Source: Phytoactinopolyspora mesophila (GTDB lineage Bacteria > Actinomycetota > Actinomycetes > Jiangellales > Jiangellaceae). Taken from it: a stretch of 64,000 nt of DNA. Location: assembly GCF_010122465.1 (NCBI RefSeq), contig NZ_WLZY01000010.1, forward strand, positions 1 to 64,000, read 5' to 3'. The number at the start of each line of letters is the position of its first letter. The first letter of the stretch is position 1. The notes under the pieces were generated by a model. The model did no database searches. It saw nothing but the letters and a program-made list of their open reading frames with translations, and had not been told where the DNA came from. Made by a program: the position numbers and the translations under genes. Positions 1-64,000 of this stretch are shown one piece after another.

Positions 1-121
1 CAACGGACGCCTCGAACACCTCCGCGGCTCCGCCCTCGGATTCCGCAACCTCACCAACTACATCGCCCGATCCCTACTCGAGACCGGCGGCTTCAGACGC
101 CAACTACACCCTCGATTGTGA
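1..121 (+). CDS. ISL3-family transposase, C-terminal end (partial)
   Basis: Only the last 39 codons are in the window, in the frame that starts at base 2 and stops with TGA at 119-121. The peptide contains LRGSALGFRNLTNYIAR and ends GGFRRQLHPRL, which matches my recollection of the conserved C-terminus of ISL3-family transposases (GFRN.TNYIAR, then GGFR). The start and the DDE catalytic core lie upstream of the window. The stop codon almost touches the putative right inverted repeat, as is usual for compact insertion sequences. The family call rests on this short tail and the repeat end; intactness of the transposase cannot be judged. Confidence 0.75.
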   Translation, partial: NGRLEHLRGSALGFRNLTNYIARSLLETGGFRRQLHPRL

Positions 122-127
122 AGAGCC
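1..127 (+). mobile_element. Right end of an ISL3-family insertion sequence
   Basis: Just past the transposase stop the sequence reads GAAGAGCC at 120-127. This is the reverse complement of GGCTCTTC, the terminal bases I associate with actinobacterial ISL3-family elements. From base 128 onward the same frame reads as a DeoR-type sensor domain, so the element boundary falls at 127/128. ISL3 elements usually duplicate 8 bases of target, which would make TCGATACC (128-135) the target copy; the partner copy is outside the window. The boundary is inferred from the motif and the abrupt change in protein homology. Confidence 0.65.
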
Positions 128-697
128 TCGATACCTCACGGTGCTCTCACTGTCGGATTCAATGGTGGCAGCACCACGTTTCAGGTCGCCCGGATATTCG
201 CTCAAAGAATTGGCGTGACCGTCGTGACGAATTCACTCAGTATTGCCGCCGAATTGGCCGGGTCGACCACTGTGAGTTTGCGCGTGACAGGTGGGCTCAG
301 CCGGCCGGCGTCGCACCAACTACTCGGTCCGGACCTGATCCGGTTCCTCAACCGGATCAGTCTGACCGTCGCCGTCGTCGGCATCGATGGAATATCCATC
401 GAGTCCGGCCTGACCATAGGTCATCGGGATGAAGCGGTCGGCACTGCCGCGATGATGTCGCGTGCCGAACGGGTGATCGTCGTCGCCGACGGCACGAAGG
501 TTGGCAGGGTCGCCGCCGCCAGAGTCTGCGGAATCGCCGAAATCGACGAACTCGTCACCGACGATTCCGCCGATCAGCGCGTAATATCCGATATTGAGCG
601 TCGCGGTGTCCGAGTGTCGACTGAAGCAGCAAGGCAAGGACATGACCAGAATGCGAGAATGTGCAATGTAGATTGCACACCTTCACCTCACCCATAG
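128..697 (+). pseudogene. DeoR/GlpR-type regulator, N-terminus lost to IS insertion
   Basis: The reading frame running out of the IS end encodes a typical DeoR C-terminal sugar-phosphate sensor domain: TVGFNGGSTTFQVAR, VTVVTNSLSIAAELAG, then VVGIDGISIESGLTIGH and RVIVVADGTKVGR. An intact family member has about 250 residues with an N-terminal winged HTH of about 60 residues. Here the HTH and the first part of the sensor are missing because the insertion sequence occupies the upstream DNA. About 185 codons remain in frame to the TAG at 695-697. Without the HTH the product could not bind DNA in the usual way, so I call it a broken gene; a GTG at 212 could start only a partial sensor domain. Its former target may have been neighbouring carbohydrate genes such as the beta-helix protein, which is speculation. 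Confidence 0.7.
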
Positions 698-799
698 ACC
701 ATTGCACGATTTCTTCTCCACAATAGTAGATATCTCTTCCGGAATCGCCAGCCGAATTTCCGGAACATTCGACGCTGTCCAAACAAAGGGAGCGGAAAC

Positions 800-2347
800 A
801 TGTGGAGATCGAGTCTCGTATCGTCCCGGCAGTCCGGCGCCCAGCCATCGCGGCGTTCGCTCCTGAGTGGAGCATTGATCGGTGGTGGTGGCCTCGCCGC
901 CGGATCCATACTGGGTGCTTCGCCGGCCGCCGCGGCCCCGCCGAACTGGAAACGCTTCGGCGTCGACCATCCCGGAGGCGACCCCGACGAGACTTCCATA
1001 CAGGCGGCCCTGAACAACGCCCGGGATGCCGGAGGGGGCCACGTGAACGTCGGACCCGGAACCTGGCGCATCCACAATGAGCACCTGCGCATCTATGCCA
1101 ACACCCGGCTGACTCTCTCGCCCGGCACTGTCCTGCTCCGCACCGGCGCGCTGACCGCGATGCTGAGCAACGGTCCGCGGGACGGCTCGGACACGACCAC
1201 CACAGGCTACGACGGCCCCGGCAATATCATCGTCGAAGGCGGCACCTGGGACTTCAATGCGCGAGAGGTGCCGCGCCCTGGCTGGGGCCTGGTCTTCGGG
1301 CATGCCGCCAACATCGTCCTCCAGCACATGGAGATCCTCGACGTATCCGAGTGGCACGCGGTGGAGTACAACGCCGTCTTCAACGGAGTGATCGACTCGT
1401 GCACCGCGATCGGATCGATCGAACGGCCCTCCGCGGCGTGGAATCAGGAGGCGTTGAGCATCGATCTCGCCTGGCCAGGACTACAGCCGTTCGGCGCGGC
1501 CGACTACACCCAGAGCAAAATGATCCGGATCACCAACAACTACTGCTCCGGATGGCCGACCTTCGCCGGCGACCACAGCGGCTACACCAACTCCAGCCAC
1601 GAGCAGTTCATCATCGCCAACAATACGATGCGCGACCTGTCGTACTGGGGCGTCAGTCTTCGCAACGTCAACCGGGCCGTCATCACCGGAAACACGATGA
1701 ACGACGTCGGCGGTGGCATCTGGGTCCGCCCGCACGACGACCCCAACTACGACAACCACCGGGCGAACACCGGCATCGTCGTGTCGGACAACGTCGTGGA
1801 CACCACCACTCGCGACGAGGGCATTCGGGTACGTGGGATCGTTGATGACGTGCTCGGAGATGGCCGGATCTACGGTAGCTCGGTCACCGGGAACGTCGTG
1901 CGCAACGCCGAAAGGACCGGGATCGTGGTTCGGTGGGCGCCGGAGGCGCAAGTCAGCAACAACACCGTGCTGGGTGCGAAGGTCTACGGCATCGAGGTCC
2001 TGAACTCCCCCGCCTCCGTGGTCGGAAGCAACTACGTGCGCGACCTGGACCAGGACGGGATCGCCGTCACCGGCGGCGAGAGCCACCAGGTGACGGGCAA
2101 CTCGGTCGCCAATGCGGCACGATCGGGAGGCGACGGGGCCGGAATTCGCTTCAACGGAGTCTCGGCGGCGAATGTCCAAGGCAACAAGGTGACATCGGTG
2201 TCGCCACGGCCTGCTCACGCGATCTCGTCCGATGCGGCCTCGGCGGACATCTTCTATCCGAACAACGACGTGCGCGGCGGCTACGACACAACCCCGTTCG
2301 ATTTGCAGGGATCGGGCCACTCCGACACCGCGGGCAACGCGACCTGA
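800..2347 (+). CDS. Tat-exported right-handed beta-helix protein (pectate-lyase-like fold)
   Basis: A 515-residue secreted protein. The N-terminus has a twin-arginine signal (SRRSLLSGALIGGGG, residues 17-31) and a cleavage region ASPAAAA near 40. After a short pectate-lyase-3-like segment (DDETSIQAALNNARDAGGG) the body is a run of beta-helix coils of the type GN.V.N...GI.V, typical of PbH1/NosD repeats, from about residue 130 to 490. Such folds are used by polysaccharide lyases, epimerases and phage-tail-like depolymerases. I see no catalytic signature that fixes the substrate, so only the fold is called. The start has an AGGGAG Shine-Dalgarno about 10 bases upstream. The gene stands alone; a palindrome follows it before the convergent serpin gene. 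Confidence 0.8.
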   Translation: MWRSSLVSSRQSGAQPSRRSLLSGALIGGGGLAAGSILGASPAAAAPPNWKRFGVDHPGGDPDETSIQAALNNARDAGGGHVNVGPGTWRIHNEHLRIYANTRLTLSPGTVLLRTGALTAMLSNGPRDGSDTTTTGYDGPGNIIVEGGTWDFNAREVPRPGWGLVFGHAANIVLQHMEILDVSEWHAVEYNAVFNGVIDSCTAIGSIERPSAAWNQEALSIDLAWPGLQPFGAADYTQSKMIRITNNYCSGWPTFAGDHSGYTNSSHEQFIIANNTMRDLSYWGVSLRNVNRAVITGNTMNDVGGGIWVRPHDDPNYDNHRANTGIVVSDNVVDTTTRDEGIRVRGIVDDVLGDGRIYGSSVTGNVVRNAERTGIVVRWAPEAQVSNNTVLGAKVYGIEVLNSPASVVGSNYVRDLDQDGIAVTGGESHQVTGNSVANAARSGGDGAGIRFNGVSAANVQGNKVTSVSPRPAHAISSDAASADIFYPNNDVRGGYDTTPFDLQGSGHSDTAGNAT

Positions 2348-2365
2348 CACGCCTCCATCGCCGTT

Positions 2366-2411
2366 TGCGTCCTGCAGGGTGTGGGCTCTGGCGCTCACCT
2401 TGCAGGACGCA
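2366..2411. terminator. Bidirectional hairpin between convergent genes
   Basis: Arms 2366-2381 and 2396-2411 are complementary over 16 bases with one G-U type mismatch and enclose a 14-base loop. It lies 18 bases after the beta-helix stop and 13 bases after the stop of the convergent serpin gene, so it probably ends both transcripts. There is no T tract, which is usual for GC-rich actinomycetes. Confidence 0.65.
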
Positions 2412-2424
2412 GGCACGGCACATG

Positions 2425-3663
2425 TCAGCCGCGCGGATCGGCCACCACACCGAGGAAGAGGATCGCATCCGTCTGCTGGTCGGAGATCGTGAACGCGAAC
2501 GGCCGGTCGACACGGAACTCCAGCGGCTCCTCCACCGCCGATTCAGCCATGACACCACCTGTGACGGCGGCCGCCTCGGTTCCTTCCTCGTCCACCTTGA
2601 TGTAGGTCTTGTGGACGACGACATCGAGGAACGGGTTGACCTCCGACATCGGCCGGAAGTCGGCACCGGCGCCGAAAGCAGACGGCATCCCCATGCCGGC
2701 CAGCGCGTCGTTGAGATTCAGATCCCATTCGAGTTCGAAACGCGGCATCGCCACCTCGTCGAAGGTGTCCGTCGACAACTCGACGACGGCAGCACGCCAC
2801 TCGGCGGCTTCAAGCCCGTCCAGCATCTCTTCGACACTGCTGTCCTCATCGGGCAGGAGGACCTCCATGCCGTAGCGCTCGTCCTCCCCGTACGGCATCC
2901 GCAGCATGTGGTAACCGTCCCGCTCGGTGTGGCTGAAATCCTCGTCCCACAGGTGCATGAGCGCGACGTCGACATCGCTCCCGTCGGCCAGGCTGAACGG
3001 CTCGTCTCGGGTGTTGCCGGGATCGAACGGCGTGGTCCACTCACCGAGGAAGTAGACGGCATTGAGCAGGACCAGCACGGCATTCGCCGAGGGAAGGCCC
3101 AAGTCGTCGGCAATACCGTCGATCAGCCCTTCGGTGCGTTCATCGACCCATTCGTCGATTTCGTCGGCGGTGTCCTGTGCAGCCAGGTCGGCCTCGTCAA
3201 GCGTTGCCCCGAAGGTGCCGGTGACGAAGTCGACATAGTCCTGCTCAAAAGGTGTTCCCTCCCGGGCCCACAACGCGTTGGACACGGACAGAGTCACGTC
3301 CTCGGTGTCCGCCAGGGCACGCAATAGCGCTCCGACACGTACGTCTCGTGACTCGTCCAGGTGCAGCACTCCCGCCATTTCATCAGCGGTGTCACCGCCC
3401 GCGCCGGCCAGCACCATCGCCAGCAAAGTCGCCACGGAGACCGGCGAGGTCACCGTGTTCTCACTACCGTCCGTCACCGTCGCGAGCAGCTCGAACCCGA
3501 AGGTGTTGACCGCTTCCCCGATCTCACGCGCGTCGCTCGCAGAGAAATCGCCGACACGTTCGACGTCGATCCGCCCCGCGTCACCTGGCGGCCCGTCCGA
3601 ACCGCAGCCGGCGAGCAAGAGCGCGCCAGCGATCAGTCCCGTGAGCATTCGAATCGGTACCAT
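2425..3663 (-). CDS. Serpin-family protease inhibitor, lipoprotein (copy 1)
   Basis: A 412-residue serpin anchored to the membrane by a lipobox: MVPIRMLTGLIAGALLLAGC, with Cys at about residue 20. The serpin core has the shutter segment SPVSVATLLAMVLAGA, NAVYFLGEW, and the hinge EEGTEAAAVT ahead of a reactive-centre loop. The final strand is FRVDRPFAF followed by ILFLGVVADP. Counting from the hinge against clade-B serpins places P1-P1' at about Ser-Ala, give or take one residue, which suggests an elastase- or subtilisin-like target rather than a trypsin-like one. The small hinge residues indicate an inhibitory serpin. The start codon is chosen because GGAGGT lies 6-9 bases upstream and the lipobox then has normal spacing. 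A second copy follows directly upstream on the same strand. Confidence 0.93.
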   Translation of the reverse strand: MVPIRMLTGLIAGALLLAGCGSDGPPGDAGRIDVERVGDFSASDAREIGEAVNTFGFELLATVTDGSENTVTSPVSVATLLAMVLAGAGGDTADEMAGVLHLDESRDVRVGALLRALADTEDVTLSVSNALWAREGTPFEQDYVDFVTGTFGATLDEADLAAQDTADEIDEWVDERTEGLIDGIADDLGLPSANAVLVLLNAVYFLGEWTTPFDPGNTRDEPFSLADGSDVDVALMHLWDEDFSHTERDGYHMLRMPYGEDERYGMEVLLPDEDSSVEEMLDGLEAAEWRAAVVELSTDTFDEVAMPRFELEWDLNLNDALAGMGMPSAFGAGADFRPMSEVNPFLDVVVHKTYIKVDEEGTEAAAVTGGVMAESAVEEPLEFRVDRPFAFTISDQQTDAILFLGVVADPRG

Positions 3664-3698
3664 CGAGCACCTCCACAGTCTCAGCTCGCCCACCGCGG

Positions 3699-3718
3699 CT
3701 GCATACTAAGTTCGACGC
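3699..3718 (-). promoter_or_regulatory. Conserved upstream element of serpin copy 1
   Basis: This 20-base stretch lies 36 bases before the serpin start. It matches the stretch at the same distance before serpin copy 2 (5167-5186) at 18 of 20 positions, while the flanks diverge. On the minus strand it contains TAGTAT, a fair -10 hexamer (TAGTGT in the other copy). I infer a retained promoter core after gene duplication; the sigma factor is unknown. Confidence 0.45.
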
Positions 3719-3890
3719 GGACCGCCCGGCGCGGGTTGCTTGTGAACCGCCGAATCGAGGCCCTTCGCGGCTCCCACTTCGCTGAGGACGGCGACCGCTT
3801 TGAATCACCGCGCCGACCCGACGAGGCCGGGCCGCCGACAGCTGCCTTGCCGGCCGCACAGGAGCCGTAGGACCTCCCGCGAACGTGAGT

Positions 3891-5129
3891 TCAGCCGCGC
3901 GGATCGACGACGGTACCCAGGAACAGGATCGTGCCGGTCTCCGCATCAGAAATCGTGAAGACGAAGGGCCGGTCGACGCGGAACACCATCGGCTCGACCG
4001 GTGCGGACCCGACCATGTCCGACGCGGTGACAGCGGCAGCCTCGGTGCCTTCCTCGTCGACCCGGATGTACGTCTTGTGCACGACGCTGTTGAGAACCGG
4101 CCCGATTGGTGACATCGGCCGGAAATCGGCACCCCCTCCGAATGCGACGCCCATACCGAGCTCGATCAAGGCGTCGTTGAGGACAAGCTCCCACTCGAGC
4201 TCGAACCTTGGCAGCACCAGCTCCTCGAACAATGACGACGTGAGATCATTCGCCGCGGAACGCCATTCGTCGGCGTCGAGCGATGCCAGCAGGGCGTCCA
4301 CATTGGAGTCCTCGTCGGGCAAGAGCACTTCCATGCCGTAACGCTCATCGTCGCCATACGGCATCCGCAGCATGCGATACCCATCGCGCGTCGTGTGGCT
4401 GAAGTCCTCGTAGCGCATATACATCATCGCTACCTCGGACTCGCTACCGTCAGCCAAGGTGAACGGCTCGTCCAGAGTGTTGCCGGAATCGAACGGCGTA
4501 GTCCATTCACCGAGGAAGTAGACGGCGTTGATCAAGACCAGGACAGCGGTTGTCGACGGTAGCCCGAGGCTCTCGGCGATGTCTTCGATCAGCCCTTCGG
4601 TACGATCATCGACCCATTGGTCGATTTCGTCAGCAGTCGCCTGTGAACTGAGATCAGCCTCATCGAGGGTCGCCCCGAACGTGTTGGTGACGAAGTCGAC
4701 GTATTCCTCCTCGAACGGTATCCCGTCGTCGGCCCAAAGGGCATTGGCCACGGACAGGGTGACGTCATCGGTATCCGCGAGGTTCCGCAGCAGCGCACCG
4801 ACGCGCACGTCACGGGACTCGTCGAGGTGCAGCCCACCGGCCATCGCTTCAGCGGTGTCACCCTCCGCCCCGGCCAGCACCATCGCCAGCAGGGTCGCCA
4901 CCGAGACCGGCGATATGACCGTGTTCTCGTCTTCTTCGGCAACCACGCCGAGCAGATCGAACCCAAACCTGTTCATCGAATCGCCGACCGCCCACGCGTC
5001 GTCAGCAGAGAGATCGGCCACTAGTTCAAAGTCGATCCTCGCGGCGTCTCCCGGGGGCCCGTCCGAACCGCACCCGGTGAACAGCAACGCGATCGCTGCC
5101 ACACCCACGAACGCACGCTTGGACAGCAT
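3891..5129 (-). CDS. Serpin-family protease inhibitor, lipoprotein (copy 2)
   Basis: A second serpin of 412 residues, clearly a tandem paralogue of the gene at 2425-3663: same lipobox context (TGCGSDGPPGDA), same hinge EEGTEAAAVT, same ending FRVDRPFVF...ILFLGTVVDPRG. The reactive loop after the hinge has diverged fastest (ASDMVGSAPVEPM against GGVMAESAVEEPL), as expected when duplicates take on different proteases; the predicted P1-P1' is again about Ser-Ala. The start with GGAGGT upstream gives MLSKRAFVGVAAIALLFTGC as lipoprotein signal. The 227 bases between the copies hold the copy-1 promoter and nothing else I recognise. Serpins are uncommon in bacteria, and an outer-surface pair suggests defence against exogenous or self-secreted proteases. 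Confidence 0.93.
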   Translation of the reverse strand: MLSKRAFVGVAAIALLFTGCGSDGPPGDAARIDFELVADLSADDAWAVGDSMNRFGFDLLGVVAEEDENTVISPVSVATLLAMVLAGAEGDTAEAMAGGLHLDESRDVRVGALLRNLADTDDVTLSVANALWADDGIPFEEEYVDFVTNTFGATLDEADLSSQATADEIDQWVDDRTEGLIEDIAESLGLPSTTAVLVLINAVYFLGEWTTPFDSGNTLDEPFTLADGSESEVAMMYMRYEDFSHTTRDGYRMLRMPYGDDERYGMEVLLPDEDSNVDALLASLDADEWRSAANDLTSSLFEELVLPRFELEWELVLNDALIELGMGVAFGGGADFRPMSPIGPVLNSVVHKTYIRVDEEGTEAAAVTASDMVGSAPVEPMVFRVDRPFVFTISDAETGTILFLGTVVDPRG

Positions 5130-5166
5130 CGACGACCTCCAGGTTCGAGCAGCGCACCCACCATGA

Positions 5167-5186
5167 CTGCACACTAGGTTCGACGC
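5167..5186 (-). promoter_or_regulatory. Conserved upstream element of serpin copy 2
   Basis: Counterpart of 3699-3718, 38 bases before the copy-2 start, with TAGTGT in the position of a -10 hexamer on the minus strand. The similarity to the copy-1 element is the only evidence. Confidence 0.4.
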
Positions 5187-5213
5187 CGGCAGATCGGTTC
5201 CGGTTCCGGCCGC

Positions 5214-6191
5214 TCACTCGTAGAGGACGTACTCCGGCAACGGCTCCAGCGCCAGAACCTGCTCGGGGGTCATCAGCGGCCCGTGCCTGGTGTCTTCTTC
5301 GAAGAAGAGCTTGAAACCGGCGCGGACGTGCTCCGGCATGGTGGCGATGACGCGATCCCAGGTCGCTTCCTTGTCAGCCCGCGCCCCGATGCCGTCGACG
5401 CTCTTGACGATCTCGACCCCAGGGTGCTCGCCGAGATCGTCTTCATCTTCAACCACCGACTCGTGCACCTGATGGAAGACGATCACCTTCTCCGGGAGGT
5501 TCTCCTCGGCGACCAGCGCGGAAACGTATTCGGCTACGGAGTCGAGCTCGGAACCGGTTGTGCTCCCATATGTCTGACCCGGTACCTCGCCGTCGCCGAC
5601 CGCCCACTCCGGATCGAGCGCCAAACCGACATCGGGTTCACGCAGCCATTCCTCGAGAAGCTGCACATCATCGAGGAATCCGGAGCGGCCCGGCTGCACG
5701 TTGAGCAACAACAACGCCTCGTGCTCCCGGGCGGCTTCGAGATAGTCCCGGATCACCTCGTCCGGCTCGACAGTCCTGTAGAGCCCGCTCGCCGTGGGTG
5801 AAGGATGCGCGATGATCGCGATCAGCTCGTAGACGGGCAGCACCGTACGGCCGTCCACCTCGTAGTCCGGGATGATCTCGTCGAGTTCGGCAGCCGCTCC
5901 GTCGAGGTCCTCGGCATCCAAGCGCCCGAACGCCGGTGAGCGCCCGCCCGAGAAGCCGACCAGGCGGTGCTCGGGGAAGATCGACGTGGCTCCATTGGGC
6001 AGCGTCGGTTCCGGCTCGGGTTCCGGCGTGGGCTCGTCCTGTGGTGGCTGGTCCCGGGACGGCTGATCATCGGGTGACGACGTGGCACCAGGCTCAATGG
6101 GACCCGGCACCGAAGAATCTTCGTCAGCGCTACAGGCGCCCACCATGAAGGCGACCATCGCGGCGAAGCAACACAAAGATCGAGCACGCAT
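5214..6191 (-). CDS. Lipoprotein with Pro/Glu-rich linker, function unknown
   Basis: A 325-residue lipoprotein. The signal MRARSLCCFAAMVAFMVGAC gives a lipobox Cys at about residue 20, followed by an acidic, proline-rich linker (PTPEPEPEPTLP, residues 50-66) that would hold the domain away from the membrane. The C-terminal domain of about 250 residues has alternating hydrophobic strands and helices with the segments LLLLNVQPGRSGFLDD, VGLALDPEW and KVIVFHQVHE, which together suggest a TIM-barrel hydrolase-like fold. I do not recognise a catalytic signature and assign no reaction. The start is chosen for the signal peptide; no strong Shine-Dalgarno precedes it. It is transcribed toward the serpins but separated by their promoter. 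Confidence 0.75.
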   Translation of the reverse strand: MRARSLCCFAAMVAFMVGACSADEDSSVPGPIEPGATSSPDDQPSRDQPPQDEPTPEPEPEPTLPNGATSIFPEHRLVGFSGGRSPAFGRLDAEDLDGAAAELDEIIPDYEVDGRTVLPVYELIAIIAHPSPTASGLYRTVEPDEVIRDYLEAAREHEALLLLNVQPGRSGFLDDVQLLEEWLREPDVGLALDPEWAVGDGEVPGQTYGSTTGSELDSVAEYVSALVAEENLPEKVIVFHQVHESVVEDEDDLGEHPGVEIVKSVDGIGARADKEATWDRVIATMPEHVRAGFKLFFEEDTRHGPLMTPEQVLALEPLPEYVLYE

Positions 6192-6396
6192 CCAGTCGAG
6201 TCTGCACGGAGGTAGGCGAAATTTGCCACTTCCGGAGCGGTACAGCCGTCGCCTTTTCGATTCAGCCGTTAGCCGCGGGACTGTCTCGCAACCGGACTGG
6301 GCGGATCTCCATGTCACACACACAACGTTGCCTCAGTGACAGAGATCCGCCACCCGTCCGTGGGCGCCGACCAGCGAGGATGTCGACGTCCGTGAG

Positions 6397-6489
6397 CGGA
6401 GGGCATGGGATTCGAACCCATGAGGACGGAGAGGGCCCCGCCCTAGAACTTTTCAAGAGTTCCCCGTTCGGCCACTCCGGCAGCCCTCC
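6397..6489 (-). tRNA. tRNA-Ser (anticodon UGA)
   Basis: The minus strand folds as a class II tRNA. The acceptor stem GGAGGGC pairs with GCCCTCC, with discriminator G. The anticodon stem-loop is GAACT-CTTGAAA-AGTTC, which puts TGA at 34-36. There is a long variable arm and a T-arm with GGTTCGAATCC. The long variable arm and the G discriminator are serine identity features. CCA is not encoded. It stands alone between a lipoprotein gene and a sulfurtransferase gene. Confidence 0.95.
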
Positions 6490-6584
6490 CGGCACACGCA
6501 AGTGTGCCACGAAAGCACCGTCGAGATCGACTGACCTCCCCGCGGCCTCTTGACCGAAACGCCGTGGACCCCGGTGATCACGCA

Positions 6585-7436
6585 TCAATGATCACCGGAA
6601 CGACGCGACGCCGCGGCGGGCCGTTCCGGGTCACACGACCACTGCGACCATGAGCCCGGATATAGCGCGGCTCGCACTCCGGCCAGTTCCAGCGCCGCGA
6701 CCTCGTGGGCGGCGGTGATGCCAGAACCGCAGTAAACGCCCACGCCGGCCGGGGCACCGGCTTCCACCCCGAGCGTCGCGAAACGCTGCTGGAGTTCGGC
6801 AACCGGACGAAACCGGCCGTCGGCATCCAGATTCTCGGTAGTCGGGGCGCTCAATGCACCTGGAATATGCCCGGCCCGCGGATCGACCGGTTCGGTCTCG
6901 CCGCGGTAGCGCTCGGCCGCCCGGGCATCGAGCAGCACACCGCCGTGCGCCATAACGGCGGCGTCGTCGGCGTCCAGGACGGGCATGGCGCCCGGGCGCA
7001 GGACGACATCACCGGGTTCAGGCCGCACATCTCCGGATTCGAGTGGATAGCCGGCACGACGCCAAGCCCCGAGGCCACCGTCCAGGAGCCGCACCTCTGA
7101 GAACCCGCCCCACCTCAGCAACCACCACGCGCGGGCCGCGGACATCGCGGCGTTGTCGTCGTAGGCCACCACGAGGCTGTCGCCGCACACGCCCCACCGC
7201 CTGGCCGCATGCTCGAGATCCATGATGGCCGGCAACGGATGGCGGCCCTCTTCCGGCGACGCGGGCGCGGCCAGTTCAGTCTCGAGATCGACGAAAACCG
7301 CTCCCGGCAGATGACCTGAGCGGTATTGCTCAAGGCCGTGAGGAGCACCGAGTTTCCAGCGCACATCGAGGAGCACCACCGGAAAACCGTCGGTCAACAG
7401 ACCGTGGAGTTCGTCCGGGCCCATCAGAACACTCAT
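6585..7436 (-). CDS. Sulfurtransferase, tandem rhodanese domains (thiosulfate/3-mercaptopyruvate type)
   Basis: A 283-residue protein with two rhodanese domains (about 10-130 and 155-270). The catalytic Cys is at about residue 236 in CGSGITA, which fits the CGSG.TA active-site loop of 3-mercaptopyruvate sulfurtransferases better than the CRKG loop of classic thiosulfate rhodaneses. It would transfer sulfane sulfur to cyanide or thiols in the cytoplasm. The start MSVLMGPDEL is chosen because AAGGGG lies about 10 bases upstream, and the longer reading frame would overlap the divergent kinase promoter. The divergent ROK kinase starts 105 bases away. Confidence 0.9.
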   Translation of the reverse strand: MSVLMGPDELHGLLTDGFPVVLLDVRWKLGAPHGLEQYRSGHLPGAVFVDLETELAAPASPEEGRHPLPAIMDLEHAARRWGVCGDSLVVAYDDNAAMSAARAWWLLRWGGFSEVRLLDGGLGAWRRAGYPLESGDVRPEPGDVVLRPGAMPVLDADDAAVMAHGGVLLDARAAERYRGETEPVDPRAGHIPGALSAPTTENLDADGRFRPVAELQQRFATLGVEAGAPAGVGVYCGSGITAAHEVAALELAGVRAALYPGSWSQWSCDPERPAAASRRSGDH

Positions 7437-7541
7437 CGCAACAGCCCCTTGATATCCGCCACACTCCAGCATGGCCTTCATGGCGATTCGCGTCCCCCGA
7501 TTTCCGGCGAAGGACAATATCAAGCTACCGTCTCATTCGTG

Positions 7542-8327
7542 ATGACCTCCGCCGGCGAAGGCCCGCGCACTCTGGCCGTAGACTGCGGCGGAACGGGCCT
7601 CAAAGCCACCGTGCTCAGTGCGGACGGCACGCCTCTACATAAGCGTGCCCGGCTGCGCACACCATACCCATGCCCGCCCGAAGTCCTCGTCGATGCGGTC
7701 ACTTCCCTCGCTGACGCAACCGGCGAAGCTTTCGACCGGGTATCCGTCGGCTTTCCCGGCATGGTACGGCTCGGCGTCGTGCATGCGACTCCTCACTATG
7801 TCACCGAAGCGGGCCCGTTCACCCCGCCACGCGCGGACCTGGTGGCGGCTTGGTCGGGATACGACATTCAGGCGGCCCTCGAAGACGCCCTCGGGCGGCC
7901 GACGCGCGTGCTGAATGACGCCGAGATCGCCGGTCTCGCCGTTATCGAGAGCAAGGGTTTCGAGGTGGTCTTGACGCTGGGAACCGGGCTCGGATGCGCG
8001 CTCTTCGACGACGGCGTGCTGCTGCCCAAGGTCGAGCTCTCGCAGGCGCCATTCCGTAAGGGACAGACCTACGACCAGCAGCTGGGCCACCATGCGAGGC
8101 GCAGGCTCGGCAACCGGCGGTGGTCACGCCGGGTAGTCAAGGCTGTCGACGGTCTGCGTCCGGTGCTGAACTGGGATCGGCTGTATGTGGGTGGTGGCGG
8201 TGCCAAGCACATCAAACTCGAACTCGGCGACGACGTCACTACGGTGGGCAACGAGAATGGCCTGCTCGGTGGTATCCGGTTGTGGAACGACCGGGTCTCA
8301 CGCGGGCGTCGCATTGAAGAAATCTAA
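7542..8327 (+). CDS. ROK-family sugar kinase, polyphosphate-glucokinase-like
   Basis: A 261-residue cytoplasmic kinase. The phosphate-1 loop is AVDCGGTGLKA near the N-terminus, then NDAEIAG with the catalytic Asp, and a phosphate-2 loop LTLGTGLGCALFDDG. The C-terminal part has LNWDRLYVGGGGAKHI, resembling the NPD..YIGGGN region of PpgK-type polyphosphate glucokinases. The CxCGxxGCxE zinc motif of ROK repressors and many ROK hexokinases is absent, which also fits the PpgK branch. Phosphoryl donor (ATP or polyphosphate) cannot be told from sequence by eye. GTG at 7539 immediately precedes the chosen ATG and is an equally possible start. Confidence 0.85.
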   Translation: MTSAGEGPRTLAVDCGGTGLKATVLSADGTPLHKRARLRTPYPCPPEVLVDAVTSLADATGEAFDRVSVGFPGMVRLGVVHATPHYVTEAGPFTPPRADLVAAWSGYDIQAALEDALGRPTRVLNDAEIAGLAVIESKGFEVVLTLGTGLGCALFDDGVLLPKVELSQAPFRKGQTYDQQLGHHARRRLGNRRWSRRVVKAVDGLRPVLNWDRLYVGGGGAKHIKLELGDDVTTVGNENGLLGGIRLWNDRVSRGRRIEEI

Positions 8328-8416
8328 GAATCCGCGCGATTAGGGCGCCGGTTCTCAAGCGGGTTCGAGTACCGGGCTTCTCGCCGCTCCCCTTCGGTGA
8401 ATACCAGGGGTGGGGT

Positions 8417-8980
8417 TTATCCGGGTTCGGATCGAGTCCAGGTTTCGTGGGTGGCGATGAACGCTGACGAGGAAAGTTGGTCTTCGTCGCCGGTGACGAC
8501 CGTGCGACCCAGTACCCTGGCGTCGTCGATCTCGAGAGTGGCATCAGCGCAGAACGTCAGCATGTTGGTCAACGTGTAGACGTTCGTGCCGAGCTGCCAG
8601 TCGATGACGTGCCCCGGACGCGACGCCAATGGTTGACCGATGGTGACCGCTACCCTGGATCCGTCTTCGCCGGTGACCTTTGCCCGTACGTGTTCGGCGG
8701 TGATTCGCCACTCACGGATCTCGCAGTGGACCGGTTCACTGATACCCGGAAGGCCGGACATCTCCGGAAAGTGGCGACTGAACGCATGTGCCAGCCATCC
8801 GCCCAGGCTCGGTTCAGGTGTCAGTAGGCGAACGGTGTCGTCACCTTCGATCCAGGCCAGCACGGCGACCCCCGGCCCCCGGACGCTCCAGTCCGCCTGC
8901 CAGAGGGAGACGAAGCCGGCCTTGGTCTCCCCCCGGAACAGGGTCGCGTTCGGATTGGCTCCGATGAACTCGACTGGCAC
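8417..8980 (-). CDS. Conserved hypothetical protein
   Basis: A 187-residue soluble protein without signal peptide or membrane segment, starting at GTG. It is rich in aromatic residues and predicted beta strands (SLWQADWSVRGPGVAVLAWIEGDD; VIDWQLGTNVYTLTNMLTF). I recognise no motif. The codon bias is normal for the window, and the absence of stops over 187 codons in the frame with third-position GC supports a real gene. It converges on the ROK kinase gene with 89 bases between the stops. Confidence 0.7.
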   Translation of the reverse strand: MPVEFIGANPNATLFRGETKAGFVSLWQADWSVRGPGVAVLAWIEGDDTVRLLTPEPSLGGWLAHAFSRHFPEMSGLPGISEPVHCEIREWRITAEHVRAKVTGEDGSRVAVTIGQPLASRPGHVIDWQLGTNVYTLTNMLTFCADATLEIDDARVLGRTVVTGDEDQLSSSAFIATHETWTRSEPG

Positions 8981-9326
8981 CGGTTCAGCTTAGTTCCCTT
9001 GCCGTAGCGCCGCTGGATTTCTGCCTGGGCAGAAGCCCTCCGTGGCTCTCCGGCAGCCATTCGGCACCGGCCGCGGCCGGCGGGCGCAAAGATGCCGGAA
9101 ATGTGACGCGGCGGCAACACGATGTGTGGCCTGTTTACCAACCGGACACATTCGCGGAATGGCGACATCCGCTTGTAACGATTCTGGCCAGCTCGTGAAA
9201 TCTGCGGCCTCCACCCTCGTGGTGTCCGGTTGCCGCAACGTCGCGGCTATATGAAGGCGGCCCGGGCGCGACTACCGGTGAACAAGTCGCGTCCGGTCCC
9301 GCTTGCTCGCGTTGGAGGGACGGCAG
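8981..9326. other. Intergenic region upstream of the ammonium channel gene
   Basis: These 346 bases hold the divergent promoters of the hypothetical gene and the ammonium channel gene. I see no open frame that looks coding. GTAAC at 9175-9179 and GAAAT at 9196-9200 vaguely resemble halves of a GlnR box, but the spacing and bases do not match well enough to call one. GGAGGG at 9314 is the Shine-Dalgarno of the channel gene. Confidence 0.4.
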
Positions 9327-10694
9327 ATGGATACGGGAGATACCGCCTGGATTCTCGTGTGCACAGCACTGGTCATGCTCATGACCCCAGGACTCGCACT
9401 GTTCTACGGCGGCATGGTGCGCGCCAAGAGCGTCATCAACATGATGATGATGTGCTTCGGCGCGCTAGGTGTCGTCAGCATCTTGTGGATCGTGTACGGA
9501 TACTCGATCGCCTACGGCGACAGCATCGGCGGTCTACTCGGCAACCCCACCGACTTCTTTGGTCTGTCCGGGCTGATGGATGACATCAGCGGCAACATCC
9601 CGACCCTGGTCGACGTCGGCTTCCAGGGCATGTTCGCGGTCATCACGGTCGCACTCATCGCCGGATCCATCGCCGACCGGGCGAACTTCTGGACCTGGCT
9701 GGTGTTCGCGGCCATCTGGATGACCGTCGTCTACTCGCCCGTCGCACACTGGGTCTGGGGCGACGGCGGATGGATCATCGACTCCCTGGAGGCGATCGAC
9801 TTCGCGGGCGGCACAGCCGTTCACATCAACGCAGGGGCCGCGGGGTTGGCACTAGCCATCGTCCTCGGACGCCGGCGCGACTTCGGCAAGGGTTCGCACC
9901 GTCCGCACAACCTCCCGCTGGTGATGATCGGCGCCGGGCTGCTGTGGTTCGGCTGGTTCGGTTTCAACGCTGGCTCGGCGTATGCCGCCGACGAGGCGGC
10001 CGGCGTGGCGCTGGTCAACACAATCGGCGCGACGGCGGCAGCGCTGCTGGCATGGATCATCGTGGAGAAGCTGCGTGACGGGCATGCGACCTCGCTCGGC
10101 GCCGCCTCCGGTGTGGTCGCCGGCCTGGTGGCGGTCACCCCCGCCGCGGGCTCGGTCAACCCGATGGGAGCACTGGCCATCGGCGCGATCTCCGGTGTCG
10201 TCTGCTCGCTGACGGTCAGCTTGAAGTTCCGGCTGCGCTACGACGACTCGCTCGACGTCGTCGGCGTGCACCTCGTCGGTGGGCTGGTCGGCACGGTGGC
10301 GATCGGCTTCTTCGCCACCGCCAACGCCCCCGACGGCGTCAACGGGCTCTTCTTCGGCGGCGGCATCGACCTGGTCGGCCGCCAGATCATCGGCGCTGTG
10401 GCTGTGATGGCATTCTCGTTCGTGGTCACGTACATCATCGCGACCTTGCTCGAGAAGACGATCGGCTTCCGTGTTCACGACGACCACGAAATCGTCGGTG
10501 TGGACAAGGTGCACCACGGTGAGTCCAGCTACGAGATCGGCCCCGAGGACATCCCGGAAGATGTGATGGCCCGGGTCGGCGATGAGGCCGCGACCGCCCA
10601 ACTGGGGAAGGCGCCAGCTACCGCGCCCGCCTCGGCCAAGGCAAAACGGCCGATCAATGCCGGTGAGGGTGAGGCCAGCCCGGCAACCGGCTGA
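9327..10694 (+). CDS. amt: Ammonium channel, Amt/Mep/Rh family
   Basis: A 455-residue membrane protein with about eleven transmembrane segments. The family start PGLALFYGGMVRAKSVINMMM is present, and the twin pore histidines fall at about residues 166 (GGTAVHINAGAAG) and 315 (VVGVHLVGGLVGT). It conducts ammonium or ammonia across the cytoplasmic membrane. A soluble tail of about 65 residues ends in an Ala/Pro-rich stretch. The start MDTGDTAW is chosen because GGAGGG precedes it. In many actinomycetes amt is followed by glnK and glnD; here a terminator hairpin and an opposing gene follow instead, so PII must be encoded elsewhere. Confidence 0.95.
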   Translation: MDTGDTAWILVCTALVMLMTPGLALFYGGMVRAKSVINMMMMCFGALGVVSILWIVYGYSIAYGDSIGGLLGNPTDFFGLSGLMDDISGNIPTLVDVGFQGMFAVITVALIAGSIADRANFWTWLVFAAIWMTVVYSPVAHWVWGDGGWIIDSLEAIDFAGGTAVHINAGAAGLALAIVLGRRRDFGKGSHRPHNLPLVMIGAGLLWFGWFGFNAGSAYAADEAAGVALVNTIGATAAALLAWIIVEKLRDGHATSLGAASGVVAGLVAVTPAAGSVNPMGALAIGAISGVVCSLTVSLKFRLRYDDSLDVVGVHLVGGLVGTVAIGFFATANAPDGVNGLFFGGGIDLVGRQIIGAVAVMAFSFVVTYIIATLLEKTIGFRVHDDHEIVGVDKVHHGESSYEIGPEDIPEDVMARVGDEAATAQLGKAPATAPASAKAKRPINAGEGEASPATG

Positions 10695-10716
10695 CCCCGC
10701 CGCCCCAGAACGATCC

Positions 10717-10753
10717 ACATGAGCCGCGTCCCACGTAGGGGCGCGGCTCATGT
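10717..10753. terminator. Hairpin between amt and convergent methyltransferase gene
   Basis: Perfect 12-base arms at 10717-10728 and 10742-10753 around a 13-base loop, 23 bases after the amt stop. Without a T tract, but strong and placed between convergent genes. Confidence 0.7.
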
Positions 10754-10796
10754 CGTTCGGCCGTGGCGCGGCGGACCTGCCGCACGGTTCCTCGTG

Positions 10797-11465
10797 TCAC
10801 GCTGTGACGACGGCCATCGTGAAACCGTCGTAACCCTTGCCCCCAACCGTCTGAATAGATGTAGCGCTCACTCGGGGCTCCGCCGCGGCTACCTCAACGA
10901 AGCGCTGGATGCCTTGCACACTGGGATCGGTGCTCGACAGGTCCGCGACCGCGCCCTTGCGGACGACATTGTCGACGATGATCACGCTGCCCGCCCTGGA
11001 GAGTTTCAGCGCCCACTGGAAATACTCAGCGGTGTTTTCTTTGTCCGCGTCGATGAATACCAGGTCGAACGGTTCAGCTGACTCCGCGGCCAGCTTCGGC
11101 AAGGTCTCAAGCGCTGGTCCGGTGCGAACATCCACCAGATGCGCTACCCCGGCCCGCTCCAGATTGGAGCGTGCTATATCAGCGTGGTGCGGGTCGGCCT
11201 CCAGCGTCACGAGCTTGCCGTCAGCGGGCAATGCTCGCGCGAGCCAGATGGTGCTGTAACCGGCGAGGGTACCGACCTCCAAGATCCGTCTCGCCCCGCG
11301 AACCTCGGCGATCAGCTGCAACAACTTGCCCTGGTTAGGCGCGACATTGATGGCCGGCAGCCCGGCCTCGTCGCTGGCGCGCAACGCGGCGTCCAGCGCC
11401 TCGTCCGGCGGGATCATCCGCTCGCCGAAGTATCGATCGACCTGGGTCCACTGTTCTTGGCTCAC
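10797..11465 (-). CDS. O-methyltransferase, SAM-dependent (family 3, CCoAMT-like)
   Basis: A 222-residue class I methyltransferase. SAM-binding motif I is ILEVGTLAGYSTIWLA, followed by LVTLEADPHHADIARSNLERAG (acidic residue for the ribose) and DLVFIDADKENTAEYF, which carries the metal-binding Asp seen in catechol and caffeoyl-CoA O-methyltransferases. VDNVVRKGAV is the usual fourth motif. The substrate, probably a catechol-like phenol, is not determined. GTG at 11465 is chosen with GGAGAAG upstream; a longer open frame exists but runs into the divergent hydrolase promoter. Confidence 0.9.
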   Translation of the reverse strand: MSQEQWTQVDRYFGERMIPPDEALDAALRASDEAGLPAINVAPNQGKLLQLIAEVRGARRILEVGTLAGYSTIWLARALPADGKLVTLEADPHHADIARSNLERAGVAHLVDVRTGPALETLPKLAAESAEPFDLVFIDADKENTAEYFQWALKLSRAGSVIIVDNVVRKGAVADLSSTDPSVQGIQRFVEVAAAEPRVSATSIQTVGGKGYDGFTMAVVTA

Positions 11466-11598
11466 GCGCTTCTCCGCTGTCCTTGGCTCGTGTCCGTCGT
11501 TTCGGCGGTCTGTGGCTCGCACCGACATGCCCACCCTAGTGCCCCGCGTGACGGGGCCGCGGTGGGAGATCCGGGGCCCAAGGGGTGAGAATGTCAGG

Positions 11599-12393
11599 AT
11601 GCGTGTAGCACTGGTACAGATGGCCGCGGGTCTCGACGTCGACGAGAATCTGGCCACCATCGAGCGGCTGAGCGCCGGCATCGACGCCGATCTCATCGTG
11701 CTGCCCGAGGCCGTGATGCATGATTTCGGCACACCTACCACGCCGCTCGGGCCAGTAGCACAGCCGCTCGACGGCCCGTTTGTGGCCCACATCGCCGGGC
11801 TGGCCAAAGATCGCGCCGCCACGGTGATCGCCGGCATGTTCGAGGCGTCCGGCGACGACACGCGCCCCTTCAACACGCTGGTCGCGCTCGGCCCGGACGG
11901 CGACCTGCTGGCCACCTACCGCAAAGCCCACCTCTATGACTCGTTCGGGTACCGCGAATCCGATCGGCTGCTCGCGGGCGACGTCGTGCCGGCGGTTTTC
12001 GACGTGGCCGGGCACAAACTGGGGCTGCTGACCTGTTACGACCTGCGATTCCCGGAGCACTCCCGGGCACTCGTCGACGCGGGCGCCAACACCCTTGTGG
12101 TGCCAGCGGCGTGGGTGCGTGGCCCGCTCAAGGAAGACCACTGGGCCACGCTCGTCCGGGCCCGAGCCATCGAGAACACCGTCTACCTCGCCGCCGCCGC
12201 CCAATGCGGAAGAGCCTATTGCGGACGCAGCATGCTGGTCGATCCCATGGGCGTCGCCGTCGCCGCGGCCGGCGAAGCCGAAGGCGTGATCCACGGCGAC
12301 ATCGACGCTGGACGGATCAGTGCCACCCGTGAGCGCAACCCAGCGCTTCAACACCGTCGCGCCTGGCCGTCTATCCCATCGGACGATGGCTGA
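11599..12393 (+). CDS. Carbon-nitrogen hydrolase (nitrilase superfamily amidase)
   Basis: A 264-residue cytoplasmic hydrolase. The catalytic triad is visible: Glu at about 37 (VLPEAVM), Lys at about 109 (TYRKAHLYD) and Cys at about 146 (LTCYDLRFPE). The sequence style is that of branch-10 or NIT-like amidases acting on deaminated glutathione or similar omega-amides; I cannot choose among them. The gene overlaps the start of mobA by 8 bases and leads a run of four tightly packed genes. Confidence 0.9.
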   Translation: MRVALVQMAAGLDVDENLATIERLSAGIDADLIVLPEAVMHDFGTPTTPLGPVAQPLDGPFVAHIAGLAKDRAATVIAGMFEASGDDTRPFNTLVALGPDGDLLATYRKAHLYDSFGYRESDRLLAGDVVPAVFDVAGHKLGLLTCYDLRFPEHSRALVDAGANTLVVPAAWVRGPLKEDHWATLVRARAIENTVYLAAAAQCGRAYCGRSMLVDPMGVAVAAAGEAEGVIHGDIDAGRISATRERNPALQHRRAWPSIPSDDG

Positions 12394-13024
12394 TCCGGCC
12401 CGCGCTGCCGTGATCTTGGCCGGCGGGGCCGGGCGCCGGCTGGGTGGCATGGACAAACCGCGGCTCGTCGTCGGCGGCCGCCCTCTGCTCGACACCGCTA
12501 TAGGCGCATGTGTGACGTGCGCCCACGTCATCGTCGTCGGCCCGTTACGGCCCACCGAGAGACCGGTGCACTGGACCATCGAGGAACCGGCCGGGAGCGG
12601 CCCGGTAGCGGCGCTGAGCGCCGGGAGCGCCATCTTGCCACCGTCGGCCCGCAGCGTCGTCGTCCTCGCCGCCGACCTGCCCGCGATCACCGCGGACGTC
12701 GTCGACCAACTCCACAAGACGCTCGCGAGCCACGACGCCGATGCGGCACTCCTCACCGACGGCACCGGCCGCCGCCAGCCGCTGACCGCGGTCTACCGTG
12801 CATCCGCCCTGACACGCGCGCTGTCCGACGTCGGCAACCCCACCGGCCAGTCCATGCGGTCGCTGCTCAAGTACCTCAGCGTGGCGACACTCGCCGATCC
12901 ACGTGCCGCGGAAGACATAGACACCACCGAAGACCTGGCACGATGGACCGAGCACCACACCGGGCACCCGGCCACGACTCCCGATGAGGACGACCCCGCA
13001 CGGAAGGATCATCAGGGAACATGA
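12386..13024 (+). CDS. mobA: Molybdenum cofactor guanylyltransferase (MobA-like)
   Basis: A 212-residue NTP transferase. The N-terminal loop AAVILAGGAGRRLGGMDKPRL is the GTP-binding signature LAGG.. RRMG..K of MobA, and VVVLAADLPAIT is the metal-binding D.P strand. It would join GMP to molybdopterin in the cytoplasm. The start MADPAR is chosen so that the signature falls at the usual distance from the N-terminus; it overlaps the upstream hydrolase by 8 bases. The C-terminal 20 residues are acidic and probably unstructured. The following small gene is a DUF6457 protein, commonly its partner in actinomycetes. Confidence 0.88.
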   Translation: MADPARAAVILAGGAGRRLGGMDKPRLVVGGRPLLDTAIGACVTCAHVIVVGPLRPTERPVHWTIEEPAGSGPVAALSAGSAILPPSARSVVVLAADLPAITADVVDQLHKTLASHDADAALLTDGTGRRQPLTAVYRASALTRALSDVGNPTGQSMRSLLKYLSVATLADPRAAEDIDTTEDLARWTEHHTGHPATTPDEDDPARKDHQGT

Positions 13025-13359
13025 CCATGGATCCATGGATCGTCACCCTCTGCGAACAGCTGGGTGTGCCGATCGACGACGTCGATGTCAGCGCGATTCT
13101 CGATCTCGCCAAGGAGGCGGCGCACAACGTGGAGCGCCCCGCCGCGCCGGTGACGACGTTCATCGCCGGATATGCCGCGGCGCTGAGCGGCGGTGGTTCC
13201 GCGGCAGTAGACGCAGCCATCGAGCAGGCCGCTGTTCTCGCCACCGGGTGGCCCGAACGAGTTGCCCCGACGGCAGGCCCGGCCGACGCCACGGTCACCC
13301 TGGATTCCACCGGCAACGACTCCACTGACCCGTCCGCATCGAACTCGGCGGAGCGCTGA
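13021..13359 (+). CDS. DUF6457 domain protein, MobA-associated
   Basis: A 112-residue, mostly helical protein starting MTMDPWIVTLCEQLGV and containing ILDLAKEAAHNVERPAAPVTTFIAGYAAAL, the pattern of DUF6457. In actinobacteria this domain is found next to or fused with MobA; its biochemical role is not known to me. It overlaps mobA by 4 bases (ATGA) and the next gene by 1 base, which argues for translational coupling. The last 30 residues are low complexity. Confidence 0.8.
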   Translation: MTMDPWIVTLCEQLGVPIDDVDVSAILDLAKEAAHNVERPAAPVTTFIAGYAAALSGGGSAAVDAAIEQAAVLATGWPERVAPTAGPADATVTLDSTGNDSTDPSASNSAER

Positions 13360-14336
13360 TGTACGCGGTTGTCGTCGAAGCGCCAGGTGGCCCGGAGACT
13401 CTCACCTGGCAAGAGGTACCCGACCCGGTATGTGGCCCGGACGAGGTCGTGCTCGATGTCGCCGCCTCCGCGGTCAACCGAGCCGACATCATGCAACGGC
13501 AGGGCCACTACCCGCCGCCTGCCGGTGCCCCGCCCTGGCCGGGACTCGAATGCAGCGGGGTGGTCCGCGAGGTAGGCGCCTCGGTCACCGGCTGGGCGGT
13601 GGGAGATGAGGCATGCGCTTTGCTCGCAGGTGGCGGCTACGCCGAACGCGTAGCCGTTCCCGCCGCACAGCTTCTGCCCCTACCCACCGGCGTCGATCTC
13701 GTTACGGCTGCGGCGCTCCCCGAGGTGATGTGCACCGTCTGGTCCAACGTCGTCATGGCAGCTCGCTTGCGGCCACGTGAGGTCCTCTTGGTCCACGGCG
13801 GCGGCAGCGGCATCGGCACCGCCGCCATCCAGATCGGCGTCGCGCTCGGCGCCACGGTCGCCGTGACCGCCGGCTCCGCGGCCAAGCTCGACCGATGTGC
13901 CGAGCTCGGCGCCTCAATCCTGGTCAACTACCGGGAGCAAGACTTTGCCGAAGAGGTGAGGTCGGCCACCGGCGGGCACGGCGCGGATGTGGTTCTCGAC
14001 ATCATGGGAGCCAAATACCTGGCCGCCAACCTCGATGTGCTGGCGGTGCAAGGCCGGCTCGTCGTCATCGGCCTACAGGGTGGGCGAAAAGCCGAGCTTG
14101 ACCTACGCGGCCTGATGAGCAAGCGGGCCTCGATCATCGGCACCACGTTGCGGGCCCGACCAGCGGCCGAAAAGGCCGCCATCGTCGCCGCAGTCCGGGA
14201 CGAGCTGTGGCCGATGATCTCCCGGGGCGACGTCGCGCCCGTCGTCGACCGTCACCTCCCCATGCGCGACGCGGCAGAGGCGCACCGCATTGTCGAGCAA
14301 AGCGACCACGTCGGCAAAGTTCTGCTGACCACGTGA
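13359..14336 (+). CDS. NAD(P)H-quinone oxidoreductase, PIG3/zeta-crystallin type
   Basis: A 325-residue medium-chain dehydrogenase/reductase without structural zinc. The N-terminal GroES-like part has VNRADIMQRQGHYPPPAGAP.. PGLECSG, typical of the TP53I3/PIG3 branch. The Rossmann segment VLLVHGGGSGIGTAAIQIGVALGA binds NADPH. It would reduce quinones by one electron or protect against oxidative stress. The start ATG shares one base with the previous stop. It ends the nitrilase-mobA run; 82 bases follow before the proteasome activator gene. Confidence 0.92.
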   Translation: MYAVVVEAPGGPETLTWQEVPDPVCGPDEVVLDVAASAVNRADIMQRQGHYPPPAGAPPWPGLECSGVVREVGASVTGWAVGDEACALLAGGGYAERVAVPAAQLLPLPTGVDLVTAAALPEVMCTVWSNVVMAARLRPREVLLVHGGGSGIGTAAIQIGVALGATVAVTAGSAAKLDRCAELGASILVNYREQDFAEEVRSATGGHGADVVLDIMGAKYLAANLDVLAVQGRLVVIGLQGGRKAELDLRGLMSKRASIIGTTLRARPAAEKAAIVAAVRDELWPMISRGDVAPVVDRHLPMRDAAEAHRIVEQSDHVGKVLLTT

Positions 14337-14418
14337 CTTGTGAGCGGTCACCAGCGCCGCCGGCGTCCCCACCGGGGCTCGCTAACATGCCGGAGCCCAT
14401 CTGCGTCAAGATGGGGGG

Positions 14419-15006
14419 ATGACGGAGTCGAACGAGAACGCCGAACAGCGCGATCAAGACCAGGACACCGAGAACCCACGGGTTGTTGTCGTGGGTCCGG
14501 AAGGTATGGCCGTGGGATCGGCGCCGAATGAGAAGGACGATGACAGCGAGCCGGGGTCGCTCACCGACCTCGTCGAGCAGCCCGCCAAGGTGATGCGGAT
14601 CGGCAGCATGATCAAACAGCTGCTGGACGAGGTCAAAGCGGCTCCGCTCGACGAAGCGAGCAGACGCCGGCTCGGTGAGATACACCGTAAGTCGCTAGAT
14701 GAGCTCGAGGACGGCCTGGCGCCGGAACTGGTCTCTGAGCTGGAGCGGCTGGCGCTGCCATTCGGGGACGACACCGTGCCTTCGGAGTCCGAGCTGCGCG
14801 TCGCTCAGGCACAGCTCGTAGGCTGGCTCGAAGGCTTGTTCCACGGGATCCAGACAACGCTGTTCGCACAACAGATGGCCGCGCGTGCCCAACTGGAGCA
14901 GATGCGCCGGGCGTTGCCTCCGGGGGTGCAGATGGCACCGGGTCAGGCAGGTCCTCCCGGCCAAGCCAGCGGCGAAGGCGAGCAGCGCAGCGGCATGTAT
15001 CTCTGA
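14419..15006 (+). CDS. bpa: Bacterial proteasome activator (Bpa/PafE)
   Basis: A 195-residue helical protein of the DUF2587 family. The core VMRIGSMIKQLLDEVKAAPLDEASRRRL and the following helices form the four-helix bundle that assembles as a dodecameric ring. The protein ends GMYL, the equivalent of the GQYL tail with which Bpa/PafE docks into the 20S proteasome alpha ring and opens its gate, without ATP or pupylation. Its presence implies a 20S proteasome in this organism. An acidic disordered region of about 50 residues precedes the core. A hairpin follows 27 bases after the stop. Confidence 0.92.
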   Translation: MTESNENAEQRDQDQDTENPRVVVVGPEGMAVGSAPNEKDDDSEPGSLTDLVEQPAKVMRIGSMIKQLLDEVKAAPLDEASRRRLGEIHRKSLDELEDGLAPELVSELERLALPFGDDTVPSESELRVAQAQLVGWLEGLFHGIQTTLFAQQMAARAQLEQMRRALPPGVQMAPGQAGPPGQASGEGEQRSGMYL

Positions 15007-15032
15007 CGGAAAGCCGACCTGCTCAGACGGTG

Positions 15033-15073
15033 GCCTGTGTCAGAAATCCGGCGACGAGATTTCCGACACAGGC
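15033..15073. terminator. Hairpin between bpa and convergent DUF6918 gene
   Basis: Arms 15033-15048 and 15058-15073 pair over 16 bases with one mismatch, around a 9-base loop. It sits between two convergent genes and can serve both. Confidence 0.7.
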
Positions 15074-15110
15074 CCGCAGAGGTCAATCGAATCTGGTGGT
15101 TACTGACTCA

Positions 15111-15572
15111 CTAGCCGGCGTTGACGGCCGCGGCATGCTTGTCGATGAGCTCTCCCAGGCGGGGCAGCGCTTCTTCGACGTGCTTCTTCGCCTGTGGGCG
15201 CAGTTTGGAGTAGACCTTCTTCACGCTGTCCCGGCGCGACCCCGCTGCGCGGTCGTCGGTGACCCCGAGCAGGGCGTCCGCCACATCGGACGAGTTCCCG
15301 GTCAGGCGATCTGCGAAGGAGCCGGAACCCGCCTTTACGTGCTCGGCGTAGTAAGGCTCGAGCCGAGCGACGAAGTTGTCGAGCATACTGTCCACAGCAT
15401 CCGACACAAACGTCGAGTTGATCTTCTTGATCAATCCGTACCCGCTCTTGACGGCCAGGCCCGATACCCCACTCTTGCCCGCGACCTCGGCGTCAACCAG
15501 GTTCTCGACATCCTTCACCACCGCGGGACGGCGATCCGGAGCGAGCAGGATCTCTTGCAACGTGTCTGCCAT
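15111..15572 (-). CDS. DUF6918-family protein
   Basis: A 153-residue basic helical protein beginning MADTLQEILLAPDRRPAVVKDVENLVDAEV. This style, with alternating helices and a pattern SGLAVKSGYGLIKKI, is that of a small actinobacterial family I know as DUF6918; no function is established to my knowledge. No signal or membrane segment. GAAGGA lies 10 bases before the ATG. It converges with bpa and is followed, on its own strand, by nothing until the hairpin. Confidence 0.72.
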   Translation of the reverse strand: MADTLQEILLAPDRRPAVVKDVENLVDAEVAGKSGVSGLAVKSGYGLIKKINSTFVSDAVDSMLDNFVARLEPYYAEHVKAGSGSFADRLTGNSSDVADALLGVTDDRAAGSRRDSVKKVYSKLRPQAKKHVEEALPRLGELIDKHAAAVNAG

Positions 15573-15693
15573 GACGTATTACGTCCTTCATCTCGAAATG
15601 ACCATGTCGCCCCCGTGCGAATGCAACTGTAAATCACCCGCTACCGGATCACACAGCCGCCCAGCACATCAACCGGGGCATACCGGTGCGGCA

Positions 15694-16962
15694 TCACTTC
15701 GAGGCTACGGAGGGTTCGAGGACCTCTTTGCCGCCCAGGTAAGGCCGCAGGGCCTTCGGCACCGACACGGAGCCGTCGGGGTGTTGGTGGTTCTCCAGAA
15801 TGGCCACGATCCAGCGCGTGGTGCCCAGCGTGCCGTTGAGTGTGGCGACACTCCGAGTTCCCTGGCCGGCCCGCTCGCGCACCCCTAGCCGCCGGGCCTG
15901 GAACGTCGTGCAGTTCGACGTGGAGGTCACTTCCATCCAGCGCGACTGCGAGGGTAGCCAGGCTTCGCAGTCGAACTTACGGGCAGCACTCGAACCGAGA
16001 TCTCCGGCGGCGACGTCGATGACCCGGTATGGGAGTTCGACAGCGGCGAGCATCTGCTCCTCCCAGCCGAGCAGGCGCTCATGCTCGGCTGCGGCGTCTT
16101 CTTCGCGGCAGTACACGAACATCTCCACCTTGTGGAACTGATGCACGCGGATGATGCCCCGGGTGTCTTTGCCGTGCGAGCCGGCCTCGCGCCGGTAACA
16201 CGCCGACCAGCCGGCATACCGGAGGGGCCCGCCGTCGAGATCGATGATCTCGTCGGCGTGGAAACCTGCCAGCGGCACCTCGCTGGTGCCCACCAGGTAG
16301 AGATCGTCGCGCTCGAGCCGGTAGATCTCGTCCGCGTGCGCCCCGAGGAACCCGGTGCCGGCCATGACGTCGGGGCGCACCAGTGTCGGCGTGACGACCG
16401 GCGTGAAACCGGCGTCGATGGCCGTCTTCATCGCCAGGTTCAAGATGCCGAGCTCAAGCTGGGCGCCGACTCCGGTGAGAAAGTAGAACCGCGAGCCGGA
16501 CACCTTGGCGCCCCGTTCGGTGTCGATCGCCCGCAACCCCTCGCCGAGCTCCAGGTGGTCGCGGACCGACGGCAGGTCCGGGCGGGCACCTACCTCCCGC
16601 AGGACCTCGAAGTTCTCCTCGCCACCGGCCGGCACACCGTCGAGGACGATGTTGGACGGCACCATGGCGAGCCGGTCCAGCCGTTCCTGGGCCTCAGCCG
16701 CGGCGGCCTCCGCGGCCTTCACAGCCGCGGCCAGCTCCTTTGCCCTGGCCAGCAACGCCTGTTTCTCGTCGCCAGAAGCCTTCGGGATCTCCTTGCCGAG
16801 GCTCTTCTGCTCACCTCGGAGCTTCTCGAACTCGGCGAGGGACGCGCGGCGGGTCTCGTCCGCGGCGAGCAGCTCGTCGACCACGTCCACGTTCTCGCCA
16901 CGCGCACGCTGCGAAGCACGCAACTGCTCGGGGTCTTCACGAATCACACGAAGGTCAAGCAC
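15694..16962 (-). CDS. serS: Seryl-tRNA synthetase
   Basis: A 422-residue class II synthetase charging tRNA-Ser and tRNA-Sec. The N-terminal coiled-coil arm (about 30-105, rich in [21 protein letters not shown]) contacts the long variable arm of tRNA-Ser. Motif 2 is visible around [17 protein letters not shown] and motif 3 near the C-terminus in [20 protein letters not shown]. The start is GTG ([12 protein letters not shown]), the universal SerS N-terminus. pheA lies upstream on the same strand but is separated by a 94-base palindromic repeat that probably ends its transcript. Confidence 0.97.
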
Positions 16963-17017
16963 CCACAGAGCCTATCGGCCCGGCCCACCGCCCCACCAAC
17001 CGAATACCCACCCCCCA

Positions 17018-17111
17018 CCTAGATGATCATGTTTGGTGGGCTTACTCGTGCGTTGACAGGCCTGCAGGCATGGTGATCCACGAGGGAACCCACCAAACAT
17101 GATCATCTAGG
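17018..17111. repeat. 94-base palindromic repeat between pheA and serS
   Basis: Perfect 23-base arms (17018-17040 and 17089-17111) enclose a 48-base core. The arms read CCTAGATGATCATGTTTGG then TGGG. The same arm and core recur at both ends of the cassette at 54487-55850, so this is one member of a dispersed family. It begins 3 bases after the pheA stop and probably acts as its terminator. The core itself is a weaker palindrome around CTGCAGG. Confidence 0.85.
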
Positions 17112-17113
17112 AG

Positions 17114-18067
17114 TCAGCCGTCGCGGAGCGAATCCAGCCAAACGGCGGCGTCGTTGAACTCCGCGTTGGTCATGCCCCGCCCGACCGGGGGGCGGACACC
17201 GTCCGCGCGCGCATATGAGCCGAGGAATCGAACGTCAGCGCATACCCGGCGCAAACCCATCAGCGCTTCGCCAACCCTTGCGTCGTTGAGATGACCCTCG
17301 GCGTCGATGACAAAGCAGTACCGTCCCATGCCATTGCCCGTCGGCCGGGACTCGATGCGCGTCAGATTCACGCCGCGGGTGGCGAACTGCTCCAGGATCT
17401 CCAGTAGCGCACCGGGGTGGTCGTCGCGAATGTAGGCCACCAGGCTGGTTTTGTCCGAGCCGGTGGCACGTGGCGGGCGGCCCGGCTGAGTGATGAGCAC
17501 GAACCTGGTCAACGCCTCTTTGTTGTCGCCGATATCGTCAGCCAGCGTGTCGAGTCCGTAATGCTCCGCGGCAATGGGCGCGGCGATCGCGGCATCGAAG
17601 AGCTCCCCGTCAGTGTCGTGGGTCCGTGCCGACACGGCCGCGGCAGCGGCGGCTGTGGACGACGTCACGGCCGTGACCGCGTCCGGCAGCGCCTTGCTCA
17701 TCCACGACCGGCACTGTGCCTCCGCCACGGGATGAGTCACTACCTTCCGGACGCCGGTGAGCTCGGTGCCGGATCGCGCCATCAACGAGAAGGTGACAGG
17801 CAGCAGATGCTCCGCCACGATCATGACCGGCTCACCCCGGATGAGATCGTCAAGGGTGGCGTTGACCGAACCCTCCACCGAGTTCTCCAGCGGAACGACG
17901 GCACCGGCCACGTCGCCCGTCCGCACGGCATCGATGGCCGCATGCACCGTGGAGTACGGTTCGAGCTCGGCTCCGGCGACGGCATGGAGGCGACGAGCCG
18001 CGGCCTCGGTGAACGTCGCGGCCGGCCCCAAATAGGCATAACGATCTTTGCTAGCTGGCACGCCCAA
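17114..18067 (-). CDS. pheA: Prephenate dehydratase
   Basis: A 317-residue monofunctional enzyme converting prephenate to phenylpyruvate for phenylalanine synthesis. The substrate-binding part has YLGPAATFTEAAA at the N-terminus, VPLENSVEGSVNATLDDL and the TRF signature in KEALTRFVLI. A C-terminal ACT domain (about 205-285: TSLVAYIRDDHPGALLEILEQFATRGVNLTRIESRP) carries the ESRP phenylalanine-binding motif for feedback inhibition. The start is TTG at 18067 or GTG at 18061; neither has a convincing Shine-Dalgarno. No chorismate mutase domain is fused. Confidence 0.95.
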   Translation of the reverse strand: MGVPASKDRYAYLGPAATFTEAAARRLHAVAGAELEPYSTVHAAIDAVRTGDVAGAVVPLENSVEGSVNATLDDLIRGEPVMIVAEHLLPVTFSLMARSGTELTGVRKVVTHPVAEAQCRSWMSKALPDAVTAVTSSTAAAAAAVSARTHDTDGELFDAAIAAPIAAEHYGLDTLADDIGDNKEALTRFVLITQPGRPPRATGSDKTSLVAYIRDDHPGALLEILEQFATRGVNLTRIESRPTGNGMGRYCFVIDAEGHLNDARVGEALMGLRRVCADVRFLGSYARADGVRPPVGRGMTNAEFNDAAVWLDSLRDG

Positions 18068-18149
18068 ACTCTAACCGTTCTCGACCCGGGTTGCGCGGAG
18101 CCGGACGGCAGCGGCCTACGCTCAGCGCACAGCCGCTGCCGTCGCGCCG

Positions 18150-20216
18150 TCATTGCAGGATGGCAGGCGCCTCCCAGTCTTTGCCGAGCACATTGTGCGC
18201 CAGGAACGCGAGCACGGTTTGGTACCAGACCTTGGCGTGCTGGGGCGTGAGCACCCAATGGTTCTCGTCCGGGAAGTAGAGGAACTTGTGCGGCATCTCG
18301 CCGTTGTCCGCCTCGGCCCGGGCAGCGAGCTCGTACCAGAGCCGCAAGGCCTCACCGATGGGTACGCGGTAGTCCTTGTCGCCGTGGATAACGAGCATAG
18401 GTGTCTCTATCGCGTCCACGCCGTGGTGCGGCGAATTGGACCGGGCCATCTCGGGCGTCATCTCACGGGCCCAGTACCAGGCCGCGTCGGTGGTGGGCCC
18501 GAACTGGTCAAGCGCCCACAGGCTCGCGTGCGTGACAATGGCATCGAACCTGTCGGTCTTGGTCGCCACCCAGTTGGCCATGTAGCCGCCGAAGGAACCA
18601 CCCATGGCAGCCGTGCGGTTGTGGTCGATGTCGTCGCGCGCCACCGTCACGTCGGTGATGGCCATCAGGTCGGTGTACGGCGCCTGGCCCCACTTGCCCC
18701 AGCCGCGACTGATGAACTCTCGCCCGTAGCCGGTGGACAATGCCGGGTCGGGCAGGAGCACGGCGTACCCCTGAGCCACCATGATCCACGGGTTCCACCG
18801 CCAGGACCAGGCATTCCACGAATTCAGCGGACCACCGTGTATCCACAACAGCAATGGGGCCGGAGTCGTGGCGGTAGTGCCTTCGGGCAGTGCCAGCCAT
18901 CCCCGGACACGGACGCCGTCCTCGGCCTGCGCCTCCACCTCTTCGAGCCGGCCGGGCAGTTCGGGGCTCGGTGCCGGCCCTCGCAGCGGCTCGGACGCCT
19001 GGTCGGGAGCATCTGCCCTCAACCGAACCGGCGTCATCGGTTCGAGATAGGACGTACGCATCGCATAGACGCGAGTTCCGTCCGGCGAGACAACAACGTC
19101 GAAGTACGCGTAGTCGTCCCCCGTCAGCCTCGTGACCGATCCGTTTTCAGCATCGACCCGGAAGACCGGCGCCCGTCCGTTCTCGTCCGCAACGACGATC
19201 AGAGCGGCGCCGTCGGGCGTCCAGGCCGGTGGACCCGCCGGCCAGCGGTCCCAGTCGGTCGTGAGCTCTCGCAGTGATCCGTCCGTCATCGACACGATGG
19301 CCAGAACACGGTCACCGGGGTCGTGTGGCGAGGTCAGCCGCTCCCGGATCACGGCGACGGCCGTACCGTCAGGGCTGATGCGCGGTGCCGCGTACTCGTA
19401 GTCGGGCTCGTCGACGAGGATGCGTCGCTCACCTGTGATGGTGTCGATGACCACCAACGACTGCCGGTATCCGCCGGCGTGTGGAACATTCCACGTCGTC
19501 ACGATCACCGAACCGTCGGCGCTGACGTCGTAATCGGAACGCTCCAGGCCACGGCCGGCGTCCGGGCTGAGATCGCGCAACTCAACAGCAGGATCGGCGA
19601 GTTCGTCGCCTTCGGCTAGGCGGCCTGCGAACAGGCGCGGAGCGGCCGGCCCGAGGTCAGAGTCCCAGAACCGCACCGGGTAGCTCTCATGCAGGATGGC
19701 TGAGACCTTCTTTTCCTTGCGCTCCTTGCGCTTGGACTCCTCGGACTCGACGTCCGCCGACGAAGGGAAGGTGGACGACGACACGACGACGGTTCCGGCC
19801 TCACGTGCCACGACAACGCCGCCGATGCCGCCGGGTCGCCGTGCGACGACGCGTGCTTCACCACCGGCCGCCGGAAGCAGCCACAGCAGCGGGACTTCGT
19901 CGTCGTCCTTGGCCGAGGGGTCGGGCCGGGCGGAGCAGAACAGCAGCGAACCGTCGGGCAGGAACGCCGAGCCGCTTTCACCTTTGGCGCTGCGCGTCAG
20001 CCGGCGGGCCGGCCGCGCGCCATCCGGATCGATCTCCCAAAGAGCGGAGACGTATTTCGTCTTCTCCGGGTTCAGGGTGGCCACCGCCGTGACGAGGCGG
20101 CGTCCGTCCAGGGACATGGTCAGCCCGCCGGAACGGGGAAGGGCGAGGTAGGCATCCAGATCGTGAAATGGGGTGGGGGTCTGCGGGGTCTCCGCCTGCA
20201 CATCAGTCACCCTCAC
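18150..20216 (-). CDS. S9-family peptidase (acylaminoacyl-peptidase/prolyl-oligopeptidase type)
   Basis: A 688-residue cytoplasmic serine peptidase. The N-terminal 400 residues form a WD40-like beta-propeller (repeats such as YAAPRISPDGTAVAVI and YFDVVVSPDGTRVY). The alpha/beta-hydrolase domain carries the nucleophile at about residue 541 (GGSFGGYMANW), Asp at about 615 (HGDKDYRVP) and His at about 655 (PDENHWVL). It would trim short acylated or unmodified peptides. Start may be GTG at 20216 or GTG at 20210; the difference is two residues. It is transcribed toward pheA with 82 bases between them. Confidence 0.94.
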   Translation of the reverse strand: MRVTDVQAETPQTPTPFHDLDAYLALPRSGGLTMSLDGRRLVTAVATLNPEKTKYVSALWEIDPDGARPARRLTRSAKGESGSAFLPDGSLLFCSARPDPSAKDDDEVPLLWLLPAAGGEARVVARRPGGIGGVVVAREAGTVVVSSSTFPSSADVESEESKRKERKEKKVSAILHESYPVRFWDSDLGPAAPRLFAGRLAEGDELADPAVELRDLSPDAGRGLERSDYDVSADGSVIVTTWNVPHAGGYRQSLVVIDTITGERRILVDEPDYEYAAPRISPDGTAVAVIRERLTSPHDPGDRVLAIVSMTDGSLRELTTDWDRWPAGPPAWTPDGAALIVVADENGRAPVFRVDAENGSVTRLTGDDYAYFDVVVSPDGTRVYAMRTSYLEPMTPVRLRADAPDQASEPLRGPAPSPELPGRLEEVEAQAEDGVRVRGWLALPEGTTATTPAPLLLWIHGGPLNSWNAWSWRWNPWIMVAQGYAVLLPDPALSTGYGREFISRGWGKWGQAPYTDLMAITDVTVARDDIDHNRTAAMGGSFGGYMANWVATKTDRFDAIVTHASLWALDQFGPTTDAAWYWAREMTPEMARSNSPHHGVDAIETPMLVIHGDKDYRVPIGEALRLWYELAARAEADNGEMPHKFLYFPDENHWVLTPQHAKVWYQTVLAFLAHNVLGKDWEAPAILQ

Positions 20217-20296
20217 TTACCTATCACGTCTCGGCACCGTCCGGGGAGAGCTCGGTGATCCGCCAACGATCACCGCCAATTGAGCCCGGATGGGAC

Positions 20297-20323
20297 TTAG
20301 CACTCTCCACGCAGGAGTGCTAA
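20297..20323 (+). promoter_or_regulatory. CIRCE operator (HrcA-binding site) upstream of hsp20
   Basis: TTAGCACTC, nine bases, GAGTGCTAA: a perfect match to the CIRCE consensus bound by the heat-shock repressor HrcA. It lies about 120 bases before the Hsp20 start and 80 bases upstream of the divergent S9 peptidase start. Because it is perfect, binding by HrcA is very likely. A small 8-base hairpin (20348-20368) follows in the probable 5' leader. Confidence 0.93.
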
Positions 20324-20445
20324 ATTAGGACTCGGCAACCGCCTGTCATCCCGGGTCGTCCGGGATGCCCGGGGCGACGGCGGCATCCACAACGGTTGGT
20401 GTTTCCGCACTGGGCGGAGCACGTTAACGTCTGGAGGTGGTTGTT

Positions 20446-20898
20446 GTGGTGACACGTTTCGACCCGTTCCGTGATATGGACCGGCTGGCTGAGCAGGTGC
20501 TCGGTACCGCGCGAAGTGCCGCAGCGATGCCGATGGACCTCTACCGGTCCGGTGACCACTACGTCATGCATTTCGACCTTCCGGGGGTCGACCCGGGTTC
20601 CATCGACGTCAGCGTCGAGAACCGGGCACTCACCATCCAGGCCCAGCGCACGAGCCGCGACGACGAAAACACTCAGTGGCTGGCCAGGGAGCGCCCCTCC
20701 GGAACCTACGCCCGCCAGCTGAACCTCGGCGACGGGTTCTCCCTGGATGACATCGACGCCACCTACGCCGACGGCGTGCTGACCGTCACCTTGCCAGTGG
20801 CCGAGCAGGCCCGGCCCCGGCGGATCGATGTCACGCGGGCCAACTCCCGCCACAACGTCGAAACAGGCACCGCCGAGCGTCAGGGGATCGAGACCTGA
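20446..20898 (+). CDS. Small heat shock protein, Hsp20/alpha-crystallin family
   Basis: About 150 residues. The alpha-crystallin domain spans about 30-125 (YVMHFDLPGVDPGSIDVSVENRALTI; strand with A.YADGVLTVTLPVAE as the GVL motif), followed by a short tail. It is an ATP-independent holdase that keeps unfolding proteins soluble. A GGAGG at 20433-20437 fits GTG at 20446 or 20449; an in-frame GTG at 20437 overlaps the Shine-Dalgarno and is unlikely. The perfect CIRCE upstream indicates repression by HrcA at normal temperature. The 3' end overlaps the convergent LacI-type gene by 19 bases. Confidence 0.94.
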   Translation: MVTRFDPFRDMDRLAEQVLGTARSAAAMPMDLYRSGDHYVMHFDLPGVDPGSIDVSVENRALTIQAQRTSRDDENTQWLARERPSGTYARQLNLGDGFSLDDIDATYADGVLTVTLPVAEQARPRRIDVTRANSRHNVETGTAERQGIET

Positions 20899-21986
20899 TC
20901 TTCGTCGTCGTCCGGTAAACCGGGGGGCGGGCCGTGGCCCGCCCCGTCGGTGCCGGGCGCGGATTGCCTGGTTGACGACGGCGCACCAGGCGGCGCGGTT
21001 GTCGCGCGAACTTTCAGCTGTGTCGGCACCGTGGTGACCTCGTTGCCGGTGTCACCTCCGCGTAGCCGGTCCAGCAACGCCAACGCCGCGATCCGGCCTT
21101 GTTTCCGCACCGGCTGTGCCACCGTGGTCAGCCCGAACAGCCACGACAGGTCGTGGTCGTCGACGCCTACCACGGACATGTCTTCCGGCACGCGTACCCC
21201 GTCGCTGCGCGCCGCGTGTATCAACCCCATCGCGATCTCATCCGAGACGGCGAATACGGCAGTCGGCAACGGGCCACGCCGTTTGAACTCCGCGTACGCC
21301 TCCACGCCGGACTCGGCCAAGAACTTCCCGCCAACCGTGAGCTTGGGATCGGGTTCGACACCAACCTCTCCGAGTACTTCTTGGTAACCCTGTTTCCGGT
21401 CCGGGGCGACGGGGAAACCCAGGTGATCGTGGGGGTCGCCGCCGACGAAACCGATCCGGCGGTGCCCCAGTTCGACCAGGTGGCGGGTCGCCGATCGCCC
21501 GACCTCGACGTCGTCGATCCGTACGGTCTGGATACCCGGCATCACCGGCCCGATGGCGATCACCGGACGTTGCATGGCGAGCAGCGCGCGCACTTCGTCT
21601 GGCGTCAGCGGCAGGCTGAGCACCACCAGCGCGTCGACGCGTTTGCGAAGCAAGTGAGTATCGACGACGCGCCGCCGTTGGGTCTCGACGTCGGCCAGAC
21701 CGTAACGCAGCACGTCGTACCCCACAGCGGAGAACGCTTCCTGCGCCCCTTCGGCTATCGCGCTGAAGTACCAGCCACGGGCTACCGGCGACACAACTCC
21801 TACGGCCCCGGTGCGCCCCGTGGGCAAGCCTGCCGCGCTCGGCGAGGCCACGTAGCCGAGTTCCGCGGCCACGGCCTGCACCGCCGCGCGGGTCGCCGGG
21901 GAAACCCCCGGCAACCCCCGGAGCGCACGTGACACGGTGGCAACGGACACCCCGGCCCGCGCCGCGACGTCCACGATGCCCGTCAT
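20880..21986 (-). CDS. LacI-family transcriptional regulator of the adjacent sugar ABC operon
   Basis: A 368-residue regulator. The HTH is at the very N-terminus (IVDVAARAGVSVATVSRALRG) with hinge helix PSAAGLPTGRTGAVGVV, then a periplasmic-binding-protein-like effector domain (about 60-330: VSDEIAMGLIHAARSDGVRVPEDMSVVGVDDHD). The last 35 residues are a Pro/Asp-rich extension not typical of the family. It lies 37 bases downstream of the permease gene, so it is the last gene of the transport operon and probably controls it through the palindrome at 25820-25837. Its 3' end overlaps that of hsp20. Confidence 0.92.
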   Translation of the reverse strand: MTGIVDVAARAGVSVATVSRALRGLPGVSPATRAAVQAVAAELGYVASPSAAGLPTGRTGAVGVVSPVARGWYFSAIAEGAQEAFSAVGYDVLRYGLADVETQRRRVVDTHLLRKRVDALVVLSLPLTPDEVRALLAMQRPVIAIGPVMPGIQTVRIDDVEVGRSATRHLVELGHRRIGFVGGDPHDHLGFPVAPDRKQGYQEVLGEVGVEPDPKLTVGGKFLAESGVEAYAEFKRRGPLPTAVFAVSDEIAMGLIHAARSDGVRVPEDMSVVGVDDHDLSWLFGLTTVAQPVRKQGRIAALALLDRLRGGDTGNEVTTVPTQLKVRATTAPPGAPSSTRQSAPGTDGAGHGPPPGLPDDDEDQVSIP

Positions 21987-22023
21987 CGAACCAGCTTCCC
22001 AGGTCCCAACCAGCCAGCTCTGT

Positions 22024-22956
22024 TCAACCCTTCACGCCACCGGACAGCAGCCCTCGCACGAAGTAACGCTGTAGCGCCAAGAAGACGATCAGCGGAACCA
22101 CCATCGCGACGAACGCCCCCGCTGTGAGCAGATGCCACGCCTCCCCGCGGCTGCCGGCGAGTTCGGCAAGCCGGGCGGTCAACGGTGCGACGTTGGGGGT
22201 CCCGCCGGCGAAGGTCAACGCCACAAGCAGGTCGTTCCAGACCCAGAGGAACTGGAAGATGCCGAACGCCGCGATCGCTGGCACCAGCAACGGCATGAGC
22301 ACTTTGAAGAAGATCTTCACATGCCCGGCACCGTCCACTCGAGCTGCCTCGACCAATGACGGCGGAATGTCCTTCATGAAGTTGTGCAGCAGGAACGTCG
22401 CCAGCGGCAAGGCAAAGATGGAATGTGACAACCACACCGTCCAGAACGAGCCGGCTACCTCCCACCGGACGTACTGCTGCATCAGCGGGATCAGCGCCAC
22501 CTGCAACGGCACGATCTGCAGCGCGAAGACGGCGACGAACAGGATGTCCCGGCCGCGGAAGTCGATCCAGGCGAACGCATAGGCGGCGAGCAGCGCGAGA
22601 GTGATCGGGATGACCACAGCCGGGAGGGTGATCACGACTGAGTTGATGAAGTAGGTCGAGAAGGACTCACGCGCGCCGAACAGGACCTCGTTGTAGTTGC
22701 CGAGGGTGAACTCGGGGCTGCGGAACCAAGTCCACCATCCAGAGGTGTTGATGGACTGCTGCGGCCGGAACGAGCTGACCAAGAGCCCGATCGTCGGAAC
22801 GGTCCAGACGACCGCGATGACGATCGCCACGCCGGATGCCCACGGCGACGAGAGCTTCGCTCTGGCCATCGCGGCACGCCGCTCCGCAGGAGTCAGCGGC
22901 CGGGGGACGGCCGGCGTGTCGGCCGGCAGCACGGGAGGAGTCGGTGTGGTTGTCAT
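22024..22956 (-). CDS. Sugar ABC transporter permease, MalG type
   Basis: A 310-residue inner-membrane subunit of a CUT1-type carbohydrate importer. Six transmembrane segments; the cytoplasmic EAA loop reads EAARVDGAGHVKIFFKVLMPLLVP (about residues 195-218), the contact with the ATPase. The N-terminal 40 residues are cytoplasmic and proline-rich. It overlaps the upstream MalF-type gene by 4 bases (ATGA). No ATPase gene is in the operon, so the importer presumably shares an MsiK-like multipurpose ATPase, the usual arrangement in actinomycetes. Confidence 0.93.
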   Translation of the reverse strand: MTTTPTPPVLPADTPAVPRPLTPAERRAAMARAKLSSPWASGVAIVIAVVWTVPTIGLLVSSFRPQQSINTSGWWTWFRSPEFTLGNYNEVLFGARESFSTYFINSVVITLPAVVIPITLALLAAYAFAWIDFRGRDILFVAVFALQIVPLQVALIPLMQQYVRWEVAGSFWTVWLSHSIFALPLATFLLHNFMKDIPPSLVEAARVDGAGHVKIFFKVLMPLLVPAIAAFGIFQFLWVWNDLLVALTFAGGTPNVAPLTARLAELAGSRGEAWHLLTAGAFVAMVVPLIVFLALQRYFVRGLLSGGVKG

Positions 22957-24173
22957 CGGATCTCCTCCGAGAGACGCAACTGGCGCACCTGGTAGATCAC
23001 TACTGGTATGACCAGGATGAACAGGAAGACGGCGAGCGTAGCGCCGAGGCCGAAGTTCCCTTGCCGGAAGCTCTGCGTGTAGAACTCGTTGGCGACGACG
23101 CTCGTTTCGAACTGGCCGCCGGTCATGGTGCGGACGATGTCGAACGCTTTCAGCGTCGTCATCGTCACGGTGACCAGCACGACGAGTAGGGCCGGCCGGA
23201 TGCTGGGCACGGTGATGTATCGGAACATCCGCGCGCCGGTCAGACCGTCGAGACGAGCGGCTTCGACGATGTCGTCAGGGATAGCCTTGATGGCCGCCGA
23301 AAGCACCGTCATCGCGAATCCGGTCTGCACCCAGATCATCACGATCAGCAACCAGAACGTGTTACTCGGTGCGTTGATCAGGAATTGCTGAGGTTCGAAT
23401 CCCAACCACACCAGGAATTGGTTGATCAGGCCGATCTGTGCGACGCCCTCCTGATCCGGCCGGTACGCGTAGACGAAGCGCCAGATGATCGAGGCGCCCA
23501 CCAGGGAGATCGCCATCGGCAGGAAGATGAGCCCTTTGGCGAGGGCCTCGAACCTGGTGCGGTCGACCAGCACGGCATAGACCAGACCGATGAAGGTCGC
23601 CAGGATCGGCACCAGAATCACCCAGATCAGGGTGTTGCGCAGCACCGTCTGAAACTCGCTCTGGCTGAACATGGTCACGTAGTTGTCGAAGCCGATGTAG
23701 TTGGTGCCGGTGCGGTCGAAGAACGACTCCCGGATGGTGCGCACCATCGGATACAACAGGCCGAACGCCAGCATCAGCAGCGCGGGGCCGAGGAACGCGG
23801 CCACCAGGGCCCAGTTCGGCACCGAACGCGCCCGGTCCACCGACATCAGGATCAGCGCCATGACGACGACGAACAGCAGGATGGCGAAAACCATGACGCC
23901 GAGCTTCTGCGGTGTCGATGTGGTGTCCAGCAGCCATCCCGGCCAGGGGACGGAGAACTCGTTGAAAGGCGCGACGCCGATGGCGGACAGCAAGAAGACG
24001 CCGCCACCGACTGCCGCGAAGACGCCGAGCGCGATCAGCGTCATGGTCCAGGGGATCGAGCCTCTCAGATCCGGCCCAGTGCCCCGTTGGCGAGGGTCCG
24101 GGGAACCGGATCCCTCTGTCACAGTTGTGCTGCCACCCGGCGGGTTTCCGCCACCGGGTCGAGATTCAGACAA
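22953..24173 (-). CDS. Sugar ABC transporter permease, MalF type
   Basis: A permease of about 406 residues. Two extra N-terminal hydrophobic segments (about 45-130) precede the six core helices, as in MalF and AglF. The EAA loop is EAARLDGLTGARMFRYITVPSIRP. The start chosen is TTG at 24173 with AAAGGA about 10 bases upstream; GTG at 24123 is an alternative. The first 40 residues are Gly/Pro/Ser-rich. A strong hairpin separates it from the upstream binding-protein gene, which would lower permease expression relative to the binding protein. Confidence 0.92.
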   Translation of the reverse strand: MSESRPGGGNPPGGSTTVTEGSGSPDPRQRGTGPDLRGSIPWTMTLIALGVFAAVGGGVFLLSAIGVAPFNEFSVPWPGWLLDTTSTPQKLGVMVFAILLFVVVMALILMSVDRARSVPNWALVAAFLGPALLMLAFGLLYPMVRTIRESFFDRTGTNYIGFDNYVTMFSQSEFQTVLRNTLIWVILVPILATFIGLVYAVLVDRTRFEALAKGLIFLPMAISLVGASIIWRFVYAYRPDQEGVAQIGLINQFLVWLGFEPQQFLINAPSNTFWLLIVMIWVQTGFAMTVLSAAIKAIPDDIVEAARLDGLTGARMFRYITVPSIRPALLVVLVTVTMTTLKAFDIVRTMTGGQFETSVVANEFYTQSFRQGNFGLGATLAVFLFILVIPVVIYQVRQLRLSEEIR

Positions 24174-24219
24174 GACGACATCCTTTCCGCGGGCGAATCC
24201 AGGAACGGGACCTGATCGA

Positions 24220-24249
24220 CCGAGGCCACCGGAGCGCCGGTGGCCTCGG
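24220..24249 (-). terminator. Internal hairpin between binding-protein and permease genes
   Basis: Perfect 13-base arms (24220-24232, 24237-24249) with a 4-base loop AGCG, 86 bases after the binding-protein stop. No T tract. Such hairpins in sugar ABC operons act as partial terminators or 3' stabilisers, giving excess binding protein over permease. The role here is inferred from position. Confidence 0.7.
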
Positions 24250-24335
24250 CCATGGGGCACGCCCAACGATTTGTGGCCAGGCGTGCCCGTCCCGGAAGCC
24301 GCGGCCCGCTACATTCTCAGGCCACGCGAATCTGC

Positions 24336-25730
24336 TTACGGCCAGGAGTTCTCGATGGCGTCGAGAACCTCGTTGTCCGGCTTGTCGTTGGCGATCCAGT
24401 TGGTCATCTCGGTCCAGAACGTTCCGGCGCCAACCTCACCCGGCATCAGGTCCGACGCGTCGAACCGGAAGATGGTCTCGGGGTCCTGCAGGATCTCCAC
24501 CGAGAGCCGGTTGATCTCGGTGTCGACGTTGGCAGGGTCAAGGCCGGTGTTGGCCGAGATCCAGTTGCCTTCGGCCGCCTTCAGGTTGGCCCACTCCGGC
24601 GAAGCCAGGAACGCCTGGAAGGCCTGGACCTCCGGGCGGTCGTTGAACGCCGCAGCGAACTCACCGCCGCCGAGCACCGGGTTGCCGAACTCCTCGGACA
24701 TCGGCGGCAGGTAGAAGGCGTACACGTCGCCGTCCGGGGCCACCGTGGCGCCGGCCTCGTCGAAGTTGGCCTGGTAGAACGACGCCTGGCGGTGCATCCA
24801 GCAGTTGCCGTCCAAGATCGGCAGGCCCGCGGCCTGGAACTCGGTGGCCGCGATGCTGGTGACATCGCCGAGCCCGCCGTTGACGTAGTCGTCGTTCTTG
24901 AGGATGTCGCCTACGGCCGCGAGGACCTCCGCGACCTGCGGGTCGTTGAAGGGGATCTCGTGCGTCATCCACTGGTCGTAGACGTCGGGACCGTGCATAC
25001 GGAGCATGACGTCTTCCATCCAGTCGGTAGCCGGCCACCCGGTGGCGTCGCCGGAGCCGATACCGGCACACCACGGCTTTCCGCCGTCGGCCACAATCTG
25101 GTCGGACAACGCGATCATGTCATCCCAGGTCTCCGGGATCTCGTAGCCCGCGTCGGCGAACATGTCCGGCGAGTACCAGACGAACGACTTCACGTTCGCC
25201 CCGATCGGGGAGGCATAGAACGTTCCGTCGACCGTGCCGAGTTCCTTCCAGTCTTCGGCGAAGTACTCCGCGGTGTATTCCTCGGCGAGCGTTCCGTCCA
25301 GCGGCTGGACCGCGTCGGTGTCATTGACGACGGTCTCGAGCAAGCCTGGCTGCGGGAAATAGGCGATGTCCGGGGCGTTGCCGCCGCGAACCCGCACGGT
25401 GAGCTGTGCTTCGAACTCGCCGGAACCCTCGTAGTCGATGGTGGCGCCTGTGCACTCTTCGAACGGCCGGTACGACTCGATGTGCGCGGTGTCCTCCGGC
25501 GCGACGATCGAGGTGTAGACGTGGACCGTCGTTCCGCTCAGGTCGCCGTATTGCTCGTATGCGGCGCAGTCGCTGGGGTCGTCGGCCGGGTCGCCGTTCT
25601 CGTCGGCTTCCTCCGCAGCGGCGTTGTCACCGTTACCGGCGTCGTCGGTGCCGCATGCCGTCAACACGAGCGACAATCCGGCGATACAGCCGATCATCAC
25701 CGCACCCGTCCGCCTTTTGCTCTGGGTCAT
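24336..25730 (-). CDS. Sugar ABC transporter substrate-binding lipoprotein (AglE-like)
   Basis: A 464-residue lipoprotein. The signal has lipobox Cys at about residue 25 (SLVLTACGTDD), followed by an acidic linker of about 30 residues. The body is a cluster-B solute-binding protein: YTSIVAPEDTAHIESYRPFEECTGATIDYEGSGEFEAQL and APDIAYFPQPG resemble alpha-glucoside binding proteins of the AglE group. A sugar such as an alpha-glucoside is therefore likely but not proven. GGGGAGG precedes the ATG at 25730. It is the first gene of the operon (binding protein, two permeases, LacI regulator). Confidence 0.92.
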   Translation of the reverse strand: MTQSKRRTGAVMIGCIAGLSLVLTACGTDDAGNGDNAAAEEADENGDPADDPSDCAAYEQYGDLSGTTVHVYTSIVAPEDTAHIESYRPFEECTGATIDYEGSGEFEAQLTVRVRGGNAPDIAYFPQPGLLETVVNDTDAVQPLDGTLAEEYTAEYFAEDWKELGTVDGTFYASPIGANVKSFVWYSPDMFADAGYEIPETWDDMIALSDQIVADGGKPWCAGIGSGDATGWPATDWMEDVMLRMHGPDVYDQWMTHEIPFNDPQVAEVLAAVGDILKNDDYVNGGLGDVTSIAATEFQAAGLPILDGNCWMHRQASFYQANFDEAGATVAPDGDVYAFYLPPMSEEFGNPVLGGGEFAAAFNDRPEVQAFQAFLASPEWANLKAAEGNWISANTGLDPANVDTEINRLSVEILQDPETIFRFDASDLMPGEVGAGTFWTEMTNWIANDKPDNEVLDAIENSWP

Positions 25731-25819
25731 GTGGTGCCTCCCCTCTTCAGAAAGTCCAGCCGGGCGCTCTCGTTCACCCGGCCAGCCAGGCACGCATGTC
25801 GCTGCCTGTGAAGCACAAC

Positions 25820-25837
25820 GAAAACGTTTACGCTTTC
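25820..25837 (-). promoter_or_regulatory. Probable LacI-family operator for the sugar ABC operon
   Basis: GAAAACGTTTACGCTTTC, an imperfect palindrome with the central CGTTTACG typical of LacI-family sites, 90 bases upstream of the binding-protein start. It stands out as A/T-rich in a GC-rich surrounding. The regulator is most likely the LacI-type protein at the end of the same operon. Confidence 0.75.
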
Positions 25838-26264
25838 AAAACTCAAGGGACTAAAGACACCGAAGCGGTAACGATTTCGCCACATGCGCGAAATGACGAA
25901 AGTCCTCCACCTGCCACTTCCCCGTGATCGACAGTAAGTTGTGGCTACGGGACAGCAACCGCACCGCACTGTTGATCACCAAATCGCGACCACAACCCAC
26001 TGACGATCACCTACGGGACCGGCCAGCGGGAAAGCTCGGACGCCCGAGGACTTGTGCGTTCACATCAGGCCGGACCGGGTGAACTTGTGCGGGTCGACGA
26101 GCCCGGAAACCGCCTGATGTGTGCAGGCTGGAGGGAAGGGTCACCGGCACGTTGAAGTGCACGGACGCACAAGGCAGCCAGGGCGGCTGGGACACTCGTG
26201 TCCTGCGATGCAGGGCACTGGTACCCAGACCCGCTTCGACATAGGTACCGTGTCAGTAGCATCT

Positions 26265-26284
26265 TTCGTGACGCGAGTCACGAA
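26265..26284. promoter_or_regulatory. Palindromic operator candidate upstream of E1 alpha
   Basis: Perfect 8-base arms TTCGTGAC and GTCACGAA separated by GCGA, 112 bases before the E1 alpha start. The size and symmetry suggest a dimeric regulator site. No regulator gene is adjacent, so its owner is unknown. Confidence 0.45.
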
Positions 26285-26395
26285 CATACCTCCGGCCCGG
26301 ACCACGGCGCACCCAAGTCGTGTTTCTGGCAGGTGGTCAGGACACGGCCAGGCTGGCGCGGCGACCCCGCGGAGCCGACGACGTGAAGGAGAGAC

Positions 26396-27547
26396 ATGAC
26401 TGTCGATACGGCGGTTGACCCGGCCGGTGGCGGAGCTGCGAGCGAGCCCGAGCTCGTCCAGCTCCTGACTCCCGAAGGTCAGCGAGTACCGAACGAGCAT
26501 TATGACGCGCTGATCGATGACATCGGCACAGCTGAGATCCGCGCTCTATACCGCGATCTCGTCCTGTCACGGCGCGTCGACAGCGAAGCCGTCGCGCTGC
26601 AGCGGCAAGGCGAACTCGGGCTGTGGGCCAGTTTGCTCGGCCAGGAGGCAGCCCAGGTCGGCTCCGGTCGCGCGCTGCGGCAGCAAGACCACGTGTTCCC
26701 GACGTACCGCGAGCACGCCGTGGCGTGGTGCCGAGGTGTCGACCCCGCACAGCTACTGGGGCTGTTTCGTGGCGTCGACCAAGGCGGGTGGGACCCCCGC
26801 GAGAACAACTTCCATCTCTATACGATCGTCATCGGCGCTCAGACGCTGCATGCCACCGGCTACGCGATGGGTGTCCAGCGCGACGGTGCCCTCGGCACCG
26901 GCGACCCCGATCGCGACACCGCCGTCGTCGCCTACTTCGGTGACGGCGCCACCAGCCAGGGCGACGTCAACGAAGCCTTTATCTGGGCCAGCGTCACCAA
27001 TGCGCCGGTGGTCTTCTTCTGCCAGAACAACCAATGGGCCATCTCCGAGCCCCTCGAGCGCCAGACCCGCGTTCCGCTGTACCGCCGGGCATACGGCTTC
27101 GGATTCCCGGGGCTCCGGGTCGACGGCAACGATGTCCTGGCCTGCCTGGCCGTCAGCCGAGAGGCACTTCAGCGCGCCCGTGACGGCGAAGGGCCGACGC
27201 TGATCGAGGCTTTCACCTATCGGATGGGCGCGCACACCACCACCGACGATCCCACCCGATACCGTCTCGGCTCTGAGCTCGAGCACTGGCGGCTGAAAGA
27301 TCCCATCGAGCGGGTCAAGGCTTACATGGTCCGTGGCGACATGGCTGACCAAGCCTTTTTCGACGACGTGGAGGCCGAGTCCGAGTCGCTCGCAGAGCAT
27401 CTACGCACCGCCTGCCGGCAACTTCCCGACCCCAGCCCGGAGTCGATCTTCGATCACGTCTACGTCGACCCCACACCCCCGCTGCTCGCGCAGCGTGACG
27501 AGATGAAGACCTACCTGGACTCCTTCACCGACGAGGAGGCCCAATGA
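26396..27547 (+). CDS. 2-oxoacid dehydrogenase E1 component, alpha subunit
   Basis: A 383-residue thiamine-diphosphate enzyme subunit. The ThDP motif begins GDG at about residue 182 (YFGDGATSQGDVNEAF) and ends NN about 28 residues later (FFCQNNQWAIS). With the beta subunit it decarboxylates pyruvate or a branched-chain 2-oxoacid and hands the acyl group to E2 lipoate. The phosphorylation-loop region (YRMGAHTTTDDPTRYR) looks like the branched-chain type, where HTTSDDP is common, so a branched-chain substrate is somewhat favoured over pyruvate. It starts at ATG with GGAGAG upstream and overlaps the beta gene by 4 bases. Confidence 0.93.
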   Translation: MTVDTAVDPAGGGAASEPELVQLLTPEGQRVPNEHYDALIDDIGTAEIRALYRDLVLSRRVDSEAVALQRQGELGLWASLLGQEAAQVGSGRALRQQDHVFPTYREHAVAWCRGVDPAQLLGLFRGVDQGGWDPRENNFHLYTIVIGAQTLHATGYAMGVQRDGALGTGDPDRDTAVVAYFGDGATSQGDVNEAFIWASVTNAPVVFFCQNNQWAISEPLERQTRVPLYRRAYGFGFPGLRVDGNDVLACLAVSREALQRARDGEGPTLIEAFTYRMGAHTTTDDPTRYRLGSELEHWRLKDPIERVKAYMVRGDMADQAFFDDVEAESESLAEHLRTACRQLPDPSPESIFDHVYVDPTPPLLAQRDEMKTYLDSFTDEEAQ

Positions 27548-28521
27548 CCTCGCTCAACATCATCAAATCCATCAATGCCGGGCTCCGGCGTTCGATGGAG
27601 AACGACCACAAAGTCCTCATCATGGGTGAGGACGTCGGCAAGCTCGGCGGCGTGTTCCGAGTCACTGACGGTCTGCAGAAAGATTTCGGCGAGGATCGCG
27701 TCATCGACACTCCGCTGGCCGAATCCGGCATCATCGGCACGGCCGTCGGTCTCGCCCTGCGCGGCTACCGGCCGGTGTGCGAGATCCAGTTCGACGGGTT
27801 TGTCTTCCCCGGCTACGACCAGATCGTCAGCCAGGTCGCCAAGATGCATTTCCGTTCCGGTGGACGGCTCCGGCTGCCGATTGTCATCCGGATCCCCTAC
27901 GGCGGTGGCATCGGCGCCGTCGAGCACCACGCCGAAAGCCCGGAAGCCTACTTCGTCCACACCCCTGGGCTCAAAGTCGTCTCGTGTGCAAACCCCGAAG
28001 ACGCGTACTGGATGATCCAGCAAGCCATCGAGTCCGACGATCCGGTGATGTTCTTCGAGCCGAAGCGTCGCTACTACGAGAAGGCAGAGTTCGAGCTCGA
28101 CGGATCGCCGCCGCTGCCTTTGCACACCTCCCGCGTGGTACAGCAGGGCACAGACGCCACGGTGGTCGCCTACGGCCCGATGGTCAAGACCTGTCTGGAA
28201 GCCGCGGCCGCGGCCACGGAAGACAACCGTTCGCTCGAAGTGATCGATCTTCGCTCGCTGTCCCCTCTCGATCTTGACCCGGTGTACGAATCCGTGCGGC
28301 GCACGGGCCGGCTCGTCGTCGTTCACGAAGCTCAGCGAACCCTCGGTGTCGGCGCCGAAGTCGCGGCCCGCGTCACTGAAGAGTGCTTCTACTCCCTCGA
28401 AGCTCCGGTGGTCCGGGTGACCGGCTACGACACGCCGTACCCGCCGGCCCGGGTCGAGGATGACTACTTACCCGACCTCGACCGCGTACTCGACGGCGTC
28501 GACCGCGCACTGACCTACTGA
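27544..28521 (+). CDS. 2-oxoacid dehydrogenase E1 component, beta subunit
   Basis: A 325-residue partner of the preceding gene. The N-terminal domain has MGEDVGKLGGVFRVTDGL and the catalytic-site region FDTPLAESGIIGTAVGLALRGYRPV (here IDTPLAESG), with EIQF and the Glu that activates ThDP. The C-terminal transketolase domain has DLRSLSPLDLDPV and VVVHEAQRTLGVGAEV. Start ATG overlaps the alpha stop (ATGA), so the two are translationally coupled, as expected for a 2+2 heterotetramer. Confidence 0.94.
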   Translation: MTSLNIIKSINAGLRRSMENDHKVLIMGEDVGKLGGVFRVTDGLQKDFGEDRVIDTPLAESGIIGTAVGLALRGYRPVCEIQFDGFVFPGYDQIVSQVAKMHFRSGGRLRLPIVIRIPYGGGIGAVEHHAESPEAYFVHTPGLKVVSCANPEDAYWMIQQAIESDDPVMFFEPKRRYYEKAEFELDGSPPLPLHTSRVVQQGTDATVVAYGPMVKTCLEAAAAATEDNRSLEVIDLRSLSPLDLDPVYESVRRTGRLVVVHEAQRTLGVGAEVAARVTEECFYSLEAPVVRVTGYDTPYPPARVEDDYLPDLDRVLDGVDRALTY

Positions 28522-28541
28522 TCTTCGAAAGGACGACCAGA

Positions 28542-29978
28542 GTGAGCGTTTCGCAGTTCAACCTTCCCGACGTCGGCGAAGGCCTGACCGAGGCGGAAAT
28601 CGTGTCCTGGAAGGTCGAGCCAGGAGACACGGTGAAGGTCAACGACGTCATCGTGGAGATCGAGACCGCCAAGTCCTTGGTCGAGTTGCCGTGCCCGTTC
28701 GCGGGAGTCGTCGAGAGCCTGCTTGTCGACGAAGGCGCCACGGTACCGGTTGGCACGCCCATCATCGCCGTGCGCACCGGAGGAGAAGCTTCCCGGGCCG
28801 ACACCGCCAGTCCGGGTGAAGACCTAGTACCGGCTCCCGAAGCTCCTGCCGAGGACGCGGGCGCCCCCGCACCGACCGAGGACGGCCGCCAGCCGGTGCT
28901 CGTCGGCTACGGTCCCCGCACCTCCGCGGCCAAGCGCCGGGCTCGCAAGCCGGTCTCGGCCCCATCGGGCGCATCCACCCCTGCTCACGGCTCCGAGGCA
29001 ACGCGTACTCAGCAGCCTGAGAGCAACGGTTCCGGCACCGAGGCAGCAGAACAGACGCTGCGCGCACCGGAGAGCAGGGCGCGGGTTCTGGCCAAGCCAC
29101 CGGTTCGCAAGCTGGCCAAAGACCTCGGCGTCGACATCTCGAGCATCACACCGACCGGTCCCAATGGCACCGTGACCCGTGACGACGTCCAAGCTGCAGC
29201 CGCCGCGACCGCCGAACCAGCCACGTCCACCCAGGAACGTCCCCGCGCCGGCACGGGCACCGGCTGGCATGGTTTGGCCCGCGAAGAGCGCACCCCCATC
29301 CGGTCGGTCCGGCGCAAGACCGCCGAGGCGATGGTTCAGTCGGCATTCACCGCGCCGCACGTCACCGAGTTCATCACGGTGGACGTCACCCGCACCATGC
29401 GGCTGATCGAACGCCTGCGCGAGTCCCGGGAGTTCCGCGAGGTCAAGCTGTCGCCGCTGGCACTCGCCGCCCGAGCCATCTGCCTGGCCATGCCACGTAC
29501 GCCGGAGATCAACTCCCGGTGGGACGACGACGCCGGAGAGATCGTCACTCAGCGCTTCGTCAACCTGGGCATCGCGGCGGCCACCCCGCGCGGCCTCGTC
29601 GTGCCGAACGTCAAGGACGCTCATCTGCTGCCCCTGCGCGATCTGGCGGTCGCCATCAACGAGCTGGCCGCCACCGCGCGCGACGGCAAGACCCCGCCGT
29701 CGGACATGCTCGGGGGAACCTTCTCCATCACGAACGTAGGCGTGTTCGGGGTCGATACCGGTACGCCGATCATCAATCCGGGGGAAGCAGCCATCTTCGT
29801 GCTGGGTGCGATCCGGCAACAGCCGTGGGTCCACAAGGGCAAGGTCAAACCTCGCTGGATCACCACGCTAGGGCTGTCTTTCGACCACCGGCTGGTCGAC
29901 GGCGCCCAGGGTTCGCAGTTCATCGCCGACGTGGCGGCGCTGCTGGAAGACCCGGGCAACGCCCTGGCATGGGGCTGA
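28542..29978 (+). CDS. 2-oxoacid dehydrogenase E2 component (dihydrolipoamide acyltransferase)
   Basis: A 478-residue acyltransferase. One lipoyl domain lies at the N-terminus with the lipoylated Lys at about residue 44 (EIETAKSLVE). A Pro/Ala/Glu linker follows, then the E1/E3-binding domain at about 185-220 (KPPVRKLAKDLGVDISSI). The catalytic domain ends with the active-site FDHRLVDGAQG (HxxxDG). GTG start with AAGGA upstream, 20 bases after the E1 beta stop. No lipoamide dehydrogenase follows; E3 must be encoded elsewhere. A strong terminator closes the operon. Confidence 0.95.
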   Translation: MSVSQFNLPDVGEGLTEAEIVSWKVEPGDTVKVNDVIVEIETAKSLVELPCPFAGVVESLLVDEGATVPVGTPIIAVRTGGEASRADTASPGEDLVPAPEAPAEDAGAPAPTEDGRQPVLVGYGPRTSAAKRRARKPVSAPSGASTPAHGSEATRTQQPESNGSGTEAAEQTLRAPESRARVLAKPPVRKLAKDLGVDISSITPTGPNGTVTRDDVQAAAAATAEPATSTQERPRAGTGTGWHGLAREERTPIRSVRRKTAEAMVQSAFTAPHVTEFITVDVTRTMRLIERLRESREFREVKLSPLALAARAICLAMPRTPEINSRWDDDAGEIVTQRFVNLGIAAATPRGLVVPNVKDAHLLPLRDLAVAINELAATARDGKTPPSDMLGGTFSITNVGVFGVDTGTPIINPGEAAIFVLGAIRQQPWVHKGKVKPRWITTLGLSFDHRLVDGAQGSQFIADVAALLEDPGNALAWG

Positions 29979-30030
29979 GACGGTCCAGAAGCTCCGGTTG
30001 ACGCCTGTAGAGCCTTGTAACAACGACAAG

Positions 30031-30071
30031 AAGAGGGCCCCGCGAGGAAATTGCTCCTCGCGGGGCCTCTT
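30031..30071 (+). terminator. Terminator of the 2-oxoacid dehydrogenase operon
   Basis: Arms 30031-30048 and 30055-30071 pair over 17 bases with one bulged G around a 6-base loop, 52 bases after the E2 stop. Flanking CAAC and GTTG extend the pairing. Confidence 0.85.
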
Positions 30072-30111
30072 CGGTTGTTCTTGACCGAGTCGTCAGGCGT
30101 TCACGACCCTA

Positions 30112-30275
30112 AGAGGCCGCGCAGAATGGGGCGCCTGACAGCGAGCGGGGTCGGGCGCCTGGATGGCAAGGCGGAGGAAGGAGTCGCACTGGGTTTGTGC
30201 GACGACTGACGACAACGCCGCCAGCCAGGATGCTCGGGCCCGCGAGCCAGGCGACTCCCATTCTGCGCGGCCTCT
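30112..30275. repeat. 164-base imperfect palindromic repeat
   Basis: Terminal arms of 19 bases (30112-30130 and 30257-30275, AGAGGCCGCGCAGAATGGG) are perfectly complementary. The interior continues as an imperfect palindrome with a 7-base inner stem (GTCGCAC/GTGCGAC). Part of its centre (GCGGAGGA..GTCGC.CTGGG...GACGACAAC...GCCAG) resembles 63496-63578, so this looks like one member of a dispersed non-coding repeat family. It lies between the operon terminator and the stop of the convergent adhesin gene. No protein is encoded. Confidence 0.75.
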
Positions 30276-30282
30276 AAAGGTG

Positions 30283-31578
30283 TCAGGACCGGGTGTTCCG
30301 GCCGGCAACGGCGAATCCGGTGAGTCCGAGTCCACCGATCAGCGCCACCAGTCCGGCAGCGACCATCAGCGTCGAGGCCGCTCCGGTGTCGGGCAGCTCT
30401 TCGTCCTCGTCCTCATCGTCTTCGTCGTCCTCGGGCGGAGTGGTCGGCTCGGGCGTCTCGGTCGGCTCGGGCGTCTCGGTCGGCTCGGGTGTGTCCGTCG
30501 GCTCGGGTGTGTCCGTCGGCTCCGGCGTCTCGGTCGGCTCCGGCGTGTCCGTCGGCTCCGGCGTCTCGGTCGGCTCCGGCGTGTCCGTCGGCTCCTCGGT
30601 GGGTTCAGGCTCCTGCGTGACCCACGAGACCTCGCCGGAAACGCTCAACTTGGTGTTCTCCGAAGACGCCAGGATCAGCGACTGGGTCGGGTGCTTCTCA
30701 TAGTCAGCGCCCACGAACAGCCGGCCTAGGTTCAGCGTGGCCGACGCGCTCAAGTCGACGGTTCCCGCGCCGTCCGGCGCACCCTCCGGAACGTCGACAT
30801 AGATCTCCGCGCCGTCGCTGACCTCGCCGCCCAAGGGCTCGGCGTCACCGTTGACAAGCGTGACGTCCTCCGGCAGCGTCGACGACAGCTCAGCGATCTC
30901 AGCTGACGTGGCGACCTCGAACGGGCCGAGCACGGTGCCCGGCTCCCCCGAGACCTCATCCGGTGTCAGGGCAAGTTCTGGTGCGGGCTGTTCATCCAGC
31001 CCTTCGTTTTCGTCGCCGGTCAGGAATTCATAGAGGGCCCGCACGTCGCCGCTGGACTGAGGGTGCCCTGGGGTGACGAGGCCCCGAGCCAGGTTGGCAC
31101 CGTCGCTGTAATGCCAGATGGCTGCCTGGGTGGCCGCGATGGCTTCCCGCCGGCTGAGCCCGTTCTGGAACGAATGGTCGACGCTTTCTTCGATCTCCTC
31201 CAGATCAACCGCCGGATAGGAGTTGTGCAGGATCCAGTTGATGTGGTCGCGGTTCTCGTGGAACAGCGAGTCGGGGTCGGGGTACTGGTCCCACGGGACT
31301 TCGTCCATGTTCGGGTGGTCGCGATCGATCTCGACGTCGATCTCGACGCAGTACGTCTTCAGTGCGGCGCCGTCGGGCAGGCTGAGCCCGATCAACATGG
31401 TGCTCAGGCTGCCGCGACCGTCCAGGTTCACCCGGAGGCCTTGAATGTTGTCGTTATCGAGAGTTGCTCGTTTGTCCGGTTCGGCCGTGGTGAGGGCGGC
31501 GGCGGACACACCCATCCCGACCAAGGACAGCGCTAGGCCACCCGCTATGAGGGTGGCCCTGCGGACTGGCGTTGGCAT
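30283..31578 (-). CDS. LPXTG-anchored thioester-domain surface protein
   Basis: A 431-residue cell-wall protein. Signal peptide at 1-30. The thioester domain has the Cys at about 77 (LKTYCVEID) and the Gln at about 151 (AATQAAIWHYSDG), the Cys-Gln pair that forms an internal thioester and bonds covalently to host or surface amines. A second beta-rich domain (about 200-320) follows, then a PEPTETPEPTDT stalk (about 330-380), an acidic stretch, and LPDTG near residue 393 with a membrane helix and basic tail for sortase. AGGGAG lies 8 bases before the ATG. Likely an adhesin or cell-surface cross-linker. Confidence 0.88.
   Translation of the reverse strand: MPTPVRRATLIAGGLALSLVGMGVSAAALTTAEPDKRATLDNDNIQGLRVNLDGRGSLSTMLIGLSLPDGAALKTYCVEIDVEIDRDHPNMDEVPWDQYPDPDSLFHENRDHINWILHNSYPAVDLEEIEESVDHSFQNGLSRREAIAATQAAIWHYSDGANLARGLVTPGHPQSSGDVRALYEFLTGDENEGLDEQPAPELALTPDEVSGEPGTVLGPFEVATSAEIAELSSTLPEDVTLVNGDAEPLGGEVSDGAEIYVDVPEGAPDGAGTVDLSASATLNLGRLFVGADYEKHPTQSLILASSENTKLSVSGEVSWVTQEPEPTEEPTDTPEPTETPEPTDTPEPTETPEPTDTPEPTDTPEPTETPEPTETPEPTTPPEDDEDDEDEDEELPDTGAASTLMVAAGLVALIGGLGLTGFAVAGRNTRS
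30430..30600 (-). repeat. Tandem repeats encoding the Pro/Glu/Thr stalk
   Basis: Units of 18 bases (reading GGCTCGGGCGTCTCGGTC or GGCTCGGGTGTGTCCGTC on the plus strand) are repeated about nine times with alternating variants, encoding EPTETP and EPTDTP. Such repeats change copy number easily, so stalk length may vary between strains. Confidence 0.85.
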
Positions 31579-31818
31579 CTTTCTCCCTTGTTTGGTCGCA
31601 TCCGCCGCCCCGTGGGGCGGACAGACGCTAAGTCAAGATCACTCCCCCGCCGCGCGGGATACTACCGAAGAGCGACAGACCCGGCTCAAGCACCCCCGTG
31701 TGGGGTAAATCGGACGCCGGGCCAGAAGTCAGATTTTTGGGTCTCACCAGCACTTATAGTGCGATAGTCACGGAGGGTGCCTAGGCAGCAACTGATCGTT
31801 AGCATAGGGTCGATTCCC

Positions 31819-32616
31819 GTGGCCGACTTCACCGAAGCGACGACCGTCAAGTATGTAGAGCCAGGAAGCTATGACGTCGATATCGACGGCACCTGGTCCG
31901 TGGGCGACGTGCCCAACGGGGGCTATCTCCTGGCGCTGATCCTGCGGGCGGTTATCTCCGAATCGCCGCACCCACACCCGGTCAGCACCAGCGCCCATTT
32001 CGTCGCTCCGCCGTCGCGCGGCCGGGCCCGGATCCGCGTCGATCTACTGCGAGCCGGTCGCACCACCGCCACCTTGCGGGCGACGGTCATCCAGGAGGGG
32101 ATCTCCCGCGTCGAGGCCTTAATCACCACCGCCACTCTCGACCGCAACGCCGACGTCGAATGGGCCGGCCCGGCTCCGGAGCCGGTCGCTCCCGTCGACG
32201 AGTGCATCCCGGCCGTGGTCGACCTGCCCGACGGGACCCACGTCGGGCTCCTGGAGCATGTGGACCTGCGCCTCGATCCCCAAACACTCGGCTGGTTCTC
32301 CGGCCGGCCCGCAGGGCAACTGTCGATGCGCGGTCATGTCCGCCTGGCCGACGGCACTCAGCCTGACCCGTTGGTGCTGGCCCTAGCCGTCGACTCGCTG
32401 CCGCCCACGGTATTCGGCCTGGGACGGCTGGGCTGGGCCCCCACCGTCGAGCTCTCAGTCACCACTCGCAGCCTGCCTGCGCCAGGCTGGTTGACGGTAC
32501 ATCTGCGGGGCCGGTTGGTCAGGGACGGATGGTTCGACGAGGAAGCCGAGGTGTATGACGCCGACGGCTCGCTGGTGGCGCAGTCGCGCCAGCTCGCGCG
32601 AGTCCGTGTCACCTGA
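31819..32616 (+). CDS. Acyl-CoA thioesterase-like protein (double hotdog fold)
   Basis: About 265 residues. The N-terminal half has DGTWSVGDVPNGGYLLALILRAV and the C-terminal half SLPPTVFGLGRLGWAPTVELSVTTR, matching the TesB-like thioesterase family with two hotdog domains. It would hydrolyse acyl-CoA in the cytoplasm; chain length is unknown. GTG at 31819 (MADFTEATTV) is preferred because upstream codons do not look conserved; a longer version from 31777 is possible. It ends one base before the stop of the convergent DtxR-type gene. Confidence 0.85.
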   Translation: MADFTEATTVKYVEPGSYDVDIDGTWSVGDVPNGGYLLALILRAVISESPHPHPVSTSAHFVAPPSRGRARIRVDLLRAGRTTATLRATVIQEGISRVEALITTATLDRNADVEWAGPAPEPVAPVDECIPAVVDLPDGTHVGLLEHVDLRLDPQTLGWFSGRPAGQLSMRGHVRLADGTQPDPLVLALAVDSLPPTVFGLGRLGWAPTVELSVTTRSLPAPGWLTVHLRGRLVRDGWFDEEAEVYDADGSLVAQSRQLARVRVT

Positions 32617-33318
32617 TCATCCCTGCTCTTCCCTGACGACCCAAAGGGCCGAGGCAGCGACGTCGGTGAGCTCCAGCTCTTCGGCTCCGGGCCCGGTACC
32701 CACCAGCAGTGTCGAAGACCCCGCGTACGCTCGCCGCCTGAGCACCTGGATCCGCTGGTCCAGCCTGATGTCGTTGGCCGTGAAGTAGCGCAGCAATTCC
32801 GGCTCGTCGTCGGAGATCCGGGCTACGCGTCCCGCATCACCTGGCGCGAGGACCGACAACCGCACCGCGTCGGGCCGCTCGACCGTGCCGTCCGGCGCCG
32901 GAATCGGGTCACCGTGCGGATCCCGGACCGGGTGGCCGAGCCGCTCGTCGATCCGTTCCAGCAGGCGGTCGGAGATCACATGCTCGAGTTGCTCGGCTTC
33001 GTCATGCACCTCGTCCCACCGATAGCCGAGTTCTGCCACCAGATAGGTCTCCACCAGCCGGTGCCGGCGCAGGGTCCGCAAGGCAAGCGCTTTACCGGCA
33101 TCGGTCAGATCCACCGGACCATAACGCTGATGTGTCACCAGCCCTTGGTCGTGCAGCCGGCGCACCATCTCAGAGATCGCCGGGGCGCCCACGCCGAGGC
33201 GCGTTTTCAGGTACGACGCGGTCACGGGAACGTTGTCCCACTCCTGGGCGGCATAGATGACCTTCACGCAGTCTTCTGCCGCCACGGACACCCTGCCTGG
33301 GCGGTGCTCTTCGGCCAC
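32617..33318 (-). CDS. Metal-dependent transcriptional repressor, DtxR/MntR family
   Basis: A 233-residue regulator with the three DtxR domains: winged HTH at about 10-75 (VPVTASYLKTRLGVGAPAISEMVRRLHDQGLVTHQ), the dimer and metal-binding domain at 80-145 (TYLVAELGYRWDEVHDEAEQLEHVIS), and a C-terminal FeoA/SH3-like domain (about 155-230). With Fe(II) or Mn(II) bound it would repress metal-uptake genes. The palindrome in front of the metal ABC operon at 41555 is a candidate target; this is inference. The gene abuts the convergent thioesterase gene, stop to stop. Confidence 0.92.
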   Translation of the reverse strand: MAEEHRPGRVSVAAEDCVKVIYAAQEWDNVPVTASYLKTRLGVGAPAISEMVRRLHDQGLVTHQRYGPVDLTDAGKALALRTLRRHRLVETYLVAELGYRWDEVHDEAEQLEHVISDRLLERIDERLGHPVRDPHGDPIPAPDGTVERPDAVRLSVLAPGDAGRVARISDDEPELLRYFTANDIRLDQRIQVLRRRAYAGSSTLLVGTGPGAEELELTDVAASALWVVREEQG

Positions 33319-33338
33319 AGGGACAGACTAGTGTGTCG

Positions 33339-34841
33339 TCATCCCGTCCTCAGGGAGAAGCGGTCGGCGGCGCGAATAGCAAGCAACATGGGCACCATCA
33401 GAGTGGGATCATCCACCGGGTGTCCTAGCAGTTCTTCGGCCCGCCGAAGCCTTTGATGCAACGATTGGCGCCTGACGTGCAGATGGTCAGCGGCACGCGT
33501 CGGGCTGCACCCGTGCCGCAAATAGATGTCGACCGTACGCACCAGGTCACTGCCATGCGCGGCGTCCCAGCGTTGCAACGGCCCCAGCAGGTCGTCCACG
33601 AGCTGACGCCGACTGGTTTCGTCGACAAGCCCCAGCAACCGATCAGGCAAGCTCTCGCGCCACACCCGGATGCCCGGTGCACCTTGGTCGAGGGCCGCGT
33701 GGGCTTCTCGCAGGGACCGGCCGGTCTCGTCAGCGGACACCGGCGGACCGATCACACACGTCAGGTCATGGCCGGGCGCGACGCCATGCCGACGCAGGCG
33801 CTCGGCCAGCGCCCCAGCCGGATCAGCCACCTCGCCATCGGCCACGACGATCCCGAACACCTGGTCACGTACCCGCCCGGCGAGTGCTCCGCCCGAGTGA
33901 GCACCAACGGTACGGATCAACGCGGTGGTGGCCTTCGGGTCGGTCGTCGACGCCGCCAGGCCCAGCAGCGCTGCGCCCGCAGGAGGGTGCAACCCGGCCA
34001 ACCCCGCCCTGACGATGAACTCGTGCTCGCTGGCGACATTTCCCTTCAGTAGATCCTCGAACAGCGCAGGAGCCACCGATCCCGGCTCGCCAGGCGCGTC
34101 ACGAAGGTGAACCACAGCGACGCCTGCAGCGGCCGCGATCCGGCGGGCGGCCAGGGACAATGCTCCCGGCGCCCATCCGGAATTGTGGCCGAGAAAGACA
34201 TCACCCCAAGGGCTGCCGTCGACCAGCACCGGGGCACGCACGACGGCCTCGGCGGCCAGCCTGCTCAACACCTGCTTCGATGCGACACCTCCGGCGGCGA
34301 CCATCTGGCCCGACGCGGTGGAGATCATGACTGGACAGCCGATATGCCGGGCGGCGATACGCGCCACGCCGTCCAGACCGCCGGTTGCCAGCGCCGCGAA
34401 CAGGGCGTCGCTCAACTGGTCGACGACCCGCAGTTCGGTGCCCTCGCGGTCCAGGATCACGGTGTTGACGGCCCGGCAGATCCGCTCGAACGGGACGACG
34501 TCATCGAGCCTGATCAACGGGATCTCACGCCGGTCGGCTTCGTCGACCAACTCCACAGGCAAATCGGACAACGAACGGCCGATCTCGATGGCCACCGCCG
34601 TGACCCCCCGCTCGGCCAAGTCGCGGATCCAGAACCGCCTGGCCCCGGCATCGGCCCCGGACAAGCCCAGTCCCGTGGTCAGCAGCAGCTCACCTCCGGA
34701 CAGCAGGGGGCCGATCTCGAAGATCTCGCTCGAGTGCGCCCACATCACCTGCCGGTTCAATCCCTCGGCGCTCGTGGTCAGCAACGGCGCGGCAGCTTTG
34801 ACCGCCGGCAGATCGAGGATTTCACGTACCGTCATGGACAT
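33339..34841 (-). CDS. PucR-family transcriptional regulator
   Basis: About 500 residues. The N-terminal PucR sensory domain starts TVREILDLPAVKAAAPLLTTSAEGLNRQVMWAHSSE. A GGDEF-like middle region follows, and the C-terminal HTH_30 reads VDIYLRHGCSPTRAADHLHVRRQSLHQRLRRAEELLG. PucR proteins control purine or pyrimidine salvage and degradation. MSMTVREIL at 34841 matches the usual family start; TTG at 34889 with GGGAG upstream is an alternative that adds 16 residues. It is divergent from the deaminase-permease pair, which it probably regulates. Confidence 0.9.
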   Translation of the reverse strand: MSMTVREILDLPAVKAAAPLLTTSAEGLNRQVMWAHSSEIFEIGPLLSGGELLLTTGLGLSGADAGARRFWIRDLAERGVTAVAIEIGRSLSDLPVELVDEADRREIPLIRLDDVVPFERICRAVNTVILDREGTELRVVDQLSDALFAALATGGLDGVARIAARHIGCPVMISTASGQMVAAGGVASKQVLSRLAAEAVVRAPVLVDGSPWGDVFLGHNSGWAPGALSLAARRIAAAAGVAVVHLRDAPGEPGSVAPALFEDLLKGNVASEHEFIVRAGLAGLHPPAGAALLGLAASTTDPKATTALIRTVGAHSGGALAGRVRDQVFGIVVADGEVADPAGALAERLRRHGVAPGHDLTCVIGPPVSADETGRSLREAHAALDQGAPGIRVWRESLPDRLLGLVDETSRRQLVDDLLGPLQRWDAAHGSDLVRTVDIYLRHGCSPTRAADHLHVRRQSLHQRLRRAEELLGHPVDDPTLMVPMLLAIRAADRFSLRTG

Positions 34842-35116
34842 GTCATGACGGTGCCGTGAACTGGGCTCCAGGTCAATGACTTTTCGCAAAATATCGATCT
34901 CCCGAAAACTGACGCTTCGTGCGTTCCCTCACACGCTGCGCCACCACCAAGCTGTGTAGCAGTCTGTTCCCGGTCATGCTCCGGATCCTTGCCCGCCCCT
35001 CACACCGGCTGCCCAGCCCGCCAGGATCTGAAAAGCGGCCGGGAACGGGCGCGTTCCGGGCCCATTAGCCGGCACGTCGAAGGGCCCACGCGTCGCCTGA
35101 TCACTGGAGGTAGCTG
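34842..35116. promoter_or_regulatory. Divergent promoter region between PucR gene and deaminase-permease operon
   Basis: 275 bases without a gene. The only clear signal is TGGAGGTAG (35105-35113), the Shine-Dalgarno for the deaminase gene. I do not recognise a defined operator. Confidence 0.4.
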
Positions 35117-35596
35117 GTGACACCGAACTCACAACCCGACCTCGGGCGAATGCGGCAGTGGCTGCACGCCGCCGTCCAGGAGGCACGCAGCGGACTGAGC
35201 GAAGGTGGCATCCCCATCGGCGCGGCCTTGATCGACGCCGACGGGGCTATCCTCGGCAGCGGTCACAATCGACGGGTTCAAGATGGCGACCCGTCGCTAC
35301 ATGCGGAGACCGCCGCGTTCCGGGCAGCCGGACGCCGGCGCTCGTACCGCGACACAACGATGGTGACGACCTTGTCTCCGTGCTGGTATTGCAGCGGTCT
35401 GGTGCGACAGTTCGGGATCTCCCGAGTGGTCATCGGCGAAGCCCGAACGTTCAGCGGCGGGCACGAGTGGCTAGCCGAGCACGGTTTTGACATCGTCCTG
35501 CTCGACGACGAGGAATGCGTCGAGATGATGGAGCAATTCATCGCGGCCAATCCGGCCCTGTGGATGGAGGACATCGGCGATGACGATGAGCTCTGA
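35117..35596 (+). CDS. Cytosine deaminase-like zinc nucleobase deaminase
   Basis: A 159-residue member of the cytidine/deoxycytidylate deaminase superfamily. The zinc site is complete: His62-Ala-Glu64 (LHAETAAF) and Cys89-Trp-Tyr-Cys92 (SPCWYCSG). The PCWYCSG form and the WLAEHGF segment fit the yeast-type cytosine deaminases that convert cytosine to uracil. The gene overlaps the cytosine-permease-like gene by 17 bases, which supports cytosine or a related base as substrate. GTG start with GGAGGT upstream. Confidence 0.9.
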   Translation: MTPNSQPDLGRMRQWLHAAVQEARSGLSEGGIPIGAALIDADGAILGSGHNRRVQDGDPSLHAETAAFRAAGRRRSYRDTTMVTTLSPCWYCSGLVRQFGISRVVIGEARTFSGGHEWLAEHGFDIVLLDDEECVEMMEQFIAANPALWMEDIGDDDEL

Positions 35597-36875
35597 AGAC
35601 AGCTACGTCGACCCCGACTACCCGATCGACCCAGTCCCGCAGCATGCCCGCAAGTCCCTGTTCTCGTTGTCCATTGTCCTGCTCGGCTTCACGTTCTTCA
35701 CGCCCACCATGCTCGCCGGGGCACAGGTGGGCGCCGCATTTGAATTCTGGCCGCTCATGGGTGTGCTGCTGCTCGGGTGTGTCGTCTTGGGCGGCTACGT
35801 CGCCGTCATCGGCGGTATCGGAGCTCGCACCGGCCTAACCACCGTGATGATGTGCCGGTACGCCTTCGGCAGCAAGGGATCCAAACTCAGCTCACTTCTG
35901 CTCGGTGGCACCCAGGTGGGCTGGTACGGCGTCACCGTAGCCACGCTGGCCCAGCTCGTAGCCCATGCTGCCGGCTGGGAGGGCGACGGCGTGCAGCGCC
36001 TGCTCATGGTGCTTGGTGGCTTCGTCATGGGCGCGACCGCCTACTACGGCTACCGCGGTATGTACGGCCTCTCCATCGTGTCAGTGCCGCTGCTGCTCGT
36101 CCTCGCCGTTTGGGTCACCTCGCGTTCGTTCGACGAAGTGGGCGGCATGTCCGGCATGCTCGACCAGCGACCTACGGCCACCATGAGCGTCGCGGTCGCA
36201 GTGACCATCATCGTGGGCACCTTCGCATCAGGCGGCACCCAGGCACCGAACTGGACCCGGTTCGCCCGCACTCCGAAGCAGGGCTTCGGATCTGCTCTGG
36301 TCGCGTTCTTCATCGGCCAGTTCCTCATGCTGTTCTTCGGCGCGATCGGGGCGATCGCCTTCGGCCAGCCGGACTTCGTTCTCGTCCTCTTCGACCTCGG
36401 CCTCGTCGCATGGGGATTGGTGTTCCTGGTCGGCAACCTGTGGACCACCAATGACAACACCGCCTACAACTTCGGGGTGGCCGGAGCGGAGATCGCCAAC
36501 TCGCGGTCCAAGAAGCCGTACATCATCGGCGGCGTCATCATCGGGACGCTGCTCGCCGTCACCGGTATCTACGACAACCTCATCACATATCTGAGCTGGC
36601 TCGGCATCCTCATACCGCCGATCGGCGGAGTGATCGTCGGCGACTGGTGGGCCCGGTGGCGCCGCGGCCTCCCGGACCCTTCGAGCTACTCATTCCCAGC
36701 CGTGCGATGGGAGAACGTGGCGGCCTATGCGCTCGGAGCACTGGTAGCGAAAGCATCCGACGAGTGGGGCTGGGGCATCCCTCCGATCAACGGCATCCTG
36801 GTCGCCGTCGTCCTCGCGGTGCTCTTCGCCAAGCTGCGCGCCACGGAGTCCAGCACTCCGGCGCCGTCCCGCTGA
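35580..36875 (+). CDS. codB: NCS1-family nucleobase permease, cytosine permease type
   Basis: A 431-residue membrane protein with about twelve helices. The first helix region (FTFFTPTMLAGAQVGAAFEFWP) and SSGGTQAPNWTRFARTPKQ-like segment TFASGGTQAPNWTRFAR match CodB of the NCS1 family, which imports cytosine with sodium or protons. NDNTAYNFGVAGAEI is also typical. Overlap with the deaminase gene shows translational coupling: import followed by deamination. No stop or frameshift interrupts it. Confidence 0.92.
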   Translation: MTMSSEDSYVDPDYPIDPVPQHARKSLFSLSIVLLGFTFFTPTMLAGAQVGAAFEFWPLMGVLLLGCVVLGGYVAVIGGIGARTGLTTVMMCRYAFGSKGSKLSSLLLGGTQVGWYGVTVATLAQLVAHAAGWEGDGVQRLLMVLGGFVMGATAYYGYRGMYGLSIVSVPLLLVLAVWVTSRSFDEVGGMSGMLDQRPTATMSVAVAVTIIVGTFASGGTQAPNWTRFARTPKQGFGSALVAFFIGQFLMLFFGAIGAIAFGQPDFVLVLFDLGLVAWGLVFLVGNLWTTNDNTAYNFGVAGAEIANSRSKKPYIIGGVIIGTLLAVTGIYDNLITYLSWLGILIPPIGGVIVGDWWARWRRGLPDPSSYSFPAVRWENVAAYALGALVAKASDEWGWGIPPINGILVAVVLAVLFAKLRATESSTPAPSR

Positions 36876-36901
36876 CGGCGCCACCCCTTCGGTGATCGGG
36901 T

Positions 36902-38854
36902 TCAGCCGGATTCTGCTAGCGGGTCGAGCCCGAGCGCGTCTGCCATGGCGTAGAACACCTCGGTGTTGTCCAGGAAGGCGTTGAACCGGGCCGCGCCAGG
37001 ACCGGACGCGAAGATCGAGACGTCCTCGACCGTGTGCACACAGGTCGTGGACGTCACGGGCAGATTGCCAGTCTGTAGCTCGGCATCAGGATCACGCTCC
37101 GGGTTGTCCACGGCTTCGCCGGTGTCCGGATCGATCAAGGCTGGGGCCTGGAACACGGTGTTGTGCTGGAAGTCGTCGGTGTGGTCGGGGTGGTTGGACC
37201 AGCCGAAGAACAGGCCGACGTCGGGGTTCGGATCGTCCGGGAACCCGTCGCCGTCATCGTCGGAGTAGGTGGGGAATCCGGCGTCGCCGTACACACCGTT
37301 GGCATTGCGGCCCTCGGCGTTACGACGGTCGTGGGTGCCGACGATGCTCATCGAGTGGTTGTGATCGGCGGTGACCACGATCAAGGTGTCGTCGCGCCCT
37401 TCGGCCCACGCCTTCGCCACGCCGATCGCCTGGTCGAACTCGATGGTGTCGTACGTCGCGCGGGGCCCATCCAGCGGGTGCTCCATCTTGTCGATCGAGG
37501 CAGCCTCCACCATCAGGAAGAAGCCGTTCTCGTTCCGCTCGACCACCTTGAGCGCTGCCTCGGTCATCTCCATCAGCGTCGGCTGATCGTCCCACTCGCC
37601 GAGGACCTCCGGCTGCTTGATCAGCTGGCGGTCCACATAGACGTTCATGTTCCGCGGATGGAACAGCCCCAGCAGCTTGTCCGGAACACCACCCTGCACC
37701 GCGGACTTGAGCTCGGCGCGGCTCCCGACGTGTGTATATCCAGCCTGCTCGAACTCCTTGACGACGTCGCGGTCGTCGTCGCGGCTGGATCCTGGCTCGG
37801 ATTGCGGCCAGAAGAACGACGCACCCCCTCCCATCCAGACGTCCAGCTCCTGCTCGAGGAACTGGTCCATGATCACCTGATACTCGGCGCGCCGGCGCGT
37901 GTGGGCGAACACGGCGGCCGGCGTTGCGTCCTGGACGTCGGAGGTAGCCACCACGCCGATCGACATCCCGCGGGTGCGCGTCAGCAGCTCCGCGATGTTC
38001 TCCACGCGTGGGTGCTTGTTCGGATCCGGCTCGTTGCCTTCGTACACGCCCATCGCGTTGACCGACGACTTATGGCCGGTCATGTATGCCGACATGGAGT
38101 TGGCGGAGTCGGTCGCGATCGAGTCCACGCCGGAGGTACCGACCAGGCCGCGATACTCCATCCGGTCCATCTCGAGCAGACCGTGGTACTTCCCTTCGCT
38201 GATGCCCTTCGAGAGGATGCGGGCGGCGGTGATGGCCGGTGAGCCCATGCCGTCGCCCAGGAAGAAGATGATGTTCTTGGCCTGTTTCTCACCGGCCTTG
38301 GCGACAACGACCTCGTGCCCGGCCTCGGCGCGAGCCGTACGTCCACGTGAACGCACGTTCACCCACACCTTGTACTGACCGGGCTCCTCGTAGGAGACAC
38401 CTTCGTACGTGACTTCGAGGCTGTCCTCCTCGATGCTGGTGCGCACCGGCTCGCCGATCAGGACCGGCGCCGGTCCGTTCGGCCCTTGAACCGAGATGTC
38501 GATCCGGGCGGTCTGCGGGTCGACACCGCTCGCCTCTACCCGCAGGTCGAATCGAGCGCCGGCCAAGAACTTCGCGCGGTCGATCGGCAGAATCCGAATC
38601 TGTGGTGACGACGGGCGACGCGCCTTGGACGCTGCCGTCCGCGCCGTGTGCGCGTGTGGATCGGCGTCGAGCAGACCTTCCGCCGATGTCCGCTTGACCG
38701 CTCGGGTGGGCTGTTCCCTGGTGGCCAGGGCCGAGCCGCCGCCCAGACCCACGATCGCCGCAACCGCTGCGCCCCCGCCACCAGTACGCAGCAATGCTCG
38801 CCGGGAAATGCCCGGTTTGTCCAGACCGTCTTGCTGCCGAGGACTCTCACTCAC
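36902..38854 (-). CDS. Tat-exported alkaline phosphatase, PhoA-superfamily
   Basis: A 650-residue secreted phosphatase. Tat signal ISRRALLRTGGGGAAVAAIVG at 16-36. An N-terminal beta-sandwich-like region (about 80-185) precedes the phosphatase domain, which starts KNIIFFLGDGMG with the first metal Asp; the nucleophile Ser is in ATDSANSMSAYMTGHKSS, and DHNHSM supplies later metal ligands. An Asp-rich loop DDDGDGFPDDPNPD (about 540-553) looks like a calcium-binding insertion. It would release phosphate outside the cell. GTG start. No Pho box is recognised upstream. Confidence 0.92.
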   Translation of the reverse strand: MSESPRQQDGLDKPGISRRALLRTGGGGAAVAAIVGLGGGSALATREQPTRAVKRTSAEGLLDADPHAHTARTAASKARRPSSPQIRILPIDRAKFLAGARFDLRVEASGVDPQTARIDISVQGPNGPAPVLIGEPVRTSIEEDSLEVTYEGVSYEEPGQYKVWVNVRSRGRTARAEAGHEVVVAKAGEKQAKNIIFFLGDGMGSPAITAARILSKGISEGKYHGLLEMDRMEYRGLVGTSGVDSIATDSANSMSAYMTGHKSSVNAMGVYEGNEPDPNKHPRVENIAELLTRTRGMSIGVVATSDVQDATPAAVFAHTRRRAEYQVIMDQFLEQELDVWMGGGASFFWPQSEPGSSRDDDRDVVKEFEQAGYTHVGSRAELKSAVQGGVPDKLLGLFHPRNMNVYVDRQLIKQPEVLGEWDDQPTLMEMTEAALKVVERNENGFFLMVEAASIDKMEHPLDGPRATYDTIEFDQAIGVAKAWAEGRDDTLIVVTADHNHSMSIVGTHDRRNAEGRNANGVYGDAGFPTYSDDDGDGFPDDPNPDVGLFFGWSNHPDHTDDFQHNTVFQAPALIDPDTGEAVDNPERDPDAELQTGNLPVTSTTCVHTVEDVSIFASGPGAARFNAFLDNTEVFYAMADALGLDPLAESG

Positions 38855-39016
38855 GATATGCCCGCCTCTCGTCGACCGTCCTCAATGACGGTTTTGAGCA
38901 TGGGCAGTCACATTTCCGTCCCGGTAACGATCACGGCGCCAGCAGCCGCACGGAGCGTGAACAGTGCGTGCCAGGGCTCATCGGCCAGGCAGTGTTGCGC
39001 GCACAGCGCGCAGTGG
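38855..39016. other. Spacer between metal transporter operon end and phosphatase start
   Basis: 162 bases. It contains the phosphatase promoter and the 3' end of the metal-transporter transcript. I see no terminator hairpin or coding frame that can be supported. Confidence 0.35.
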
Positions 39017-39889
39017 TCACTCGACCGGCCCCGAGACTCTCCGGATGGCGCCTGCACGACGCCGGTAAGCTGCAACGACGCCGCGTTGCGGGGCGAACAG
39101 GTAAATGATGAAGAACAGCGTGCCCTGAGACAACACAACAGCGCCACCGGGTGAGACGTCGGCGTAATACGCCACGTAAAGACCGGTGAACGCACACGTC
39201 ACAGCCAGCGCCGGAGCGATGACGAGCATCCGTTCCATCCGGTTGGTGAGAAGGTACGCGGTGGCGCCCGGGGTGATCACCATCGCCACAACCAAGATCA
39301 CCCCGACGGCCTGCAACGCGACGACGACGGTCAACGCCAGCAATCCCAGCAGCATGATCTGCATCCGCCGGGGACTGATCCCGATCGTGTGCGCATGATC
39401 CGGATCGAAGGCGTACAACGTCAGGTCCCGGTTCCGGAGCAGCAACACAGCGACCGTCACGACCCCCAGGACAACCACCTGGATGATGTCCGCGTCGGAT
39501 ACCCAGAGCACGTTCCCGAACAGAATGTGACCGAAGTCCACGTGGCTGGGCGTCACCGAGATCAGGACCAGCCCGAGCGCGAACAGCGTGGTGAACACCA
39601 CCCCTATCGCCGCATCCTCCTTCACCCGTGACGTCGCCCGGACGGTACCGATGAGCCAGACCGCGAAGCAGCCGAACACAAAGGCCCCTACCGCGAATGG
39701 CGCCCCCACGACGTAGGCCAGGACGACGCCCGGCACCACCGCGTGCGAGACCGCGTCGCCCATCAGTGACCATCCGATGAGCACCAGCCAGCACGACAGG
39801 ATCGCACATGCCACGCTCGCGACGACGGTGACCAACAAGGCGCGCTGCATCGCCTCCATCTGCCACGGATCCAGCAAGAACTCGATCAC
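39017..39889 (-). CDS. Metal ABC transporter permease (Mn/Zn/Fe type)
   Basis: A 290-residue permease of the ABC-3 family with eight or nine membrane helices. It starts MIEFLLDPWQMEAMQRALLVTVVASVACAILSCW; SWSLMGDAVSHAVVPGVVLAY (here GWSLMGDAVSHAVVPG) is the family signature. A His-rich lumenal pattern (DFGHILFGN) is typical of manganese and zinc importers. It overlaps the ATPase gene by 4 bases and ends the operon. Confidence 0.93.
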   Translation of the reverse strand: MIEFLLDPWQMEAMQRALLVTVVASVACAILSCWLVLIGWSLMGDAVSHAVVPGVVLAYVVGAPFAVGAFVFGCFAVWLIGTVRATSRVKEDAAIGVVFTTLFALGLVLISVTPSHVDFGHILFGNVLWVSDADIIQVVVLGVVTVAVLLLRNRDLTLYAFDPDHAHTIGISPRRMQIMLLGLLALTVVVALQAVGVILVVAMVITPGATAYLLTNRMERMLVIAPALAVTCAFTGLYVAYYADVSPGGAVVLSQGTLFFIIYLFAPQRGVVAAYRRRAGAIRRVSGPVE

Positions 39890-40632
39890 GGTCCCCGGCC
39901 CCCACCAACCCGGTCAGCGCCGGCAGCGAAGGCCCGGGCCAGGTTCTCCGGGCGCAACACCTCGTCTGGCGTGTCGTGCATCAACACTCGCCGGTAGAGC
40001 AGCGCCGCTTCGTCCGCGAGTTCAGGCAGGGCTTGCAGATCATGGGTGGCGATCAGCACCGCGCTGCCATTCTGCGCGCGGTGGCGCAGCAGACTGGAGA
40101 TCGTCGCTTCCGACTGTTGATCTACTCCTGAGAACGGCTCGTCGAGCAGGAGCAACCGCGCGTCCTGAGCGATGGCCCGTGCTACGAACACGCGCTTGCG
40201 CTGCCCGCCCGACAGCTCGCCGATCTGCCGGCCCGCGAGGCTGGTTAGCTCGACCTGTTCCAGGGCGTCGTCGACGGCTGAACGGTCCTCCCGGCCGGCC
40301 CGCCGGAGCATAGTCATGCGGCCATACCGGCCCATCAGGACCACGTCGCGAACCCGCAGCGGAAAGCTCCAGTCGACGTTCTCCGACTGTGGGACGTAGG
40401 CGATCTGGCCCACTTGCCGGCTCCTCGACGGGTCGGCACCGAAGAGGCGGACGCTGCCCGATTCCGGCCGCACCAAGCCCATGATCACCTTGAATAGCGT
40501 CGACTTGCCGGATCCGTTCATCCCGATCAACCCGCAAATCCGCCCCGGCCCCACCACCAGCGACGCCTGTTCCAAGGCCAGCACGCGCCCGTAACGGACC
40601 GTGACGTCCTCGATCTCAACCGGCGATCCCAT
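39886..40632 (-). CDS. Metal ABC transporter ATP-binding protein (Mn/Zn type)
   Basis: A 248-residue ATPase. Walker A GMNGSGKST, Q-loop in YVPQSENVDWSFPL, signature LSGGQRKR and Walker B LLLLDEPFSGVD are all intact. The segment PQ...VDWSFPLRV..VV.MGR is characteristic of the manganese/zinc/iron chelate group (MntB/SitB-like). It lies 2 bases downstream of the binding-protein gene. Confidence 0.94.
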   Translation of the reverse strand: MGSPVEIEDVTVRYGRVLALEQASLVVGPGRICGLIGMNGSGKSTLFKVIMGLVRPESGSVRLFGADPSRSRQVGQIAYVPQSENVDWSFPLRVRDVVLMGRYGRMTMLRRAGREDRSAVDDALEQVELTSLAGRQIGELSGGQRKRVFVARAIAQDARLLLLDEPFSGVDQQSEATISSLLRHRAQNGSAVLIATHDLQALPELADEAALLYRRVLMHDTPDEVLRPENLARAFAAGADRVGGGRGP

Positions 40633-40634
40633 AG

Positions 40635-41543
40635 CTACCGCCCCTGGCCCGCTTCATCGGTCAGCCCGGCGATGATCGTATCGATGTCGTGCCTGATCAG
40701 ATCCAGATATGTGGGGACCGGGCCGTCCGGCTCGGACAGCGAGTCGACGTACAGGACGCCGCCGTATTGCGCGCCGGACTGCCGGGCCACCTGCTCGGCA
40801 AGGTCATCGCTGATCGTCGACTCGCAGAACACGGCGGGGATCTCGTTGTCCCGCACGAGATCGATGGTGTCGGCCAAGTGCCGGGGTGTCGGGTCGGCGT
40901 CGCTGTTGACCGGCCACAGATACGCCTCAGCAAGCCCGGCGTCACGCGCGAGATACGAGAACGCGCCTTCGCACGTGACCAACGCGCGTTGGTGTTCCGG
41001 CAGGCCGGCAACTGCCGCCACGAGTTCGTCATGAGCGTCGCGTAGCTCTTCGGCGTATGCGGTGGCGTTCGCGTCGAAGAGCTCGGCGTTGTCCGGGTCG
41101 AGTTCGCTCAGCGCCTCGGCGATGTTCTCCACGTAGACGATCGTCTCGAGTGGCGACATCCAGGCGTGCGGGTTCGCGTCCCCGGCATAGTTCCCGGACT
41201 GGATGGCCATCACCTCGACGCCCTCGCTGACGACGACGCGTGGCGCGTCGACCCTGGCCATGAAGTCGTCGAACCACAACTCGAGGCCTAGGCCATTCTC
41301 GAGGATCAGGTCCGCGTCGGAGACTCGGCGGATGTCGCCCGGAGTGGGTTCGTAGCCGTGAATCTCCGCACCTGGTTTGGTGATCGATTCGACGACGACG
41401 GCGTCACCGCCGACGTTGCGCGTGATGTCGGCCAGCACGGTGAACGTCGTCATGACCGTGGGCCGGCCGTCGTCGTCACCGCTCGCGGCCGCTCCGCCCC
41501 CACATCCCGCAAGGACCAGACCTGAGACCGCGAGTACGCTCAC
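40635..41543 (-). CDS. Metal ABC transporter substrate-binding lipoprotein (MntC/TroA-like)
   Basis: About 302 residues. The signal VSVLAVSGLVLAGC gives lipobox Cys at about residue 14. Cluster-A metal site residues are recognisable: His in IHGYEPTPGD, His in NPHAWMSP, Glu in CEGAFSYLARD, and an Asp near the C-terminus. Such a His2-Glu-Asp set occurs in manganese, iron and zinc binders. The zinc-type His-rich loop is missing, and manganese is favoured by the neighbouring class Ic reductase; both are inference. GTG at 41543 is chosen for the signal peptide; no Shine-Dalgarno is evident and the mRNA may be leaderless. Confidence 0.88.
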   Translation of the reverse strand: MSVLAVSGLVLAGCGGGAAASGDDDGRPTVMTTFTVLADITRNVGGDAVVVESITKPGAEIHGYEPTPGDIRRVSDADLILENGLGLELWFDDFMARVDAPRVVVSEGVEVMAIQSGNYAGDANPHAWMSPLETIVYVENIAEALSELDPDNAELFDANATAYAEELRDAHDELVAAVAGLPEHQRALVTCEGAFSYLARDAGLAEAYLWPVNSDADPTPRHLADTIDLVRDNEIPAVFCESTISDDLAEQVARQSGAQYGGVLYVDSLSEPDGPVPTYLDLIRHDIDTIIAGLTDEAGQGR

Positions 41544-41554
41544 CCGAAAATAGT

Positions 41555-41572
41555 AGTTCGGTCGGCCGAACT
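41555..41572 (-). promoter_or_regulatory. Palindrome at the metal ABC operon promoter, candidate DtxR/MntR site
   Basis: AGTTCGGTCGGCCGAACT: 7-base arms AGTTCGG and CCGAACT around four central bases, 12 bases before the binding-protein start. Its size matches DtxR-family operators, and a DtxR-type repressor is encoded at 32617. A Zur- or other metalloregulator could use it instead. Confidence 0.6.
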
Positions 41573-41700
41573 TAGCTTCCACCACGTCTCCCGTTGCCAA
41601 TTCGCCGGACGCCCGAGCTGGCTCCAATGTACCGCGCACCACCGGCCATGCTCGCGCCCGGCACGAGGCGAGCAAGAGCCGGGCACCGGCACTCAGGTGG

Positions 41701-41858
41701 TCGGGTGCTGCTCTGGATGATGCCCCTCCATGGTGCGGTGGGCATCGAAAGGCGAGGACCAGCCCCCGAGAAACATCCGAGCGCCAGCGAGGAACTCCTT
41801 CGGGCGGAATCCGAGCCTTTCGCGGGCGAGGAGGGGCATCATCCAGAGCGGCACCCGA
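41701..41858. repeat. Long-range inverted repeat between nrdB and the metal ABC operon
   Basis: Arms of 29 bases (41701-41729 and 41830-41858) match with one mismatch and enclose 100 bases, which also contain smaller complementary pieces (CGAAAGGC and GCCTTTCG). It begins 48 bases after the nrdB stop. It may be a large terminator structure or a non-autonomous mobile repeat; I see no coding sense. No second copy is in the window. Confidence 0.75.
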
Positions 41859-41906
41859 CTGCCCGATTGCCGGACGTTTTTACCGGACCTTCTTGCGCCC
41901 CGATCT

Positions 41907-42893
41907 TCAGTGTGCCCGCGCGTCGACCTCGTAGCTGGTGTTGATCGACTCGAAGAAATTGACCAGCTGCAGGGTGTCATTCGCCGCCGCCATCCATTTC
42001 GCCGGGTTGGCGACCCTGTAGTGAGGCTCGAAGCCCAGCTCCTCCAGACGGCGATCCGCGAGGTACTTCACATACTGGTTGATGTATTCCGCGTTCATGC
42101 CGAGTATGCCGCGTGGCAGCAGGTCACGGTTGTACCGTTCTTCCATCGCGACCCCGTCGATGATCATCTGCTTGATCTCGGCGGCGAAGTCCGCCGTCTG
42201 CAGGTCGGGGTTCTCATCGAGAACGGTCAAGATGAGGTTGATCCCGAACTTCAGGTGCAGGCTCTCGTCCCGGACGATCCAGTCGACCAGCGAGGCGAAG
42301 TTGCGCAAGAGGTTGCGTTGCCGGAAACTCAGCGCGACCATGAAGCCGCTGTAGAACCAGATGCCTTCCAGCACGATGTTGTAAGCGACCAGGTTGCGGA
42401 CGAAGTCACGCTTGCCCTCGGTCGTGGTGATGTCCAGTTGCTGCTCGGTCATCCGGCGGATGTACCGGACCTCGAACTCTTCCTTTGCCGCCATCGAGGC
42501 GACGTTCACGTGTGCCTCGTACGCTTGCTGGCGATCGATCGGGAAGGTCTCGAGCACGTACTCGAAGGCCATGACGTGATTGGCCTCTTCCCACATCTGC
42601 TTGGCCAGGTAGAGATGCGCTTCAGCCGCGTTGATGTACGGATAGACGCCGAAGGCGAGGGCCTTGTTGACCAGGAGCTCGTTGGGATTGAAGTAGCTCA
42701 TCAGGAAGGTCAGGGCATGACGTTCCTCGTCGGACATCTTCTTGAAGTCCGCCAAGTCTTCGCCGAGCTGCACCTCGTGGGGAAACCACGTGTTGGCCAC
42801 GGCCTGGTTGTACAGCTCATATGCCCACGGGTAGGCGACCGGTTTGAGCAGCAGCCCTTCCTGAATACCGGTACCGAGAATCGTCTGCGTCAT
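41907..42893 (-). CDS. nrdB: Ribonucleotide reductase beta subunit, class I (class Ic pattern)
   Basis: A 328-residue ferritin-like subunit that generates the oxidising equivalent for deoxynucleotide synthesis. Metal ligands by position are Glu72 (PNELLVN, where class Ia has Asp), Glu103 and His106 (EEANHVMAF), Glu in EGIWFYSGF and Glu/His in RDESLHLKFG. The residue four after His106 is Phe110, where class Ia and Ib enzymes have the radical Tyr. Glu-first plus Phe is the Chlamydia-type class Ic pattern that uses a Mn(IV)/Fe(III) cofactor. It lies 36 bases downstream of nrdA in one operon. Confidence 0.93.
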   Translation of the reverse strand: MTQTILGTGIQEGLLLKPVAYPWAYELYNQAVANTWFPHEVQLGEDLADFKKMSDEERHALTFLMSYFNPNELLVNKALAFGVYPYINAAEAHLYLAKQMWEEANHVMAFEYVLETFPIDRQQAYEAHVNVASMAAKEEFEVRYIRRMTEQQLDITTTEGKRDFVRNLVAYNIVLEGIWFYSGFMVALSFRQRNLLRNFASLVDWIVRDESLHLKFGINLILTVLDENPDLQTADFAAEIKQMIIDGVAMEERYNRDLLPRGILGMNAEYINQYVKYLADRRLEELGFEPHYRVANPAKWMAAANDTLQLVNFFESINTSYEVDARAH

Positions 42894-42929
42894 AGTTGTG
42901 CTCCTCGTCGTAGTAGTCCGGGGTCCTGG

Positions 42930-45593
42930 CTACTGGCAGGAGTCGCATTCGACACGTTCCTGGGGATCGACCGGGCATGCGACGTCACCGACCACATCCG
43001 CTACCTCTTGTTCGACGACTTCCTGTCTTTCGTGCGCAGGCGCCTCCGCGCCGGAACTGGCGTCCTCGGCGGGTCGGCTCACCGCGGAGGCGAAGCCGAA
43101 CCCGCGACGTCGGCTCGAGCCCGGACCGGCATGTGCACCGGAAGCCACGGCTGACGGCCGCCCCGATCCGGCTACCGGCCCGTGTCCGGTGGCCGTCGCC
43201 ACCGCGGGCCGCGGACCATGACCACCCGCACCCGGCGAGGTCTCTGCTTTGTTGACTCGCACCGTGCTGAGTTCGGCCGAATGCCGTGGCTTCATGTGCA
43301 GGTAATACGTGGTTTTCAGGCCCTTGGCCCACGCCTCGGAGTAGATGTCCACCATGTCGCCGAGGTCACGGGTCTCCAGGTACATATTCCGGCTGATCGC
43401 TTGGTCGATCCACTTCTGAGCCCGAGCCGCCACTTCGATAAATGCGTACGGCGACAGCTGGAACGAGGTCTTGTACACAGCCTTGAGATCGTCGGTGACG
43501 TCTTTCAAGGCGGACACGTCACCCTGCGCGCGCAGCAGATCTTCCCGAACCGATTCCCAGAGGCCACGCGCTTTGAGGTCGCTCACCAAGTTACGGTTCA
43601 CCTCGAGGAACTTGCCGGAACTCGTCGCCCGGCTGAAGATCTGCGAAAACTGCGGGTCGAGGCCGGGGGTCGTGCCCGCGACCAATCCGATGGATGCGGT
43701 CGGCGCGATTGCCAGCAGGGTCGCATTACGCATGCCGCCACGCACCTTCGTCCGCAACGAGTCCCAGTCCAGCCGCGCCGTGCGGTCCACCGTCAGCGGC
43801 CGGCCACGTCGCTTCTCGGTGATCCCCACTGTGTCGAACGGCACCATGCCCTGGCTCCAGCGAGAGCCCTGGAAGTTCGCATAGGCGCCGCGTTCACGAG
43901 CCAGGTCGGCACTCGCATCGATGGCGTGCCAGCTCACGAACTCCATCAACCGGTCGATCAGCTCATAGGCCGGTTCGCTCTCATACGACCATCCCAGCCG
44001 CTCGACCACATCGGTGAACCCCATGACTCCCAGCCCGACAGCCCGGTTGAGTTCGTTCGACCGTTCAGCCTCCGGCACCGACGAGATCGTGATGTCGATC
44101 AGGTTGTCCAGCTGCCGGACCGCGAGCCGGACGCTCTGCCGCAGCCGGTCCCATTCGATGGCGTCGTCGATCGAACCGCCTGGGTCGGGCCGGACGTGCC
44201 GGGCCAGGTTGATCGATGCCAGGTTGCACACCGCGACGTTGTCCCGATCCTGCGGCAAGCAGATCTCGGTGCAGAGGTTCGAGAGATGAATGGTCCCGGT
44301 GTTGTTGTTCAGAGCCCGGTTATTGATCGTGTCTTTCCAGGTCAGCCACGGATGCGACGTCGTCTGCAAGCTGATCAGGATCGCCTTGAACTGCTCCCGT
44401 GCCTTGATCTTCTGATACGTGCGGAGCTCACCGTCCTCAGCAGCGGCAACGTACTGCGCATAACGCCGGGAGAAGTCCGCTCCGTAAAGCTCGGTCAGAT
44501 CGGGGACCTCGAGCGGATCGAACAGATACCAGTCATCGTCGTCGGCGACTCGCTTCATGAACTCGTCGGAGATCCACACCGCGGTGTTCGCCGTACGGGT
44601 GCGCCGATACGGATCTCCGGCGTTCTGCCGGAGGTCGAGGAATTGTGGAAAGTCCAGGTGCCAGTTCTCCATGTAGAAACACAGCGCACCGAACTTCTTG
44701 CCGCCGCGAGACACCGCCCGCAAGGTGGAGTCGATCGTGTGCATGAACGGGATCGGTCCCGTCGACGTGGTGTTGTTGCTGCGGATCGGCGACCCTTCAG
44801 CTCGAAGTTTGGTGACCGAGAGCCCGATACCGCCGGTGCCTTTCGTCAGCCACATCACGTCACGAACGCTCTTCGCGATGTGATCGATGTCGTCGTGCAT
44901 CTCCATGACGAAGCAGTTCGACAGCTGCGCGTAGGACGTGCCGGCGTTGACCAGAGTCGATCCGGCAGCGAGATACTCCAGGCGGGACATCTTGTCGTAG
45001 AACTCCAGAGCCGACGTCGTCGGGTCGGGCTCGTTGAGTGCCAAGCCCATGGCCACCCGCATCCAGAAGAACTGCGGCACCTCGAGCAGTTCGCCGGCCG
45101 GTCCACGTACCAGGTACCTGTTACATATGGTCACGGCACCGATATAGCGGAGGAGGTCGTCGCGGCCAGGATCCAGCGCACTCGCGAGCCGCGACATCTC
45201 GAATCGGCTGGCCAGACGGGCGTCGAGCATCCCGGCGGCCACCCCGCTCTGGACGTAACCGGCGAAATGCCGGCGGTGCAGAGCAACCAGCTCATCACCA
45301 CTCTCGTAGTCGCCCAGAACGCGCTTGTACACGGTCTTGAGCAGCAACCGGCTGGCCACCGTGTCGAAGGCCGGGTCATCCTTGACGTTCTGCAGAGCTA
45401 CCTGAATGACCGCCTCGTCCAGCTGTTCGCTGGTCACGCCGTCGAAGAGGGTGATCTCCAGCTCCGACTGAAGCTGGGTGACTCGAACTACTCGGTCGTC
45501 CAGACCCGTGCTGGCCGCTTCAATGGCCCGGGCGATCTTGTAGCCGTCGTACGGCTCCACCGATCCGTCCCGCTTGACGACGGTGATGTTCAT
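42930..45593 (-). CDS. nrdA: Ribonucleotide reductase alpha subunit, class I
   Basis: An 887-residue catalytic subunit. N-terminal ATP-cone at about 1-90 (ITVVKRDGSVEPYDGYKIARAI) for activity control. Catalytic Cys residues appear in QLSNCFVMEM, NLCTEICLP (Cys and Glu) and VAVCNLASINL. The usual core ends about residue 780; then a Gly/Pro/Ala-rich linker of about 90 residues leads to the redox tail ...ECDSCQ, whose CxxC shuttles electrons. The linker is unusually long. The start is fixed by AAGGAGAG 7 bases upstream and by the ATP-cone. Expression is probably under the cobalamin riboswitch upstream. Confidence 0.96.
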   Translation of the reverse strand: MNITVVKRDGSVEPYDGYKIARAIEAASTGLDDRVVRVTQLQSELEITLFDGVTSEQLDEAVIQVALQNVKDDPAFDTVASRLLLKTVYKRVLGDYESGDELVALHRRHFAGYVQSGVAAGMLDARLASRFEMSRLASALDPGRDDLLRYIGAVTICNRYLVRGPAGELLEVPQFFWMRVAMGLALNEPDPTTSALEFYDKMSRLEYLAAGSTLVNAGTSYAQLSNCFVMEMHDDIDHIAKSVRDVMWLTKGTGGIGLSVTKLRAEGSPIRSNNTTSTGPIPFMHTIDSTLRAVSRGGKKFGALCFYMENWHLDFPQFLDLRQNAGDPYRRTRTANTAVWISDEFMKRVADDDDWYLFDPLEVPDLTELYGADFSRRYAQYVAAAEDGELRTYQKIKAREQFKAILISLQTTSHPWLTWKDTINNRALNNNTGTIHLSNLCTEICLPQDRDNVAVCNLASINLARHVRPDPGGSIDDAIEWDRLRQSVRLAVRQLDNLIDITISSVPEAERSNELNRAVGLGVMGFTDVVERLGWSYESEPAYELIDRLMEFVSWHAIDASADLARERGAYANFQGSRWSQGMVPFDTVGITEKRRGRPLTVDRTARLDWDSLRTKVRGGMRNATLLAIAPTASIGLVAGTTPGLDPQFSQIFSRATSSGKFLEVNRNLVSDLKARGLWESVREDLLRAQGDVSALKDVTDDLKAVYKTSFQLSPYAFIEVAARAQKWIDQAISRNMYLETRDLGDMVDIYSEAWAKGLKTTYYLHMKPRHSAELSTVRVNKAETSPGAGGHGPRPAVATATGHGPVAGSGRPSAVASGAHAGPGSSRRRGFGFASAVSRPAEDASSGAEAPAHERQEVVEQEVADVVGDVACPVDPQERVECDSCQ

Positions 45594-45761
45594 GCGCTCT
45601 CCTTGCGAGTTCGTCGTTTCCAGGGTCGTAGAACTCGAGGCAGGGCAAGGGATCGCGACGGCAGATACCGCCGGTGGCAGATTCAGCCGCCGGTAGCTTG
45701 GCAGTCTCGTCCCCTGGCCTTCCCTCGAGACCACGGACTGTCGCACCACTGAATGCGACGC

Positions 45762-45990
45762 GCTGGCAGGTTTTCGGACTCACGGGCGATGACGCCCCTC
45801 ATACCGAGGACGCCGGCCTACTGACCGTCGCTTCCCAGGCTGGCGGCGTCGCCGATCTCGTGAAGATCGAACGCCTGCCGACCCAGTGCTTCTGACGGGG
45901 TTCGTTCCCGTACACCGCTGCGGGGCAGTCCCGGCCTCTCACCGGGTTCCCTGTTGCCGCTCCAACTCTGGATGACCTGAAGCACCAGCT
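45762..45990 (-). ncRNA. Cobalamin riboswitch upstream of nrdA
   Basis: On the minus strand the region contains the B12-box core AACAGGGAACCCGGTG, then CCGGGACTGCCCCGCAGCGG, and near the 3' end GTCCGAAAACCTGCCAGC. The 5' GCTGG...AGGT can pair with ACCT..CCAGC to close P1. These are the hallmarks of adenosylcobalamin riboswitches. It sits about 170 bases before the nrdA start, so B12 should reduce nrdAB expression, as described for Streptomyces class I reductase. The expression platform lies within 45594-45761; I did not resolve the alternative hairpins. Confidence 0.93.
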
Positions 45991-46155
45991 GATCTGACCA
46001 CACTATCTTGTAGTTACGACGATGCAAGTCACCTATATGTTGTGGCGTGTCGCACGTTGGCGGGAAGTGAGTGCTAGTCGTCCGTTATTCGCTATCGGTT
46101 GGATACCCGGCGCCACGAGAATGTCTGCGTACATCACTCACATACGGAGACATTC

Positions 46156-47151
46156 ATGACGCGTACGGCGCCGAGATCGGCCATGATCTGGGCCGCCCTG
46201 GGCACGGTCTACATCGTGTGGGGCTCCACCTATCTCGCGATCCGAGTCGTCGTGGATTCCGGCATCCCGCCGTTCCTAGGCATGGGTATCAGATTTCTCA
46301 TCGCCGGACTGCTACTCCTCGGAATCCTGCTCCTCTTCAGCCGCCGTCCGCGGGTCGAGGGCTCCCGCCCTATCTGGCGCATCTCGGCGCGGGAGTTTCG
46401 CGCCACGGCCGTGATGGGTGTACTGCTGCTCGTCCTCGGCAACGGTGTGGTCGCGATCGCCGAGCAGACCGTCCCCAGCGGACTCACCGCGTTGATCATC
46501 GGCGCGATCCCCCTGTGGTTCGTACTCCTCAGAGTCCTGGCAGGCGAGCGCCCCGGTTCTCTGACCTGGCTGGGAGTGTTGGTCGGGCTCGGTGGGCTGA
46601 CCGTCATCAGCCTGTCTCGTGGTGGCATCGACGGCGTCGAGACCTGGGGTGTGCTGCTTCTGTTCTGCGCGACCGTGTCGTGGGCGTTCGGCTCGTTCAT
46701 CTCGCCACGTCTGGGCCTGCCCCGCAACGGATTCGCCGCCGCCACCTACGAGATGCTCGCGGCGGGCGTCATCTTGGTCACCATCTCGGTTATCACCGGT
46801 GAGGCGAGCGGCCTCGACGTCGGCGCTGTACCCGCACGGGGCTGGATCGCCCTGGCATACCTGGTGGTTCTCGGATCGCTGCTCGGGTTCACCGCGTACG
46901 TATACGCACTGGCACACGCCCCGTTGTCTCTCGTGGGCACCTACGCGTACGTCAATCCGGTTGTGGCCGTACTACTCGGCTGGGCGATCCTCGCCGAGCC
47001 GGTCACCAGCATCGTCGTCGTCGGCGGCGCGTTTCTCGTGGGCGGCGTCGCACTGGTCATGACGTCCGAGAGGACGGCCCGGCCGACACCTGAGGACGAC
47101 GAGGAGCCCCCGCCGGGACAGGCCGACCTGGCCAGCGAACGCACCGGCTGA
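46156..47151 (+). CDS. EamA/DMT-family membrane transporter
   Basis: A 331-residue protein with ten membrane helices in two EamA halves; VYIVWGSTYLAIRVVV at the start and PLSLVGTYAYVNPVVAVLLGW in the second half are typical of the RhtA/YedA group. It exports amino acids, metabolites or drugs; the substrate is not evident. ATG at 46156 with GGAGA upstream. The C-terminal 30 residues are an acidic tail. It is divergent from the nrd operon and convergent with the HTH-TPR regulator. Confidence 0.9.
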   Translation: MTRTAPRSAMIWAALGTVYIVWGSTYLAIRVVVDSGIPPFLGMGIRFLIAGLLLLGILLLFSRRPRVEGSRPIWRISAREFRATAVMGVLLLVLGNGVVAIAEQTVPSGLTALIIGAIPLWFVLLRVLAGERPGSLTWLGVLVGLGGLTVISLSRGGIDGVETWGVLLLFCATVSWAFGSFISPRLGLPRNGFAAATYEMLAAGVILVTISVITGEASGLDVGAVPARGWIALAYLVVLGSLLGFTAYVYALAHAPLSLVGTYAYVNPVVAVLLGWAILAEPVTSIVVVGGAFLVGGVALVMTSERTARPTPEDDEEPPPGQADLASERTG

Positions 47152-47197
47152 GGCCTATCTGCCAGCGAAAGGCTGATCATCCATGCCACGTTCAACC

Positions 47198-47239
47198 GCA
47201 CGCTACGTGGCGGTATTGCCGTCCCGCCACGTAGCGTGC
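47198..47239. terminator. Bidirectional terminator between EamA and HTH-TPR genes
   Basis: Perfect 16-base arms (47198-47213, 47224-47239) around a 10-base loop, 46 bases after the EamA stop and 9 bases after the regulator stop on the other strand. Confidence 0.85.
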
Positions 47240-47247
47240 TGAGTTGT

Positions 47248-48636
47248 TCAGTTCAGCGCGAGTTCATGCTCCTGCGCCGGGGCATCGAGCACCACGCCGG
47301 CACCGACCGAGTGCATGATCCGCATGGACTGAAGCGCGCGATCATATGCCTCGAGCGCCTCGTCCGTCCGGCCGAGATCCCGGTAGAGATCACCGAGCTC
47401 GCGCCAGGCCGCGGCGGCCCGCCGGGACGCACCCATGGCCTCCAGCATGGAGGCCGCCAGAGCACCTTCGCGCGCACTCTGGTCGACGTCACCTTCAGCA
47501 CGGAGTACCCGAGCGAGAACCAAACGTGCCCGAGCCGCCTCCATCCGCGGCTGGTCATCCAGATCACGCAGGGCCGACTGCGCGGCTTCATGAGCTTCGT
47601 CCAGCCGTCCGAGAGTCAGCAGCGCATCCGCGCGAGTGCTGTCCAGGTGCCGGATGTCGTCCACGCCACCCTGCGTGGTGATCTCGCGGCGAACGCTGTC
47701 GAGGAGATCAAGGGCCTCAGTGGCCCGGGGTTCGTCTCCCTGCAGGAGTAGCCAGGCGTAAGCCATCCGCAGCCGCGCCAGGTTGCGGCGGTCGTCACCC
47801 TCGCCGAACAACGCTAGTGCGCGATCAACCAGATTGAGCGCCTGCGCGAGGTCACCACGGGATTCAGCGATCACGGAGGCGTTCCAGTAGGCAGCTCCCC
47901 GGGTGTGAGGCGCGCCCATCTCATCAGCGGCCCGCACCAGCTCGGCCGCGAGCGTCCGCGAACGGACGATGTCACCGCGGCCGTGATAGGCGCTGAGCAC
48001 CGTGCAACCGAGCCGGACGTATTCGTCGGTGTGCTCCAGCCCCATCTCGCTGGCCGAACGCATTGCTTCCTCGCCGATCTGGATAGCCATGTCGAGGTCG
48101 CCCGCGCTCTGGTAGCAGCGAGACATTGCCAACGCGACGTCGAGCCACGGCTGAACCTCGGGCGCCTGCCGGGCCTCGTCGGCCAGCCCACCCAGGAGGT
48201 CGATGGCACCCTCGATGTCGCCCTTGCGCTCCAGCGCCTGCGCCTGCCCGAGGCGAGCCTGACGGCTCTGCTCGTCGTTGAGGCCGGGGTCACCGATCAA
48301 CGCCGTGAAGCCGTCGTATGCGTCGTCGGCCCGGCCGTCGTAAAGCGCCTTCTCGGCCCGGCCAAGAGCCAGGCGGGCACGAGTACGAACCGAGGCGTCG
48401 ACACCGTCCCGCAGATACTCGACATCAATGCGCAGGCGTTCCGCAATATGCGCCAGCGCGGCAGCAGCGGGCTGACGGCGACCGCTCTCGACGAGCGAAA
48501 CATAGCTGGGAGACAACATTCCCTCGGCGATATCCGCCTGGGAAAGGCCCAGTTCCACCCGCCGTGTGCGAATACGCTGACCGACGGGCGTTGGGACCGG
48601 CGCCTCGTCAAGTGTTGCTTGTGGCTGCTCTGTCAT
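47248..48636 (-). CDS. HTH-TPR transcriptional regulator (XRE family, RRNPP-like architecture)
   Basis: A 462-residue regulator. The N-terminal Cro/C1-type HTH (about 17-72) reads VGQRIRTRRVELGLSQADIAEG and YVSLVESGRRQP. From about 85 to the end it is built of TPR-like helix pairs (GRAEKALYDGRADDAYDGFTALI; LGDLYRDLGRTDEALEAYDRAL), about nine repeats. HTH plus TPR is the arrangement of Rgg, PlcR and PrgX-type receptors that bind small peptides. It is divergent from a 42-codon secreted-peptide gene, with only 62 bases between the start codons. I infer that the peptide or a processed form is its ligand. No other adjacent gene suggests a different partner. Confidence 0.9.
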   Translation of the reverse strand: MTEQPQATLDEAPVPTPVGQRIRTRRVELGLSQADIAEGMLSPSYVSLVESGRRQPAAAALAHIAERLRIDVEYLRDGVDASVRTRARLALGRAEKALYDGRADDAYDGFTALIGDPGLNDEQSRQARLGQAQALERKGDIEGAIDLLGGLADEARQAPEVQPWLDVALAMSRCYQSAGDLDMAIQIGEEAMRSASEMGLEHTDEYVRLGCTVLSAYHGRGDIVRSRTLAAELVRAADEMGAPHTRGAAYWNASVIAESRGDLAQALNLVDRALALFGEGDDRRNLARLRMAYAWLLLQGDEPRATEALDLLDSVRREITTQGGVDDIRHLDSTRADALLTLGRLDEAHEAAQSALRDLDDQPRMEAARARLVLARVLRAEGDVDQSAREGALAASMLEAMGASRRAAAAWRELGDLYRDLGRTDEALEAYDRALQSMRIMHSVGAGVVLDAPAQEHELALN

Positions 48637-48698
48637 GACACTATTGCACTACAGGTAGTCATTTTTTGCTAGTCCTAGTGACCAGGAGGTCGATCTCG
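48637..48698. promoter_or_regulatory. Divergent promoter/operator of HTH-TPR regulator and secreted peptide
   Basis: 62 bases separate the two start codons. Inside are the palindrome ACTACAGGTAGT (48648-48659), a T-run, and CTAGTCCTAG (48669-48678), which could be paired regulator sites. AGGAGGT at 48684-48690 is the peptide Shine-Dalgarno. The region is A/T-richer than its surroundings. Any regulator bound here would control both genes. Confidence 0.6.
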
Positions 48699-48827
48699 GT
48701 GGCCCGTCTCAGGCGCGTACTGGCTGTCACACTCGCGGCACTTACCCTGACGGCGGCTGCTGCAACAGTTGCCGCACCGGCATCTGCTGACACGATCGAG
48801 CCCAACTGGCCAACTATGTGCTGCTAG
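48699..48827 (+). CDS. Small secreted peptide, candidate signalling peptide
   Basis: A 42-codon gene, too short for normal gene callers. GTG start with AGGAGGT 8 bases upstream. Residues 1-30 are a clear Sec signal peptide: basic MARLRR, hydrophobic Ala/Leu/Thr core, and cleavage site APASA-DT. The predicted mature peptide is DTIEPNWPTMCC, 12 residues with two C-terminal cysteines. An intrinsic terminator follows 16 bases after the TAG. The divergent neighbour is an HTH-TPR regulator, so a pheromone-receptor pair is plausible. I know no characterised family with this mature sequence. Confidence 0.82.
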   Translation: MARLRRVLAVTLAALTLTAAAATVAAPASADTIEPNWPTMCC

Positions 48828-48843
48828 CAGTAGCATTGAAGAC

Positions 48844-48902
48844 GCACGGACGACTAGCTGCGTCTCGCCCCCCGAACGCAGGTATGTCGTCCGTGCCTTT
48901 TT
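48844..48902 (+). terminator. Intrinsic terminator of the secreted-peptide gene
   Basis: Perfect 11-base arms GCACGGACGAC (48844-48854) and GTCGTCCGTGC (48886-48896), an inner 6-base stem (CTGCGT/ACGCAG), then CTTTTT at 48897-48902. This is the only classic hairpin-plus-T-run terminator I noticed in the window, and it defines a short monocistronic transcript of about 200 bases. Confidence 0.88.
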
Positions 48903-48974
48903 GCGCCCTGTGACCTCAGTACTTTCTCACTGACTGTCACCAGTTACTCACACTCAGTGACTATGTCGCATTGC

Positions 48975-50093
48975 CTATTGCCTGATCCATTCGGCGGCAA
49001 CCCGGATGACAATGTTGTTGGCTTCAGGCTCGGCAACAGTCACTCGACATCCTTCGCCACTAAAAGGTCGAACGATTATTCCGGATTCCGCACACTTCTG
49101 CGCGAATTCGTCCGTTTCGTCACCTAGATCCAGCCAGACGAAGTTGGCCTCGGTGCGAGGAATGTTCCATCCTTGATCCCGCAACGCCACGGCCACCCGG
49201 TCTCGCTCCCGCACCAGAGCCTCCACCCGCTCCAACAGGTGCTCTTCCTGCGCCAGGGATGTCACAGCCGCCACCTGGGCCAGTGCCGACACGCCGAACG
49301 GCACAGCCGTCTTCCGGAGCGCGTCGGCGATTTCGTCATGGGCGATCGCGAAACCCACCCGCATCCCGGCCAGACCGTAGGCCTTCGAAAAGGTCCGCAG
49401 GACACACAGATTCCGATGCCGCCGATACACCTCGAGCCCGTCCGCGGCCTCCGGATCTCGCACGAACTCCCGATAGGCCTCATCCAGAACCACCAGTACG
49501 TCCCGTGGCACTCGCTCCAGGAACGCGTCCAGTTCGGATCTGGACACCGCCGGCCCCGTGGGGTTGTTGGGGCTGCAGACCAGCACCAGCCTGGTGCGCT
49601 CCGTGATCGCATCGGCCATCGCGTCGAGGTTGTGCCGGGCGTCCTGGTCGAGCGGTACCCGGACCGACGTGGCTCCTGACACTCCGACCACGATCGGATA
49701 GGCCTCGAACGAGCGCCAGGCGTAGACCACTTCGTCGCCCTCGGATGCGCACGCCTGCACTATCTGCTGCAGCACACCAACGCTGCCAGTACCGGTGGCA
49801 ATGTGTTCAGCCGGCACCTCGAACCGATCCGCCAACGCCGCCACGAGCTCGGTGGCGAACATGTCCGGATAACGGTTCATCGATCTAGCGGCCGCGACGA
49901 CGGCGTCCTCGACCCCCGGCAGCGGTGGATACGGGTTCTCGTTCGACGAGATCTTGAACGGCGCGGGGGCGCCACCTCCCGTCGCCGAACGCCCAGGGCG
50001 GTACGACGGCAAGCCGTCTAGCGCCGAGCGCAGCCGGACGCGCCTCGAATCGGGGCCGGCTTCGTTGCTAACGGAGTCATTCGATGGCGTCAT
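48975..50093 (-). CDS. Histidinol-phosphate/aromatic aminotransferase (HisC/Pat type)
   Basis: A 372-residue class I/II PLP aminotransferase. Substrate and cofactor motifs: [36 protein letters not shown] and the PLP lysine in [16 protein letters not shown]. It would interconvert histidinol phosphate with its keto acid or act on aromatic amino acids. No other his genes are near, so the aromatic (Pat) role is at least as likely. ATG at 50093 is chosen because the longer frame runs into the divergent membrane-protein gene. It lies 81 bases downstream of the peptide terminator and on the opposite strand. Confidence 0.9.
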
Positions 50094-50121
50094 GCTGACG
50101 CACGATATACGCTCAGCCCCC

Positions 50122-50499
50122 GTGTTCTCCTTCCTGATACGCATCGTCATCAACGGCCTGGCTCTGTGGGTGGCCACCGAGCTCGTCGGGGGCGTCAACG
50201 TCACCGGCGCAGACTCCACCACTGACCGAGTCCTGACATTGCTGGTGATCGGGCTGATCTTCGCCCTGATCAACACGTTCATCAAACCGCTCGTGCAGAT
50301 TCTCACGCTGCCGCTGTTCATCGTGACGCTGGGCTTGTTCACGTTCATCGTCAACGCGCTGATGCTGTGGCTGACCGGGTGGGTAGCGGATCAACTGAAC
50401 GTTCCGTTCGAAGTCACGGACTTCTTCTGGTCCGCTGTGCTGGGCGCTTTGGTTGTCTCGTTCGTCAGCTGGATCCTCAACCTTTTGTTGCCGAAATAG
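50122..50499 (+). CDS. Four-helix membrane protein, phage_holin_4_2 superfamily
   Basis: A 125-residue membrane protein with four hydrophobic helices: [62 protein letters not shown] and [19 protein letters not shown]. The pattern [24 protein letters not shown] is that of the YvlD/DUF360-like proteins classed in Pfam as phage holin 4_2. Despite the name these are ordinary chromosomal proteins of unknown function. GTG start. The gene is divergent from the aminotransferase with only 28 bases between starts. Confidence 0.87.
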
Positions 50500-50627
50500 G
50501 AACCAAACGGCTGACGCCAGGCCTTCCGTTACCCCTGTACCGTCGCGTATGTTGGTGTCCGACAACGCACGACGATGGCTGCCGCGCCGGTGGCCGCGGG
50601 GGTCGTAGTGCCAGTTCTCATTCCCTT

Positions 50628-51035
50628 ATGAGCATGGTGGACAACGACATGACAATTGGCCACGCCCCCGTAGCGTCGCTGCTGACAGAGCGCCCGCCTG
50701 AGGAGCATCTCATCGGGCAGCTTCCGCGACAGTCTCGCTCGCACCGCGATACCGCCGAAAACTCAGCTCTTCACCAGCAGTACGAGGTCGTGTATGACGA
50801 CGCCGAGGGCCGCCCGCTACTGGCGTTCACTGACGGCCAATGGTGGGACATGACCTCCTACACTCCACGGCCTGTCACGGTGCGGTTCGCGCTACGCCGC
50901 GACCCGTCGTGGGCCGGTGCGGTTGTCCAAACCGTCTGTCTGTGGATGCGCAGCCATCCGAATGACGAGCGCTCCTTCGATCTGGCGACCGAGCTCGCGC
51001 TGGCCGTCGGTGAACTGGCGCGGCAACAGAGCTGA
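50628..51035 (+). CDS. Conserved hypothetical protein, small and soluble
   Basis: About 135 residues from ATG at 50628; other starts inside the same frame (50634, 50649) are possible. The C-terminal half has a compact pattern: QYEVVYDDAEGRPLLAFTDGQWWDMTSYTPRPVTVRFALRRD and WMRSHPNDERSFDLATELALAVGELA. No motif is recognised and there is no signal peptide. It is 15 bases ahead of the protein-tyrosine phosphatase gene and likely transcribed with it. Confidence 0.65.
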   Translation: MSMVDNDMTIGHAPVASLLTERPPEEHLIGQLPRQSRSHRDTAENSALHQQYEVVYDDAEGRPLLAFTDGQWWDMTSYTPRPVTVRFALRRDPSWAGAVVQTVCLWMRSHPNDERSFDLATELALAVGELARQQS

Positions 51036-51050
51036 TCGGATCACATCGTC

Positions 51051-51593
51051 GTGGCAACAACACGGCCGGACACGCATATCAGGGCATGCGTCGTCTGTGC
51101 CGGAAACATCTGCCGCTCTCCCATAGCGGAGGCGGTGTTCACCGAACATCTGGCTGCCGCCGGTATGGCCGAATACGTGCGGATCGAGTCGGCCGGCACC
51201 GGCGGCTGGCACGTCGGTGAGCCGGCCGATCCTCGTGCGCTTGCCACGCTGCGTGCCCACGGTTACGACGCCTCCCGGCACCACGCCAGACAATTCCAGG
51301 CCTCGTGGTTCGACGACTTCGACCTTGTCATTGCGCTCGACCGCGCCAATGCTGCTGACTTGCGCCGACTCGCTCCGGTGGAATCCGCCCGAGACAAGAT
51401 CCGATTGCTCCGCAGCTACGACCCCGCGGCGCACGGTACCTCCGATCTTGATGTGCCAGACCCTTACTACGGAGACGATTCCGGCTTCGAGCACGTGCTT
51501 CGGCTTGTGGAAGCCGCGGGCGCCGGATTCACCGCCCAAATCAAGGCTGAGTTGGATCCAGCGAGCCGAACAGACTCTCCGAAGGCCCCGTGA
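51051..51593 (+). CDS. Low-molecular-weight protein tyrosine phosphatase
   Basis: A 180-residue enzyme. The phosphate-binding loop CAGNICRSP (CX5RS, with Cys about residue 16) is near the N-terminus, and the general-acid Asp is in VPDPYYGDDSGF. It removes phosphate from tyrosine residues, often of polysaccharide-export kinases, or from arginine. GTG start. It is 36 bases upstream of the fructosamine-kinase gene, and the two may be one operon. The first ten residues are variable. Confidence 0.92.
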   Translation: MATTRPDTHIRACVVCAGNICRSPIAEAVFTEHLAAAGMAEYVRIESAGTGGWHVGEPADPRALATLRAHGYDASRHHARQFQASWFDDFDLVIALDRANAADLRRLAPVESARDKIRLLRSYDPAAHGTSDLDVPDPYYGDDSGFEHVLRLVEAAGAGFTAQIKAELDPASRTDSPKAP

Positions 51594-51629
51594 ACGTCGT
51601 CCGACAACTATCGCAGGAAGCAGGCCTCG

Positions 51630-52505
51630 ATGTTGCCTGTCGATTCTCTCGACCCAACCAGGCTGAGTGACCTTCTCGGCGAGCAGGTCGTCAATGTCGA
51701 GGCAGTAGGCGGCGGCGATATCTGCCAGGCACACAAGGCCAGCATGGGCCATGGGCGAGCGGTGTTCGTCAAGACTCGTTCGCAAGCACCGGAGGGATTC
51801 TTCGAGTCCGAGGCCAACGGCCTGGCTAGGCTTGGTTCCGCGCCCGGCGGCGCGCCTGTCCCGCGGGTACTGGCCGCGAATACTGAATGCCTGGTGCTCG
51901 AGTGGATCGCGCCGGAACCGCCGTCAGCCCTGGCCGCCGAACGGTTCGGCCGCGCACTTGCCGCCACTCATCGCAGCGGCAACGCAGTCTTCGGCTCAGA
52001 CACCGGCGATGGCTGGATCGGCACTCTGCACCTGCCGGGTGGACCGTGGCCTGACTGGCCAACGATGTGGGCCGCCGGTCGCCTCGAACCGTACCTTCGC
52101 GCGGCGCGCGACAACGGCTCGGTCAGCAAACGAGACGCCGCGGACGTCAGCCGAGTCATCGACAACATCTCGCACCTGGCCGGACCGGCGGAGCCGCCTG
52201 CACTTATCCATGGGGATCTGTGGGCAGGCAATGTCTTGTGGGGCCAGGACGGACGATGCTGGCTCGTCGACCCCGCGGCGCACGGCGGTCACCGGGAGTC
52301 GGATCTGGCCATGCTGACGCTCTTCGGCCTCCCCCACCTCGAACGTGTCTTGTCCAGCTATCACGAGGCATCACCACTGGCCGATGGTTGGCGCGACCGC
52401 GTGCCTGTCCACCAGTTGCACCCGATCCTGGTCCATGCGGTGTTGTTCGGAGGCTCGTACGGCCCGCGAGCCGGACAGCTGGCCCGGCTGGCGTTAAGCG
52501 GATAA
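51630..52505 (+). CDS. Fructosamine kinase family protein (FN3K-like)
   Basis: A 291-residue kinase of the aminoglycoside-phosphotransferase fold. The catalytic loop is HGDLWAGNVLWG and the metal-binding Asp is in WLVDPAAHGGHRESDLAM, the pattern of fructosamine-3-kinases, which phosphorylate sugar adducts on protein lysines so that they fall off. Linkage to a low-molecular-weight phosphatase gene is seen in several bacteria, where the pair is thought to repair glycated proteins. Start ATG at 51630. Confidence 0.92.
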   Translation: MLPVDSLDPTRLSDLLGEQVVNVEAVGGGDICQAHKASMGHGRAVFVKTRSQAPEGFFESEANGLARLGSAPGGAPVPRVLAANTECLVLEWIAPEPPSALAAERFGRALAATHRSGNAVFGSDTGDGWIGTLHLPGGPWPDWPTMWAAGRLEPYLRAARDNGSVSKRDAADVSRVIDNISHLAGPAEPPALIHGDLWAGNVLWGQDGRCWLVDPAAHGGHRESDLAMLTLFGLPHLERVLSSYHEASPLADGWRDRVPVHQLHPILVHAVLFGGSYGPRAGQLARLALSG

Positions 52506-52669
52506 CGTCCGCGGCCGAGCGCAGCCGGCGGCTTGTACTGAGGCCAGTCTCCACCTTGCGGAGGAGGCCAACATCCATTTCCTGGAATGACCACACGGCG
52601 CCCGGAGAACCGCTATTTTCGGCGGGGGCGGTTTATTGCGCTGCCCACAACAAGCACAGGAGTTTATCG

Positions 52670-53701
52670 ATGATCACCGCGCAAGGCCTGCGAAAGCGCT
52701 ACGGGGACAAGACGGCCGTAGACGATCTTTCGTTCAACGTTCGCCCCGGTGTGGTCACCGGGTTCCTCGGCCCGAACGGGGCCGGCAAGTCGACCACCAT
52801 GCGGCTCATGCTCGATCTCGACCACGGCGCCGGCGAGACCCGGTTCGACGGGCGCCGTTTCGACGAGATCCGCCACCCCATGCACGAGATCGGCGCGGTC
52901 CTCGAGGCGAAGGCGTTCCACCCGACCAGGACGGCCCGCAACCATCTGCGGATGCTCGCCGCGGGCAGCCGGATACCGAGGAAACGCGTCGACGAGGTCC
53001 TGGATTTCGTCGGCTTATCCGATGTGAAATCGAAGAAGCCGCGTGGATTCTCGCTGGGCATGGCCCAGCGCCTCGGCCTGGCACAGGCGCTGCTCGGCGA
53101 GCCGGGCACGCTCATCCTAGACGAACCCGCCAACGGACTCGATCCACACGGTATCCATTGGCTGCGGGATGTGCTGAAGACTCTCGCCTCCCAAGGGCGC
53201 ACCATATTCGTCTCCAGCCACCTCCTCTCCGAGATGTCGCTCATGGCCGACGAGCTTGTTGTCATCGGTCGCGGAAAGATGATCTTCAATGGCGACGTCG
53301 ACACCTTCGTCCGCCAGTTCACCCAGTCGACCGTGCTCGTGAAGACGCCTTCCGCGAGCGAGTTCGCCGAGACTCTGAAAGGCATGGGGGCAACGATCGA
53401 TCCGGCTCCAGAAGGCGGACTGCTGGTCTCGGGCGCCGACGCGTCCGTCATCGGCGAGCTCGCCCACCGCGACAACATCATCCTGCATGAGCTGGCCACT
53501 CAGAGCGCTTCACTCGAAGAGGCCTTCATCACCGCAACAGGGGCCTCCGAAGAGTACGTGGCTCACGGGCTCACCGCGCCGGAGGCCACCCAATCGAGCG
53601 GCGTCGATTCCAGTCCGCCCGCGGCCGGCCGGGAGCAAGAACCCAGCACCGGAAGCGGTCAGCGGACCGACGCGAACGAGCCCTCCGGAGGTACGGCATG
53701 A
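52670..53701 (+). CDS. ABC transporter ATP-binding protein (drug/lipid-export type)
   Basis: A 343-residue ATPase. Walker A GPNGAGKST, signature in GFSLGMAQRLGLAQALL, Walker B LILDEPANGLDP. The degenerate signature (SLGMAQR in place of LSGGQ) is usual for ABC-2 type exporters of the CcmA/NatA group. The C-terminal 45 residues are Ser/Gly/Glu-rich. CAGGAG lies 8 bases before the ATG at 52670; the longer open frame upstream is in the wrong place for the domain. It overlaps the permease gene by 4 bases. Confidence 0.93.
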   Translation: MITAQGLRKRYGDKTAVDDLSFNVRPGVVTGFLGPNGAGKSTTMRLMLDLDHGAGETRFDGRRFDEIRHPMHEIGAVLEAKAFHPTRTARNHLRMLAAGSRIPRKRVDEVLDFVGLSDVKSKKPRGFSLGMAQRLGLAQALLGEPGTLILDEPANGLDPHGIHWLRDVLKTLASQGRTIFVSSHLLSEMSLMADELVVIGRGKMIFNGDVDTFVRQFTQSTVLVKTPSASEFAETLKGMGATIDPAPEGGLLVSGADASVIGELAHRDNIILHELATQSASLEEAFITATGASEEYVAHGLTAPEATQSSGVDSSPPAAGREQEPSTGSGQRTDANEPSGGTA

Positions 53702-54477
53702 CCGACGCACTGCGATTCGAGTCCGTCCGCATCCGCACGCTTCGGTCCACGTACTGGCTGATCGGCCTCGGGTTGATTCTCACGGCTGGCGTGGCACTCA
53801 TCATCGCCATTGCCACCAGGGATGACACGCTCGACGACGTACTCGTGCGTGATGTACTCACCGGTGGTGGCGACTTCGCGACGTTCATCCCTATCTTCAT
53901 CGCGATCATCGGCATCTTCGCCACCGGCCACGAGTACCGGCACGGCACCATCCAGCCGACTCTGCTGGCAATCCCGCAGCGCTCCACCATCCTGACGGCC
54001 AAGATCGCGCTGATTCTCGTGACCGCCGTCATCGTCACCGTTCTGTCGATAGCTATCAACCTGCTCGTCGGCTCGATCTTCTGGGGCGAGATCCCGGATC
54101 TGACCGGCAGTCCGCTCAGCGAGGCGCTGTTCGGCTACGTGATCATGGTCATGATCTACGGCGTGCTCGGACTGGCTCTCGCTCAGCTGTTCCGGGGGAT
54201 CCCGTCGGCCATCGTCGTGCTGTTCGTCGTCCCGTTGGTCGTCGAGTCGCTCGTCGCCGGGTTGTCGACCGTCGACGCCCTGGATTGGCTGCAGCCGGTC
54301 CTGAAGTTCCTGCCGTTCGGCGCCGGGCAGCGGCTGATCGCGATGGAAGACTACGACCCGATGGGCGGGCCCGACTTCGACTATCTGGACCGGTGGGCCT
54401 CCGGTGGCGTGTTCGCCGGGTTCACGCTGATCATCCTGCTGGTCGCGTGGTTCCTGTTCAAAAAGCGCGACGCCTGA
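53698..54477 (+). CDS. ABC-2 type transporter permease
   Basis: A 259-residue membrane protein with six helices and a conserved large external loop after the first (LILTAGVALIIAIATRDDTLDDVL..). Typical of permeases paired with ABC-2 ATPases; substrate unknown. Coupled to the ATPase gene by ATGA. Its stop is 9 bases before the left repeat of the inverted-repeat cassette, so the palindrome arm probably served as its terminator. Confidence 0.88.
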   Translation: MTDALRFESVRIRTLRSTYWLIGLGLILTAGVALIIAIATRDDTLDDVLVRDVLTGGGDFATFIPIFIAIIGIFATGHEYRHGTIQPTLLAIPQRSTILTAKIALILVTAVIVTVLSIAINLLVGSIFWGEIPDLTGSPLSEALFGYVIMVMIYGVLGLALAQLFRGIPSAIVVLFVVPLVVESLVAGLSTVDALDWLQPVLKFLPFGAGQRLIAMEDYDPMGGPDFDYLDRWASGGVFAGFTLIILLVAWFLFKKRDA

Positions 54478-54486
54478 CCCACCCGC

Positions 54487-54560
54487 CCTCACCTAAATGA
54501 TCATGTTTGGTGGGTTTTCTCGTGCGTCACCATGTCTGCAGGCATCGTGACGCACGGGAG
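54487..54560 (+). repeat. Left terminal inverted repeat of the cassette
   Basis: Outer arm plus core of the 94-base palindrome. The first 48 bases are the exact reverse complement of 55803-55850. It starts 9 bases after the ABC permease stop. Confidence 0.88.
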
Positions 54561-54644
54561 GCCCTGGTGATGCGATGCGCGCGGCTCAACCGCGCCGCCG
54601 GTTCCGGCCAGTGGTCCAACCAGCATCGAAACTCTCGTACGACG

Positions 54645-55610
54645 CTACGCCGCTCTCACAGCACGACGACGCCGTGCGCGGCCGAACGCGGCCTGAAACC
54701 GATCCCGCACTGAAACATCTCGGCCGAGGTCGCGCCACACAAGCCGGGCGAGTTCGTAGCCCATTTGGCGCAGCTGGTCTTCGCGTTGTTTCTCGCGCCA
54801 TACCACGCTTGCGGGATCGTCATCCGGGCCGAGTGAACGCTCGTACTTCGACCTTCCATCGAACTCGCCGAGCGTTCTTTCCTCCTCGAACAGGAAGTCC
54901 GGCCGGAATATCTGTCCATCGGGACCAGGTATCACCACCTGCAACCGCGGCCGGGGAAGGCCGATCCGTTCGAACTGCACACGTGCCCGCGACTCACCTA
55001 CAGATTCCGCGGCCCCGTCGGCAAATGCGACGACACGCCCTGCAGCGCGTGCACCACGCCAGGTGCGCATGCGATCAAGTGTCCGTAGCAACCGATCGTG
55101 ATCATTTCCGAACCGCGCGAGGGCGGCGTCAGCCGTCACGACACCCTGTTCGAAGGGCACGTCGCGTGCGATGTCGACGGCCGTGCGCGCCGGCGCCGTC
55201 AACGTCATGCCATCGACGACGCAAAGATCTTCGCCCGGCAACGCGGCCGCGTGGTGCATCACACCGGCTTCGAGCCTGGCAGCGTGCAGGTCAGCACGCG
55301 TGACGTGCACTACGGAAAGATCCACGCCCCAGGTGGGCAGGCCTAGCATGACCGCTGCCGACACATGACTGGGCACGGCAGGTACCTTGAGTTGCCGGAC
55401 CACTGCGGACGTCATGGATCGATGACGACCCACATCGTCGAGCGCCTCCCAGACCGGCGTCTCAACGTATGCGCCGCGCCGAATGGCCGTCAGGACGCCG
55501 CTGCGCCGCAGGCGCATGATCTCGTCGTCGGTAAAACCGGCCTCGATCAACTGCGGGCGGAGGATGACGTTGCCTTGCTGTGCGGCTAGTGCCTGCAGTT
55601 GAGGATCCAT
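54645..55610 (-). CDS. AbiEi-like winged-helix / DUF559-type endonuclease-fold protein
   Basis: A 321-residue protein. The N-terminus (about 1-55, NVILRPQLIEAGFTDDEIMRLRRSGVLTAIRRGAYV) matches the winged-helix domain of AbiEi-type antitoxins. The C-terminal 100 residues look like a Vsr/DUF559-type PD-(D/E)XK fold: Glu in SVGESRARVQFERIGL, RPDFLFEEERTLGEFDGRSKY (D..ExDG) and LARLVWRDL. Start MDPQLQALAAQQGN is preferred over the longer frame. No AbiEii toxin is next to it, so a simple type IV toxin-antitoxin pair is not present. It is the only gene inside the inverted-repeat cassette. Confidence 0.82.
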   Translation of the reverse strand: MDPQLQALAAQQGNVILRPQLIEAGFTDDEIMRLRRSGVLTAIRRGAYVETPVWEALDDVGRHRSMTSAVVRQLKVPAVPSHVSAAVMLGLPTWGVDLSVVHVTRADLHAARLEAGVMHHAAALPGEDLCVVDGMTLTAPARTAVDIARDVPFEQGVVTADAALARFGNDHDRLLRTLDRMRTWRGARAAGRVVAFADGAAESVGESRARVQFERIGLPRPRLQVVIPGPDGQIFRPDFLFEEERTLGEFDGRSKYERSLGPDDDPASVVWREKQREDQLRQMGYELARLVWRDLGRDVSVRDRFQAAFGRARRRRAVRAA

Positions 55611-55773
55611 ACGTACGATCGTCGCGATCCCGGACCAACGACGGAAGCGCGGTGCCCTGGTTTGTGGATAACTGCGAGAGAACCCGGCCCGTCTGTGGAT
55701 AACTCCGGCCGGCATCGAGTGCCCGCCCCGCCGAACCAGGTGACCATCTGCCGACGCCGCCAGACGTTACGTT

Positions 55774-55850
55774 GTTTTCTCGGGCCTCACGATGCCCGCA
55801 GGCATGGTGACGCACGAGAAAACCCACCAAACATGATCATTTAGGTGAGG
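55774..55850 (-). repeat. Right terminal inverted repeat of the cassette
   Basis: Mirror of 54487-54560; the outer 48 bases (55803-55850) are perfect, the inner part has about six mismatches in 26. It lies 12 bases past the stop of the convergent VOC gene and may still terminate it. Confidence 0.88.
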
Positions 55851-55862
55851 GGCGGCCGAGAG

Positions 55863-56507
55863 TCAGATGGTGACCAGGCCGCCGGGTGTGCGGAAACTTA
55901 CGGACTGCAGACCCGGTTGGCCGTTGGGATTGGTCCAGACGACGTTGACGTCCTCGAGCGGATGCGATTCCGGCTCACCGAGCCAATCGGCCACCCGGTG
56001 CGGATCGCCCGCGATCTCAAGACCCACCAGCTCGACGTCGTGGCCGCCTTTGGACGGGTGCTCAGCCGGGTCCGACTCCCAGCGGATGAAGAAGGGCAGC
56101 TGTGGGTCGTTGATCAGACCCTTGATGCCGATTTGCTTCCACAACAGTTCGAAGCCGTCCGGGCGCTTCCGGTTACCCTGCACGGCAGGGCGCTCCAACC
56201 GGCGCTCGACTGGCATGAGCTCGTCTACCGCGACGACCCATCCGAGCCATCCGCCACCGGAATCGGAGCGAGCTTGCACCGCCTGCCGGAAGGGCACGGT
56301 GTCTGCTGCCGGGTGGTCCAGGACGGCGACGACCTCGAGGTAGTGGCCACGGGTCAGAGGCAGCACCCGGTTCCGGGTGCCGAACCGCGGGTGAATGCCA
56401 CCGTCGCCGAACGGGACGCCAAGCTCATCAGCGAGGCGGGCCGCTGTCGCGTCGAGTCCATCTGGTCCTGCCGCGTAAGAGACGTGATCGAGCCGCATGA
56501 CACGCAT
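55863..56507 (-). CDS. VOC-family glyoxalase-like protein
   Basis: About 214 residues from MRVMRLDHVSYAAGPDGL. The segment RLDHVSYAAG..., PRFGTRNRVLPLTRGHYLEVVAVLDHP and the C-terminal strand FRTPGGLVTI match the glyoxalase-3-like VOC proteins. Metal ligands His (LDHV) and Glu (YLEVV) of the first half are present. It may bind or convert a small metabolite; the substrate is unknown. Divergent from the MOSC gene with 63 bases between starts. Confidence 0.85.
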   Translation of the reverse strand: MRVMRLDHVSYAAGPDGLDATAARLADELGVPFGDGGIHPRFGTRNRVLPLTRGHYLEVVAVLDHPAADTVPFRQAVQARSDSGGGWLGWVVAVDELMPVERRLERPAVQGNRKRPDGFELLWKQIGIKGLINDPQLPFFIRWESDPAEHPSKGGHDVELVGLEIAGDPHRVADWLGEPESHPLEDVNVVWTNPNGQPGLQSVSFRTPGGLVTI

Positions 56508-56570
56508 CGTCGCAGCCTCCACTCGATGACAATCGGTCAGGCTGCCCTAACCTCGGGCAGAATGGCGTGT

Positions 56571-57221
56571 ATGCCCCAGGTGACAGCCGTGTGCCGAGTC
56601 CACCGGCTCATGCCGGATGCCGGAACCGTCGGCATCACGGCCATCGACAAACGCCCCGTGGAAGAACCCGTCCGGGTTCGTTCCTTGGGCCTCTATTCCG
56701 ACATCCAAGCCGACCGGGAGAATCACGGCGGCGTCGACCAGGCGGTGTACGCATATGCCGACGAGGACGCCAGCTGGTGGGCAGCCGAGCTGGGCCGAGA
56801 TGTCCCGCCGGGGCTGTTCGGTGAGAACCTGCGGACGACGGGGTTGCCGACCAGCGACGCCGTGGTCGGTGAGCAGTGGACGATCGGGGCCGACGGCCTG
56901 GTACTCGAGGCCACCATGCCGCGTACACCCTGCGCGACATTCGCCCGGCGCATCGGGGAGAAACGCTGGGTGCGACGCTTCGCCGAGGTGGCAGCCACCG
57001 GCGCCTACCTGCGTGTGGTCAGCAATGGACTGGTCCGTGCGGGTGATCGGATAGAGGTCAGCCGACGGCCGTCGCACGGCGTGACCATACGTGAGGTTTT
57101 CACCGGGCCGACAGCTGATCAAGCCCACGCTCTGCTCGACGCGCACGCGTCTGGGGAAGTGGTGCTCTCGGACAAGGTCAGCATGATCGCTCACCGGGTT
57201 CTGAACCGGCTCGGCGCATGA
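56571..57221 (+). CDS. MOSC-domain protein, YiiM type
   Basis: A 216-residue protein. The MOSC domain (about 45-170) contains DRENHGGVDQAVYAYADEDASWW, GLFGENLRTTGL and the conserved Cys in MPRTPCATFARR, thought to hold a sulfur or molybdenum cofactor. A C-terminal YiiM-like extension follows. It may reduce N-hydroxylated compounds using molybdenum cofactor, which connects loosely with mobA in this window. ATG at 56571 is used; ATG at 56562 is possible. Confidence 0.9.
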   Translation: MPQVTAVCRVHRLMPDAGTVGITAIDKRPVEEPVRVRSLGLYSDIQADRENHGGVDQAVYAYADEDASWWAAELGRDVPPGLFGENLRTTGLPTSDAVVGEQWTIGADGLVLEATMPRTPCATFARRIGEKRWVRRFAEVAATGAYLRVVSNGLVRAGDRIEVSRRPSHGVTIREVFTGPTADQAHALLDAHASGEVVLSDKVSMIAHRVLNRLGA

Positions 57222-57304
57222 GCGCGAATTATGGCGGTCAACGGGCATAATAGGTACCGGTCAAAATTAACTCGTCGACGGCATCTCGAACGCGGGAGCA
57301 GATC

Positions 57305-58639
57305 ATGCATCAGCCAGGCAACGGCACCCGTGAGGAGATCACGATCGGAGTGGTAGGCGCCGACGAGATCGTGCGCCGGATCGTGTCGGTCGCCCGCGAA
57401 TCCGGGAATCCTTCGTGGCGGCTGATCGCCTCCGTCTATGGAGTGGAACAAGAAGCACACACTCAGGCGATGAAGATCGCCTCTCGCATCGATGTCTGCC
57501 TGTTCGCCGGTCCCCTGCCCTACGACATCGCCACCCGCCCTGGCGACCTGCCGGTTCCGGCCACCTACGTGCCAGTTGGTGGATCAGCCCTCTATGGCAC
57601 CTTGCTCCGTGGTGCGCTCGACGAGATCTTCGATCCATTGCGGGTGAGCGTGGACTCGGTGCCGACCAATGACGTCCGCACCGCCTATCGCGAGGTCGGG
57701 CTCGATCCGTCCCACGTGCACGTCAAACCCTATACAGAACCCGAATCGGCGGACGAGTTCCTCAGCTTCCATCGAGAGCTCTACGACCGTGGCGAGACGA
57801 CTGGCGCTGTCACGACGGTGCCGACGGTGGCGGCAGCCTTGGCCGAGGCCGGCATCCCGTCGTTGAAGATGACCGCCGCCGGCACCACCATCCGGCACAC
57901 CCTGCAGACCGCGGCCCTGATCGGCAGCGGCGCCAAGCTCGAAGAGTCGCGGATCGTCACCATGATCGTGCGGGTGCCCAGCGGGGCGTTCCCGGCACAC
58001 GCGAGCCCCAGCAACTACTGGTATCAGGAGCTGAAACTCTCGCTGCACCGAGAACTCCTCCGCGACGCCCGGCCGATGGACGCAGCGGTACTGGCCCGGG
58101 ACGAGCACAGCTACCTCGTGGTGACCACCATGGGATCGCTGAACATCGCCACCGACGAGCTCACGGTGGCGCCGTTCCTCGGGCGCATCACCGCGGAGCT
58201 GGGCCTGCAGCTGGAGGTCGGCATCGGTTTGGGCCGCTCCACCCGGGAAGCCGAGCTCAATGCTCAGTCCGCCGTCGACAAAGCGTCGGCGGCCGGAGGT
58301 GGCACCGCCTTCCTGGTGGGGCCTGGCGACACCGTGCTCCAGCTGCCGGCCGACCGGCATGGCAACGTCCAGCCGGCGCCCTCGATGGCGAAAGACTCGA
58401 AGGCGATCGACGTTCTCAGCCGGCTCGCGGAAAAGTTGGACGACGAGCAAGACGGCGAGAGAATCGTCGACGCCGAGCGGGTCGCCGAACTGCTCGGAGT
58501 CACGCTACGCACCGCCCGGCGTACGTTGCACACGCTGGTGGACGAAGGACTGGCCTGGCCGATGCCGCCGGCCCGGTCCAGCAAGGTCGGCCGGCCGCCG
58601 CGGCCCTACCAGCTCCTCGTCGAGAAGATCCCCGGCTAA
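57305..58639 (+). CDS. Transcriptional regulator with GGDEF-like (GTP cyclohydrolase III-type) domain
   Basis: A 444-residue soluble protein. An N-terminal Rossmann-like half (ITIGVVGADEIVRRIVSVARE) is followed at about 215-345 by a ferredoxin-like domain with SYLVVTTMGSLN and GIGLGRSTREAELNAQSAVDKA, which resembles the GTP cyclohydrolase III/GGDEF-like fold. The C-terminal 60 residues look like a winged HTH (LLGVTLRTARRTLHTLVDEGLA). I infer a regulator whose middle domain senses a nucleotide. No operon partner; target genes unknown. ATG with GGGAG upstream. Confidence 0.7.
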   Translation: MHQPGNGTREEITIGVVGADEIVRRIVSVARESGNPSWRLIASVYGVEQEAHTQAMKIASRIDVCLFAGPLPYDIATRPGDLPVPATYVPVGGSALYGTLLRGALDEIFDPLRVSVDSVPTNDVRTAYREVGLDPSHVHVKPYTEPESADEFLSFHRELYDRGETTGAVTTVPTVAAALAEAGIPSLKMTAAGTTIRHTLQTAALIGSGAKLEESRIVTMIVRVPSGAFPAHASPSNYWYQELKLSLHRELLRDARPMDAAVLARDEHSYLVVTTMGSLNIATDELTVAPFLGRITAELGLQLEVGIGLGRSTREAELNAQSAVDKASAAGGGTAFLVGPGDTVLQLPADRHGNVQPAPSMAKDSKAIDVLSRLAEKLDDEQDGERIVDAERVAELLGVTLRTARRTLHTLVDEGLAWPMPPARSSKVGRPPRPYQLLVEKIPG

Positions 58640-58678
58640 AAAGATCACCGGGCCCGCCCGCGAGATGACAGGAACAAT

Positions 58679-58710
58679 GGGCGGCGGCCCCATACCTCGA
58701 GCCGCCGCCC
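58679..58710. terminator. Hairpin between convergent genes
   Basis: Perfect 10-base GC arms (58679-58688, 58701-58710) around a 12-base loop, 40 bases after the regulator stop and 24 bases before the stop of the convergent large gene. Confidence 0.75.
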
Positions 58711-58733
58711 GATGATCCGCCAGCCGGCATGTT

Positions 58734-61700
58734 CTAGATCATCACTACGCTTCCTGCTCGCGGGCCGCCACCTCGTTGCGGGCCGCCGACACCACTGCGT
58801 GCGGCGGCTTGGGTGATGGCAGCACGTTCCCGCGCAGTGATGACGCCCTCCTCCACCAGCTGACGGGTCACGTCCCGGACATGGCCCTGGAACGCTCCCC
58901 TGTTCGGCCAGTCGTCCTCATCCAGAATGAGGTCGTTGATGGTGCAACCGTCCTCGAGTGTGTAGTTGGGCACACCGCTGTCGATGTCACCGATGACGAC
59001 GTTCTCTCGTGGATCCGGCTCGGGGCACGCACCGGGATCGCCGTCGCCGATGCTGAACTCGACCGACTGCCAGTCTTCGACGTTGCCGGCCACATCGACC
59101 GACCGGAACTCCACTTCGTGCTCTCCTGGGTCCGTCACGGTGAACGGCCCGGCATAGACGTCGTGCTCGTCGTCGCCGGCCATCCGGTAGTGCGTCGCCG
59201 CGACGCCCGAGGTGGCATCATCCCTCGTGAGAGTGACGGTCACCTCGCCAGTGAAGACGTCGCCGCTCTGGTCGCCCGCCAAGGAGGCCTCCGTCGCCGG
59301 CGGCGTCTGGTCGATCAGGAACTCGATCTCCTCGATCCCGGTCTCCATCGGCGGCGTACCGCTGGACGGCGTCACCTCGAACGTCGACACCATCCCGGTC
59401 CACGTCGTCGGATCATCCGGATCCACGAGGTTCGTATGCGGGGTGCAGTACACGTAGAACGTGCCCTCATCGACCGCCTCGAAGTAGAACGGATCATCCT
59501 CCCAATCGGACCCAACCGGGCGAGAGGCCAATTCGACACCGTTCTCATCCGTGATCACCACATCGTGTGGGAACGGAGGAACATACTGGAACTTGATCAC
59601 ATCGCCCTGTTGGACACTGAACTCGGTCTCACTGAAATCGAATCCGTTCTCCCCAACAAGGATCTCCTTCTCGGACGGCTCACCGTTGCCCGGCAGCACT
59701 GCCCGGTAATCGATGTTGTAGATGCCGTCCTCGTCGAACAGCAAGGGCTCGGTCCACGTGTGCCACTCGGACTCATCGGTCCTTGGACGCCACTGCAACA
59801 CCGCATCGCGGTGGTTCGACTCCAGGGTGAGCGTGACTGGCGAGACGTACCAGGGGCTGGCGCCGTCGGGTTCCGCTGGGTCCAACGATGCCTCCACCGT
59901 CAGATCCCCCGGATCGTCATCCAGCTCTTTGAGCCACACGTTGCGGAACTCGACGTTCTCGCCGGGTGCTTGCCCTGAGGCATGGTTCTGCAGGCCGACG
60001 TAACCGTCGAGAGGCCGACTGCCGTCACCGGTGTATGTGGTGACCTCGACGCCGTTGAGGATCACGCGGTAGTCCTGGCCGATCGCCTCGATCTCCATCG
60101 TGTTCCATTCACCGATGGGGTTGGTGGCGAGTGGCTCGGCCGGGGCGAAGGTGTAGATCGCTCCGGTCCTGGTGAACGGATCGTCGGTGGCTTCGTAGAT
60201 CTGGATCTCGTACCCTTCGTCGACCGGGTTCCACGGATCGCCCTGCGGATCCGGGAATCGGACAAAGACACCGGAGTTGTCGGCGGGGTCCTGGACCCTG
60301 AAGTCCACCTGCATCACGTAGTCATCGAACGTCTGCTCGTGATACCACAGCAGACCCATCCCACCATGGGGCTGGAGCAAGCCGCATTCGTCGACCTCGA
60401 AGCCGCCAGGACCGATGTGGGTCCAGCCGTCGAGCGTCTCACCATCGAACAATGACTCGTAGCCCTCCGGTGGCGTCGCCGGGTCCGGGCATCCGGGATC
60501 GGTCAGATCCTGGACCCAGACGTCACGGAAGAACACGTTGTCGGACACGCGGTTGTTCTGGAGTCCGATGTAGCCGGACGACAAGTCACGGCCCGAATCA
60601 TCGGGATTCTCGAACTCGTTGACCAGTTCCTCGTTGATCCACACCCGGATCATCGGGTCTTCGACCTCGATCACCATGTTGTTCCACTCGCCGGCTACGG
60701 CTGGGAACGAGGTCGGCCCCTGAAAGGTGTAGATCGCCCCGGTCTTATGCTCATCCCCCGCGCCGGGGAATCCGCCGGAGTCGTCGATCTGGATCTCGAA
60801 GCCTTCGTTCACGCCGACCCACGGGTCGTTGCCCGGGTCGGGGAACCCGACGAACACGCCGGAGTTGTCGTCCTCAGCGACTGCTTTGAAGTCGAGGTGC
60901 AGCCGGTAGGACTCGAACTCGTCCTCGTGCCACAGCATCCCCAGCCCCGCTGGGTCACCGATCGACTCGAGAGCACATGCGCCCTCACGGTCCTCGTCCG
61001 GGACGACGGCGAACCCGCCAGGACCAGCCTGGTTCCAGCCGTCCAGCGTGGCGCCGTCCCACAGCGCCCGGTATCCCGCGTCGACCGACGGTGCCTCGCA
61101 CTCCTCGATCGGGTCGTCCTCCCCAACGCACAGCGAGAAATCGGTGAACATCGCGGTCAGCGGGATATCGATCTCATTTGGACCATGCACCGCGAAGAAG
61201 CCGAACTCGGGATCGTCGTATTGCGAGATCGGCGCCGGCCTACCTGCATTGATCCAGCTTTCGCCGTCCAGTGAATACGCGGCGGCGACGTCCGAGCCAT
61301 TGCTCGACAACCGCAGGTTGAGCGTGTGTGGCGCATTGGTCAGCGTGCGGTTGTCGACGCCACTCTGGAAGCGAATCTCCCCGTTCTCGTGATAGAGGTA
61401 CTCGAACCTGCCATTCGCCTGGCCGATGTACGGCGGGAAGAACGCGAACTTCGTGAAGTTCTCGTCGTCGGCGTAGATGATGAACCCGGCCTGGTCATGA
61501 CTGACCGATTCCTCCGGCAGCTCGACCGTGACCTCGGCTACCCAACGTTCATCCGGAACCGGAGTCAGGATCAGGTTCTGCCCATCTGTGTTGATGTTGC
61601 CGCTCATATGGTTGCTGATCATGTCGCCCTGCAGCATGTCGATCTCGAGCGCGCCGTCGGTGACCCGGTAGCCGTCGGCATCCTCGCGGATGATCGTCGG

Positions 61701-63305
61701 CCACATCTCCCGATCAAGCTCGGTCCCGGCGAACTCGTCGAACACGCACTCTTCAAGGGGAGGAGAGTCGTCGCTCACGTGATCAACCCGGTAGAGCCCT
61801 GCGCTCGGGCTGGGCCCGAAGGCGCCTCCCTCCAGCACATACAGAGAACCATCCGGGCCGAAGTCGCCATCCATCATGCGCACCCAGCTCTGCCCGGGAA
61901 GAAAATCGTTGATCGCGGTCACGGTCTCATCCTCGTCGAGCTCGACCGTCTTCACGTGGCCGCGGTGAAGGTCGAGAATGAACCAGAGTCCGTCATAGTG
62001 CTCAGGGAACTTGGTCTCGGAGTCGAGGCTCTCGTCATAGCGGTACACCGGACCCGACATCGGACCACCAGCACCGGACCCCATGTTCAGGAACGGCTCC
62101 GGGATCGGGTTGATCTCACGATCCGGCCATCCGACCCAGGTTGTCGGCCAACCCGCCCAGCTCCGCGGGTAATAGATCGTCGCCGGCTTCACCGGCGGGG
62201 TCTGCTCGAGCCCGGTGTTGTTCGGCGAGTCATTGATCGGACCGTTGTCGCAATCATAGAAATCGCCCAGCGGCTCGTTCGTCTCGTAGTCCCAAGGGCG
62301 GTACGGGTAGTTGTTCCCGATACAGAACGGGTACCCGAAGTTGGCCGCCTCCGACGTCGCGTGGTACAGATCAAATCCCCACGGACCGCGCTCGGTCCAT
62401 TCACCTAAGCGGTCAGGGCCATAGTTGCCGATGTGCAGCCGGTCGGTCTCGGGGTCGATCGAGATCCGGAACGGGTTTCGGAAACCCATTGCGAAGATCT
62501 CGGCCCGGGTCAGGTCAGGGTCGTATTCGTCCGGCGGGAACAGGTTGCCGTCAGGGATCGTGTAGGTACCGTCCGGCTGCGGTGTTATCCGCAGTACCTT
62601 CCCACGCAGATCGTTCGTGTTACCCGACGTCCGCCGGTCATCGTTGTACCAATGAGTCGGGCGGTTATCGAGCGGCGAATACTGGTTGTTCAGATCTGGC
62701 GGCGACTCATCACCGGTGCTCAGGTACAAGTTACCCGCGGAATCGAATTCAAGGTCCCCCGCCACGTGGCAGCAGTGCGTCTTGTTGTATGGCACCTTCA
62801 ACATGACGATTTCCGAGGACATGTCAAGCTCGTCGTCTTCAACCGCGAACCGAGACAGGAAATGGTTGTCCTCGTCTCGGCTGGTGTAATAGACATACAC
62901 CCAGCCGTTGGAGTCGAAGTCCGGATCCAGCGCCAGCCCCAGAAGCCCGCCTTCGTTGTTCTTCGATCCTTCGAAATCAGGGTTCGGCGGCAACGGATGG
63001 TCGTCGAACACGCTCATCTCGGCGGCCACGGTCACCTGTTCGGTCTCCGGGTGATACACCCGGAGCACACCGTCGCGGCTGGCCACGAACACCCTGCCAT
63101 CAGGCGCTATGTCCATGGCCATCGGCTCCGGGACATCAGGCGTCAGCAGCAATTTCTCGAACTCATCACCCGCGGACAGCTCCGCGAAGGTGGAGTTCAG
63201 GTCCTCCGGCTCTGCAGTCACCTGCGCGGCGACCGGCACACTCACAAGGCCTGACATCACCAGCACGGAGAAGAGGAGAACGGACACGGATCGCTTACCC
63301 AACAT
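58734..63305 (-). CDS. Large secreted multidomain protein: sugar-dehydrogenase-like propeller, two DUF1080 lectin/hydrolase domains, cupredoxin
   Basis: A 1,523-residue exported protein. After a Sec signal (residues 1-29) comes a PQQ-type glucose/sorbosone dehydrogenase beta-propeller (about 45-510: MAMDIAPDGRVFVASRDG, LLGLALDPDF, GDLEFDSAGNLYLSTGD, FAMGFRNPFRISIDP). A DUF1349-like sandwich follows (about 520-720), then two DUF1080/3-keto-disaccharide-hydrolase-like domains (LWDGATLDGWNQAGPGGF; LFDGETLDGWTHIGPGGF). A cupredoxin holds all type I copper ligands: His in PFPHDV, Cys and His in YVYCTPHTN, Met in WTGMVS. Ig-like chitobiase repeats end it. GGAGGG precedes ATG. Probable extracellular carbohydrate oxidation system. 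Confidence 0.85.
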   Translation of the reverse strand: MLGKRSVSVLLFSVLVMSGLVSVPVAAQVTAEPEDLNSTFAELSAGDEFEKLLLTPDVPEPMAMDIAPDGRVFVASRDGVLRVYHPETEQVTVAAEMSVFDDHPLPPNPDFEGSKNNEGGLLGLALDPDFDSNGWVYVYYTSRDEDNHFLSRFAVEDDELDMSSEIVMLKVPYNKTHCCHVAGDLEFDSAGNLYLSTGDESPPDLNNQYSPLDNRPTHWYNDDRRTSGNTNDLRGKVLRITPQPDGTYTIPDGNLFPPDEYDPDLTRAEIFAMGFRNPFRISIDPETDRLHIGNYGPDRLGEWTERGPWGFDLYHATSEAANFGYPFCIGNNYPYRPWDYETNEPLGDFYDCDNGPINDSPNNTGLEQTPPVKPATIYYPRSWAGWPTTWVGWPDREINPIPEPFLNMGSGAGGPMSGPVYRYDESLDSETKFPEHYDGLWFILDLHRGHVKTVELDEDETVTAINDFLPGQSWVRMMDGDFGPDGSLYVLEGGAFGPSPSAGLYRVDHVSDDSPPLEECVFDEFAGTELDREMWPTIIREDADGYRVTDGALEIDMLQGDMISNHMSGNINTDGQNLILTPVPDERWVAEVTVELPEESVSHDQAGFIIYADDENFTKFAFFPPYIGQANGRFEYLYHENGEIRFQSGVDNRTLTNAPHTLNLRLSSNGSDVAAAYSLDGESWINAGRPAPISQYDDPEFGFFAVHGPNEIDIPLTAMFTDFSLCVGEDDPIEECEAPSVDAGYRALWDGATLDGWNQAGPGGFAVVPDEDREGACALESIGDPAGLGMLWHEDEFESYRLHLDFKAVAEDDNSGVFVGFPDPGNDPWVGVNEGFEIQIDDSGGFPGAGDEHKTGAIYTFQGPTSFPAVAGEWNNMVIEVEDPMIRVWINEELVNEFENPDDSGRDLSSGYIGLQNNRVSDNVFFRDVWVQDLTDPGCPDPATPPEGYESLFDGETLDGWTHIGPGGFEVDECGLLQPHGGMGLLWYHEQTFDDYVMQVDFRVQDPADNSGVFVRFPDPQGDPWNPVDEGYEIQIYEATDDPFTRTGAIYTFAPAEPLATNPIGEWNTMEIEAIGQDYRVILNGVEVTTYTGDGSRPLDGYVGLQNHASGQAPGENVEFRNVWLKELDDDPGDLTVEASLDPAEPDGASPWYVSPVTLTLESNHRDAVLQWRPRTDESEWHTWTEPLLFDEDGIYNIDYRAVLPGNGEPSEKEILVGENGFDFSETEFSVQQGDVIKFQYVPPFPHDVVITDENGVELASRPVGSDWEDDPFYFEAVDEGTFYVYCTPHTNLVDPDDPTTWTGMVSTFEVTPSSGTPPMETGIEEIEFLIDQTPPATEASLAGDQSGDVFTGEVTVTLTRDDATSGVAATHYRMAGDDEHDVYAGPFTVTDPGEHEVEFRSVDVAGNVEDWQSVEFSIGDGDPGACPEPDPRENVVIGDIDSGVPNYTLEDGCTINDLILDEDDWPNRGAFQGHVRDVTRQLVEEGVITARERAAITQAAARSGVGGPQRGGGPRAGSVVMI

Positions 63306-63356
63306 GGTCCCTCCAGGGGGTTGCCGGTATGAGCTAATGGATCGCGCGTTCATTTA

Positions 63357-63374
63357 TTAAAGAAACTTTCTTAA
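63357..63374 (-). promoter_or_regulatory. A/T-rich imperfect palindrome upstream of the large secreted gene
   Basis: TTAAAGAAACTTTCTTAA, arms TTAA(A)GAAA and TTTCTTAA around one base, 52 bases upstream of the start codon. The A/T-rich block stands out from the GC-rich surroundings. ROK- and GntR/LacI-type carbohydrate regulators use such sites in actinomycetes; which one binds is unknown. Confidence 0.55.
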
Positions 63375-63686
63375 TGTTTGAATATGATTCTATTCGCCTG
63401 AAATGTCCTGTCAAGGGTCAGGAAACGACAAGTTATCGCCCAACTCGCGCACATTCAGGCGTGAAGTCATCAACGATCGGGCCAATTTCCGCGAAGGCGG
63501 AGGATGTAGTCGCGCTGGGGTTGTCGTCGGCCGACGACAACCCCTCGCCAGGAGGCCTGGTACCGCGAGCGGCGACTCTTCTACTCGGGCGGGTGCTCAA
63601 TCACTGGTGAATTGGTGTGCCCGCCGCCGACCCGCAACGCGACGTAGCCGATTTCCAGTTCCGACGGCCGCCCCGGCTCGCCCGCG
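63375..63686. other. Intergenic region with palindrome and repeat-family segment
   Basis: 312 bases between the large secreted gene promoter and the stop of the oxidoreductase gene. It contains the repeat-like stretch 63496-63578 and, within it, the perfect palindrome 63517-63544. The open frames here have no coding character. Confidence 0.5.
63517..63544. terminator. 28-base perfect palindrome, probable terminator of the oxidoreductase gene
   Basis: GGGGTTGTCGTCGG joined directly to its reverse complement, with no spacer. It lies 143 bases after the oxidoreductase stop. The surrounding 83 bases resemble the centre of the 30112-30275 repeat, so the palindrome may belong to that dispersed family. 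Confidence 0.6.
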
Positions 63687-64000
63687 TCAGCGGAATCCGG
63701 TCTGTTCCCGCGCACGCTCCATGATCTCGATCTGGCGGCGCACACTCTCCGGGGTGACGAACAACTCCGCACCGTCTCGCAGCGTCTCGGCCAGGTGTCG
63801 ATAGAAGTGCAGCGTACGGTCGCCGCCGGCTGGTTCCACGTCGATGACTTCCTCGGACCAGTCGATCTGCTCGTCCGAGCCGTAGCGCCGTCCGGCCGCG
63901 ACGCCGTCGTCGGGCTCGATCTCGGCAAGACCAGCCGGATCGAACCAGCGCACGGTCAGTCGGCTGCCATCACTGGCCAGGCCGCCCGTGGTACCAGAAA
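63687..64000 (-). CDS. Gfo/Idh/MocA-family oxidoreductase, C-terminal part
   Basis: The last 104 codons are in the window, open to its right edge. The peptide has SDGSRLTVRWFDPAG, GRRYGSDEQIDWSEEVIDVEPAGG, and FYRHLAETLRDGAELFVTPESVRRQIEIMERAREQTGF, which is the usual C-terminal end of Gfo/Idh/MocA sugar dehydrogenases (ESV..Q..I...R). The catalytic and NAD-binding parts lie outside. It is on the same strand as the large secreted protein, whose DUF1080 domains are linked with 3-keto-sugar chemistry, so a shared carbohydrate pathway is likely. Confidence 0.85.
   Translation of the reverse strand, partial: SGTTGGLASDGSRLTVRWFDPAGLAEIEPDDGVAAGRRYGSDEQIDWSEEVIDVEPAGGDRTLHFYRHLAETLRDGAELFVTPESVRRQIEIMERAREQTGFR

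Follow-up and report, generated by a model that had tools for sequence, protein, structure and literature searches.

In the RRNPP systems of Firmicutes (PlcR-PapR, NprR-NprX, Rgg-SHP, ComR-ComS, Rap-Phr and AimR-arbitrium), a receptor built of an XRE helix-turn-helix (HTH) and TPR repeats is encoded beside a short, Sec-secreted propeptide, an arrangement shared by the pair of genes described here. The 'strict' definition of such gene pairs in RRNPP_detector comprises a TPR receptor of 250–500 aa and a secreted propeptide of 10–100 aa; the accompanying survey covered Firmicutes and viruses only, and records that the signals described from Actinobacteria are typically enzyme-made small molecules (PMC10075063, 2023). 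Searches of the open-access literature on actinobacterial RRNPP and peptide quorum sensing yielded no earlier description of the present family. In Streptomyces coelicolor, the BldK oligopeptide permease and an unidentified extracellular peptide signal suggest that actinomycetes re-import signalling peptides, although no receptor of the HTH-TPR family is known to be linked to BldK and no sequence evidence connects it with the pair analysed here. The NsdA-family TPR regulators of Streptomyces (NF053720) are likewise actinobacterial and of similar length, and match our regulator weakly over its TPR part (29.4 bits, E 5.6e-7), but this is far below the curated cut-off of 75 bits and membership was rejected; no secreted peptide is known to be linked to that family.

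The window, a 64,000-nucleotide stretch of the 6.5 Mb genome of the soil bacterium Phytoactinopolyspora mesophila, for which the nearest named relatives were Phytoactinopolyspora and then Jiangella, encodes on its minus strand (47248–48636) a 462 aa HTH-TPR regulator, a candidate cytoplasmic peptide receptor that matches Pfam HTH_3 and TPR families and is conserved one-to-one in Jiangellaceae. An XRE HTH at residues 22–75 (48412–48573, minus strand; HTH_3, E 6.8e-9) is followed at residues 81–437 (47326–48396, minus strand) by a TPR superhelix of 18 helices, or nine pairs, in an AlphaFold model built from a 10-sequence alignment (mean pLDDT 72, with the HTH modelled poorly), bearing out the HTH and approximately nine TPR-like repeats of an earlier, sequence-only reading of this DNA. 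The model aligned to the Rap and NprR pheromone receptors with Z of 20–23 across ~300 residues (VIA-align), a TPR-fold match that is not specific, as LGN and other TPR proteins scored equally high. In sequence profile searches, PlcR (E 2.4e-14, spanning the HTH and the first part of the TPR region) was the sole match near the top that was clearly RRNPP in full architecture, which is weak evidence of membership because of the TPR repeats, and the Pfam matches were to general HTH and TPR models only, with no RNPP-specific domain among them.

Divergent from the regulator, across a gap of exactly 62 bases (48637–48698), lies a gene of 42 codons on the plus strand (48699–48827), with a Shine-Dalgarno sequence AGGAGGT (48684–48690) and a GTG start. 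Its product has a positively charged start and a hydrophobic core, together with an ASA site, and is divided into a predicted signal peptide (residues 1–30, 48699–48788, MARLRRVLAVTLAALTLTAAAATVAAPASA) and a predicted mature peptide (48789–48824, DTIEPNWPTMCC); signal peptides throughout were assigned by rule, from hydrophobicity, charge and an AxA site. The spacing, the Shine-Dalgarno sequence, the GTG start and the ASA site had been read from the letters alone, and all were found again. Divergence in the frame was that of a coding sequence: dN/dS was 0.17 among six Phytoactinopolyspora-type genomes, in which substitutions fell mostly at third codon positions (120/65/301 for first, second and third), and 0.40 among thirteen Jiangella-type genomes, compared with pN/pS of 1.1–3.2 in two alternative frames of the same DNA. 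The sequence-only reading had named neutral change in this frame beforehand as the outcome that would count against it, and what was observed was amino acid conservation; these comparisons indicate that the 42-codon ORF is a real gene under purifying selection rather than a chance frame. An orthologue was present in 20/20 Jiangellaceae genomes with a readable upstream region (a twenty-first regulator, with only ~210 bases of upstream sequence, lies outside this count), and in every one the final two residues were Cys-Cys, preceded by variable residues. An XRE HTH followed by a TPR superhelix, with an adjacent short gene for a propeptide that is predicted to be Sec-exported and is under selection, places the pair within the RRNPP_detector 'strict' definition (PMC10075063).

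The pair is not confined to this genome. The regulator was found in 21/22 Jiangellaceae genomes, in 61/394 class-wide genomes at E 1e-40 (those of Jiangellaceae included) and in 168/251 genomes of a family, f17, taken as Streptosporangiaceae because the named relatives of its proteins are Nonomuraea and Streptosporangium. The pair is conserved in all readable Jiangellaceae and is seen again in seven other families as well as on plasmids of Streptomyces, Cys-Cys ORFs being found in families f1, f9, f14, f17, f20, f26, f27 and f38 and on those plasmids. A small secreted ORF ending exactly in Cys-Cys-stop lay near 115 of 156 distinct related regulators, in four orientations, although these regulators were sampled by similarity to ours and the species are related, so the counts do not represent independent events. 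A first neighbourhood scan gave 104 regulators with such an ORF, and reading the downstream sides added 11. In ten of these a downstream ORF points back towards the regulator, in nine cases within 400 bases and in the tenth at 1.8 kb; the eleventh, from a Streptomyces plasmid, has its ORF two genes downstream. Approximately 19 of the 156 had no detectable peptide nearby. Across 677 kb of regulator loci, some of them overlapping, we counted 124 secreted Cys-Cys ORFs; 129 kb of real sequence other than these loci and 430 kb of shuffled sequence contained none. The sequence-only reading had held that homologous regulators without an adjacent small secreted frame would tell against it; such frames are, on this evidence, the usual neighbours. 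Its guess at a terminal Cys was near-universally right, as Cys-Cys, while the N-W-P motif proved merely local: in most homologues of the family it is the terminal Cys-Cys alone that is kept, and among 112 distinct 12-residue C-termini position −3 was mostly Y, F, W, H, L or M.

Plasmid pADI95-16a has its Cys-Cys ORF downstream of the regulator, in the same direction, where the annotation lists only a hypothetical protein. A plasmid of Streptomyces sp. NBC_01707 likewise encodes, two genes from its HTH-TPR regulator, a secreted peptide with the C-terminus DLPLCC that is recorded as a 'hypothetical protein' (WP_331750220.1; 5702–5866 of locus L199). Separately, a Streptosporangiaceae regulator subfamily (loci L051, L052, L053, L177, L180, L184, L188, L191 and L192) carries E at the position of N252, and no peptide could be detected in the sequence that was read; its peptide may have been lost or may be located elsewhere.

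Not all of the peptides end in Cys-Cys. In one f17 regulator clade (SH-aLRT 95) they lack Cys and end in a W-P motif, for example GWNHPD, GWGWPG or SWSYPD, and the divergent ORF of locus L164 (G569:C1), like that of L216, encodes a secreted precursor in which GWNGPD occurs four times, against a single copy in sister genomes. At the DNA level the L164 copies hardly differ; they are therefore recent, and synonymous differences between them cannot show selection. Outside the class, five f90/f94 loci (L222, L223, L224, L226 and L227, one with a truncated regulator) have divergent precursors of 28–30 aa ending FPWGGT, FPGP or, in most, FPWPK or YPWPK, and their mature parts can be only five to seven residues long. 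Mature segments this short, and a short unit that is repeated, would be expected of a pheromone. The regulators differ along with the peptides: T212 was kept in 111/115 Cys-Cys-linked regulators compared with 2/16 of the W-P clade, and N252 in 104/115 compared with 0/16, while A248 was replaced by L or M in 16/16 of the W-P clade and T212 by I or V in three aligned FPW-type regulators. Counted against the TPR consensus, residues 212 and 252 occupy position 6 of helix A in neighbouring repeats and residue 248 position 2, which we take to be the ligand-contacting positions of known TPR clamps; given the residue survey, the modelled helices and the Rap and NprR fold matches, T212 and N252 are candidate contacts for the peptide tail. 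The change of both residues with peptide type is suggestive but not statistically significant, because peptide type switched independently just twice among the regulators compared. As read from the genomes compared, both genes exist, selection acts on the peptide frame, linkage of the pair holds across families, and regulator and peptide each vary by clade. The breadth of the family, the GWNHPD and FPWPK classes, the multi-copy precursor and the TPR residues that track peptide type all go beyond the sequence-only reading.

In Streptosporangiaceae the pair has a consistent neighbour, with copC-copD directly downstream of the regulator and on the same strand in 23/23 readable loci (L105–L132 and L193, the last with ctaG as well), whatever the peptide class. 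Two adjacent cysteines at a C-terminus bind soft metals well, and this link makes a copper-binding peptide a live rival: the Cys-Cys peptide would handle a metal or thiol such as Cu(I), and the TPR regulator would control copper or redox genes rather than respond to a cell-density signal. We nevertheless consider it unlikely, since 7 of the same 23 loci carry Cys-free peptides and cop genes are absent from the flanks of the pair in Jiangellaceae and in the other peptide-bearing families read, and since it accounts neither for the variability ahead of Cys-Cys nor for the GWNGPD precursor with its four copies or FPWPK. As an observation apart, copC-copD is a possible target operon in Streptosporangiaceae.

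A divergent regulator-target layout, a variable mature part and a small secreted product would also suit an effector, that is, an antimicrobial or modified peptide whose ordinary repressor is the TPR protein, itself sensing something else. Such an account is improbable: the neighbours scanned for protein families included no recognisable modification enzyme, exporter or immunity gene, mature parts run down to five to seven residues, and the groove residues of the regulator change with the peptide tail.

The shared promoter contains two short palindromes, as anticipated before this analysis, both of them candidate operators. One, TGTCATGACA (48631–48640), overlaps the ATG of the regulator, occurs once in the window and is conserved in Jiangellaceae; the other, ACTACAGGTAGT (48648–48659), is kept in most Phytoactinopolyspora but not in Jiangella. 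By eye, promoter elements vary by family, Jiangellaceae having TGTCATGACA over the regulator start and f17 a TTGAC-x-x-GTCAC box at the same place, which could be the −35 element of the peptide promoter.

Downstream of the peptide gene is a terminator-like structure on the plus strand (48844–48902), consisting of a strong hairpin (48844–48896) and then a T run, with a folding z of −4.97 for 48800–48910, in agreement with the terminator read there from the letters alone. Its 18-base loop region, CGTCTCGCCCCCCGAACG (48861–48878), is single-copy in the source genome and exact in 20/20 Jiangellaceae, in which the stem varies in sequence with pairing kept (80% in register, compared with 35–43% out of register). 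That the ORF is a cysteine-responsive leader (attenuator), its terminal Cys codons sensing charged tRNA-Cys, draws on the Cys-Cys-stop lying 16 nt ahead of this hairpin with its loop invariant in Jiangellaceae, but is very improbable, as the signal peptide is under purifying selection, the gene after the hairpin is a convergent aminotransferase (48975 onwards, minus strand) rather than a co-directional one, the conserved loop was not seen 3′ of the peptide gene in other families, and some peptide classes have no Cys. Rfam covariance models gave no match to the hairpin at E up to 10, and 6C RNA, or another known RNA, was rejected as an identity for this C-rich structure; three exact matches of the loop in viral contigs were all one unrelated sequence, and are attributed to chance. 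The hairpin may be a C-rich-loop regulatory RNA derived from the peptide mRNA. Elsewhere in the window, a cobalamin riboswitch (45748–46004, minus strand, 82 bits) lies directly upstream of a putative ribonucleotide reductase large subunit (42930–45749, minus strand, identified by eye), an ordinary arrangement known from Streptomyces.

We therefore favour, with a probability of roughly 0.7, a peptide-signalling cassette that would work like the RRNPP systems of Firmicutes while forming an actinobacterial family of its own, the export, trimming, import and binding of the peptide all being inferred. The adjacent secreted ORFs and the conserved frame lend support to the candidate actinobacterial peptide-signalling system first proposed from the sequence. 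Likeness to RRNPP extends to the PlcR profile match and to the fold matches of the regulator with Rap and NprR; the differences are an Actinomycetota host, a longer TPR array (nine helix pairs), peptide tails of Cys-Cys, W-x-x-P-D or F/Y-P-W-P-K, a variable position of the peptide gene, and binding and import steps that are so far predicted. Under such signalling, the 42 aa precursor would be exported via the Sec route and cut by signal peptidase, perhaps with further trimming, and the mature peptide would build up outside the cell and re-enter through an Opp/Dpp-type permease; the source genome has 33 matches to SBP_bac_5 (peptide-permease binding protein), which stand as importer candidates. 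The C-terminal residues, here Cys-Cys, would then dock near T212 and N252 in the concave groove of the TPR superhelix, altering HTH occupancy of the shared promoter (TGTCATGACA and neighbours) and of other targets, while the species-variable residues ahead of Cys-Cys would give specificity.

The pair probably represents peptide signalling of an undescribed kind, in bacteria not known for systems of this type. We also lean towards a broader proposal, of ribosomal pheromones phylum-wide in Actinomycetota, whereby HTH-TPR receptors would read a C-terminal code (Cys-Cys, W-x-x-P-D or F/Y-P-W-P-K) and pherotypes would diversify upstream of it, with a link to copper genes in Streptosporangiaceae. 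If the peptide-signalling reading is right, such a system goes unannotated in many genera of actinomycetes. Short synthetic peptides, designed from the sequences, would allow pheromone, receptor and likely specificity residues to be tested directly, and the system might, speculatively, offer a handle on development and on silent biosynthetic clusters.
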